Assembly (NCBI GenBank): GCA_002401365.1
Contig: NVSW01000001.1
Coordinates: 26,800 to 68,447 of the forward strand
DNA: 41,648 bases
Direction of reading: 5' to 3'
Origin: Piscirickettsiaceae bacterium
GTDB taxonomy: Bacteria > Pseudomonadota > Gammaproteobacteria > Methylococcales > Cycloclasticaceae
Below, one piece after another: positions 1 through 41,648 of this stretch. The stretch's first letter is position 1; every line of letters starts with the position of its first letter. The notes beneath the pieces were generated by a model. That model did no database searches. It had not been told where the DNA came from and saw only the letters and a list, made by a program, of their open reading frames with translations. A program made the position numbers and the translations under genes.

Positions 1-437
1 GCGCCAGCCTTAGTTGCAGCTTCAAGGTCACGCAGGCTATCACCAATAATAATTGCATCAGCAAGGTTTATATCATTATTTTTTGCTAGCTCAAATAATA
101 AGCCTGCTTTAGGTTTACGACAGTCACAAGCATCATCTGGGGTGTGTGGGCAAAAGGCAATATCAGTAATGTCGCCACCCGCTTGATGTATTAGAGATAG
201 CATTTTGTGATGCATGGCACTAAGCGCATCGACAGTAAAATAGCCGCGACCGATACCCGATTGATTTGTAGCAATAAAAACACGGTGTCCTGCTTGGTGT
301 AGTTGTGCAATTGCATCGATGCTGCTGTTGATTGGTAGCCATTCATCGGCACTTTTAACATAAACGTCACTGTCAATATTTATGACGCCATCTCGATCTA
401 AAATAATATCTAAACGTCGCTGTGTTTTGATATTCAT
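1..437 (-). CDS. gmhB: D-glycero-D-manno-heptose 1,7-bisphosphate 7-phosphatase (partial, 3' end outside window)
   Basis: HAD-superfamily phosphatase that removes the C7 phosphate of heptose bisphosphate on the cytosolic ADP-heptose pathway for LPS inner core. The ORF track misses this frame because it runs off the window edge. Read on the minus strand from ATG at 437, about 145 codons are present. They include the HAD nucleophile motif LDRDGVIN near residue 13, the ATNQSGIGRGY segment, the zinc-loop pattern FCPHTPDDACDCRKPK typical of GmhB, and IIGDSLRDLEAA near the truncation. Family members are about 180-190 residues, so roughly 40 C-terminal residues are missing. It lies 7 bases downstream of glyS on the same strand, an order common in gammaproteobacteria, and is probably co-transcribed with glyQS. 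Confidence 0.9.
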   Translation of the reverse strand, partial: MNIKTQRRLDIILDRDGVINIDSDVYVKSADEWLPINSSIDAIAQLHQAGHRVFIATNQSGIGRGYFTVDALSAMHHKMLSLIHQAGGDITDIAFCPHTPDDACDCRKPKAGLLFELAKNNDINLADAIIIGDSLRDLEAATKAG

Positions 438-444
438 GTATTGT

Positions 445-2511
445 CTAAAGCATTGAAATATCGGCTATTTTTATAAAATTAGCATGAATTTTAGAGAGCA
501 ATGCTAAACGGGTATTTTTAATATTTTCATCGTCAGCCATGATGAACACATGCTCAAAAAAGTTATCAATAGGCTCCTTCAGGGTAGACAACACCTTAAG
601 CGCATCAATATATTTACGTTGTTTAATTAATGGCTCGATGTCTGCTTCAACCGTTTGCAGTTTTTTATATAATGCAATTTCGTGGCTGTCGGTCAATTTT
701 TTTGTATCAAAGAGCCTGGAAACATTCCTTGGCGCCTTCTTTAAAAGGTTTTGAATACGCTTATTCGCCTCTGAAAGGCTAGCCGCCTCATCATGTAAAG
801 AAAACGACTTAACGGCCTCGATGCGCCTCATAAAATCAACAGGTCCTGTGCAGTTTACAGACATGATGGCAGTAAATTGTTCGGGACGGAAATCATTATT
901 TAAACAGTAACCTTTCAAGCGGTCTAAAATAAAACCAAGAACTTTGATTTTGGTGTTATCTTCGTCGAAATTATGGGTAAATTGCAGACAAGATAAGTGA
1001 ATTAGCTTTTTAAGATCAAGCTCAATTTGGTTCTCAATAAGTATTCTTAAAACACCTAAAGATGCACGGCGGAGGGCAAATGGGTCTTTGTCGCCAGAGG
1101 GTATTAAGCCAACACTAAAAATACCGACAACGGTGTCAAGTTTATCGGACAGTGCTAAAACTAGGCCGGTTTTAGTACTTGGTAGCTCGCCGCCGGCTTG
1201 TTTGGGCAAATACTGTTCTTGAATAGCGGTAGCAACCTCAGCATCTTCGGTATTTTGGAGTGCGTAGTAGCGACCAATAACGCCCTGTAAGCTAGGGAAC
1301 TCTCCTACCATGTCAGTAACTAAGTCGGTTTTACTCAAAATTGCGGCGCGGGATGCCAATTCAGGGTTGTGGCCAAGCTGCTTAGCAAGTTCTACAGATA
1401 ATTTTTCTACTCGTTGAGTTTTGGCACCCACTGAACCAAGCTTGTGTTGGAACACAACGTTGTCTAAGGAGGGGATGCGCTCTGCAAGGGTTGTCTTTAA
1501 ATCCTGCCGCCAGAAAAACTCAGCATCAGATAGTCGTGGACGAATAACGCGTTCGTTGCCGTGGATAACCGAAGCAGGGTTTGTGCTTTGAATATTGCTA
1601 ATAGTGATAAAAAACGGTAGCAGAGAGCCTTTGGTATCGAGTACAGGGAAGTATTTTTGGTTAATTTGCATGGTTGTGATGAGCACTTCTTTTGGTAATT
1701 CTAAAAAATGTTCATCAAAACTGCCAGTAACGGCGACGGGGAGTTCGACTAGAGCGGTAATTTCATCTAACAGCTCAGCATCAATATGTGCCACGCCATT
1801 AACGGCCATAGCTGACTGATTTGCTTGTTGTTTAATAAGGGCCTTACGTTCATCAAAATCAACAATAACGTGTGCACTTTTAAGTTGCTTGTTGTAGCTG
1901 TTAGGCGATGTAATGACAAGGCTTTCTGGAGCATGGAAGCGATGGCCATATGAGTTGTTGGATGCGGTTATTCCGAAAAAAGTACTGTTGATAATCTCTG
2001 TGCCAAATAGCAAGATGACCCAATGCACCGGACGTACAAACGCATCGTTGGAGCTACCCCAGCGCATACGCTTTGCAATAGGTAAGTGATTTAATGCTTT
2101 TTCAATAATGCCGGGAATGAGCGCTTTAGCAGGTTGGCCTTTCTCTAGCTTTTCATAGGACAACCACTCGCCTTTGTCGGTTTTAAGTGTTCCTAGATCA
2201 TTAAATTCAGCGCCACATCCACGGGCAAAACCTAAAGCGGCCTTACTTGGGTTGCCGTCTGAATCATAAGCAGCTGCAACGGCCGGGCCACGTTTCTCAA
2301 CGAGCTCGTCGGCTTGGATGATTTCCACGTCTTCAATCCACACAGCAAGGCGACGCGGTGTAGCAAAACAGTGGGTGTTGCCGTAACGTAAGTTGGCTTC
2401 GACCAAACCATCACAAATACCCTTTAGCAGGTGGTCTCGCAGGGTTATTAGAGTGGTCGGTGGTAGCTCTTCACAACCCAGCTCGAATAATAAGTCATGA
2501 GTATCACTCAT
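445..2511 (-). CDS. glyS: Glycyl-tRNA synthetase beta subunit
   Basis: Beta subunit of the bacterial alpha2-beta2 glycyl-tRNA synthetase. It supplies tRNA recognition and anticodon binding while the alpha subunit holds the aminoacylation site. The 688-residue length matches the family (about 690). The N-terminus carries the characteristic [12 protein letters not shown] segment and [10 protein letters not shown]. The middle contains the metal-dependent-phosphohydrolase-like region with [18 protein letters not shown], then [19 protein letters not shown]. The C-terminus resembles a DALR anticodon-binding domain ending in [22 protein letters not shown]. The ATG at 2511 overlaps the glyQ stop by four bases (ATGA), which indicates translational coupling and fixes the start. 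Confidence 0.97.
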
Positions 2512-3425
2512 GAACCGTCCTCCGTTTTAAGCATGGGGAAACCAAGGGCTTCACGTGAGGTAAAATATGTTTCGGCAACCATTTTGGAAAGGCTGCGAAC
2601 TCGAAGAATAAAGCGTTGCCGTTCTGTAACAGATATAGCGTGACGAGCGTCCAATAAATTAAAGGTATGTGAGGCTTTTAAAACTTGTTCGTAAGCGGGT
2701 AGCGGTAAGCCCTTTTTAATCAGTAAGTTACAGGTGCTTTCGCACTCATCAAATTGTTTAAACATGTAGTCAACATTGGCGTGTTCAAAGTTAAAAGCGG
2801 ATTGTTCAACTTCGTTTTGATGAAAAACGTCACCGTATGTTACCACGCCATTTTTGGTATTTGCCCACACGAGGTCGTAGACGCTTTCAACGCCTTGGAT
2901 GTACATGGCGATGCGTTCCAGTCCGTAAGTAATTTCGCCACTAACTGGACGACAATCTAAGCCGCCGACTTGTTGGAAGTAAGTGAACTGAGTGACTTCC
3001 ATGCCATTAAGCCAAACTTCCCAACCTAAGCCCCAAGCACCAAGTGTGGGAGATTCCCAGTTATCTTCAACAAAACGAATATCGTGTTCGAGCATATCCA
3101 AGCCCAAGTGAGTCAAAGAGCCTAAGTATAAGTCTTGAATGTCGCTAGGAGATGGTTTTATAAGTACTTGAAATTGATAATAGTGTTGCAAACGATTGGG
3201 GTTTTCACCGAAGCGGCCATCGGTAGGACGACGAGAAGGCTGTACGTATGCAGTGGCCCATGGCTCTGGGCCAATAGCACGCAAAAAAGTAGCAGGGTGA
3301 AAGGTTCCCGCGCCTACTTCGAGGTCCAGAGGTTGTAGAATTAGGCATCCTTGGGTTGCCCAATATTCTTGCAACGCAAGAATAAGCCCCTGGAATGTTT
3401 GGAGGTCTTGTTTAGATTTTGACAC
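2508..3425 (-). CDS. glyQ: Glycyl-tRNA synthetase alpha subunit
   Basis: Catalytic class II subunit that charges tRNA-Gly in the cytosol. At 305 residues it is close to the usual ~300. It has the strongly conserved [18 protein letters not shown] opening, [19 protein letters not shown] (class II motif 2 region), [35 protein letters not shown] and [17 protein letters not shown] (motif 3). The chosen start is GTG at 3425; no clear Shine-Dalgarno is visible, but no nearby alternative gives a family-like N-terminus. It heads the leftward glyQ-glyS-gmhB run and diverges from the PP-loop gene across about 257 bases. Confidence 0.97.
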
Positions 3426-3582
3426 GCTAAAAGCAACTGTAATTTAAATAAAAGAGAAGTATATCTAATAAGCCTATAGATATCATCAAAACAGCTGCAT
3501 AAAGGCAAAGGCTACCAAATTAGACGGTTGATAAGCCGTTGAAAAGGTAACAAAAAGAAAAATCATATTTTTCTTTTTTCGT

Positions 3583-3614
3583 GCGCTGATATTTATGGAT
3601 GAATAAATCAGCGC
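3583..3614. repeat. Inverted repeat in the glyQ / PP-loop gene intergenic region
   Basis: GCGCTGAT (3583-3590) and ATCAGCGC (3607-3614) are perfect inverted arms. Alternatively, the outer GCGCTG/CAGCGC arms plus inner ATTTAT/ATAAAT arms form a longer stem with a two-base AT bulge and a GGATGA loop. No T-tract follows on the plus strand. On the minus strand a run of pyrimidine/purine AT-rich sequence lies beyond it. It could be an operator or part of the glyQ leader; the function is unknown. Confidence 0.45.
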
Positions 3615-3647
3615 CTCCTTTAGGACTCACAATAAATGGGTATCCGG

Positions 3648-3653
3648 TATAAT
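3648..3653 (+). promoter_or_regulatory. Candidate -10 box for the PP-loop gene operon
   Basis: A perfect TATAAT hexamer lies 29 bases upstream of the ATG at 3683. No good -35 hexamer is present at 16-18 bases upstream, so this is a weak prediction. It is the best promoter candidate in the 257-base divergent region. Confidence 0.35.
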
Positions 3654-3682
3654 GTGATTTCTTAAAGTATTTAGTGAACATA

Positions 3683-4723
3683 ATGGCAACACAACGTAAG
3701 GCAGTCGCGTTAATTTCTGGGGGCTTGGACTCTTTATTAGCAGCAAAAGTTATGCTTGAACAGGGCGTTCATGTAGAAGGGATTAATTTTTATACCGGGT
3801 TTTGTGTGGAAGGGCACACCCACGCGATTCGTAAAAAAGATAAACTGAAACCGAAAAGAAATAATGCACTATGGAGTGCGGAAACGCTGGGGATTAAGCT
3901 TCACATCATTGATATTATTGAAGAATATAAGGATGTTTTGATAAACCCAAAACACGGCTATGGCGCGAATATGAACCCCTGTTTGGATTGCAAAATCTTT
4001 ATGGTAGGTAAGGCGAAAGAGTGGGCAGACGAAAATGGTTTTGATTTTATTATTACCGGTGAAGTGATCGGTCAAAGACCGATGTCGCAACGCAAAGACA
4101 CGATGCCGGTTATTTCAGCAGAATCTGGTGCCGAAGACCGTTTATTACGCCCATTGTGCGCACTGAATTTGCCTGAAACATTACCAGAACGAGAAGGCTG
4201 GGTTAATCGCGACAAGCTATATGGTTTTAGTGGCCGTACACGTAAGCCACAAATGGCGTTGGCAGAAAAGTTTGGGTTTGATGATTACGCACAGCCTGCA
4301 GGTGGTTGTTGCTTCCTTACGGATAAAGCCTATTCAGTAAAACTGACAGATTTGTGGGCGTCTCGTGGCAAAAGGGACTATGAAATTGATGATATTATGC
4401 TATTAAAAGTCGGCCGTCATATTCGCCCTAAACCACATTTTAAATTGATTGTCGCGCGTGAAGAAGGCGAAAATAATTTTTTACAGGGTTATAAGAAGCA
4501 ATTTATCACGTTAAGAACAATGAGCCACAAGGGCCCATTAACGTTATTGGATGGAACGGCGAGTGATGAAGACCTTGAGTTAGCGGCGAAAATTGTTGCA
4601 CGCTTTAGCCAGGGTAGAGATGCGGACACGGTTGATGTTGAAGTCGCAGAGGATGGTGTTGCTAAGAACATAACAGTGAAACCCTTTGCGGCGGATGAAA
4701 TTAAACAGGAGTGGCGGGTATGA
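3683..4723 (+). CDS. PP-loop (ThiI/MnmA-like) ATPase, putative RNA sulfurtransferase with C-terminal NFACT-R-like domain
   Basis: The N-terminus has a PP-loop adenylation motif, ISGGLDSLLAAK, as in ThiI, MnmA and TtcA-type enzymes that activate a tRNA uridine for thiolation. A CLDC pair sits near residue 104 and a GGCC near residue 208. These cysteines could carry persulfide or an iron-sulfur cluster, as known for TtuA/TtcA relatives; here that is inference. The last ~130 residues (KVGRHIRPKPHFKLIVAREEGENNFL onward) resemble the NFACT-R-type RNA-binding domain found fused to ThiI-like domains. The track start is GTG 3674, but I prefer ATG 3683 (MATQRKAV). The gene ends in an ATGA overlap with a TusA-like carrier, which supports a sulfur-transfer role. 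The substrate RNA is not known to me. Confidence 0.75.
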   Translation: MATQRKAVALISGGLDSLLAAKVMLEQGVHVEGINFYTGFCVEGHTHAIRKKDKLKPKRNNALWSAETLGIKLHIIDIIEEYKDVLINPKHGYGANMNPCLDCKIFMVGKAKEWADENGFDFIITGEVIGQRPMSQRKDTMPVISAESGAEDRLLRPLCALNLPETLPEREGWVNRDKLYGFSGRTRKPQMALAEKFGFDDYAQPAGGCCFLTDKAYSVKLTDLWASRGKRDYEIDDIMLLKVGRHIRPKPHFKLIVAREEGENNFLQGYKKQFITLRTMSHKGPLTLLDGTASDEDLELAAKIVARFSQGRDADTVDVEVAEDGVAKNITVKPFAADEIKQEWRV

Positions 4724-4947
4724 TTGAATTGGACGCACGCCGATTATTGTGCCCAATGCCGGTCATAAAGACGCAAAATGTAATAAAAACGCTGCTATCA
4801 GGCGACAACGTGCGGGTAACGTGTACAGATCCGGGTGTTATGCAAGATATTCCTGCCTGGTGTAGAATTAATGGGCACACGGTGTTAACAACCGAAGAAA
4901 TCAATCACGAATTCATCCTTACGATTGAAGTTGGCAATGATGATTAA
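4720..4947 (+). CDS. TusA-family sulfur carrier protein
   Basis: A small (75-residue) TusA/SirA-like protein. The motif LDARRLLCPMPVIKTQ contains the CPxP signature whose cysteine carries persulfide sulfur between cysteine desulfurases and acceptors such as tRNA thiolases. The track starts at GTG 4711. I prefer ATG 4720, because AGGAG at 4707-4711 lies 8 bases upstream and the ATG overlaps the preceding stop as ATGA. Directly coupled to the PP-loop gene, so it is the likely sulfur donor for that enzyme (inference). It is not necessarily the housekeeping TusA for MnmA; it could serve another sulfur pathway. Confidence 0.88.
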   Translation: MIELDARRLLCPMPVIKTQNVIKTLLSGDNVRVTCTDPGVMQDIPAWCRINGHTVLTTEEINHEFILTIEVGNDD

Positions 4948-6090
4948 ATGTCTATAGCAGAAAAAGAGACAGAAACGCTGGCGAAGAAAAGAATCACTCT
5001 TATTGGTGGAGTGGTTAATTTAGTGCTGTCTGTTTTGAAAATTGGCTTTGGTTGGCTGGGGCAATCACATGCGCTAATTGCGGATGGCTTTCATTCGTTG
5101 TCTGACTTGTTAACAGACGGTCTTGTTTATTATGCGTCTCACCACGCTAGCCAAGAGGCTGATGAGGATCACCCTTATGGTCATGCGCGGTTTGAAACAT
5201 TAGCCACGGTAATATTGGGTGCTGTATTAATTGCTGTCGCTGGGGCGATTGTTTGGGACGCAATATCACGTTTTTTTAATGATCAGGCTTTAGCTTATGG
5301 TTGGTTAATTATAACAATTGCGGCGATTTCAATAATCTCTAAAGAGGTGATGTATCGCGTAACACTACGGACAGCAGAGGAAACAAGGTCGGCCTTATTG
5401 AAAGCGAATGCCTGGCACCACCGAAGTGATGCTATTTCATCGTTAGTGGTATTAGTTGGTGTTGGCTTACAAATGGCGGGATATCAATATTTTGACTCTA
5501 TTGCGGCGTTAGTTGTTGGCCTGATGGTGATAAAGATTGGGTTTGATTTGGTGCTGGATGCCAGTAAAGAGCTAGTGGATACGGCTTTAGATGCAGAAAA
5601 AGTTGAGCAAATAAAACGGGTTATATTGAATGTTGATGGTGTTCAAGCGTTACATTTTCTACGGACTAGAAAAATGGGGGAACAGGCGTTAGTTGACGTG
5701 CATATTCTTGTGCCGCCAATGATTAGTGTGTCCGAAGGACATTTAATAAGTGAGACGGTGCGCTTGTCCCTTTTAGATGAGGTAGAACATATAGGTGAAG
5801 TGATGGTGCATATTGACCCAGAGGATGATGAAGTGACGTCCCCGAGCTTGGCATTACCGATTAGAGAGCATTTATTGATTAAATTTGATAAAGCTTGGCA
5901 AGACGTAGCAGAAAAAGATCAGGTTAAACATATTAATTTGCATTATTTAGATGGCAAAGTTGTTGCTGAACTGGAATTGCCTTATTCACTAGCAAGCGAC
6001 ATAAAACAACTTAAAATAATTGCTGATAGCTTTGAAAAAGCAACCTTGACAGTACCAGAGGTCGCACAAGTAAAGGTTCTATTTTCATAA
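4948..6090 (+). CDS. Cation diffusion facilitator (CDF) metal exporter
   Basis: Inner-membrane divalent cation/proton antiporter of the CDF family (FieF/ZitB relatives). Hydrophobic segments span about residues 15-200. Metal-site motifs are visible: ADGFHSLSDLLTD in the second helix and NAWHHRSDAISS in the fifth. The DEDHPYGHARFE loop is diagnostic. The cytosolic C-terminal domain (from about residue 210) is extended to 380 residues, compared with ~300 for E. coli FieF. The ATG follows the TusA-like stop with no gap, so the three genes form an operon. The transported metal (Fe, Zn or Mn) cannot be decided from the sequence. Confidence 0.92.
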   Translation: MSIAEKETETLAKKRITLIGGVVNLVLSVLKIGFGWLGQSHALIADGFHSLSDLLTDGLVYYASHHASQEADEDHPYGHARFETLATVILGAVLIAVAGAIVWDAISRFFNDQALAYGWLIITIAAISIISKEVMYRVTLRTAEETRSALLKANAWHHRSDAISSLVVLVGVGLQMAGYQYFDSIAALVVGLMVIKIGFDLVLDASKELVDTALDAEKVEQIKRVILNVDGVQALHFLRTRKMGEQALVDVHILVPPMISVSEGHLISETVRLSLLDEVEHIGEVMVHIDPEDDEVTSPSLALPIREHLLIKFDKAWQDVAEKDQVKHINLHYLDGKVVAELELPYSLASDIKQLKIIADSFEKATLTVPEVAQVKVLFS

Positions 6091-6092
6091 CC

Positions 6093-6109
6093 TGCGCTAT
6101 ATTGGTGCA
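6093..6109 (+). promoter_or_regulatory. NtrC-binding site 1 upstream of glnA
   Basis: TGCGCTATATTGGTGCA fits the dyad TGCACY-N5-GGTGCA of NtrC enhancer sites with one mismatch. It begins 3 bases after the CDF stop codon and lies about 118-134 bases upstream of the inferred sigma-54 start point, a typical enhancer distance. Confidence 0.8.
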
Positions 6110-6122
6110 ATATAACGCAGAG

Positions 6123-6139
6123 CGCCCTGTTTTGGTGTG
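6123..6139 (+). promoter_or_regulatory. NtrC-binding site 2 upstream of glnA
   Basis: CGCCCTGTTTTGGTGTG matches TGCACY-N5-GGTGCA at 9 of 12 defined positions. Its centre is 30 bases from site 1, about three helical turns, so the two sites lie on the same DNA face. This weaker second site resembles the paired arrangement at enteric glnA. Confidence 0.6.
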
Positions 6140-6175
6140 ATATGTTTTGGAATTATACGGCTGCTAAATAAATAG

Positions 6176-6191
6176 CCCTTGAAAACAAGGG
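6176..6191. repeat. Short perfect inverted repeat next to the glnA sigma-54 promoter
   Basis: CCCTTG-AAAA-CAAGGG is a perfect six-base dyad with a four-base spacer, ending 9 bases before the -24 element. The overlapping AAACAAGGGGTTA (6183-6195) also matches the IHF consensus WATCAA-N4-TTR except at one base. Neither role is proven. Confidence 0.4.
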
Positions 6192-6200
6192 GTTATATTT

Positions 6201-6216
6201 TGGCACAATATATGCA
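6201..6216 (+). promoter_or_regulatory. Sigma-54 (RpoN) promoter of glnA
   Basis: TGGCACAATATATGCA matches the -24/-12 consensus TGGCACG-N4-TTGCA. The invariant GG and GC are separated by exactly 10 bases. It lies 52 bases upstream of the glnA ATG and downstream of two NtrC boxes. Confidence 0.88.
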
Positions 6217-6267
6217 AAAATTGTCAGGCTAACGATTTAAATATTAACATTAACTTTAGGAGTAATC

Positions 6268-7677
6268 ATGTCCGCACAAGATGTATTAGATTTAATTAAA
6301 GAAAAAGAGGTCACATTTGTTGATTTCCGCTTCGTTGATACCATTGGTAAAGAGCAGCACGTAACCGTTCCATCTCATACGATTAATGCTGGAGTGTTTG
6401 AAGATGGTAAAATGTTCGATGGCTCATCTATCGCAGGATGGAAAGGAATTAATGAATCTGACATGATTTTAATGCCAGACCCATCAACAGCCGTTTTAGA
6501 CCCATTTTTTGATGATGTAACACTTATCTTGCGTTGTGATGTTGTTGAACCAAGTGATATGAGCGGTTACGAACGTGACCCTCGATCTATTGCTAAAAGA
6601 GCTGAAGCTTACTTACAAACGACCGGTATTGGTGATACTGCTTATTTCGGTCCAGAAAATGAATTCTTCGTATTTGACGATATTCGTTGGGGCACTGACA
6701 TGTCTGGCACGTTCTATGAAATTGATTCAGAAGAAGCGGGTTGGAACTCAGAAAAATCATATGAAAGTGGCAACATGGGTCACCGCCCAGGAACAAAAGG
6801 TGGCTATTTCCCTGTGCCTCCAGTCGATTCTCTTCACGATATGCGTGCAGCGATGTGCTTAACGCTTGAAGAAATGGGCCAAGAAACAGAGGTTCATCAC
6901 CATGAAGTGGCAACAGCTGGCCAATGTGAAATTGGTACCGTGTTTAACACCTTGGTAAAGAAAGCCGATGAAGTGTTAGAGCTTAAATACGTTGTACAAA
7001 ATGTGGCTCATGCATACGGTAAAACAGCAACCTTTATGCCGAAGCCAATAGTTGGTGATAACGGTAATGGCATGCACGTTCATCAATCTATCTTTAAAGA
7101 TGGCAAAGCCTTATTTGCTGGTGATTTATATGGCGGTTTGTCAGAAATGGCGCTGTTCTATATCGGCGGCATCGTCAAGCATGCTAAAGCCATCAACGCT
7201 TTTGCAAATGCATCAACAAACAGCTACAAACGTTTAGTGCCAGGTTTTGAAGCACCTGTTATGTTGGCGTATTCAGCACGTAACCGTTCAGCATCTATTC
7301 GTATTCCTTTTGTTGCTAACCCTAAAGGTCGTCGTATTGAAGTGCGTTTTGCTGATTCAACAGCGAACCCTTACCTTTGCTTTTCGGCAATGTTAATGGC
7401 AGGCCTAGATGGGATTAAAAATAAAATCGATCCGGGCGATGCTATGGATAAAGATCTTTACGATCTTCCAGCTGAAGAAGAGGCTTTAATCCCACAAGTA
7501 GCAATATCGCTTGATGAAGCACTTGATGCGTTGAACAATGACCGTGAGTTCTTAATAGAAGGTGGCGTATTTACCAACGACATGATTGATGCTTATATTG
7601 AGCTTAAAATGGAAGAAGTGACTCGCCTGCGCATGAGCACTCATCCAGTTGAGTTTGATATGTATTACAGCTTGTAG
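6268..7677 (+). CDS. glnA: Glutamine synthetase, type I
   Basis: Dodecameric cytosolic enzyme converting glutamate, ammonia and ATP to glutamine; the main ammonia-assimilation step together with glutamate synthase. At 469 residues it equals the GSI-beta length. Visible motifs are [20 protein letters not shown], the [13 protein letters not shown]/glutamate segment, and NRSASIRIP. The adenylylation loop [11 protein letters not shown] has the modified tyrosine at about residue 398, so activity is likely controlled by GlnE adenylylation. The start follows AGGAG (6257-6261). It is preceded by NtrC sites and a sigma-54 promoter and followed by a strong terminator. Confidence 0.99.
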
Positions 7678-7694
7678 ACGGTGCTATAGTTGTG

Positions 7695-7723
7695 AAAAGC
7701 CCCGCAAATGCGGGGCTTTTTTT
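7695..7723 (+). terminator. Rho-independent terminator after glnA
   Basis: The stem GCCCCGC / GCGGGGC with loop AAAT is flanked by A4 and T7. It lies 17 bases after the glnA stop. Confidence 0.93.
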
Positions 7724-7782
7724 GCACCAAAGGTAGAGTTTGTGGTCTTATAGCTGTGTAGCTAAATAAACAGGGTGTAGAT

Positions 7783-8289
7783 ATGAAATGGATATTAATC
7801 ATGTTATTGGGAATTTTTGTTGCGGGTTCATCATTAGCGGAGATATATACTTATAAGGATAAGCAGGGAAAAGTTGTTTTTTCGGATGTGCCTGTTAAGG
7901 GCGCTGAAAAAGTGATTGTGCCACCGGTTATGACGTATGAGGGAAGTGTGCAAAAAAGCACCATAGACGCAAACGGTAGTTTTAAGCCCACGAAGCTGGC
8001 GGAGCATCAACCGTACAAACGTTTAGTTATTGCATACCCAGAGCAAGAAGGAACGGTAAGGGATAACCAAGGCGAGTTGACTATTCGTTACACCTTATCA
8101 CCAGCATTACAAAAAGGAGATAAGGTAGAAGTATTTTTGAATGGTGAAGAACACGATGGCCTTGAACTAAAAGGGTTGGACAGAGGCGAGCATACGGTCC
8201 GGTTACAAGTTGTAGATGCAAATGGATATGCTCATGTAACAAGTGAAGACGTGGTGTTTTATTTACACCACCAATCAAAACTTTTTTAG
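7783..8289 (+). CDS. DUF4124-domain exported protein
   Basis: A 168-residue protein with a clear signal peptide (MKWILIMLLGIFVAGSSLA). The DUF4124 core follows immediately: EIYTYKDKQGKVVFSDVPVKGAE. The remainder is a beta-rich region with an Ig-like or immunoglobulin-fold feel (VEVFLNGEEHDGLELKGLDRGEHTVRLQVVDANGYAHVTSEDVVFYLH). Proteins of this type sit between glnA and ntrBC in many gammaproteobacteria, but their biochemical role is unknown. Probably periplasmic. The ATG at 7783 follows the terminator of glnA, so it should have its own promoter. Confidence 0.88.
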   Translation: MKWILIMLLGIFVAGSSLAEIYTYKDKQGKVVFSDVPVKGAEKVIVPPVMTYEGSVQKSTIDANGSFKPTKLAEHQPYKRLVIAYPEQEGTVRDNQGELTIRYTLSPALQKGDKVEVFLNGEEHDGLELKGLDRGEHTVRLQVVDANGYAHVTSEDVVFYLHHQSKLF

Positions 8290-8341
8290 CATGAGTATTA
8301 CCGATATTATTTACGGGGCATAAAAAACACACTTATAAATC

Positions 8342-8358
8342 CGCACCATATTGGTGCA
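8342..8358 (+). promoter_or_regulatory. NtrC-binding site at the ntrBC promoter
   Basis: CGCACCATATTGGTGCA is a near-perfect NtrC dyad (TGCACY-N5-GGTGCA, one mismatch). It ends 5 bases before a TATACT -10-like hexamer (8364-8369), so bound NtrC would cover the -35 region. By analogy with the enteric glnL promoter this suggests autorepression of ntrBC (inference). Confidence 0.75.
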
Positions 8359-8363
8359 TGAGG

Positions 8364-8369
8364 TATACT
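8364..8369 (+). promoter_or_regulatory. Candidate -10 box for ntrBC
   Basis: TATACT lies 79 bases upstream of the ATG at 8448. No good -35 box is visible, since that position is occupied by the NtrC dyad. Confidence 0.4.
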
Positions 8370-8447
8370 GGTTTATTAACCCTTGGCTAACTCTTTTGTA
8401 TTTAAAGCCATTTGAGAAGTGGCTTGCTAATTGCATCGTCCAGTATA

Positions 8448-9509
8448 ATGATAAAACCTTTACCCTTCTATTCAGATGTTGTTGAACAGCTTTCTATCGG
8501 TGTGTTGATTTTCAACGCAGCCGATAGATTAGTGTATATGAATAACACGGCTCAAGAAGTACTTGAGGTTAGTGACCGCAAAGCGCTTGGTGAGCGTGTA
8601 GATATTATATTGGCATCGGATACATTTAATATTCAATGTTATTTTAACAAAGCAAGAAGCGAAGGCTTGCGGAGTATTGAGCGCGATGTGCAGTTTTTAC
8701 AGCCGGGCGAGAATAGTTTTAACATCTCAGTTTCACCGTTTCAAAGCAGCAATGAAAGCCAGGTATTGGTTGAAATTAGTAATACCAATCACTATCAGCA
8801 AATCACCCGTGAAGACGCGTTATTGTCACAAAATAAGATGGCCACAAACATGTTAAAAGGCTTAGCCCATGAAATTAAAAACCCATTGGCGGGATTGCGT
8901 GGTGCAGCACAACTGCTATCAGCAGAGCTAAAAGGGGATTTAAACGACTATACAAGAGTGATTATTGACGAAGCAGATCGCTTACGGGATCTTGTGGATA
9001 GGATGCTGGGTTCAACCGAAGTGGTTAAACAAAAAAATGTAAGCATTCATGCTATTTTAGAGCGAGTAAGGCAGTTGGTTCAGTTAGAAGTGGCTGATAG
9101 AATATTGATTAAAACTGACTATGATCCAAGTCTTCCGGAGCTCACAGCGGATAAAGACCAGCTTATTCAAGCGGTGCTTAATATAGTAAGAAATGCAACC
9201 CAAGCAATTCAATTAAAGGGCGAGATTACACTTAAAACAAGAATACATAGAAATTTTGTTGTTGGTGACGAAAATTATAAATTAGGCGTGAAAGTAGATG
9301 TTATTGACAATGGACTGGGTATCCCGCAAGACATGCAAACAAAGGTGTTTTATCCGATGGTAACAGGTAGAGATAATGGTACGGGCTTAGGCTTGTCTAT
9401 AGCACAAACCAATGTTCGCAGACACAGAGGGTTTATAGAATTGAACAGTAAACCTGGGCGAACGGTGTTCTCAATTATTTTACCGTTTGGACATCATTAT
9501 GGACGATAA
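8448..9509 (+). CDS. glnL: Nitrogen regulation sensor histidine kinase NtrB (GlnL)
   Basis: Cytosolic two-component kinase/phosphatase that controls NtrC in response to the PII protein. The track begins at TTG 8412. I chose ATG 8448 (353 residues, near E. coli NtrB at 349), because the extra 12 residues are not family-like; neither start has a clear ribosome site. There is an N-terminal PAS domain (about residues 10-115). The H-box is GLAHEIKNPLAGLRGAAQLL with the phosphorylated His near residue 141. The ATPase domain has NIVRNATQAI (N-box), VDVIDNGLGIP (G1), and GRDNGTGLGLSIAQ (G2). No membrane segment is present, as expected. It overlaps ntrC by 11 bases. Confidence 0.95.
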   Translation: MIKPLPFYSDVVEQLSIGVLIFNAADRLVYMNNTAQEVLEVSDRKALGERVDIILASDTFNIQCYFNKARSEGLRSIERDVQFLQPGENSFNISVSPFQSSNESQVLVEISNTNHYQQITREDALLSQNKMATNMLKGLAHEIKNPLAGLRGAAQLLSAELKGDLNDYTRVIIDEADRLRDLVDRMLGSTEVVKQKNVSIHAILERVRQLVQLEVADRILIKTDYDPSLPELTADKDQLIQAVLNIVRNATQAIQLKGEITLKTRIHRNFVVGDENYKLGVKVDVIDNGLGIPQDMQTKVFYPMVTGRDNGTGLGLSIAQTNVRRHRGFIELNSKPGRTVFSIILPFGHHYGR

Positions 9510-10905
9510 AATCAATGTATGGGTGGTAGATGATGACCGCTCAATTAGATGGGTTCTTGAAACGGCATTAAAAAAAGCGGGTCATCAGGTGACGAGTTTT
9601 TCTTCAGCAGACGGCATCCTTGAAATGATGGACAAGGAAACGCCCGACGTTTTATTAACCGATATTAGAATGCCGGGGAAAGATGGCATTGAACTATTGG
9701 TAGAATTACAAACAAAATACGCTAAGTTACCAGTGATAGTGATGACAGCACATTCAGATATGGACAGCGCAATTTCTGCCTATGATAGTGGCGCTTTTGA
9801 ATATTTGCCTAAACCGTTTGATATTGATGAAATGATTAGCCAAGTTGAGCGAGCCTATATTCAGACGAAACCAATAGACAACAAACAACATGACCCGTTT
9901 GGCGGAACCAGCAGTTCAGGCATTATTGGTGTGGCACCGGCAATGCAAGTTGTTTTTAGGGCGATTGGAAAGCTGTCTAGGTCAAATGTTACGGTGATGA
10001 TTAACGGCGAGTCGGGTACTGGCAAAGAATTGGTAGCAAAAGCTTTACATAAACATAGTCCCCGTGCAGATAGACCGTTTATTGCCTTAAATATGGCTGC
10101 AATTCCAAAAGACTTGGTTGAATCTGAATTATTTGGACATGAAAAAGGGGCGTTTACCGGCGCGGTTACACGTAGAAAAGGGCGATTTGAACAAGCCGAT
10201 GGTGGCACGCTGTTTTTAGATGAAATTGGTGATATGCCAGCAGATATGCAAACTCGTTTACTACGGGTTTTATCCGATGGAGAGTTCTATACTGTTGGTG
10301 GACATAAGCCCATTAGAGTGGATGTACGTATTATTGCGGCAACTCATCAGGGTCTAGAAGACTTGGTGCAACAAGGGTTGTTTAGAGAAGATTTATTCCA
10401 CCGTTTGAATGTCGTCAGAGTTAAAATTCCACCTGTTAGAGACAGGAAGGAAGATATCCCTTTATTACTTAATTATTTTTTATCTCAAATTTCTAATGAG
10501 CTTTCTGTAGAGGTAAAAAAGCTTAGTGCAGAGGCATCGACATTCTTGGCGCAGTTATCTTGGCCTGGTAATGTTCGAGAACTAGAAAACATGTGCCGTT
10601 GGTTAACGGTTATGTGCCCCTCAACTGAGGTGCAATTGGCTGATTTACCGTCAGAATTACTTGAAACAAAAGAAGACTCAGCGGCCCTTGTAAAGGGCGA
10701 TTGGTTGGAAATGGCTAAAAATGATATTACGGACTTGTTTCAAGCTGGAGAGACTGGGGTCGCCAAAAGAATTATTCCTGCGATTGAGAAAGTGCTAATT
10801 TATCAAGCGCTTGCGCATACTAATGGGCGTCGGCACGAAGCGGCTAAACTATTAGGCTGGGGAAGAAATACCTTAACGAGAAAAATTAAAGAGCTAGGTG
10901 CTTGA
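9499..10905 (+). CDS. glnG: Nitrogen regulation response regulator NtrC (sigma-54 activator)
   Basis: Enhancer-binding activator of sigma-54 promoters under nitrogen limitation. I use ATG 9499, giving MDDKINVWVVDDDRS, and not the upstream TTG 9487. The receiver domain has the phospho-acceptor Asp near residue 55 (LLTDIRMPGKDG). The AAA+ domain has Walker A GESGTGKE, the sigma-54 contact loop GAFTGA, and Walker B GGTLFLDEIGD. The Fis-type helix-turn-helix at the C-terminus is GRRHEAAKLLGWGRNTLTRKIKELG. Total 468 residues, as in the family. NtrC boxes seen in front of glnA and ntrB are presumably its targets. It converges on the DHODH gene with a 9-base gap. Confidence 0.97.
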   Translation: MDDKINVWVVDDDRSIRWVLETALKKAGHQVTSFSSADGILEMMDKETPDVLLTDIRMPGKDGIELLVELQTKYAKLPVIVMTAHSDMDSAISAYDSGAFEYLPKPFDIDEMISQVERAYIQTKPIDNKQHDPFGGTSSSGIIGVAPAMQVVFRAIGKLSRSNVTVMINGESGTGKELVAKALHKHSPRADRPFIALNMAAIPKDLVESELFGHEKGAFTGAVTRRKGRFEQADGGTLFLDEIGDMPADMQTRLLRVLSDGEFYTVGGHKPIRVDVRIIAATHQGLEDLVQQGLFREDLFHRLNVVRVKIPPVRDRKEDIPLLLNYFLSQISNELSVEVKKLSAEASTFLAQLSWPGNVRELENMCRWLTVMCPSTEVQLADLPSELLETKEDSAALVKGDWLEMAKNDITDLFQAGETGVAKRIIPAIEKVLIYQALAHTNGRRHEAAKLLGWGRNTLTRKIKELGA

Positions 10906-10914
10906 AATTAATCT

Positions 10915-11850
10915 TTAGGACTCTAGTTGTATGCTACCGATTAAATCTGCTAGCCGATTAATTTTCTGTGAAGCCATATAGTCCGATATTCCACGATTAA
11001 TTTTTTTACATATTAAAGGATCATAAAATAAAGCCGTGCCAATGCCTATCGCGCTTGCACCGGCAATCATAAATTCTATGGCATCATTAGCCGTTGTAAT
11101 GCCTCCCTGGCCAATGATTGGTATATTGTGTTGTTTGCAAACTTGATAAACTTGGTGAACCTTTAACAAAGCAATTGGCTTGATAGCGGGGCCCGATAAC
11201 CCGCCCTGAATATTACCAATAACGGGCTTTCTGGAGGTTATATCAATTGCCATTCCCATTAGCGTATTGATAACTGAAAAGGCATCACTTCCGGCCTCTA
11301 TACAGCGGCGAGCACTTTCAGCAATATCGGTTTGGTTTGGAGACAATTTAGTAATAATGGGTTTATTGGTAACCGAGCGGCAAGCCTCAACAACACGGGC
11401 AGACATATCGGGGTCATTACCGAAGGTTACCCCACCTTCTTTTACATTTGGACAGGAGATGTTTATCTCAATAGCAGCTATTGGCGAGTCATTGAATATC
11501 CGCGTAACATCCTTATATTCCTCGATAGTTGAGCCAGATACGTTTGCAATAAAGCGTGTTTCGGTAAAATCCAAGGTTGGTAGAATATCGTTAACAACGT
11601 TTGCAGCGCCTGGATTTTGTAAGCCGATGGCATTGAGCATCCCAGAGGGGGTTTCATAAACACGGTGGGTGGGGTTGCCTGACCGTGCATTAAGAGTCGT
11701 GCCTTTTAGACAAACAGCGCCAACATCCTGATGAGAGAAGCCGTCGACACGGGTATATTCATTACCGAAACCGACACAACCTGATAATAAAACTAAGGGT
11801 GTTTGGAAGGTCAAATCACAAAAAGTAGAGGTAAGTTTTGAATTGAGCAT
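10915..11850 (-). CDS. Class 1 (1B-like) dihydroorotate dehydrogenase catalytic subunit
   Basis: Cytosolic FMN flavoprotein, a TIM barrel of 311 residues, oxidising dihydroorotate to orotate in pyrimidine synthesis. Evidence includes TPLVLLSGCVGFGNEY, KGTTLNARSGNPTHRVYE, NAIGLQNPG, the active-site segment NISCPNVKEGG with the presumed catalytic Cys of class 1 enzymes, ITKLSPNQTDI, and the FMN-phosphate site GQGGITTANDAIEF plus GASAIGIGTALF. It lacks the N-terminal membrane extension of class 2 PyrD, the form usual in gammaproteobacteria. Class 1B enzymes normally pair with the iron-sulfur/FAD subunit PyrK, and none is adjacent. It could alternatively be a dihydropyrimidine dehydrogenase-like homologue; the DHODH assignment is more likely. 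Confidence 0.8.
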   Translation of the reverse strand: MLNSKLTSTFCDLTFQTPLVLLSGCVGFGNEYTRVDGFSHQDVGAVCLKGTTLNARSGNPTHRVYETPSGMLNAIGLQNPGAANVVNDILPTLDFTETRFIANVSGSTIEEYKDVTRIFNDSPIAAIEINISCPNVKEGGVTFGNDPDMSARVVEACRSVTNKPIITKLSPNQTDIAESARRCIEAGSDAFSVINTLMGMAIDITSRKPVIGNIQGGLSGPAIKPIALLKVHQVYQVCKQHNIPIIGQGGITTANDAIEFMIAGASAIGIGTALFYDPLICKKINRGISDYMASQKINRLADLIGSIQLES

Positions 11851-11911
11851 TGTTGAAATAAAGATGGGATAATTGCGCGATTATATCAGTTAACAATACA
11901 ATCATACCGTT

Positions 11912-12367
11912 ATGATACACGTCGTTCTATTTGAACCAGAAATTCCGCCAAATACAGGCAATGTGATGCGTTTATGTGCCAATACGGGGGCTAGGCTTAG
12001 CCTTATTCACCCGCTTGGTTTTGAATTAGACAATAAAAAGCTACGTAGAGCAGGTATGGATTACCGCGATTGGGCGGATGTAAAAGAATATCAAAGCTTC
12101 GCTGAATTTTTAGTAACTGAACGGCCGGGCAACGTGTACGCGTTTTCCCGGTTTGCGGTTAATAACTATGCACAGGTTAACTATCAAGACGGTGATGCTT
12201 TGGTGTTTGGTCCAGAAACTAGAGGATTACCAGCAAGCGTATTAGACCAATTGCCGGCTGATAATAAGTTATTAATTCCGATGCGGCAGGGGAACCGTAG
12301 TTTGAATTTATCAAATTCGGTAGCGGTGGGGTTGTATGAAGCTTGGCGGCAATTAGATTTTAAGTAA
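11912..12367 (+). CDS. trmL: tRNA (cytidine/uridine(34)-2'-O)-methyltransferase TrmL
   Basis: SPOUT-class methyltransferase of 151 residues that 2'-O-methylates the wobble base of certain leucine tRNAs using SAM. The N-terminal hallmark is HVVLFEPEIPPNTGNVMRLCANTG. This is followed by LIHPLGFELDNKKLRRAGMDY and the C-terminal trefoil-knot SAM-binding segments FGPETRGLP and IPMRQGNRSLNLSNSVAV. Length equals the E. coli protein (157) within a few residues. It converges with gpsA and overlaps it by 8 bases, leaving no room for an intervening terminator. trmL near gpsA/secB is a known gammaproteobacterial arrangement. Confidence 0.97.
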   Translation: MIHVVLFEPEIPPNTGNVMRLCANTGARLSLIHPLGFELDNKKLRRAGMDYRDWADVKEYQSFAEFLVTERPGNVYAFSRFAVNNYAQVNYQDGDALVFGPETRGLPASVLDQLPADNKLLIPMRQGNRSLNLSNSVAVGLYEAWRQLDFK

Positions 12368-13379
12368 GCCCAAGTGTTGGGACAACTTTCTGTGCCCGTA
12401 AAAGTAATTTATTAACGGCGATTTCAGGGTCTAAGCCTTCGAATAAAATTCGATAAATCTGCATGCAAATTGGCATGTCGAGCGACCATTTTTTACTTAG
12501 GGCATACACTTCTTTTGCAGCATGAATGCCTTCAACCTCTTGGCCAATTTGTTTAGCGGCAGAATATCTATCATTACCTTTGCCCAACTGTAAACCGAGA
12601 CGACGATTACGAGACTTATCATCGGTGCAGGTTAAGACTAAATCACCTATCCCAGCTAAGCTCAAAAAAGAGCTTTCAGAACAATGATATACATTCCCCA
12701 GTTGCACCATCTCGTGTAAACCAAGGGTAATCAGTGCCGCGCGAGCATTGGCACCAAAACCTAAGCCGTCTGAAATACCGGCTGCAATGGCCAAGATGTT
12801 TTTTATAGAACCACCAATTTCTGCACTAGCGATATGATCGCTGGGAAAAGCTAAGAAACGTTTACTCCTTAATGTATCGGCAACATAATTTGCATCTTCA
12901 ATGTTGGGTGATGCAACCACTATCGCAGTGGGTAAGTCTTCAGCAACTTCAAGCGCAAAGCTAGGGCCAGAAATTAAAGCCATGCGTGTGTTGGGACCTA
13001 AAACTTGTTCGACAACCTCATGGGTAAGTAGTCCTGAATCGGTTTCAAAACCCTTCGTGATCCAAGTGATGACGGTATTTTTTTGTAGGTAGGGTTTACA
13101 TTTAGTAAGCGTATCTCGAAAGGCATGGCTGGGTACGCCAATCATTATAAAACTATGATTAGAAACAGTTTTCTTTAAATCATCACTTAATGTAAGTGTT
13201 TCTGGGAACGTGGTGCCAGGTAAAAATTGAGTATTAGAGCGTTGTTTTTTTAGTTTACGGATGTGTTTTGGGTCGTGCCCCCATAAGGTTACAAAATGCC
13301 CATTCCTAGCCATCATGATGGCCATAGCGGTTCCCCAAGAGCCTGCGCCTAAAACAGCAATTTTCTTAGGGTCTTTCAT
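12360..13379 (-). CDS. gpsA: Glycerol-3-phosphate dehydrogenase [NAD(P)+]
   Basis: Cytosolic enzyme reducing dihydroxyacetone phosphate to sn-glycerol 3-phosphate for phospholipid synthesis. Length is 339 residues, as in E. coli (339). The Rossmann dinucleotide motif is AVLGAGSWGTAMA. Further motifs are MIGVPSHAFR, WITKGFE, ISGPSFALEVAEDLPTAIVVAS, the substrate-binding EIGGSIKNILAIAAGISDGLGFG with its catalytic Lys, and GIGDLVLTCTDDKSRNRRLG. It lies 8 bases downstream of secB on the same strand, the conserved secB-gpsA pair. The start is ATG 13379. Confidence 0.98.
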   Translation of the reverse strand: MKDPKKIAVLGAGSWGTAMAIMMARNGHFVTLWGHDPKHIRKLKKQRSNTQFLPGTTFPETLTLSDDLKKTVSNHSFIMIGVPSHAFRDTLTKCKPYLQKNTVITWITKGFETDSGLLTHEVVEQVLGPNTRMALISGPSFALEVAEDLPTAIVVASPNIEDANYVADTLRSKRFLAFPSDHIASAEIGGSIKNILAIAAGISDGLGFGANARAALITLGLHEMVQLGNVYHCSESSFLSLAGIGDLVLTCTDDKSRNRRLGLQLGKGNDRYSAAKQIGQEVEGIHAAKEVYALSKKWSLDMPICMQIYRILFEGLDPEIAVNKLLLRAQKVVPTLGLT

Positions 13380-13387
13380 GGATAAAA

Positions 13388-13849
13388 TTAATTAACTTTA
13401 GACTTATCAATGCTTTGCATTTGCTGTGTATAAAGTGCGTCAAAATTGACCGGGTTTAGTAGCATTTGTGGGAAGCCACCTTTGGTTACGATGTCAGAAA
13501 TCACTTCGCGTAAGTAGGGAAATAAGACACTCGGGCAGAAGCTACCCAATAAAGGCCCCATTTCCTGGTCTGAAAAGCCGTCGACACCAAATATGCCGAC
13601 CTGAGTGGCTTCGACTAAATAGGCTGTTTTGTCATCATTTTTTACCGTAACGGTAACAGTAATCGATGTTTCGTATAAATTTTGCGGTGCTTTATTGGTT
13701 TGAGTCGTCAAATTTAAATCAACGTGTGGCTCCCATTTTTCAGTAAATACGATGGGTGCATTTGGTGATTCGAAAGAGATATCCTTGATGTACAATTTTT
13801 GAATTGCAAATTGTTTTTTAGGGGGTGTTAGGGGGTCTTTGTCAGCCAT
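13388..13849 (-). CDS. secB: Protein-export chaperone SecB
   Basis: Tetrameric cytosolic chaperone that keeps preproteins unfolded and delivers them to SecA. It has 153 residues, matching E. coli (155). Family segments are FAIQKLYIKDISFESPNAP, the WEPHVDLNL strand, VEATQVGIFGVDGF and LGSFCPSVLFPYLREVISDIVTKGGFPQMLLNPVNFDALY. The start is ATG 13849. It lies in the leftward run rhodanese-secB-gpsA; the usual grxC between the rhodanese and secB is not present here. Confidence 0.98.
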   Translation of the reverse strand: MADKDPLTPPKKQFAIQKLYIKDISFESPNAPIVFTEKWEPHVDLNLTTQTNKAPQNLYETSITVTVTVKNDDKTAYLVEATQVGIFGVDGFSDQEMGPLLGSFCPSVLFPYLREVISDIVTKGGFPQMLLNPVNFDALYTQQMQSIDKSKVN

Positions 13850-13900
13850 TGTTATTGTTACCTAATTTTGTGGTTGCTGCTCTTTATACTTACAAGAGTA

Positions 13901-14326
13901 TTATTTTTTTACTAAAGGCATATTGGCATCAAGCCAAGCCTGAACGCCGCCATTAAGCGCATATACATTGGTAAAGTTTAGTTTGCTTAAAATTTTACAA
14001 GCTTCGTCAGAACGTGTGCCGGATTTACAGTAAAAAAGTAGCGGCCGTCCAGCGTATTTTTTAAGTTTTTCTGACTGTTCTTTGATGTCGGATAAAGGCA
14101 TATAGATCGCATCCGAAATATGCCCTTCTTTGTATTCACTTTCTGTACGAGTGTCGATAATAACAGCGTCTTCACGATTAATGAGGTTGATAACCTCGGG
14201 TGCTGAAAGCAACTTATATTTACGAGTAGCGTCACTGAAAACAGTTTGTAATAATAAAACAATAACAACCACAAGACCAATAAATAATAAGCTGTGATTG
14301 CCAATAAATTCTAAATAAATATCCAT
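13901..14326 (-). CDS. Membrane-anchored rhodanese-like sulfurtransferase (YibN-like)
   Basis: A 141-residue protein with one N-terminal membrane helix (about residues 12-30, LLFIGLVVVIVLLLQTVF) followed by a single rhodanese domain. The catalytic loop is YCKSGTRSDEA with Cys near residue 100, and IIDTRTESEYKEGHISDA is the upstream rhodanese signature. The domain is probably cytosolic. It is orthologous in position to E. coli yibN, beside secB. The sulfur acceptor is unknown. It lies 25 bases downstream of an ArsR-type regulator on the same strand, so the two may form a regulated pair. Confidence 0.9.
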   Translation of the reverse strand: MDIYLEFIGNHSLLFIGLVVVIVLLLQTVFSDATRKYKLLSAPEVINLINREDAVIIDTRTESEYKEGHISDAIYMPLSDIKEQSEKLKKYAGRPLLFYCKSGTRSDEACKILSKLNFTNVYALNGGVQAWLDANMPLVKK

Positions 14327-14351
14327 TAGGCTCGGTTGTTAGAGAGAAAAA

Positions 14352-14660
14352 TTAAGAATAAAAGGCTTTTAAAAGTTTAACGAGTTCAATAGTACTCTTA
14401 TTAGCTACCTTGTAGATCACCTGGGTGGCATTTTTTCGGCAGGTTAGAATGCCTTTATCACGCATGATAGCGAGGTGTTGAGAGACATTGCTTTGCGATG
14501 TGCCAACGCTATCAATGAGTGTCTGCACAGTTTTTTCGCCATAGCCTAGCTGGCAAATGATCTTTAAACGAATAGGATGAGAAAGAACTTTTAAGCGGCC
14601 TGCGGCCTCAATAATGTGCGTATCATTGTTGATAATAGCTTCGGTTGCTAAGTTTGTCAT
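14352..14660 (-). CDS. ArsR-family transcriptional regulator
   Basis: A 102-residue winged-helix repressor. The core LSHPIRLKIICQLGYGEKTVQTLIDSVGTSQSNVSQHLAIMRDKGIL is the ArsR helix-turn-helix. The metal-binding ELCVCDL motif of ArsR/SmtB sensors is absent. It has Cys36 (in the RLKIICQL helix, where persulfide sensors of the BigR/SqrR group have a redox Cys) and Cys74 at the wing. The usual second C-terminal Cys of that group is not visible. Its position directly upstream of a rhodanese suggests sulfane-sulfur or redox regulation (inference). A palindrome in the divergent gap to gpmI could be its operator. Confidence 0.88.
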   Translation of the reverse strand: MTNLATEAIINNDTHIIEAAGRLKVLSHPIRLKIICQLGYGEKTVQTLIDSVGTSQSNVSQHLAIMRDKGILTCRKNATQVIYKVANKSTIELVKLLKAFYS

Positions 14661-14702
14661 GGTGGCGCCCTTTTATTTAATTTGTTTGCGCATCTAGTGC
14701 AC

Positions 14703-14731
14703 GAATATCGTAAAATAATTTACTTATATTC
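14703..14731. promoter_or_regulatory. Candidate operator palindrome between the ArsR gene and gpmI
   Basis: GAATATCGTAAA (14703-14714) and TTTACTTATATTC (14719-14731) form a long, slightly imperfect dyad. The second arm would be TTTACGATATTC if exact. It is AT-rich and sits 43 bases upstream of the regulator start, as expected for autoregulation by an ArsR-type dimer. Confidence 0.5.
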
Positions 14732-14768
14732 CTGCTCATTATAACAAGCAAATCGTGGAGAAAACATT

Positions 14769-16313
14769 TTGAATGCTAAATTAGTACCTAAGCCCATTAT
14801 ATTGATGATTTTAGATGGGTTTGGTTACACTGAATCAGATCAATATAATGCGATTAATGCAGCGAATACACCGAACTGGGATGCCTTATGGCAAAAGTAT
14901 CCGCATGCGTTATTGGACTGTTCAGGCTTGGCAGTAGGCTTGCCTGAGCATCAAATGGGAAACTCAGAGGTGGGGCATTTACACTTGGGTGCTGGCCGCT
15001 TATTAGCGCAAACATTCACTCGCCTTAATAATGACGTGGCGACGGGTGATTTTAAGAAAAACCCTGTGCTGAGCAAGCTGGTCGATGATGTTGTCGCTGA
15101 TCATAAAGCGCTGCATGTAATTGGCTTGCTTTCTCCAGGTGGCGTACACAGCCACGAGGATCATATTCGGGCGATGTTAGAAATGGCAGCAGAGAAAGGG
15201 GTAAAAAAATTATATTTGCATGCAATATTAGATGGTCGAGACACGCCACCTCGTAGTGCGCAGGCATCGTTAGAAAAAATGGAGGCAACCTTTGCAAGGT
15301 TAGGCGTTGGTGAAATAGTGTCTATTGTTGGGCGTTTTTACGCAATGGACAGAGATAACCGCTGGGATAGGGTACAAGCCGCTTATGACCTTATGTCATT
15401 CGCCAAGGGGCAGTTTGCCGCCGCTTCGGCAACAGAGGGGTTGCTGGCCTCGTATCAACGAGATGATACAGATGAGTTTGTGTTGCCAACCAGTATCGGC
15501 GATGAAAAAGTTATCATTGATGATGGTGACAGTATTATTTTTATGAATTTTAGAGCGGATAGAACACGAGAATTAACACGGGCATTTACGGAGCAAAATT
15601 TTGCTGAATTTCAGCGTGATTGGCAACCTAATATTAAACAGTTTGTTTGTTTGACTGAATACCATGAAAATTTTGATTTGCCAGTTGCTTACCTACCGCA
15701 AACTATTACGAACAGTTTTGGCGAAGTGCTTGCCGAAAAAGGGCAGCGCCAATTACGCATTGCTGAAACGGAAAAATATGCACACGTTACGTTCTTCTTT
15801 AATGGTGGCGTGGATACGCCATACCCGGGGGAGGACAGGATACTGATCCCGTCGCCAGATGTTAAAACTTACGACTTACAGCCTGAAATGAACGCGCCTG
15901 AACTAACGGATAAATTAGTTGAGGCTATATTATCCGAACAATATGATGCCATTATTACCAATTACGCCAATTGCGATATGGTTGGCCATACGGGAAATTT
16001 TGCTGCGGCAGTACGGGCAGTTGAAACGGTTGATGCAAGCATAGGCCGAGTTGTTGCGGCGGTAAAGAACGTTGGAGGGGAAATTTTTATAACTGCAGAT
16101 CATGGAAATGCCGAGCAAATGGTAGACCCAAAGACGGGGCAGACTCACACTGCGCATACAACTAACCCCGTGCCGTTTTTATACGTTGGGCGCTCAGCGA
16201 CACTGATGTCGACAGGTAATTTAGCTGATGTATCGCCGACACTGTTAAAGGCTATGGGTGTTGAGGTACCGAAAGAAATGACGGGCCATAGTTTGTTAAA
16301 CTTAGACGTTTAA
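14769..16313 (+). CDS. gpmI: 2,3-bisphosphoglycerate-independent phosphoglycerate mutase
   Basis: Mn-dependent cytosolic enzyme interconverting 3- and 2-phosphoglycerate in glycolysis. Length is 514 residues (E. coli GpmM 514). Motifs are ILMILDGFGY (metal ligand Asp), the catalytic-Ser segment HQMGNSEVGHLHLGAGR, LDGRDTPPRSA, GRFYAMDRDNRWDR, FMNFRADRTRELT, TITNSFGEVLA, NYANCDMVGHTGNF and FITADHGNAEQM. The start is TTG 14769, preceded by GGAG at 14757-14760 with 8-base spacing. It heads a run with envC-like, ctpA and yibQ-like genes, as around E. coli gpmM-envC-yibQ. Confidence 0.97.
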   Translation: MNAKLVPKPIILMILDGFGYTESDQYNAINAANTPNWDALWQKYPHALLDCSGLAVGLPEHQMGNSEVGHLHLGAGRLLAQTFTRLNNDVATGDFKKNPVLSKLVDDVVADHKALHVIGLLSPGGVHSHEDHIRAMLEMAAEKGVKKLYLHAILDGRDTPPRSAQASLEKMEATFARLGVGEIVSIVGRFYAMDRDNRWDRVQAAYDLMSFAKGQFAAASATEGLLASYQRDDTDEFVLPTSIGDEKVIIDDGDSIIFMNFRADRTRELTRAFTEQNFAEFQRDWQPNIKQFVCLTEYHENFDLPVAYLPQTITNSFGEVLAEKGQRQLRIAETEKYAHVTFFFNGGVDTPYPGEDRILIPSPDVKTYDLQPEMNAPELTDKLVEAILSEQYDAIITNYANCDMVGHTGNFAAAVRAVETVDASIGRVVAAVKNVGGEIFITADHGNAEQMVDPKTGQTHTAHTTNPVPFLYVGRSATLMSTGNLADVSPTLLKAMGVEVPKEMTGHSLLNLDV

Positions 16314-16319
16314 GAAACC

Positions 16320-17492
16320 TTGTACGGCAACGTCATCAGGAATATTTTTGTTGTTGTGCTGTTATTGGCATCTGCAACAGCAGCTCTGTCGGCTACAAAA
16401 CAAGAGGAGGAAAAGGCCAAGCAACTGGCTCAACTGAGGCAGAAGATGGCATCGGTAGAGGAAACAATTAAGACGAGCCAAAGGACGCTAAGTAAAGAGG
16501 AAAAAGAACTGCAAAAGCTAGAAAAAGCGCTTGGAAAATCTATCAATATATATAGAAAGCTTACCAATAAGCGTAACCGATTAAAGAAAAATATTTCGTC
16601 TTTACGAAATGAAAAAATAGAGTTAGAAAATAAAATTAATCAACAAAAACAAATTCTTGCTGAGCAACTCCGTTCTGCTCATGTGATGGGCAAACAACAA
16701 AAAATCAAACTACTATTAAATCAACAGCAACCTGAGCGCTTGAGTCGGGTGATGCAATATTATGATTTTTTCAACCAAGCGAGGGTGCAAAATGTTCGCG
16801 AGCTAAAGGCCGCTGTAGCAAAATTAAATGACGTTGAGGACAAGCTAGAAAGCCAAGAAAGGTTGATGGTAACAGTGTTAGACGCGCGAAAGTTGGAACA
16901 AAAAAAGTTACTGTTGGCGAAGAAAAAGAGAAAAGCTGTATTAGCAACCCTGCATCAGTCTATTAAAGATTCAGACAAAGAGCTTAAGCGGCTTCAGGAG
17001 AATGAAAAAAGATTAGCGAACCTGTTGGTAAGCATTCGTCAGGCAATCGATGACATTCCGATTCCAGAAAATAAAAACAAAGCGTTTCACTCGCTAAAGG
17101 GTAGCCTACGCTGGCCTTTAAAGGGAGCTTTGCGTAAAAGGTTCGGCAGTGCTAGACGGTCTGGTCGGTTTGATGGCGTGTTAATCGCTGCAAGAGAAGG
17201 GACTGCTATCAGGTCTATCTCAGATGGTAGAGTCGTGTATGCTGATTGGCTTCGAGGTTATGGCTTACTATTGATCATTGATCATGGTGAAAATTATTTA
17301 AGTTTGTATGCATTCAATGAAAGCCTGTATAAAGAAGTTGGCGACTGGGTGGCTGAAGGCGAAACTGTTGCGACGGTAGGTGTTAGCGGCGGGCAACAAA
17401 AAGCTGGTCTATACTTTAGTATTAGAAAAAATGGCAAGCCGGTGAACCCTATTCACTGGTGCCGAGCAGTTAAAAGGGGTCGTGTAGGATAG
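16320..17492 (+). CDS. envC: EnvC-like murein hydrolase activator (coiled coil plus degenerate LytM domain)
   Basis: Periplasmic divisome factor expected to activate amidases for septal peptidoglycan splitting. It has a signal peptide (about residues 8-25), then a long coiled coil of EK-rich heptads (about 26-245), then a C-terminal M23/LytM domain (about 270-385: RWPLKGALRKRFG, GLLLIIDHGENYLSLYA, GLYFSIRKNGKPVNPIHW). The zinc ligands of active M23 peptidases are replaced (RFDGVLIA and GLYFSI in place of HxxxD and HxH), as in E. coli EnvC, which is a regulator and not an enzyme. The start is TTG 16320, six bases after the gpmI stop, with only a weak ribosome site. Confidence 0.9.
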   Translation: MYGNVIRNIFVVVLLLASATAALSATKQEEEKAKQLAQLRQKMASVEETIKTSQRTLSKEEKELQKLEKALGKSINIYRKLTNKRNRLKKNISSLRNEKIELENKINQQKQILAEQLRSAHVMGKQQKIKLLLNQQQPERLSRVMQYYDFFNQARVQNVRELKAAVAKLNDVEDKLESQERLMVTVLDARKLEQKKLLLAKKKRKAVLATLHQSIKDSDKELKRLQENEKRLANLLVSIRQAIDDIPIPENKNKAFHSLKGSLRWPLKGALRKRFGSARRSGRFDGVLIAAREGTAIRSISDGRVVYADWLRGYGLLLIIDHGENYLSLYAFNESLYKEVGDWVAEGETVATVGVSGGQQKAGLYFSIRKNGKPVNPIHWCRAVKRGRVG

Positions 17493-17521
17493 CGGCCAAT
17501 AATAAATGGATTGGAGTAGAT

Positions 17522-18820
17522 ATGAATTTTATACGTAAAACATTACCCGTATTAGCCGTGGGTGCAGTTATGGGTGTGTTAATTAGTTTGGGCGGAATGG
17601 TGCTTGCGGAGAAAGAGCCTAGCTCACAAATGGGTGGTTTACCATTGGAAGATTTACGTGCCTTTTCTGATGTTTTTGGCCAGATTAAATCTTCGTATGT
17701 AGAAGAGGTGAGTGATCATGATTTACTAGAGAGCGCCATTAAAGGGATGCTAAGTGGATTAGATCCTCATTCTACGTACCTAGACAAAGAAGCATTTACC
17801 AGTTTGCAAGAAGGTACGCGTGGTGAATTTGGAGGCTTAGGCATAGAAGTGGGTATGGAAGATGGTTTTGTAAAAATCGTTGCGCCCATCGATGACACAC
17901 CGGCGTATAAAGCGGGTGTTAAATCAGGTGATTTGATTATTCGCCTCAATGAAAAGCCGGTAAAAGGGATGAGTTTGGCAGACGCGGTGAAAATCATGCG
18001 TGGTAAGCCCGGCACTGATATTTTATTAACGATTATTAGAGAAGGCGAAGAAAAGCCATTAAAAATAACGATTACACGCGATATTATTAAAGTCGTCAGT
18101 GTTAAAAGTCGTATGTTAGAACCGGGGTTTGGCTATATTCGAATTGCTAGTTTTCAATCTCGTACCGGTTCAAATTTAAGAGAGGCTATTTCGTCACTTA
18201 AAAAAGAAAACGATTCAGAACAGTTAAAAGGCTTAGTGTTAGATTTAAGAAATAACCCGGGTGGCCTGCTCAATGCAGCGGTATCAGTTAGCGATGCATT
18301 TTTAACCTCTGGCCTTATTGTGTATACCCAAGGGCGAATTGAAAACTCAAGAATGACCTTTAAAGCAAACCCAGATGATTTATTAAAAGGCGCGCCTATC
18401 GTTGTGCTGGTAAATGGCGGTTCAGCATCAGCATCAGAAATTGTCGCTGGTGCACTTCAGGACCATAAACGTGCGGTGATTATGGGGCAACAAAGCTTCG
18501 GTAAAGGTTCTGTGCAAACGGTATTGCCGAGTGGCAAAGATAGCGCCATTAAATTAACGACAGCACGTTATTTCACCCCTTCAGGTCGCTCGATACAGGC
18601 CGAAGGGATTACTCCAGATATTGTCTTATCACGGGTTAAGCTAGAAAAAATTGAGGAAGTGTTTGAGCCGATAAAAGAAAAAGATTTAACAAAACACCTA
18701 GTAAACCCAGACGGGGAAGATGATGTGAAAGTCAAAAAACCTAATAATAAAGTGAATAACGACTACTCTTTAAACGAAGCATTAAATTTGCTTAAGGGTA
18801 TAAATATACTAAAAAAATAG
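17522..18820 (+). CDS. ctpA: Carboxyl-terminal processing protease, S41A family
   Basis: Periplasmic serine protease of 432 residues that typically degrades or trims cell-envelope proteins, including peptidoglycan hydrolases. An N-terminal signal/anchor (residues 10-29) is followed by MLSGLDPHSTYLD and a PDZ domain (about 90-170, GGLGIEVGMEDGFVKIVAPIDDTPA). The S41 catalytic domain has VLDLRNNPGG, the nucleophile Ser in NGGSASASEIVAGALQ and the general-base Lys in QQSFGKGSVQTV. The ATG 17522 has GGAG at 17513-17516. The placement between envC and yibQ suggests a shared envelope role. Confidence 0.96.
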   Translation: MNFIRKTLPVLAVGAVMGVLISLGGMVLAEKEPSSQMGGLPLEDLRAFSDVFGQIKSSYVEEVSDHDLLESAIKGMLSGLDPHSTYLDKEAFTSLQEGTRGEFGGLGIEVGMEDGFVKIVAPIDDTPAYKAGVKSGDLIIRLNEKPVKGMSLADAVKIMRGKPGTDILLTIIREGEEKPLKITITRDIIKVVSVKSRMLEPGFGYIRIASFQSRTGSNLREAISSLKKENDSEQLKGLVLDLRNNPGGLLNAAVSVSDAFLTSGLIVYTQGRIENSRMTFKANPDDLLKGAPIVVLVNGGSASASEIVAGALQDHKRAVIMGQQSFGKGSVQTVLPSGKDSAIKLTTARYFTPSGRSIQAEGITPDIVLSRVKLEKIEEVFEPIKEKDLTKHLVNPDGEDDVKVKKPNNKVNNDYSLNEALNLLKGINILKK

Positions 18821-18887
18821 TCGTTACGGGCGGTAGGTTATCAAATTAAATAGGTTCACAATATTCAAGCGAGGTTGTTTTTTAGCC

Positions 18888-19652
18888 TTGTTAGGTACGT
18901 TAAGTTGGCTAACACAAACCGTCAATGCCAATGGTGATATAGCTCAAGCGCCGGTCGTCATTAGTATTATTATTGATGATATTGGCTACAGCCTTAAAGA
19001 AGGTAGAGCAATGATTGAGTTGCCTTCTAAATTGACTTATGCGGTGCTTCCAAATGCGCCATATACGCAGCGGCTTGCTGAGCTAGCTCATCAGCAGGGC
19101 AAAGAAGTGATGTTACATTTGCCAATGCAATCCACCTCCAATGAGGCATTAGAGCAAGGTGTGCTTATTGTTGATATGAACCAGACAGAAGTCGTTGGCG
19201 CAATGCAAAAAGCGTTTGCAAAAGTGCCGTATGCGGTTGGCATGAATAATCATCAAGGCAGCCTACTAACGCGCCACCCAGGCCATATGACATGGGTGAT
19301 GGCAGAGATGAAAAAGAATGGACTGTACTTTGTGGATAGTCGCACGTCTAAGCAGTCTATAGCCGGTATGATCGCGCTAGAAAACGACGTGCCCACCCTA
19401 ACACGGGATGTGTTTTTAGACCATGATATAGACCGGGTGAGCATTCAGCAACAATTCAATCGCTTGATTAAATTGGCAAAAAAAAATGGTCGGGCTGTTG
19501 GTATAGGCCACCCGCATCCAGAAACAATAGCGGTATTGCGCCATATGTTACCTAAGTTAGAAGAGCTAAATATCAAGCTTGTGCCTGTTTCCCATCAGTT
19601 AATGGAAAATAAGTGGTTGTTTACTAAGGCGAGACGAAGAGCTTGGCAATGA
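18888..19652 (+). CDS. Divergent polysaccharide deacetylase family protein (YibQ-like), start uncertain
   Basis: Periplasmic protein of the DUF610/divergent polysaccharide deacetylase family. Motifs are VVISIIIDDIGYSLKEGRAM, LPNAPYTQRLAELAHQQGKEVMLHLPMQ, YAVGMNNHQGSLLT, YFVDSRTS and GIGHPHPETI, which retain the Asp/His pattern of deacetylase folds. The substrate is unknown. The track start is TTG 18888, giving only a short hydrophobic leader. However, the frame stays open back to a TAG at 18834 and encodes KLNRFTIFKRGCFLALLGTL, a classic basic-plus-hydrophobic signal peptide with no ATG/GTG/TTG before it. The true start may be a rare codon such as ATA 18861 (AGG six bases upstream) or ATC 18840. 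Confidence 0.85.
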   Translation: MLGTLSWLTQTVNANGDIAQAPVVISIIIDDIGYSLKEGRAMIELPSKLTYAVLPNAPYTQRLAELAHQQGKEVMLHLPMQSTSNEALEQGVLIVDMNQTEVVGAMQKAFAKVPYAVGMNNHQGSLLTRHPGHMTWVMAEMKKNGLYFVDSRTSKQSIAGMIALENDVPTLTRDVFLDHDIDRVSIQQQFNRLIKLAKKNGRAVGIGHPHPETIAVLRHMLPKLEELNIKLVPVSHQLMENKWLFTKARRRAWQ

Positions 19653-19743
19653 TAAGAAAGAGCTTAGGTGAACGGGTGATTCCAACGTTTATGTAGTAGC
19701 TATATAAAAAAGATAAGCAGCCCCATGCTAGGTTATTGACGGT

Positions 19744-19764
19744 GCCTTTTTAAAGCTAAAAGGC
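19744..19764. repeat. Inverted repeat between convergent yibQ-like and DUF934 genes
   Basis: GCCTTTT / AAAAGGC arms with a 7-base loop lie in the 200-base gap between converging transcripts. It may act as a weak bidirectional terminator. The rest of the gap (19653-19852) shows no gene or other structure that I can support. Confidence 0.35.
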
Positions 19765-19852
19765 GGGTAGAATAGGGTCGTTGAATAACGCTCCACTTAT
19801 AATGTTCACACAGTCCCGCGTGCTTTGAGAGGGAGTTAACTTGATTTGAGCG

Positions 19853-20299
19853 CTAAGCGGTTTGATAAAAAACGCTGTAGTCTGATAGTTTGCTTAGAGC
19901 CAGTTCAGCTTTTTTTTCGTTAGCTAGTTCCATTGAATCAAAGCCCACACGAGTTAAATATAGAGCTTGGTCGGGTAGTACGTCGCCAACAGCCCTTATT
20001 TCATGTTTAAAATTGTATTGTTGGCGTAAACGCTTGGCGAGCGAATAGCCTCGACCATCGGTAAACACGGGGATGTTGATAGCAATTAGTGAAATGTGCT
20101 CTAGCGCGTCAGAAAAATCATCAATATGGGTGTCTCCACTCACTAGCAAGCCAAGCTCTTGGTTGTTTGTAACTAGGCGGCTTTTATGTTCTAGCCAATA
20201 CTCTAAGCTAACGATATTACGACTCTTTGCAAGTTCTTCGTCAGCTGATCGGTAGCGCCACGTATCTGTTTGTATGCGGTTGTTTTTAATGAGTGTCAT
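19853..20299 (-). CDS. DUF934 protein, partner of CysI-type sulfite reductase
   Basis: A 148-residue cytosolic protein of the DUF934 family (formerly linked to CysH/CysI loci). Typical segments are FTDGRGYSLAKRLRQQYNFKHEIRAVGDVLPDQALYLTRVGFDS. The track extends it to 20407, but the extra 36 residues overlap cysI coding sequence and are not family-like. ATG 20299 (MTLIKNNR) is preceded by AAGGACA on the coding strand and overlaps the upstream gene by 14 bases, as for coupled genes. The biochemical role is not established; co-occurrence with the sulfite reductase suggests it helps sulfite reduction, for example electron delivery or assembly. Confidence 0.85.
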   Translation of the reverse strand: MTLIKNNRIQTDTWRYRSADEELAKSRNIVSLEYWLEHKSRLVTNNQELGLLVSGDTHIDDFSDALEHISLIAINIPVFTDGRGYSLAKRLRQQYNFKHEIRAVGDVLPDQALYLTRVGFDSMELANEKKAELALSKLSDYSVFYQTA

Positions 20300-21932
20300 A
20301 GACGCTGTCCTTGAAGGGTTGTAAGCCAATGCGCTCAAGGGTCTTAGCAAAGGGCTCGTCGTCGATACGGTGTTCTTTATAAACGTTAACAATTGTATCA
20401 ATGGCATCTACAACGTTTTCCTTCGCAATAGCCTTGCCAAGTCGATCACCCAGTTTACTATTGTGACTGTCTGAGCCGCCCAGTGTTAGCTGGTACCACT
20501 GCTCGCCTTTTTTATCGACGCCTAGGATGCCAATTTCGCCAATACTATGGTGGCCACAGCCATTCATGCAACCGGACATTTTTAGGCTGATGTTGCCTGT
20601 ATCAATAGCCCTGTTGTTGAATCGTTTTGTAATGCCAGCTGCGATATCAATTGAACTGGCATTAGCTAGACTACAAAAATCCAAACCAGGGCAGCAGATC
20701 ATATCGGTGATGGTGCCGATGTTTGGGGTGGCTAGATCTAGACTTTTAAGCCGTTTCCACAGTGGATATAGGTCGCTTTTACGTACGTCTGTTAGGGCAA
20801 TATTTTGCTCGTGTGTGGTCCTTATTTGCCCAAAACTGTAGCGGTCAGATATGTCCGCTAAATTTTTCATTTGTTGGTCGGTAATGTCGCCGGGGGCTCT
20901 GTTTGGTGATTTTAGTGATACAAATACAACGTTATAGGCAGAATGCTTATGTTCAGCCGTGTTCTGCTCAGCCCATTGTTTAAACAATGGATCATTATTG
21001 AGATGCTCAGTGAATGAAGGGTCTTCCGAACTGGCTTGATAAGGCGGTGGGGCAAAATGTGACTTTACGCGCTGAATATCATCTTGGCTTAACTTTAATG
21101 GACCATCCTTAATGGATCGCCATTCTGTTTCTACTTGTTGTTTGAATTTTTCTAAACCGGTTTCCCGTACGAGAATTTTAATTCTAGCTTTGTATTTATT
21201 ATCTCTACGCCCAAACAGGTTATAGGTTCTTAAAATAGCTTCGGAATAGGAAAGGATGTCTTCTTCAGCAATAAAGGTGTTGATGACTTGGCCAATTACA
21301 GGTGTTCTTCCGAGGCCGCCACCAACTAGAACTTCAAAGCCAATGTTGCCATCGGCACCTTTTTTCATATTCAAACCAATATCGTGAACTTGAGTTGCGG
21401 CACGGTCTTTAGGAGAGCCACTAACGGCAAATTTAAATTTACGTGGCAAATAGGAAAACTCTGGATGTAACGTGGCCCACTGGCGAATAATTTCGCAATA
21501 TGGGCGCGGGTCTTCGATCTCATCGGCACATACGCCTGCAAGCGGATCGCAAGTTATGTTGCGGATGCAGTTGCCACTACTTTGAATGGCGTGCATTTGA
21601 ACAGTTGCTAAATCAGCAAGAATATCAGGTACTTGTTCAAGTTTAGGCCAGTTAAATTGAATATTTTGGCGGGTGCTAATATGGCCATAGTTTTTATCAT
21701 ACTTATTGGCAATATGGCCTAACATGCGCAGTTGTTTACTCGATAGCAAACCATAAGGTATATTGACTCGCAACATTGGTGCGTGAGTTTGAATGTATAG
21801 ACCATTCATTAAACGTAGGGGGCGAAACTGTTCTTCGCTGAGGTCACCGTTTAAAAAGCGCTTGGTTTGATCGCGAAACTCTTCAACGCGTTCGTTGATA
21901 AGTGTTTGATCAAGTTCGTTATACTGGTACAT
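20286..21932 (-). CDS. cysI: Sulfite reductase (siroheme/4Fe-4S hemoprotein, CysI-type)
   Basis: Assimilatory sulfite (or nitrite/sulfite) reductase reducing sulfite to sulfide in the cytosol. Two ferredoxin-like half domains are visible (about residues 40-110 and 320-390), with siroheme/4Fe-4S segments. STRQNIQFNWP and CIRNITCDPLAGVC lie in the first half. CCPGLDFC and SGCMNGCGHH supply the C-x5-C and C-x3-C cluster ligands. The preferred start is ATG 21932 (MYQYNELDQTLI), which matches pseudomonad-type CysI N-termini; the track uses TTG 21965. Length is 548 residues. No cysJ flavoprotein is adjacent. It pairs with DUF934, as in Pseudomonas. Confidence 0.92.
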   Translation of the reverse strand: MYQYNELDQTLINERVEEFRDQTKRFLNGDLSEEQFRPLRLMNGLYIQTHAPMLRVNIPYGLLSSKQLRMLGHIANKYDKNYGHISTRQNIQFNWPKLEQVPDILADLATVQMHAIQSSGNCIRNITCDPLAGVCADEIEDPRPYCEIIRQWATLHPEFSYLPRKFKFAVSGSPKDRAATQVHDIGLNMKKGADGNIGFEVLVGGGLGRTPVIGQVINTFIAEEDILSYSEAILRTYNLFGRRDNKYKARIKILVRETGLEKFKQQVETEWRSIKDGPLKLSQDDIQRVKSHFAPPPYQASSEDPSFTEHLNNDPLFKQWAEQNTAEHKHSAYNVVFVSLKSPNRAPGDITDQQMKNLADISDRYSFGQIRTTHEQNIALTDVRKSDLYPLWKRLKSLDLATPNIGTITDMICCPGLDFCSLANASSIDIAAGITKRFNNRAIDTGNISLKMSGCMNGCGHHSIGEIGILGVDKKGEQWYQLTLGGSDSHNSKLGDRLGKAIAKENVVDAIDTIVNVYKEHRIDDEPFAKTLERIGLQPFKDSVYDTH

Positions 21933-22050
21933 GGTATTATATATAGGCGCTTTGCTTATTTTCAACAGGAGAAGGACGAGTGAATATAAAGCCTTTCTCT
22001 TATAATTAAAAATACTATTAATCGATATTTATATAACTATTTAGAATAAA

Positions 22051-23190
22051 GTGTTAAATAATTCTACTAATACCGTTGGGCTTGTGGCCCCTCAAACCAT
22101 GCACTTTGATGAAGCATTAATGCTTGAGTGCGGGAAAACTATTGAACAATACGACATTGTTTATGAGGCGTATGGCAGGTTGAATGAAAAAGCGGATAAC
22201 GCGATATTGGTTTGCCATGCCTTGTCGGCAGACCACCATGCAGCGGGTTATCATAGTGAGAATGATAAAAAACCCGGTTGGTGGGATATTTGTATCGGCC
22301 CGGGAAAAGCGATTGATACAAATCGTTTTTTTGTCGTATCGCCTAGCAATTTGGGGCACTGTAGTGGCTCAACAGGGCCGCGTAGTATTGATCCAAAAAC
22401 GGCTAAAGCCTATGGCCCTGATTTTCCAATAGTAACGGTAAGAGATTGGGTTAAATACCAAAAGAGGCTGGCGGATCGGCTAGGTATAAAACAATGGGCG
22501 GCGGTAGCTGGTGGTAGTTTAGGCGGCATGCAAGCGCTGCAATGGGCGATTGAATACCCCGATGCAATTAGGCATGCGGTTGTGATTGCCTCTGCGCCAA
22601 AGTTGTCGGCGCAAAATATCGCATTTAATGCCGTGGCGCGACAAGCTATTATGAGTGACCCAAGTTTTTACGATGGCCGTTATTATGATTATGACACGGT
22701 TCCTACGAGCGGCCTTAAAGTTGCTCGAATGCTCGGGCATATAACGTATTTGTCTGATGATGCAATGGGCGATAAGTTTGGCAGGGCATTGAAGAACGAA
22801 CAGCTAAATTACAACTATGGCGTGGAGTTTGAAGTAGAAAGCTACCTGCGATATCAGGGCGAGTCTTTTGCGAATAGGTTTGATGCCAACACGTATTTAT
22901 TGATGACTAAAGCGTTGGATTACTTTGACCCAGCGGCAAAAGAGAACGGTGATTTGTCTGCGGTATTCGAAAAAGTAAAAGCAAAATTCTTCTTAGCGTC
23001 TTTTACCACGGATTGGCGTTTCTCACCTGAACGATCAAGAGAAATAGTAAGTGCACTAACCGATGCTAAACGAGACGTGAGCTACTTGGAGTTTGAATCA
23101 AATCACGGGCATGATGCATTTTTAGTAGAGAATGATGACTATATTGATGCATTTAGTGCATATATGAATAATATTGAGGTATCTAAGTGA
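22051..23190 (+). CDS. metX: Homoserine O-acyltransferase MetX
   Basis: Alpha/beta-hydrolase enzyme acylating L-homoserine, the first committed step of methionine synthesis. At 379 residues it is family length. The nucleophile elbow [12 protein letters not shown] has Ser near residue 156, and the C-terminal catalytic residues lie in [14 protein letters not shown] (Asp) and SNHGHDAFL (His). Other signatures are CHALSADHH and [12 protein letters not shown]. The start is GTG 22051. Whether it uses succinyl- or acetyl-CoA cannot be settled from motifs alone; gammaproteobacterial MetX next to MetW is usually the succinyl type. It overlaps metW by 4 bases (GTGA). Confidence 0.96.
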
Positions 23191-23789
23191 AAAAATTGAG
23201 ACCCGAATTACAAACCATTTGTGATTGGGTGGAACCGGGTTCTCGAGTATTGGATTTAGGCTGTGGTGACGGCGCCCTTCTGCAATGGCTGGAACAACAC
23301 CGTGATACTACAGGGTACGGCGTTGAAATAGACCGAGGGAACGTACTCAGTTGTGTTAAAAAAAACGTTAACATTATTCAAGCAGATTTAGACGCAGGGT
23401 TAACAGATTTTGCGGACGCGTCGTTTGATTACGTTATTATGACGCAGGCATTGCAAGCGCTACACCGTCCTGATAAAACATTGGCGGAAATGATTCGAGT
23501 CGGTCGACAAAGTATTGTTACGTTTCCCAATTTTGGTTTATGGAAGCATCGGCTTTATTTAACCATGAACGGTCGTATGCCCGTTTCCAAAGCATTGCCC
23601 GCACAGTGGTATGACACGCAAAACATACACTTGTGTACGGTTAATGACTTTGAACGTTTTTGTGCTGATCATGCTATGGTGATTGCAAAAAGAGATTTAG
23701 TGGATTATTCGCACCGCCCTAATGCGCTGATGAAATTATGGCCGAATCTTTTTGGCGAAGTGGCTTTGTATCAAATTAATGGGAAGTAG
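23187..23789 (+). CDS. metW: Methionine biosynthesis protein MetW
   Basis: A 200-residue class I SAM-methyltransferase-fold protein required with MetX for homoserine acylation in several proteobacteria. The SAM motif I is [17 protein letters not shown]. Further family segments are [40 protein letters not shown] and [17 protein letters not shown] 23187 overlaps the metX stop (GTGA), indicating translational coupling. Confidence 0.96.
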
Positions 23790-23790
23790 A

Positions 23791-24231
23791 ATGTCGATAA
23801 AAAAAGTTTGTTTGTTATTAGTATTCTTGGTGCCGGTAAATAGCGTAGCCGAAAATGCCTATGATTTTGGTGACTATGTTGTCTATTACAATGCATTCAC
23901 TGCCGACACATTGCCGCCGCAAATGGCAACGGCTTATGGCATACTAAGAAGCAAATATAAAGGTGTTTTGAACCTGTCTATTCAGAAGAAGCAGAACCCC
24001 GGTAAGTTGCCGCAACCCGTCAGTGCAGATGTTAAAGTAATGGCGACAAATCTTGTGGGTCAGTTAAAAAACTTAGACTTAAGAAAGGTAACGGAAGGCA
24101 AGGCAATTTACTACATCAGTGAATTTCGAATTTCGCATAAAGAGCGCGTAACGTTTAATGTTACCCTGATGCCGCAAGGAGAAACTAAGGCACTTGAATT
24201 AAAGTTTACACGACAATTTTATATTGACTGA
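23791..24231 (+). CDS. DUF4426 exported protein
   Basis: A 146-residue protein with a short signal peptide (MSIKKVCLLLVFLVPVNSVA) and a beta-rich DUF4426 domain (YDFGDYVVYYNAFTADTLPPQMATAYGI, KATNL-like and NVTLMPQGETKALELKFTRQFY segments). The track start at 23752 lies inside metW; ATG 23791, two bases after the metW stop, gives a proper signal peptide. metX-metW-DUF4426 is a conserved trio in gammaproteobacteria. The function is unknown. The downstream rdgB seen in pseudomonads is absent. Confidence 0.88.
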   Translation: MSIKKVCLLLVFLVPVNSVAENAYDFGDYVVYYNAFTADTLPPQMATAYGILRSKYKGVLNLSIQKKQNPGKLPQPVSADVKVMATNLVGQLKNLDLRKVTEGKAIYYISEFRISHKERVTFNVTLMPQGETKALELKFTRQFYID

Positions 24232-24310
24232 TATAAAGTTTAATTGGATTTGATTGAAAATACCGGCAATTTAAAGCTGAATTAAGCGGGGGGTTGCTTT
24301 TTAATCCGCT

Positions 24311-25870
24311 TCAATGAAACTTATGCCCTTTGGGTATAAAGCGTTTATTTGCACAAATAATTAATATTAAAACAGGAACGCCTAACAGCGCAGTGATGAT
24401 AAAGAACTGCTCGTATCCTATAGACTCTACCATTGAGCCAGAATAGCCACCCAATACTTTAGGCAGTAGCGTCATTAACGAACTAAAAATTGCGTATTGA
24501 ACCGCGGTAAACGAAATATTAGTTAGGCTAGATAAAAAGGCAATGAACGCCGCGCTTGCTAAACCGGCGGAAAGGTTGTCTGCTGAAATAACTAAATAGA
24601 GCATAGGTATATTGTGGCCAGCTTGCGCAAGTAGCATGAATAATAGATTGGTTACGGCAGATAGTACGGCGCCAAGAAACAGAATTCGCATGACGTCGAA
24701 ACGTAATACCAAAATACCACCAAGAAAACCACCGACCAGTGTCATCACAAGGCCAAAGGTTTTAACAACACCAGCAATTTCGGGTTTTGTGAAACCGAGG
24801 TCTTGGTAAAAAATATTAGAAATAACCCCGAGTACAATATCTGAAATACGGTACAGACCAATAAGCGCGAGCAGTAGCCAAGCGAGGGACGCGCCATATC
24901 GGTTGAAGAAATCTTTAACCGGTTCAAGGTAGCTTTTAGAGACAAGAGTGTAGGAAATAGTATTACTTGTGACTAGAAGTTTGGCGCATAGGCTGGCAGC
25001 TAAAAGACCACAGCCTAGCCGTAAACATTCCACCAAAAAAGAGGCTAGAGGCTGATTGGATAGAGTTTTAGCCAACATATTTTTTGCGTCAACTGCAACA
25101 CTTGAGCTGACATAATAAGTAGCAATAAAACTGCTGATAGCTAAGGAGAATAGAATTAAAAGTTGGACATGATCGCGCTTATCATGAAACACAACGTCGC
25201 CACCTGTTTTGCTTGGCTCGCGAATAAGGAGCGTGGTGATAACACCAATCAGCATAACAGCTGCCATCGATAAGTAAGTCCATCGCCAAGCAGAATAACT
25301 GTATTCAGCTAAGTTAGAGCCATAATAACTGGCTAACAGCAAAGCGCCCGCTCCGGAGATGATCATGCCAATACGGTATCCCGCAATATAGCTAGATGAC
25401 ATCAGCGCTTGCAGCTCATTATTAGCGGATTCGATGCGAAAGGCATCAATAACAATATCTTGAGTGGCGGACGAAAAGCCCAGCAAAATGGCGGCAAAGG
25501 CCATCAGCGTAAGGCTGTCTTGCGCGGGATTTAATGAAGCCATTAAGATAATGGCCAGCATAATCATAAGTTGTGAAAATAATATCCAACCGCGCCGCTG
25601 ACCAAGCCAAGCAGTAAAAATAGGCAATGGTAATTTATCTACCAACGGCGCCCAAACAAATTTGAATGAATAGCCCAAGGCTGCCCAGCTAAAGTAAGTA
25701 ACCGTTGCGCGTTCAATACCCGCTTCGCGTAGCCATAAGCCAAGTGACGAAAAGATAAGTAATAGTGGAATACCTGCCGAAATCCCCAAAAACAACATGG
25801 TGACGACTTGCGGTTGTGTAAAAGCCCGTAAGGAGTTTAGCCAGCTTATTTGAGGTGTAGATTGAGGCAT
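24311..25870 (-). CDS. ampG: AmpG-like muropeptide MFS permease
   Basis: Inner-membrane transporter of the PAT/AmpG family, importing anhydromuropeptides for peptidoglycan recycling. It has 519 residues with about 12-14 hydrophobic segments. Typical AmpG features are FLGISAGIPLLLIFSSLGLWLREAGI, KFVWAPLVDKLPLP, GQRRGWILFSQ, FSSATQDIVIDAFRIE and YIAGYRIGMIISGAGALLLA. The start is ATG 25870. Two bases separate it from the xthA stop, so both are probably on one transcript. It converges on metW/DUF4426 across about 80 bases. Confidence 0.92.
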   Translation of the reverse strand: MPQSTPQISWLNSLRAFTQPQVVTMLFLGISAGIPLLLIFSSLGLWLREAGIERATVTYFSWAALGYSFKFVWAPLVDKLPLPIFTAWLGQRRGWILFSQLMIMLAIILMASLNPAQDSLTLMAFAAILLGFSSATQDIVIDAFRIESANNELQALMSSSYIAGYRIGMIISGAGALLLASYYGSNLAEYSYSAWRWTYLSMAAVMLIGVITTLLIREPSKTGGDVVFHDKRDHVQLLILFSLAISSFIATYYVSSSVAVDAKNMLAKTLSNQPLASFLVECLRLGCGLLAASLCAKLLVTSNTISYTLVSKSYLEPVKDFFNRYGASLAWLLLALIGLYRISDIVLGVISNIFYQDLGFTKPEIAGVVKTFGLVMTLVGGFLGGILVLRFDVMRILFLGAVLSAVTNLLFMLLAQAGHNIPMLYLVISADNLSAGLASAAFIAFLSSLTNISFTAVQYAIFSSLMTLLPKVLGGYSGSMVESIGYEQFFIITALLGVPVLILIICANKRFIPKGHKFH

Positions 25871-25872
25871 TG

Positions 25873-26649
25873 TTAATCGACGTTAATATCGTAATCGATT
25901 ATTAGAGGAGCGTGATCTGAAAAGCGTTCCTCTTTATAAATGGATGCCCCCGTCACTGAGGCTTTTAGGTTGTCCGAAATGACGTGATAATCAATTCGCC
26001 AGCCGGTATTATTTGCCCATGCTTGCCCGCGGTTGGACCACCAAGTGTACTGTTCGGGGTCTTGATTGACTAAGCGAAAAGCATCGCCCCAGCCCTCATC
26101 AGCAAATAATTTGTCCATCCAAGCGCGCTCTTCAGGTAAGAAGCCAGAGTTTTTTTGGTTCCCTCGCCAATTCTTAATATCAATTTTTTTGTGTGCAATA
26201 TTCCAATCGCCGCAAATAATATGCTTGTTCCCATCCTTCTGTTTTTCAAGTAACACCGGCATTAGTCGATCCATTAAGTCGTATTTAAAGGCTTGGCGCT
26301 CTTCCTTCGATGAGCCGGATGGCATGTAAATAGAGGATACGGAAAGGTCGCCAAACACGGCTTCAATAAAGCGACCTTCGCTATCAAAATCTTGCCAGCC
26401 AATGGCTTTGCTAACAAGGTCGGGTTTTTGTTTGGAAAACAGCGCCACACCGCTATAACCCTTTTTTTCTGCAGGATGGTAGAAACAGTGATAATTACTG
26501 GGCCAAAATGCATCCGTTGTGAGCTGATCTTCTTGCGCTTTAATTTCTTGCAGACAAAGAACGTCTGCATCCAGTTCTTTCATCCAATTAAAAAAGCCTT
26601 TTCGTTCGCCAGCTCGGATGCCGTTTATATTTAATGAAACAATTTTCAT
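25873..26649 (-). CDS. xthA: Exodeoxyribonuclease III (AP endonuclease)
   Basis: Mg-dependent 3'-5' exonuclease and apurinic-site endonuclease of base-excision repair. It has 258 residues. The endonuclease/exonuclease/phosphatase fold motifs are VSLNINGIRAG, LCLQEIKAQ (metal Glu), YSGVALFSK, SIYMPSG, CGDWNIAH, WRIDYHVIS and RFSDHAPLIID (catalytic His). The track start at 26685 adds 12 residues (MIPSLYYFNNFA) not found in the family; ATG 26649 (MKIVSLNING) is preferred. Confidence 0.96.
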   Translation of the reverse strand: MKIVSLNINGIRAGERKGFFNWMKELDADVLCLQEIKAQEDQLTTDAFWPSNYHCFYHPAEKKGYSGVALFSKQKPDLVSKAIGWQDFDSEGRFIEAVFGDLSVSSIYMPSGSSKEERQAFKYDLMDRLMPVLLEKQKDGNKHIICGDWNIAHKKIDIKNWRGNQKNSGFLPEERAWMDKLFADEGWGDAFRLVNQDPEQYTWWSNRGQAWANNTGWRIDYHVISDNLKASVTGASIYKEERFSDHAPLIIDYDINVD

Positions 26650-26777
26650 GGCAAAATTATTGAAATAATACAAAGACGGTATCATACCGTAGACACTGTA
26701 TGAAATAAGCTGAATTAATGAGAGGATGCTTTATCTTCCATTTAGAGGGGACTTAAGCCCTTTAGTAGTAAAGCACT

Positions 26778-26805
26778 TGATTAACGTTGCTAAATTTCGT
26801 ATCAT
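26778..26805 (+). promoter_or_regulatory. Candidate sigma-70 promoter of rpmE
   Basis: TTGATT (26778-26783) and TATCAT (26800-26805) are separated by 16 bases, about 50 bases upstream of the rpmE ATG. Confidence 0.45.
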
Positions 26806-26855
26806 TCGCGACCGAACAAAAAGGATGGCAACGTCCAGTATTGCTAGAGATTACT

Positions 26856-27062
26856 ATGAAACCAGAAACGCACCCAGAATATCACGAAATTTCAGTTGCT
26901 TGCAGTTGCGGCAATAGTTTTAAAACAAAATCAACACTAAATAAAGAAGAGCTGCATGTTGAAGCATGTTCTTTATGCCACCCGTTTTACACCGGGAAGC
27001 AAAGAATTGTTGATACAGCAGGTCGAGTTGATAAATTTAACAAACGTTATCAGCGCGGATAA
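26856..27062 (+). CDS. rpmE: 50S ribosomal protein L31
   Basis: Large-subunit protein of 68 residues, zinc-binding (C+) form. The motif VACSCGNSF and the distal [15 protein letters not shown] supply four cysteines, followed by [14 protein letters not shown]. The track begins at 26787, but the canonical start is ATG 26856 ([12 protein letters not shown]). It is followed by a strong terminator. Confidence 0.97.
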
Positions 27063-27086
27063 GCTGTTAAATTATTGTTTTGAATT

Positions 27087-27118
27087 TAAAAGGCCACCGT
27101 TTAGGTGGCTTTTTTTTT
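27087..27118 (+). terminator. Rho-independent terminator after rpmE
   Basis: The GCCACC / GGTGGC stem with a short G-TTTA loop is flanked by A-rich and T9 tracts, 25 bases after the rpmE stop. Confidence 0.9.
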
Positions 27119-27168
27119 GCTAGAGAGATTAGAATAGAGGTGTATAAGTAAGGTCGCGGGGTCGTTAA

Positions 27169-28623
27169 ATGGGGTTTATCAAGGTTGTTTTGCTATTGAG
27201 CATAGTCGTTGTAGCGGGTTGTGCGGTGAACCCAGCAACGGGCGAACGTGACTTTGTCTTGATGTCTGAAAATGAAGAGTTGGCGCTAGGTAGGCGCTAT
27301 AGCGCAGAAGTTATGAAACAGTATCGGGCATACGATAACCCGATGCTACAAAAATATGTCCAATCGGTCGGTGAGCGTGTTGCAAGGGTTAGCCATCGAA
27401 AGAACTTATTTTATCGGTTTACTTTATTGGATAGCACGCAAGTAAATGCTTTTGCTCTGCCCGGTGGTTATATTTATATTACCCGAGGCTTATTAGTTTA
27501 CTTAAATAGTGAGGCCGAATTGGCCGCTGTTTTGGGTCATGAGTTAGGCCATGTTACAGCGCGCCACTCTGTACGGCAACACAGTATGTCTACGACTACT
27601 AATTTACTAGGTGCGCTTATTTCAGCGGCATCTGGTGTGCAGGGCGCGGGGCAATTAACCAGTCTAATAGGTACGGGAATTGTTAGGGGATATGGCCGTG
27701 AACATGAGTTAGAGGCAGATGGCCTAGGCGTTGATTACCTTGCAAAGGCGGGGTATGACCCAAGGGCGATGGAAAAAGTGATTACAACACTCAAAAACCA
27801 AGAAATTTTCGATAAAAAGTTGGCTAGAGAACAGGGTAGAGAGCCGCGAGCCTATCATGGCGTTTTTTCCACTCATCCGGCAAACGATACTCGGTTGCAG
27901 CAAGTGTTGCGCAAAACAACTAGAAACATTAAGCCTTCGGTAACGCAAGGCGGGCAGGATGTGGCGTTTTTAAAAAGGTTGTCGGGGTTAACGTTTGGGG
28001 ATAGTGAAAAAGATGGCATTACTAAAGGTAATACATTTTATCACTCAGATATTAATTTTAAGTTTTCATTCCCACGACAGTGGCTGCTTGCCAATCGGCC
28101 CAAAAGTATTCAAATAATGGCACCCAAGAACGAAGCCTTTATTCAGATTGAATTACAAGATTTAAATAAGCGGCTGACGCCGCAACAATTTTTAAAAACT
28201 AGATTGGGCATAGAAAAAACGATGTCTCAAAAAACAATAACAGTGGGTGATTACTCGGGCTATAGCGTTGTTACTACAGGTAAAACGCCGTATGGGCAAA
28301 GGAATATAAGGGTGGCAGTATTAGTTGAGAAGAACCGTGTTTTTGTGATTATTGGTTCAGCAAAACAAGCTAACCGTTTTACTTATTTTGATCGTTTATT
28401 CCTAAATACTATTGAGAGCTTTTCAAAGCTAAGTAAGCTCGACCGAAAAAAAGCAGTAGAACTGAGGTTGCAAGTGGTTAAGGCTAGCTCAAGGACAAGG
28501 TTGTTAGTAATTGCAAAAAGCTCACCCATTGCACACCACGTGGAAGATCAGTTACGGCTTCTTAATGGGCTGTTTCCTACCGGAAGTATAAAATCAGGTG
28601 ACCTGATCAAGATAGTCCGCTAG
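27169..28623 (+). CDS. M48-family metalloprotease lipoprotein
   Basis: Zinc protease of 484 residues, probably outer-membrane-anchored. A lipobox VVAGC (Cys near residue 18) ends the signal peptide. The M48 core follows: LDSTQVNAFALPGGYIYITRGLL, the active site HELGHVTARH (residues 124-133), and the third ligand in HELEADGLGVDYLAKAGYDP. SRVFSTHP-type spacing (YHGVFSTHPANDTRL) is present. A C-terminal region (about 290-484) of unknown fold ends in FPTGSIKSGDLIKIVR. It resembles periplasmic BepA/LoiP-like envelope proteases, but the C-terminal part has no TPR repeats that I can see, so it is not a plain BepA. Confidence 0.9.
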   Translation: MGFIKVVLLLSIVVVAGCAVNPATGERDFVLMSENEELALGRRYSAEVMKQYRAYDNPMLQKYVQSVGERVARVSHRKNLFYRFTLLDSTQVNAFALPGGYIYITRGLLVYLNSEAELAAVLGHELGHVTARHSVRQHSMSTTTNLLGALISAASGVQGAGQLTSLIGTGIVRGYGREHELEADGLGVDYLAKAGYDPRAMEKVITTLKNQEIFDKKLAREQGREPRAYHGVFSTHPANDTRLQQVLRKTTRNIKPSVTQGGQDVAFLKRLSGLTFGDSEKDGITKGNTFYHSDINFKFSFPRQWLLANRPKSIQIMAPKNEAFIQIELQDLNKRLTPQQFLKTRLGIEKTMSQKTITVGDYSGYSVVTTGKTPYGQRNIRVAVLVEKNRVFVIIGSAKQANRFTYFDRLFLNTIESFSKLSKLDRKKAVELRLQVVKASSRTRLLVIAKSSPIAHHVEDQLRLLNGLFPTGSIKSGDLIKIVR

Positions 28624-28714
28624 AATTGACGGTTCAAGTTTTAATAAAGCAATTGTATTAAATCATCAAATAGGTGGCTTAGTGCGGCTACAATATACAA
28701 ATTAGGGAGTAATA

Positions 28715-30007
28715 ATGCCTCAAGATACACTAACGTTAACTGATAATTCTACCGGTAAAAGCACAGAGTTGCCTTTGCTAACAGGCTCTTTAGGAAACCC
28801 GACTATTGATATAAAAAGTATACCAGGTGATTTGGGTTACTTTACACATGATCCTGGATTTGGCGTAACGGCTAGTTGCGAAAGTGAGATTACATTTATT
28901 GATGGCGATAAGGGAATTTTGCTGTACCGAGGGTACCCGATAGAACAGCTCGCCGATAAAAGCGACTATTTAGAAACGGCGTATTTGTTAATTCACGGTG
29001 AACTTCCTAACGTGCAGGAACTTGAAATCTTTAAAAAGATCATTACTCGGCACACCATGATTAATGAGTCTTTGAAGTCATTTTTTAATGGTTTCAGGCA
29101 TGATGCGCACCCAATGTCGATGATGATGGGTGTTGTTGGCTCACTGGCAGCCTTTTACCACGATGGTTTGAACATGAATGATGAAGAGCATTTAATGATT
29201 TCGGCACATCGTTTAATTTCAAAACTACCGACGATTGCAGCAGCGTGTTACAAGCATTCCATTGGTGAACCTATTGTGTATCCTCGTAATGATTTAAATT
29301 ACTGTGAAAACCTAATACACATGATGTTTTCAGTACCTTGTGAAGAATACGTCGTGAGCCCTACGGCAGCTAATGCGTTAAACTTATTATTTATATTGCA
29401 CGCAGATCATGAGCAAAATGCTAGTACCTCAACTGTTAGACTGGTTGGAAGTACGGGTGCTAACCCATTTGCGTGTATTTCGGCTGGGATTGCTGCACTT
29501 TGGGGGCCGGCACATGGCGGTGCAAATGAAGCTGTATTAGATATGCTTAGTGAAATTGGTTCGGTTGATAATATTCCTAAATACATTGAAAAAGCAAAAG
29601 ATAAAAATGATCCATTTAAACTGATGGGTTTTGGTCATCGGGTCTATAAGAACTTTGATCCACGCGCAACAATCATTCGTAAAGTTTGCTACGAGGTATT
29701 GGAGGAAACGGGTGTGGAAGACCCAATGTTTGACTTAGCAATGAAGCTTGAAGAGGCTGCCTTGAAAGATGACTATTTTGTACAACGTAAACTTTATCCT
29801 AATGTTGATTTTTATTCTGGCGTTATATACAAAGCACTTGGAATTCCTGTGAGCATGTTTACGGTTATGTTTGCCCTTGCAAGAACATCTGGTTGGGTAT
29901 CGCATTGGTTGGAAATGATGGCTGACCCTGATGGCCGCATTGGTCGCCCTCGTCAACTATATAAAGGCGCGGTAAAAAGAGATTATGTTGCGCTTGCTGA
30001 TAGGTAA
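28715..30007 (+). CDS. gltA: Citrate synthase (type II)
   Basis: TCA-cycle enzyme condensing acetyl-CoA with oxaloacetate. It has 430 residues, like the hexameric, NADH-sensitive Gram-negative type. Signatures are [53 protein letters not shown] (catalytic His region), [11 protein letters not shown] and the active-site [14 protein letters not shown]. The last part includes [16 protein letters not shown] (catalytic Asp) and [12 protein letters not shown]. The start ATG 28715 has AGGGAG 6 bases upstream. A terminator follows, then the convergent mrcA. Confidence 0.98.
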
Positions 30008-30028
30008 GGGTTGAATATACGTGGCTAT

Positions 30029-30058
30029 AAAAAAGGCGCCTATATAAGCGCCTTTTTT
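30029..30058. terminator. Bidirectional terminator between gltA and mrcA
   Basis: AAAAAGGCGC and GCGCCTTTTTT arms around an 8-base loop lie in the 65-base gap between convergent genes. Poly-A/poly-T flanks on both sides allow termination in both directions. Confidence 0.88.
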
Positions 30059-30072
30059 ATGGATCTAATTAC

Positions 30073-32571
30073 CTAAAATAAATCTTCGATAGTTTGTTGT
30101 TGATTAAGCGGTGACGCTGAGTCTCTTCCGCTTGTTTCATCGTTCATTTCAGGTGCAAAATCCTTTCTAAAGAGTTCAAAAACAGCATTAGGGTTTGATG
30201 GGGTTGTCTTAAAGCCCGTTTCCTTATCAATTAAAATATTAACGATGTTGTTTGGTTGGGGAAGGTTTTGGTTGGGAATATTTTCTAATGCTTTGCGCAT
30301 AAATGCAATCCACATAGGTAAAGAGGCTTTGCCGCCAGTTTCTCTGTTGCCCAGTGACCGGCTGTCATCAAAACCGACCCAAGAAACAGCAACTAATGAG
30401 GGGTTATAGCCATTGAACCAAGCATCTTTTTGGTCATTCGTTGTGCCCGTTTTGCCGGCTAAATCGGTTCTGCCCAAGCTGAGTGCTTTACGGCCTGTGC
30501 CACGTTTTACAACATCTCTTAATAAGGAGTTCATCAAAAAATTAACTTGAGGACTGAGTATTCGTTCGGCTAAGGGCGGTGTTAGTTGTTTATCGGGGGC
30601 TTCGTTGATGTCTGCAGTATTCTCTATGTTAGACGTTGCTAACGCGGTGCTTTGACTTGGCAATGAAGTAGGCTCTGTATTTAGAGTGCATCGAATACAG
30701 GCTATAGCAGGGTTGGCGCGAAATAAAACATCTCCAGAATAGGATTCAACACGGTCTACAAAGTAAGGCGTTACTTTAAAACCACCGTTGGCAAAAACAG
30801 AATACACAGCAGCCATTTTATACGGGTTTGCACTGCCACTGCCTAAAGCGAGAGATAAGTTTTTAGGTAACGACGCTTGTTTTAGGCCAAATTTTCGGGC
30901 GAATTGGCGAACATAGTTTACCCCAACGTCTCTGAGAATACGGATTGAAACGAGGTTTCTAGAATTTATAAGCGCTATTCTTAATCGAGTTGGCCCGTAG
31001 AACTTTCCGCTGTAATTTTCTGGCCGCCACTGTGTTTCCAAGCCGGCATCATTAAAGACAACGGGCGCATCATTGATAAGAGTGGCTGCGGTATAACCTT
31101 TAGTTAGTGCTGCGGAATATAAAATAGGTTTGAAGCCGGAGCCAGGCTGCCGGTTGGCTTGAAAGGCACGGTTGAATTTACTTTGATAATAGTCATAGCC
31201 ACCGACAAGGGCAAGTACGCCACCGTTTGATGGGTTCATTGCGACTATTGCGCCGGCAACTTGAGGTGCTTGAGATAGCTCAAATAGGTCAGACTCAGGG
31301 ATTTGTCGCAGCAAAATAACATCCCCTAAAGCTAAAATATCGGAGGCTTGTTTGGGATTTTTGCCCATTCTTTTTTCATTAATGTATGGGCGCGCCCATT
31401 TGAGGCCGTCCCAAGCAATGGTTAACTCTCGTTGATCTTTGGTTTTAGTGGTAACTTGTTGTTTATTTACCGCAGTAACGACAGCTGGAAATGTATCGCC
31501 CAAACTTTTTATTGGGGCTAAGACGGCTGAAATTTCTTCAGCGGAGTTAACAGCTGAGGCGTCGAGATGCCCAATAACGCCTCGGTAGCCATGGCGTTTA
31601 TCGTAGTTATGTAAAGCGAGTCTTAGAGCCTGGTTGGCGGCGCGTTGTTTTTCACTATTGACGGTGGTAAAAACCTTCATCCCTGAGGTATAAATTTCAT
31701 TACCATATTGCTTGAACATTTCATCTCTTACCATTTCGGCAATATACGGTGCTTTAAGCTCAATAGAGGCATTGTTTAGCTCGGCTGTTACCGGCTCAGC
31801 AAGCGCTACATCAAACGCCTCTTTATTTATATACTTGAGCCTAAGCAGGCGGTCAAGCACATAGTCACGCCTAATTTTAGCCCTAGTAGGGTTGGATATA
31901 GGGTTAAAAGCAGAAGGTGCTTTGGGTAATCCGGCGATCATTGCCTGCTGCGCTAAAGATAGGTCGGCTAAGTTTTTACCATAGTAAACTTGAGATGCAG
32001 CAGCGATTCCATATGAATGATGGCCCAAATAAATTTTATTGAGATATAGAGCTAGAATATCTTGCTTGCTCAATTTTTGTTCGATGATAAAAGATAACAA
32101 TATTTCCCGAAATTTTCGGGTATATGTTTTTTTTCTAGTAAGGAAAAAATTTCTCGCAACTTGCATGGTGATAGTGCTGCCACCTTGTTTTTTCTTACCG
32201 GTTAGTACTAGTTGCACCGCGGCTCTTGCAAGGCCTAAGTAATCAACACCGTGGTGCTGAAAGAAGCGGTTGTCTTCAGCGGCAAGAAAGGCGTTTATTT
32301 GAGTAAGCGGGACATCGTCGAATTGAATGGGAATACGTTTTTTCTCGCCAAACTGCGCTAATAGCTTTCCATCTTCACTGTAAACTTTTAACGGTGTTTG
32401 GTATTGCACATCGCGTAGAGATTCAACATCGGGTAGCGAGGGAACAATTTCATACTTTATATATAGTGCTAGTAGAGCAAAAAGCAAAACTGATACGAGT
32501 AGTAACCATTTAAAAATGCTTAGAAATACAGTTTTTTTAGTTGTTGCAGTAGGAGTATTATTTTTATTCAC
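30073..32571 (-). CDS. mrcA: Penicillin-binding protein 1A (bifunctional transglycosylase/transpeptidase)
   Basis: Class A PBP of 832 residues that polymerises and cross-links peptidoglycan at the inner membrane. An N-terminal membrane helix (about residues 15-40) is followed by the GT51 domain: AAEDNRFFQHHGVDYLGLARA with the catalytic Glu, KKQGGSTITMQVARNFFL and LYLNKIYLG. The OB-like inserted domain spans about 300-400. The transpeptidase domain has SGFKP (SxxK), SRN (SxN) and KTGTTND (KTG). The gene is divergent from pilM across about 240 bases, as in Pseudomonas and relatives. Confidence 0.97.
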   Translation of the reverse strand: MNKNNTPTATTKKTVFLSIFKWLLLVSVLLFALLALYIKYEIVPSLPDVESLRDVQYQTPLKVYSEDGKLLAQFGEKKRIPIQFDDVPLTQINAFLAAEDNRFFQHHGVDYLGLARAAVQLVLTGKKKQGGSTITMQVARNFFLTRKKTYTRKFREILLSFIIEQKLSKQDILALYLNKIYLGHHSYGIAAASQVYYGKNLADLSLAQQAMIAGLPKAPSAFNPISNPTRAKIRRDYVLDRLLRLKYINKEAFDVALAEPVTAELNNASIELKAPYIAEMVRDEMFKQYGNEIYTSGMKVFTTVNSEKQRAANQALRLALHNYDKRHGYRGVIGHLDASAVNSAEEISAVLAPIKSLGDTFPAVVTAVNKQQVTTKTKDQRELTIAWDGLKWARPYINEKRMGKNPKQASDILALGDVILLRQIPESDLFELSQAPQVAGAIVAMNPSNGGVLALVGGYDYYQSKFNRAFQANRQPGSGFKPILYSAALTKGYTAATLINDAPVVFNDAGLETQWRPENYSGKFYGPTRLRIALINSRNLVSIRILRDVGVNYVRQFARKFGLKQASLPKNLSLALGSGSANPYKMAAVYSVFANGGFKVTPYFVDRVESYSGDVLFRANPAIACIRCTLNTEPTSLPSQSTALATSNIENTADINEAPDKQLTPPLAERILSPQVNFLMNSLLRDVVKRGTGRKALSLGRTDLAGKTGTTNDQKDAWFNGYNPSLVAVSWVGFDDSRSLGNRETGGKASLPMWIAFMRKALENIPNQNLPQPNNIVNILIDKETGFKTTPSNPNAVFELFRKDFAPEMNDETSGRDSASPLNQQQTIEDLF

Positions 32572-32811
32572 GCAAAGGTTACAAATTTTTATGGATGACT
32601 ATTGTAGGTGTATTGTGAAAATAATCACATTAACAAGAGATGAATTTGCTTATATTAAAAAAAACGAAACAAATTAAAAACTAAAGCTATACTGTAACAA
32701 AGTAATATTAGTTGTTGAAATTTAAGCTTGATTATAACGATAAATTGTAATCAAATTGATTCATAAAAGTATCACACCATTGTATGTGATATGAAAAAAG
32801 GAAAAAAAAGG

Positions 32812-33873
32812 ATGTCTTTTTTCAAACGAAATAACCCAAATGTTTTAGGCATAGATATTAGTGCCTCAGCAATAAAATTGATTGAACTAAGTAAGCAAGG
32901 GTCGCGTTATCGAGTTGAAAGTTACGCGGTGGCGGCGTTGCCGGAAAATGCAGTCATTGATAATAATTTTGCAGATATCGAGGCAATTGGCCAGTCATTA
33001 AGAACGGTTGTTGAGCGTTCTGGCACAAAATTAAAACAGGCTGCCGTAGCGGTAACCGGTTCAGCGGTTATTACTAAAGTTATTGCTATACCAAGGCCAG
33101 AGAATGATGATGAGTTAGCCGCGCAAGTTGAAATGCTAGCCGACCAATATATTCCTTATGCACTAGACGAAGTGAATTTAGATTTCAGTGTCATTGGTGA
33201 AAACGAAAGTAATCGTGATATGGTTGACGTACAGCTGGCAGCATCAAGGCGAGAAAATATCGACGATAGAGTGGCGGCTCTGGAAATAGCCGGATTAAAA
33301 GCAAAGATCATTGATGTTGAGGCATACGCATTAGAAAATGCCTATGGGCTACTGACCGATTCGTTACCTGATTACGGTCCTGATGCAACCATCGCAATTG
33401 CAGACACGGGATCAAGCGTAACAACTCTCAATATCCTCCATAAAAATAAAGTAGTTTATTCTCGCGAGCAGGGTTTTGGTGGCAAGCAGTTGACGGAAGA
33501 AATTCAGCGTCGTTATGGGCTTTCTTATGAAGAAGCCGGTATGGCTAAAAAGCACGGCGGCTTGCCAGATAATTATATAAGCGAAGTATTAGACCCATTT
33601 AAAGACGTGATGAGCCAACAAATAGGCCGTTCTTTACAGTTCTTTTTTTCATCCAGTTCGCAGCACAATGTGGATCAGATTATTTTGGCTGGGGGTACTT
33701 CGTCGCTTACGGGAATAGAATCTTTAGTTGAAGAAAAGTTAAGTACACCAACCACCGTTGCTAACCCATTTTCACAGATGACACTAGCGGCAAAAATTAA
33801 AGCGCAGGCATTGAGTAACGACGCACCTGCAATGATGATTGCAACAGGGCTTGCATTAAGGAGTTTCGATTAA
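32812..33873 (+). CDS. pilM: Type IV pilus inner-membrane platform protein PilM
   Basis: Actin-like cytosolic ATP-binding protein of the pilus alignment subcomplex that binds the N-terminus of PilN. It has 353 residues from ATG 32812 (MSFFKRNNPNVLGIDIS), close to P. aeruginosa PilM (354). The track begins seven codons earlier at 32791; AAGG at 32798-32801 is spaced 10 bases from 32812, favouring the later start. Signatures are VLGIDISASAIKLIELS, AVAVTGSAVITK, IADTGSSVTTLNIL and LAGGTSSLTGIE. It heads pilMNOPQ. Confidence 0.96.
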   Translation: MSFFKRNNPNVLGIDISASAIKLIELSKQGSRYRVESYAVAALPENAVIDNNFADIEAIGQSLRTVVERSGTKLKQAAVAVTGSAVITKVIAIPRPENDDELAAQVEMLADQYIPYALDEVNLDFSVIGENESNRDMVDVQLAASRRENIDDRVAALEIAGLKAKIIDVEAYALENAYGLLTDSLPDYGPDATIAIADTGSSVTTLNILHKNKVVYSREQGFGGKQLTEEIQRRYGLSYEEAGMAKKHGGLPDNYISEVLDPFKDVMSQQIGRSLQFFFSSSSQHNVDQIILAGGTSSLTGIESLVEEKLSTPTTVANPFSQMTLAAKIKAQALSNDAPAMMIATGLALRSFD

Positions 33874-34427
33874 TGGCTAAGATTAATTTACTGCCATGGC
33901 GTGAAGACTTACGTCAACAGCGTCAAAATGATTTTTTGGTAATGTTAGGGATTGGGCTGGCTGCAGCCTCCGTCCTAATGATTATGGTACATGTAACGTA
34001 TAACGGCATGACGGAAAACCAAAATAATAGGAATCAATATTTACAAAGAGAAATAGTTGTTTTTGATAAAAAGATTAAAGAAATCAAAGCGCTAGGAAAA
34101 ACAAAACGTCAGCTAATCTCTCGAATGGAAGTGATTCAACGGTTGCAAAGTAGCCGCCCCGAAATTGTACATATGTTTGATCAGCTAGCTAAGACGGTAC
34201 CGGAAGGTGTTTATTTAACAAAATTTTCTCAACAAGGGAAATCATTAAACATAAGCGGTAATGCGCAATCCAATACGAGGGTTTCGGCGTATATGCGTAG
34301 TTTGGAGAAATCGCCGTGGCTTAAGGGCGCGGATTTAAATATTATTAAAGCAAAAGGGGTTGACGTAAACGGGTTTACCTTAAAGGTTTCTCAAGAAAAA
34401 TTAAAGGACTCCACGGAGGGCAAGTAA
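33873..34427 (+). CDS. pilN: Type IV pilus protein PilN
   Basis: Bitopic inner-membrane protein of 184 residues. The cytosolic N-terminus INLLPWREDLRQQRQ is the PilM-binding motif. One membrane helix spans about residues 24-42. The periplasmic part has a coiled coil then a ferredoxin-like fold (VHMFDQLAKTVPEGVYLTKFSQQG). The start ATG overlaps the pilM stop by one base (TAATG). Confidence 0.95.
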   Translation: MAKINLLPWREDLRQQRQNDFLVMLGIGLAAASVLMIMVHVTYNGMTENQNNRNQYLQREIVVFDKKIKEIKALGKTKRQLISRMEVIQRLQSSRPEIVHMFDQLAKTVPEGVYLTKFSQQGKSLNISGNAQSNTRVSAYMRSLEKSPWLKGADLNIIKAKGVDVNGFTLKVSQEKLKDSTEGK

Positions 34428-34428
34428 C

Positions 34429-35010
34429 ATGAAACTTGACGAAATTAATTGGGATTTTAATGAGGCAGGGAATTGGCCGAGAGCTGTTAAAGCTGCTGCT
34501 ATTGCACTGGCTTGTGTTATTTTAATAGCGGCTTGGGTTTATTATGACACGCTAGATCAAAGGGATGTTCTCGCCGAGGTTGAGACGAAAGAGCTGTCTT
34601 TAAAAAAGGCGTTTGAAGTGAAGCAGCAGAAGGCGGCAAACCTTGAACCATATAAAAAGCAATTGGTTGAAATGAAAGAGCAGTTTGGTGCAATGCTTCA
34701 GCAGTTGCCGAACAAAACCGAAGTGGCAGAGCTTTTAATTGACGTATCTCAAGCGGGCCTTGCGAGCGGCTTGGAATTTACACTTTTCCAACCTTTAGGT
34801 GAAAGTAAAAGAGACTTCTACGCGGAGAAGCCAATTAAAATCAAAGTGGTTGGAAATTACCACGAATTTGGTGAGTTTGTTAGCAATCTTGCTGCTCTGC
34901 CGCGTATTGTAACCTTGCATAATGTTGCGTTAACACCAAGCAAAAATGGCGGCATGTCCATGTCTGCTTTAGCGAAAACGTATCGCTATTTGGATGAGGG
35001 TGAAAAATGA
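34429..35010 (+). CDS. pilO: Type IV pilus protein PilO
   Basis: Inner-membrane partner of PilN with 193 residues. One helix spans about residues 21-40 (AAIALACVILIAAWVYY), followed by a coiled coil and a periplasmic ferredoxin-like domain (MLQQLPNKTEVAELLIDVSQAGLASGLEF, FYAEKPIKIKVVGNYHEFGEFVSNLAALPRIVTLHNV). CGGAGGG lies just upstream of the ATG. It heterodimerises with PilN and binds PilP. Confidence 0.95.
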   Translation: MKLDEINWDFNEAGNWPRAVKAAAIALACVILIAAWVYYDTLDQRDVLAEVETKELSLKKAFEVKQQKAANLEPYKKQLVEMKEQFGAMLQQLPNKTEVAELLIDVSQAGLASGLEFTLFQPLGESKRDFYAEKPIKIKVVGNYHEFGEFVSNLAALPRIVTLHNVALTPSKNGGMSMSALAKTYRYLDEGEK

Positions 35011-35546
35011 AGTTTAAATACATAAGACAACCTAGCTGGGTATTAATTGCCAGCATTATGATGGTTTGTGCAACGGGATGTGTTAATGAAGAGTTTGACG
35101 ATCTCGAGGCGTATGTCGCGAAAGTAAAAATGAAAAAAGCAGACCCAATTGAGCCGTTGCCAGTGATTAAGGCATACGAGTCGTTTACATATGCTGCAGA
35201 TGATTTAAGAAATCCATTCGAACCCGTTCAAGAGCCGCTAGTCATTGCAGAGGTGGAAGAAGGCACGGGCCCAGGTCCTGATTTAGCAAGGGCAAAAGAA
35301 GAGCTAGAGGGTTACCCGTTGGATACGCTTAGAATGGTGGGTACGTTAGAAAAAGGTGGCCAACTATGGGGTTTGGTAAGAGCGAACGATGGGGTTATTC
35401 ATCGTGTTCAGCCGGGCAATTATTTGGGGCAAAATTTTGGTAAAATTAATGAGATTTCAGAAGTCCAAATTAATGTAGATGAATTTATTACGACGTCAGG
35501 TGGTCGTTGGCGTGAGCGCCAAGCGTCCTTGGCGTTGGCAGAATAA
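35007..35546 (+). CDS. pilP: Type IV pilus lipoprotein PilP
   Basis: Lipoprotein of 179 residues linking the PilN/O complex to the PilQ secretin. The signal peptide ends in a lipobox ATGC (Cys near residue 25). A disordered linker follows, then the beta-sandwich C-domain (EGYPLDTLRMVGTLEKGGQLWGLVRANDGVIHRVQPGNYLGQNFGKI). It overlaps pilO by four bases (ATGA). Confidence 0.95.
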   Translation: MKFKYIRQPSWVLIASIMMVCATGCVNEEFDDLEAYVAKVKMKKADPIEPLPVIKAYESFTYAADDLRNPFEPVQEPLVIAEVEEGTGPGPDLARAKEELEGYPLDTLRMVGTLEKGGQLWGLVRANDGVIHRVQPGNYLGQNFGKINEISEVQINVDEFITTSGGRWRERQASLALAE

Positions 35547-35549
35547 GAG

Positions 35550-37706
35550 ATGGGGAACATAATGAATAATGCAAAAAAGGAAAAACTGATGGATAAGTCA
35601 AATAGGTTTTGCTGGGTTAAAACAAAGCATAACAAAACATTCCTACTTCCATGGATTTTGGCGCTTGTATGTACAGTGTTTGCTCAAGCGGCACTGGCTC
35701 AGGCGGCAAATTTAAAGGAAATTCGGTTTGCTGGATTAGAGGGAAATAAGGTACAGATCGAACTGGCTTTAGATGGCGAGCCGGGACTTCTAAAGAGTTT
35801 TAGTACGGAAAACCCTGCGCGGATAGCCATTGATTTGCCTGGCATTGCTAATAAAGCAGGGAAAAAATCGATCCCTATTAATATTGGTAAAGCAATTAGC
35901 ATTAGAGCGTTACAGGCTGGCGATAGAACTCGAGTTGTATTAAACCTGAGTGAGTCGGTTCCCTATGCAACGAAAATAGAAGGTAATAGTGTTTTTATAA
36001 CGTTAAACAGAACGAAAGCGTTATCAAAAGCGATTTCCTCAGCGAGTACAGCGACGGGGGTAGCAAGCAGTGGTTCACTGGCGGTGAAAAACGTAGATTT
36101 CAGGCGCGGCGAGCAAGGTGAGGGCCGTGTATTAATTAGCTTGAACGCTGCAAATGCGATCGTTGATGTTAAAGAGCAAGGTGGAAAAATAATTGTAGAC
36201 ATTAAAAATGCACAATTACCGGCTAAATTTGCCAATAAATTAGATGTACTGGATTTCGCTACGCCGGTTAAAACGATTGATGTGAAACGTCAAGGAGATA
36301 ATACTCGCTTAACTGTTACGCCAGTTGGCTTGTACGAGTTTTTGTCTTACCAAATGGATGGTTTGTTAACGCTTGAATTTAAGCCACTAACGAGACAAGA
36401 GAAAGCAACCTTGATTGCGGATAAAAATCGCTATACGGGCGAAAAGCTATCGCTTAATTTCCAAAGCATTGAAGTTCGCTCGGTTCTACAGTTATTAGCA
36501 GACTTTACAGATATGAACCTTGTTGCGAGTGACTCAGTGGGTGGTAGTGTAACCCTGCGTTTAAATAACGTACCCTGGGATCAGGCACTGGAGATCATAC
36601 TAAAAAGCAAAGGCTTAGCAAAACGTGTTACTGGCAATGTGTTAATGGTAGGTCCGATTGCTGAGATTGCAGCCCAAGAGAAGCTTGAGCTAGAGTCTAA
36701 AAAACAAGTTAAAGAGTTGTCGCCATTAGTGTCAGAATTTATTGAAATCAGTTATGCAAAAGCTGCGGATATTGCAACGTTGTTGCAGTCGGCAGATAAC
36801 ACTTTGCTTTCAACAAGAGGCGGCGTTACTATTGATGACAGAACGAACACTTTACTAGTCCAAGAAACGGTAGAGAAGCTTGCTGAAATTAGAAAAATCA
36901 TCCAAAGGCTAGATAGGCCTGTGCGCCAGGTAATGATCGAGTCACGCATTGTGATTGCTAATGATGATTTCACTCGAGACTTAGGCGTTAGGTTCGGTTT
37001 GTCTTCGATCGATAGACACGGCGATCATATAACATTAGGTGCTGGCGGTTTGCCAGGTAACGTTTCTCCAGGCGGTTCTGGCCCAATATTTACCACAGTC
37101 GGTGGCACAACAGAAAACCTTTTGGTTGACTTACCAGCAGCGAGTCCCGCAGGAGCGATTCAGTTCTTAGTTGGCAAGATCGGTAGTTCATTGTTACAAC
37201 TAGAGCTATCTGCCTTGCAAACGGAGGCTAAAGGTGAGGTTATCTCAAGCCCAAGAGTTATTACTGCGGATCAATCTGAAGCAATCATTAACCAAGGTGT
37301 GGAAATTCCATTCCAAGAGGCATCCTCATCCGGCGCAACAACTACGAGCTTTAAAGAAGCTGAGCTACGCTTAACCGTTACGCCACAGATCACACCAGAT
37401 GATCGAATTAATATGAAATTGGATATTAGTAAAGATGCACCTGATTTCTCTAACGTGCAGGCTGGAGGTGTGCCGATTAATACTCAAGGCGTACAGACAA
37501 CGGTACTAGTTAATAATGGAGATACGGTTATTCTGGGTGGTATTTATGAGAGATCAAAGGATAGTAGCATTAGAAAAGTACCGTTTTTTGGTGACTTACC
37601 AGGCGTTGGTGTTTTGTTTAGGAAAACCTTCAAGCAAGATAACAGCAGGGAGTTGCTATTTTTTATTACACCTAAAATTTTGAAAGACGGTAATGTCGTT
37701 AACTAG
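35550..37706 (+). CDS. pilQ: Type IV pilus secretin PilQ
   Basis: Outer-membrane secretin channel for the pilus, 718 residues. A signal peptide ends near AQAALAQA (about residue 50). Two AMIN domains (about 53-130 and 170-250) bind peptidoglycan. An STN/N0-type domain (about 305-370, LSLNFQSIEVRSVLQLLADFTDMNLV) and an N1 domain precede the secretin core (about 470-715: RQVMIESRIVIANDDFTRDLGVRFG, EVISSPRVITADQSEAII, VPFFGDLPGVGVLFRK). The start used is ATG 35550; ATG 35562 or 35589 is possible. A terminator follows, separating it from aroKB. Confidence 0.96.
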   Translation: MGNIMNNAKKEKLMDKSNRFCWVKTKHNKTFLLPWILALVCTVFAQAALAQAANLKEIRFAGLEGNKVQIELALDGEPGLLKSFSTENPARIAIDLPGIANKAGKKSIPINIGKAISIRALQAGDRTRVVLNLSESVPYATKIEGNSVFITLNRTKALSKAISSASTATGVASSGSLAVKNVDFRRGEQGEGRVLISLNAANAIVDVKEQGGKIIVDIKNAQLPAKFANKLDVLDFATPVKTIDVKRQGDNTRLTVTPVGLYEFLSYQMDGLLTLEFKPLTRQEKATLIADKNRYTGEKLSLNFQSIEVRSVLQLLADFTDMNLVASDSVGGSVTLRLNNVPWDQALEIILKSKGLAKRVTGNVLMVGPIAEIAAQEKLELESKKQVKELSPLVSEFIEISYAKAADIATLLQSADNTLLSTRGGVTIDDRTNTLLVQETVEKLAEIRKIIQRLDRPVRQVMIESRIVIANDDFTRDLGVRFGLSSIDRHGDHITLGAGGLPGNVSPGGSGPIFTTVGGTTENLLVDLPAASPAGAIQFLVGKIGSSLLQLELSALQTEAKGEVISSPRVITADQSEAIINQGVEIPFQEASSSGATTTSFKEAELRLTVTPQITPDDRINMKLDISKDAPDFSNVQAGGVPINTQGVQTTVLVNNGDTVILGGIYERSKDSSIRKVPFFGDLPGVGVLFRKTFKQDNSRELLFFITPKILKDGNVVN

Positions 37707-37726
37707 CTAGAGTCGTTTTATTCAAA

Positions 37727-37758
37727 ATAAAAGGCGAGGATTTATCCTCGCCTTTTTT
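37727..37758 (+). terminator. Rho-independent terminator after pilQ
   Basis: GGCGAGGA / TCCTCGCC perfect 8-base stem, TTTA loop, then a T6 tract, 26 bases after the pilQ stop. Confidence 0.92.
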
Positions 37759-37792
37759 ATTAAAAAGAAATAAACGAAGTGCAATATCAGCA

Positions 37793-37801
37793 TGGTATAG
37801 T
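37793..37801 (+). promoter_or_regulatory. Candidate extended -10 promoter for aroK
   Basis: TGGTATAGT is an extended -10 (TGn plus TATAGT), 22 bases upstream of the aroK ATG and just after the pilQ terminator. There is no clear -35 box. Confidence 0.4.
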
Positions 37802-37823
37802 TTTATTAAAAATATGTGCTTAA

Positions 37824-38345
37824 ATGGAACTGAAAACGAATATTTATCTAATTGGCCCAATGGCGGCAGGGAAGTCCACTATCGGCAAGGTATTGGCACG
37901 AAAGTTAGGCGTGTCGTTTTTTGATATAGATCAAGAAATTATTGAGTGTACAGGAGTAGAAATAGCACTAATTTTTGAATTAGAAGGAGAAAGTGGTTTT
38001 CGAAAAAGAGAAACCGATAAAATCAAAAGGTTGTCTCAGCTAGATAATGCCGTTATAGCAACGGGTGGCGGGGCGGTATTGAGTAAAGAGAATCAAGTGA
38101 TATTAAAAAATTCGGGTAAAATCATTTACTTACAATGTTCAGTAAATCAACAGTTAAGCCGGACCCGTTTTGATACCAAACGTCCATTATTGCAAACAGA
38201 AAACCCGAGAGAGAGATTAGAACAAATGATGATTGAGCGTGCGCCAATATACGAGAGTTTGGCGGATATAACAGTAAGTACCGAAAGGATAAATAGCAAA
38301 CGGGTTATAAACACAATCGTTGAGCAATTAAAACGACAGCCATGA
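37824..38345 (+). CDS. aroK: Shikimate kinase
   Basis: Cytosolic P-loop kinase phosphorylating shikimate in aromatic amino acid synthesis. It has 173 residues (E. coli AroK 173). Walker A is GPMAAGKST. The shikimate-binding [13 protein letters not shown] and FRKRETD segments and the TGGGAVL motif are present. The lid region is RFDTKRPLL. It overlaps aroB by four bases (ATGA). Confidence 0.97.
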
Positions 38346-39424
38346 CGCAACTAATTGTAGATTTAGGGGATAGAAGCTACCCAATTTTTATTACCAAGGG
38401 CCTGCTTGGTGATCAAGGAATGTTTGATGAATATCTATCTGGCAAGCACGTACTTATCGTGACGAATGAAACAATTGCGCCGTTATATCTTAAGCCCCTT
38501 AAGGAGATGTTTGCGGCAGACATCAAGGTGTCGACGTGCATATTGCCAGACGGGGAGCAGTATAAAACATTAGAGTATTTGAATAAAATATTTGACTCAT
38601 TATTGGAGAACCGTTGTAACCGCCAAGTCACTTTGATGGCCTTGGGTGGTGGCGTAATTGGCGATATGACGGGCTTTGCTGCGGCAAGTTACCAACGTGG
38701 CGTTAGTTTTATTCAGGTTCCAACAACATTGTTGTCGCAGGTTGATTCATCGGTTGGCGGCAAAACAGGGGTTAACCACTCACTAGGTAAAAATATGATA
38801 GGTGCTTTTTATCAGCCAACGTGTGTCCTGGTTGATATATCTACACTATCAACACTACCCGATAAAGAACTAAGTGCAGGATTAGCTGAAGTTATTAAAT
38901 ACGGGGCTATCTGTGATGCTGAATTCTTTCGCTGGTTAGAAAAAAACATGGATGCACTAAGGCGGCGTGATCCCGAAGCACTTAGCTATGCAATTCAAAA
39001 ATCTTGCGAAAAGAAAGCAGAGGTCGTTGCAAAAGATGAGCGAGAATCAGGGATAAGGGCAACCTTGAACTTTGGCCATACATTTGGGCACGCTATAGAG
39101 GCGCATATGGGCTATGGAAACTGGCTACATGGTGAGGCAGTGTCAGTTGGTATGTGTATAGCCGCTGATTTGTCATGTGGTTTGGGCTGGTTGCCTGAAG
39201 GCGACAGCATGCGCCTTAAACTGCTTTGTGAGAAGGCAGGATTGCCGGTCCATAGCCCAAATAATATGGCGTTCGACGATTACTTAAATTATATGCGGTC
39301 AGATAAAAAAAACATCACAGATAAAATTCGATTTGTGTTGTTAAAAAGTATTGGAGAAGCCGTTTTATTTGAAGGCGTGGATGAAAGGTTGTTGAAGATG
39401 GCGATATTAAACAGGGCATGTTAA
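38342..39424 (+). CDS. aroB: 3-dehydroquinate synthase
   Basis: NAD- and divalent-metal-dependent enzyme making 3-dehydroquinate from DAHP. It has 360 residues (E. coli 362). Segments include [80 protein letters not shown] and the metal-binding [17 protein letters not shown] and [11 protein letters not shown]. It follows aroK with a coupled ATGA overlap and precedes the damX-like gene by 4 bases. Confidence 0.98.
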
Positions 39425-39428
39425 TGAC

Positions 39429-40796
39429 ATGACGTTTAACAAAAACAGCCAATCTCAGGGTGTATTTTTTACCCCAGAGCGCCAACAACGGTTAGATTTG
39501 ATTACCCATTTAATCCCTAATAGTCGCCAGCCTATTTTGCTCCGGGGCCCTGCAGAGTCGGGCAAGTCTTTTTTCCTACGGGAGTTTAAAAAACAAGCAC
39601 CTAACAATTGGCTAATCTGTATGCTCGAAGCCGATGAGATGACTCTTTCCCCTACGGATGCGTTTGAATCTAGCTTTGATCAACTAGAGAATAGTGATAA
39701 GCCAATTAGATCTCGCTTGACAGCGTGGTCTCGAATTGAAAAAATAGTTGTGGTATTAGTAGAAGACATGCATCTTCTAGACGCTACGGGTATTGATGAG
39801 TTGTTCCGTTTGAGTGAAGAGCATGGCTGCTTACGGCTACTGATGACATCATCAGAGAATTTAGGGGAAGAGGTTGAGGGGCATTGTCAGTTAATTGATC
39901 TAGAACCGTTTAGTCAAAAACAAACCGCTGACTATGCAAAAGCGAGAATAAACGCCAAAGGTATCGATTTTGTTAATTTAGCCGGCATAGATGATGTTGT
40001 GCTTTTTATTGAAACGGGTGGTCTGCCGGGGCGTATTAATGACGTTTTGCAGCAAATGCAAGAGAGCCCCTTAAAAGCTAAAGCAGTTAAAAAAGGGTCA
40101 AATACCTTGTTTATATTATCTGCGGTGGTCATTTCTTTGTTGATAGCAGTATTGTTAACGCAAGGGTTCTGGTTTGATGAGGTTGTGGAGCCAGAGTCAA
40201 CGCTAGCTTTGCCTAAAGAAGTGAAAAAGATACCTTCTTTGGCTTTAAACAGAGACGTTTTAATTAAAAAACCAGCACCAGTGCAAATACCAATCGAAAA
40301 ATTTGATAAATCTCCCTTGCAAGAAAAAGAGGTTAAGGCGGATATTAGGGTGGAGCCAGACCAAGTTTCCGAGGAAGAAATGGCTCTAAAAGAACCCTTA
40401 ATTGAGATTATAAAAGCGAAAAAAAACAAGGTGCTAGAAAAAGTGCCAACTGTAAAGAAGGTGATTCAAACAAAGGTTGTTAGAAATGAACCGTTGGGGT
40501 TAAATCATAACTGGTTAAATGCACAGTCAACGTCAAAATTCACCTTACAGTTATTGGGTGTGTCTCAGGAATCGTCAGCCAAAAAATATTTGGCATCTAA
40601 AAAAGGCGTGCAAGGCTTACATTACTTTAGAAATAAAAAAAATGACGGCGCTTGGTTCACTGTTATTTATGGTGTCTACACGGATAAGGCGTCGGCGGAA
40701 GCGGCTGCAAAAATCCTCCCCAAAGAGCTAAAAGGCGTTAGCCCATGGTTGAGATCAATACAAGATGTGCAGTCAGATATGTATAACATTAAGTAG
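39429..40796 (+). CDS. damX: DamX-like ATPase/SPOR-domain division protein
   Basis: A 455-residue protein in the position of damX after aroKB. It has an N-terminal ExeA/AAA-type ATPase region with Walker A GPAESGKS and a VVLVEDMHLLD Walker B. One membrane helix follows (about residues 228-248, LFILSAVVISLLIAVLL), then a Lys/Glu/Pro-rich linker, then a C-terminal SPOR domain (about 370-450: FTLQLLGVSQESSAKKYLASK, WFTVIYGVYTDKASAEAAAKIL). SPOR domains bind denuded septal glycan, so it should be a periplasm-facing cell-division protein. E. coli DamX is similar in layout (428 residues). The start ATG at 39429 is near 4-base spacing from aroB. Confidence 0.88.
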   Translation: MTFNKNSQSQGVFFTPERQQRLDLITHLIPNSRQPILLRGPAESGKSFFLREFKKQAPNNWLICMLEADEMTLSPTDAFESSFDQLENSDKPIRSRLTAWSRIEKIVVVLVEDMHLLDATGIDELFRLSEEHGCLRLLMTSSENLGEEVEGHCQLIDLEPFSQKQTADYAKARINAKGIDFVNLAGIDDVVLFIETGGLPGRINDVLQQMQESPLKAKAVKKGSNTLFILSAVVISLLIAVLLTQGFWFDEVVEPESTLALPKEVKKIPSLALNRDVLIKKPAPVQIPIEKFDKSPLQEKEVKADIRVEPDQVSEEEMALKEPLIEIIKAKKNKVLEKVPTVKKVIQTKVVRNEPLGLNHNWLNAQSTSKFTLQLLGVSQESSAKKYLASKKGVQGLHYFRNKKNDGAWFTVIYGVYTDKASAEAAAKILPKELKGVSPWLRSIQDVQSDMYNIK

Positions 40797-40886
40797 TTTG
40801 GCGTAATAATAAGGCCGTTTTAATGGTCAGCACCTGTTGACCGCTTGGCTATTCAAATAGCACACACACAGCTTAGATGTGCTAAA

Positions 40887-40916
40887 TTGAAAATCAGCGT
40901 GCTTTTCGGCTATAAT
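40887..40916 (+). promoter_or_regulatory. Sigma-70-type promoter of gltB
   Basis: TTGAAA (40887-40892) and a perfect TATAAT (40911-40916) are separated by 18 bases, about 58 bases upstream of the gltB start. The rest of the 178-base gap shows only a short GGTCA/TGACC dyad near 40825-40842. Confidence 0.7.
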
Positions 40917-40974
40917 AACCGGCCGGCCAGAGCACGGTCGGACTTCTTTTAGCAAATAATAAAAGGTTATCTGA

Positions 40975-41482
40975 GTGGAAAAAACCTCCATCCAACAAGC
41001 AGGGTTATATGATCCTGCGTTTGAAAAAGACAGCTGTGGCTTCGGGTTAATCGCGCATATTGATGATAAGCCTAGCCATTGGCTGGTTAAAACGTCCGTA
41101 GACTCATTAGCTCGTCTAACGCATCGTGGTGCAATAGCTGCAGATGGGAAAACGGGTGATGGTTGTGGCTTGTTATTAAAAACACCGGTAACTTTTTTTC
41201 GTGCAAAAGCTGCGGAATTAGGTGTTGAGCTGGGTGATTTATTTGCTGTGGGCATGGTGTTTCTTAACAGTGATAAGCAACCGGCACAGCAAGCGAAATT
41301 AGTCTTACAAGAAGAGGTAGAAAAAGAAGGTTTGACTGTTGTGGCATGGCGGGTTGTGCCTACAGATACGAGCGCTTGTGGACGCCAAGCATTGGCTACA
41401 TTGCCGGCTATTGAGCAAATATTTGTCAATGCCGCAGAAGGGATGGATAGAGCCACCCTGGATCGCCATTTGTATATCGCAA
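40975..41482 (+). CDS. gltB: Glutamate synthase large subunit, N-terminal fragment
   Basis: Start of the glutamine-amidotransferase domain of GOGAT, which makes glutamate from glutamine and 2-oxoglutarate. GTG 40975 is preceded by AAGG with 9-base spacing and a TTGAAA/TATAAT promoter. LYDPAFEKDSCGFGLIAHI contains the nucleophile Cys (near residue 21, exposed after propeptide removal). LARLTHRGAIAADGKTGDGCGLL, GDLFAVGMVFLNSD and VVAWRVVPTDTSACG are family-typical. The match to GltB is lost after HLYIARR (about 41485). The remaining track residues up to 41544 are a frame-shifted translation of other sequence and should not be treated as part of the protein. Confidence 0.93.
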
Positions 41483-41648
41483 GAAGGCGTGCTGAAAAGC
41501 GACCTCTTTGGCGAAGACCTCTCGAAGCTCTTCCCCGTGGCTGAGCCCGACTGTAGCGACTCCGGAACCTTCGACAACGCTCTTGAGTTCTTGCTCATGA
41601 CGGGCCGCAGTCTGCAAGAGTCGGTCATGATGATGGTTCCCGAGGCAT
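41483..41648 (+). CDS. Foreign, GC-rich GltB fragment joined out of frame (likely chimera)
   Basis: Read in the frame starting at 41483, the tail encodes EGVLKSDLFGEDLSKLFPV and DSGTFDNALEFLLMTGRSL then MMMVPEA. This is the GltB region downstream of the HNGEIN segment, normally about 100 residues further along than where the native frame stops. The frame is +1 relative to the preceding gltB, and GC rises to about 58% (70 of 120 bases in 41521-41640), against about 43% just upstream. Codons such as CTC, TTC, CCC and GAG dominate, unlike the host genes. It is most easily explained as a misjoined fragment from another organism. Confidence 0.75.

Follow-up and report, generated by a model that had tools for sequence, protein, structure and literature searches.

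Joining the DNA of two organisms into one contig, so that its two sides differ in phylogenetic profile, is a described error of assemblers, albeit a rare one (PMC7111523). The window analysed here, a stretch of 41,648 nucleotides, corresponds to positions 26800–68447 of contig C2, one of the 117 contigs of a 78.3%-complete draft genome (1.54 Mb), and its last base is the last base of that contig. Within the final 180 bases of C2, and confined to them, is a joint between two pieces of gltB, the gene for the glutamate synthase large subunit. We consider it highly probable that metagenome assembly produced this contig end as a chimera.

The native 5′ part of gltB lies at 40975–41499 on the forward strand and comprises the first 175 codons, which encode the start of the glutaminase (GATase_2) domain. 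It matches positions 1–157 of the Pfam GATase_2 profile PF00310 (E = 8.8e-48) and positions 2–169 of NCBIfam NF008730, and it is 75–84% identical to GltB proteins of the same genus, which are 1491–1504 residues long. Upstream on the same strand, pilQ, aroK and aroB (35550–39424; Secretin, SKI and DHQ_synthase domains) form a native syntenic block leading to gltB, in an order identical to that of the same-genus loci L107–L110. The native neighbour upstream of gltB is a gene for a damX-like SPOR-domain protein (39429–40796, forward strand; PF05036 SPOR), which holds the same place in four same-genus genomes. The genes around gltB point to a gammaproteobacterial host. With same-genus gltB as the reference, the native resemblance stretches to about 41499–41501. 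The original prediction had ended the native match at HLYIARR, but it continues through RAEK (41499), as it does in the same-genus relatives. The native frame hits a stop at 41542–41544 after 189 codons in total, the last 14 residues being aberrant, and the contig end follows, where a functional gltB would be one open frame of about 1490–1500 codons.

The remaining sequence, from 41483 to the contig end at 41648 on the forward strand, carries 55 codons from a later part of gltB in the +1 frame and encodes EGVLKSDLFGEDLSKLFPVAEPDCSDSGTFDNALEFLLMTGRSLQESVMMMVPEA. This tail matches positions 247–303 of PF00310 (E = 6.8e-16), in a frame one base off that of the native part. Its first residue corresponds to residue 264 of a host-genus GltB (L107), the native part ends at residues 170–175, and 88–94 GltB residues are skipped across the joint. 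A skip had been predicted, and is indeed present, although the figure of about 100 residues has to be lowered accordingly. The composition changes at the same place. The GC content of the tail is 57.8%, compared with 46.3% for the native gltB part and 42.1% for the window, and no 147-base stretch within positions 1–41480 reaches that value, the highest being 57.1%. GC at third codon positions (GC3) is 76.4% in the tail against 36.6% in the native part. The predicted jump to about 58% GC, the altered codon choice and the passage into a later part of GltB in the +1 frame are all borne out by these values, and the switch in composition, frame and protein position near the joint is real. We rejected a mere frameshift error within the native gltB, as the tail belongs to another GltB subfamily and 88–94 residues are missing between the two parts.

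A protein search of GTDB genomes with the tail returned 72 loci. The top relatives, at 84–87% amino acid identity, belong to Planctomycetota (Botrimarina, Bythopirellula and other Pirellulales), together with some gammaproteobacterial metagenome-assembled genomes, so that separate searches of the two parts, as had been proposed, lead to the host genus for one and to planctomycete and some gammaproteobacterial GltB for the other. At the DNA level, the tail is 84% identical to Botrimarina colliarenosi over 163 bases, and the best match, 85% over 151 bases, comes from another genome of the same planctomycete family, of which 37 of 44 genomes contain a DNA match. DNA matches in gammaproteobacteria, with 77% identity over 146 bases and 82% identity over 121 bases, fall behind these in both strength and length. 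In the host genus itself, the corresponding segment is only about 25–32% identical, in short alignments. Neither the GTDB protein search nor the DNA search of the 44 planctomycete-family genomes returned the exact source species. Since its GC, its GC3 and its nearest relatives are all foreign and the host-genus counterpart is so poorly identical, the tail is foreign DNA of a different GltB subfamily, most likely from a Pirellulales planctomycete. By base composition, and by host-genus as against Pirellulales relatives, the two sides of the joint come from different organisms.

Some other gammaproteobacteria do possess GltB of the tail's subfamily, and on that account the tail could be native, belonging to another, divergent copy of gltB in the host. 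Against this, searches of the whole genome (78% complete) gave no exact or second copy of the tail and no other GATase_2 region, the GC and GC3 of the tail lie beyond the range of the window, its best DNA matches are planctomycetes, and frame and register are both broken at the joint. This reading was rejected on the own-genome searches, and we give it the lowest probability of any considered here, close to negligible. Separately, protein comparison shows that clearly different GltB types exist in the host's order. The host genus and family f7 share one type, 65–84% identical to the native part of the window, while GltB proteins of other families in the order are only about 30–43% identical to it; the tail is nearer to the GltB of those other families (44–52%) than to that of the host genus.

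When the remainder of a relative's GltB was used to search the same genome, it located the true continuation of the native gene on another contig. Contig C28 opens, at its base 1, with gltB from residue ~1252 to the end, 89% identical to that of G012; gltD follows directly (93% identity). The intervening ~1076 codons, between codon 175 and codon ~1252, are on no contig of the genome. Because C28 begins with the native 3′ end and gltD, the gene was evidently split by an assembly gap, and the native gltB is most likely an ordinary one, interrupted by a gap of about 3.2 kb with a foreign scrap on its left edge. Elsewhere, at G000:C63:7910–8635 (L118), there is a sequence distantly related (28% identity) to the later GltB part; it is probably a separate glutamate-synthase-domain protein rather than the missing middle of gltB. 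Among same-genus genomes with a match, 15 of 15 carry gltB as an intact open frame of 1491–1504 residues, and in the four that were checked for gene order, two of them single-contig genomes, it is one open frame in the order pilQ–aroK–aroB–damX–gltB–gltD. The comparison with complete relatives that had been suggested thus finds an intact gene in the same neighbourhood.

These data bear on whether the fusion could be real, with the 5′ end of the host gltB joined out of frame to a piece of planctomycete gltB by illegitimate recombination or gene transfer. A joint with microhomology is compatible with illegitimate recombination, but the native 3′ end and gltD are intact at the start of C28, the relatives all keep an intact gltB at the same place, the fusion is out of frame with the native frame ending after 14 aberrant residues, and the foreign DNA stops where the contig stops. 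Real recombination therefore seems very unlikely as the origin of the fusion, and less probable still is the particular form in which inter-phylum illegitimate recombination at the ~20-base match gave rise to an out-of-frame host–planctomycete fusion in part of the population. The original prediction had already placed recombination between gltB homologues behind an assembly or library chimera; we found nothing to support recombination, and its preferred reading is supported by a contig that ends about 147 bases past the joint, a Pirellulales-like tail, the native 3′ part of gltB with gltD on C28, and intact genes in all same-genus genomes with a match.

The joint itself was compared codon by codon with 15 same-genus gltB genes and about 70 relatives of the tail. 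Same-genus genes mostly read YIARRRAEKR here, and the window agrees with them up to the lysine codon AAG at 41497–41499 and then the CG of the next arginine codon at 41500–41501. Among the relatives of the tail the pattern is ..N-WM-AR|EGV-KSDLF, with GAA/CAA-GGC-GTG codons that begin at the base equivalent to 41483; in one such relative (L091), 21 bases are identical to those of the window at 41489–41509. The stretch AGAAGGCGTGCTGAAAAGCG (41482–41501, forward strand), read as ..ARRRAEKR in the native frame and as ..REGVLKS in that of the tail, is plausible in both parents, in different reading frames and at non-homologous positions. Its shared length is about 17–20 bases (41482/41483 to 41499/41501), an estimate from relatives of both parents rather than from the exact parents, and the crossover point cannot be fixed within it; it exceeds the 8-base AGAAGGCG-like stretch that had been described as the only shared sequence. 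An overlap of 17–20 bases is the size of the smallest k-mers in common short-read assemblers. When viral contigs were scanned for a 17-base core of the joint, it turned up at six places. We also rejected a repeat at the joint, as 40900–41648 yielded no direct or inverted repeats.

By calculation, the chance of a shared 20-mer between two unrelated 4.5-kb genes is about 4e-5, while matches of this kind are common when a whole community is compared. A pairing of gltB with gltB is so unlikely by random overlap that homology-guided recruitment has to be assumed; chance collision of k-mers could happen, though it is unlikely without such recruitment. That both pieces are gltB is thus probably no accident. 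Under assembly error, the host gltB would have broken after about codon 175, and the assembler, unable to cross the gap, would have extended the broken end by a short foreign path through the ~20-base overlap, appending some 147–166 bases of another organism's gltB, most likely that of one of the Pirellulales planctomycetes. Conserved stretches may first have drawn reads of the foreign gltB, or the mates of such reads, to the end of the host gltB during local assembly or gap extension, before they were joined to it at the short non-homologous overlap.

Alternatively, amplification or ligation between templates at a ~20-base match during library preparation may have made a chimeric molecule that, once sequenced, lengthened the contig by roughly a single read. 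The tail does end only 147–166 bases past the joint, close to the length of one read, and a short shared stretch suits template switching; however, such chemistry would not favour the joining of two gltB genes at non-homologous positions, and a lone chimeric read is normally removed for its low coverage. We regard this wet-lab origin as rather unlikely and as a second choice behind an assembler misjoin, and we infer that the join was the work of the assembler and not of the library chemistry. The artefact reading is favoured because the joint lies at a contig end, carries a foreign tail, breaks both frame and register, and shows a short overlap, with the native 3′ part on C28 and the gene intact in relatives. 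On the sequence evidence, the end of C2 is artefactual rather than the product of a biological rearrangement, and it holds no biological novelty.

A sample of 72 contig ends from the genome included one other with a comparable GC jump, a gene of about 900 bases for a TrbI conjugation protein rather than a scrap; chimeric tails recognisable by their GC are therefore uncommon in this genome. That gene lies at the start of contig C3 (L123:1–938), is GC-rich (61% in its first 150 bases) and TrbI/VirB10-like (PF03743, E = 1.6e-59), and probably represents a mobile element or a misbinned contig.

The significance of the C2 end is mainly one of data quality. Its last ~166 bases should not count as host sequence, where they would falsely suggest a truncated gltB and a gene transfer. 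The case also illustrates that members of one gene family can be joined across phyla at chimeric ends, and gene-level screens for transfer could mistake such ends for biology.

The joint resembles the chimeric contigs described from short-read metagenomes (PMC7111523) in that profile and composition differ across it, the two sides share a short identical overlap, and it sits at a contig end next to an assembly gap. It differs in that both sides belong to the same gene family, the join probably having been guided by homologous read recruitment rather than arising at random. Measured against the gltB family (NF008730/PF00310), the native part matches from its first residues and occupies the usual damX–gltB–gltD place, and the tail matches PF00310 as well, further along the profile; unlike members of that family, what stands here is a pair of partial genes, each from a different organism, whose join keeps neither frame nor register.
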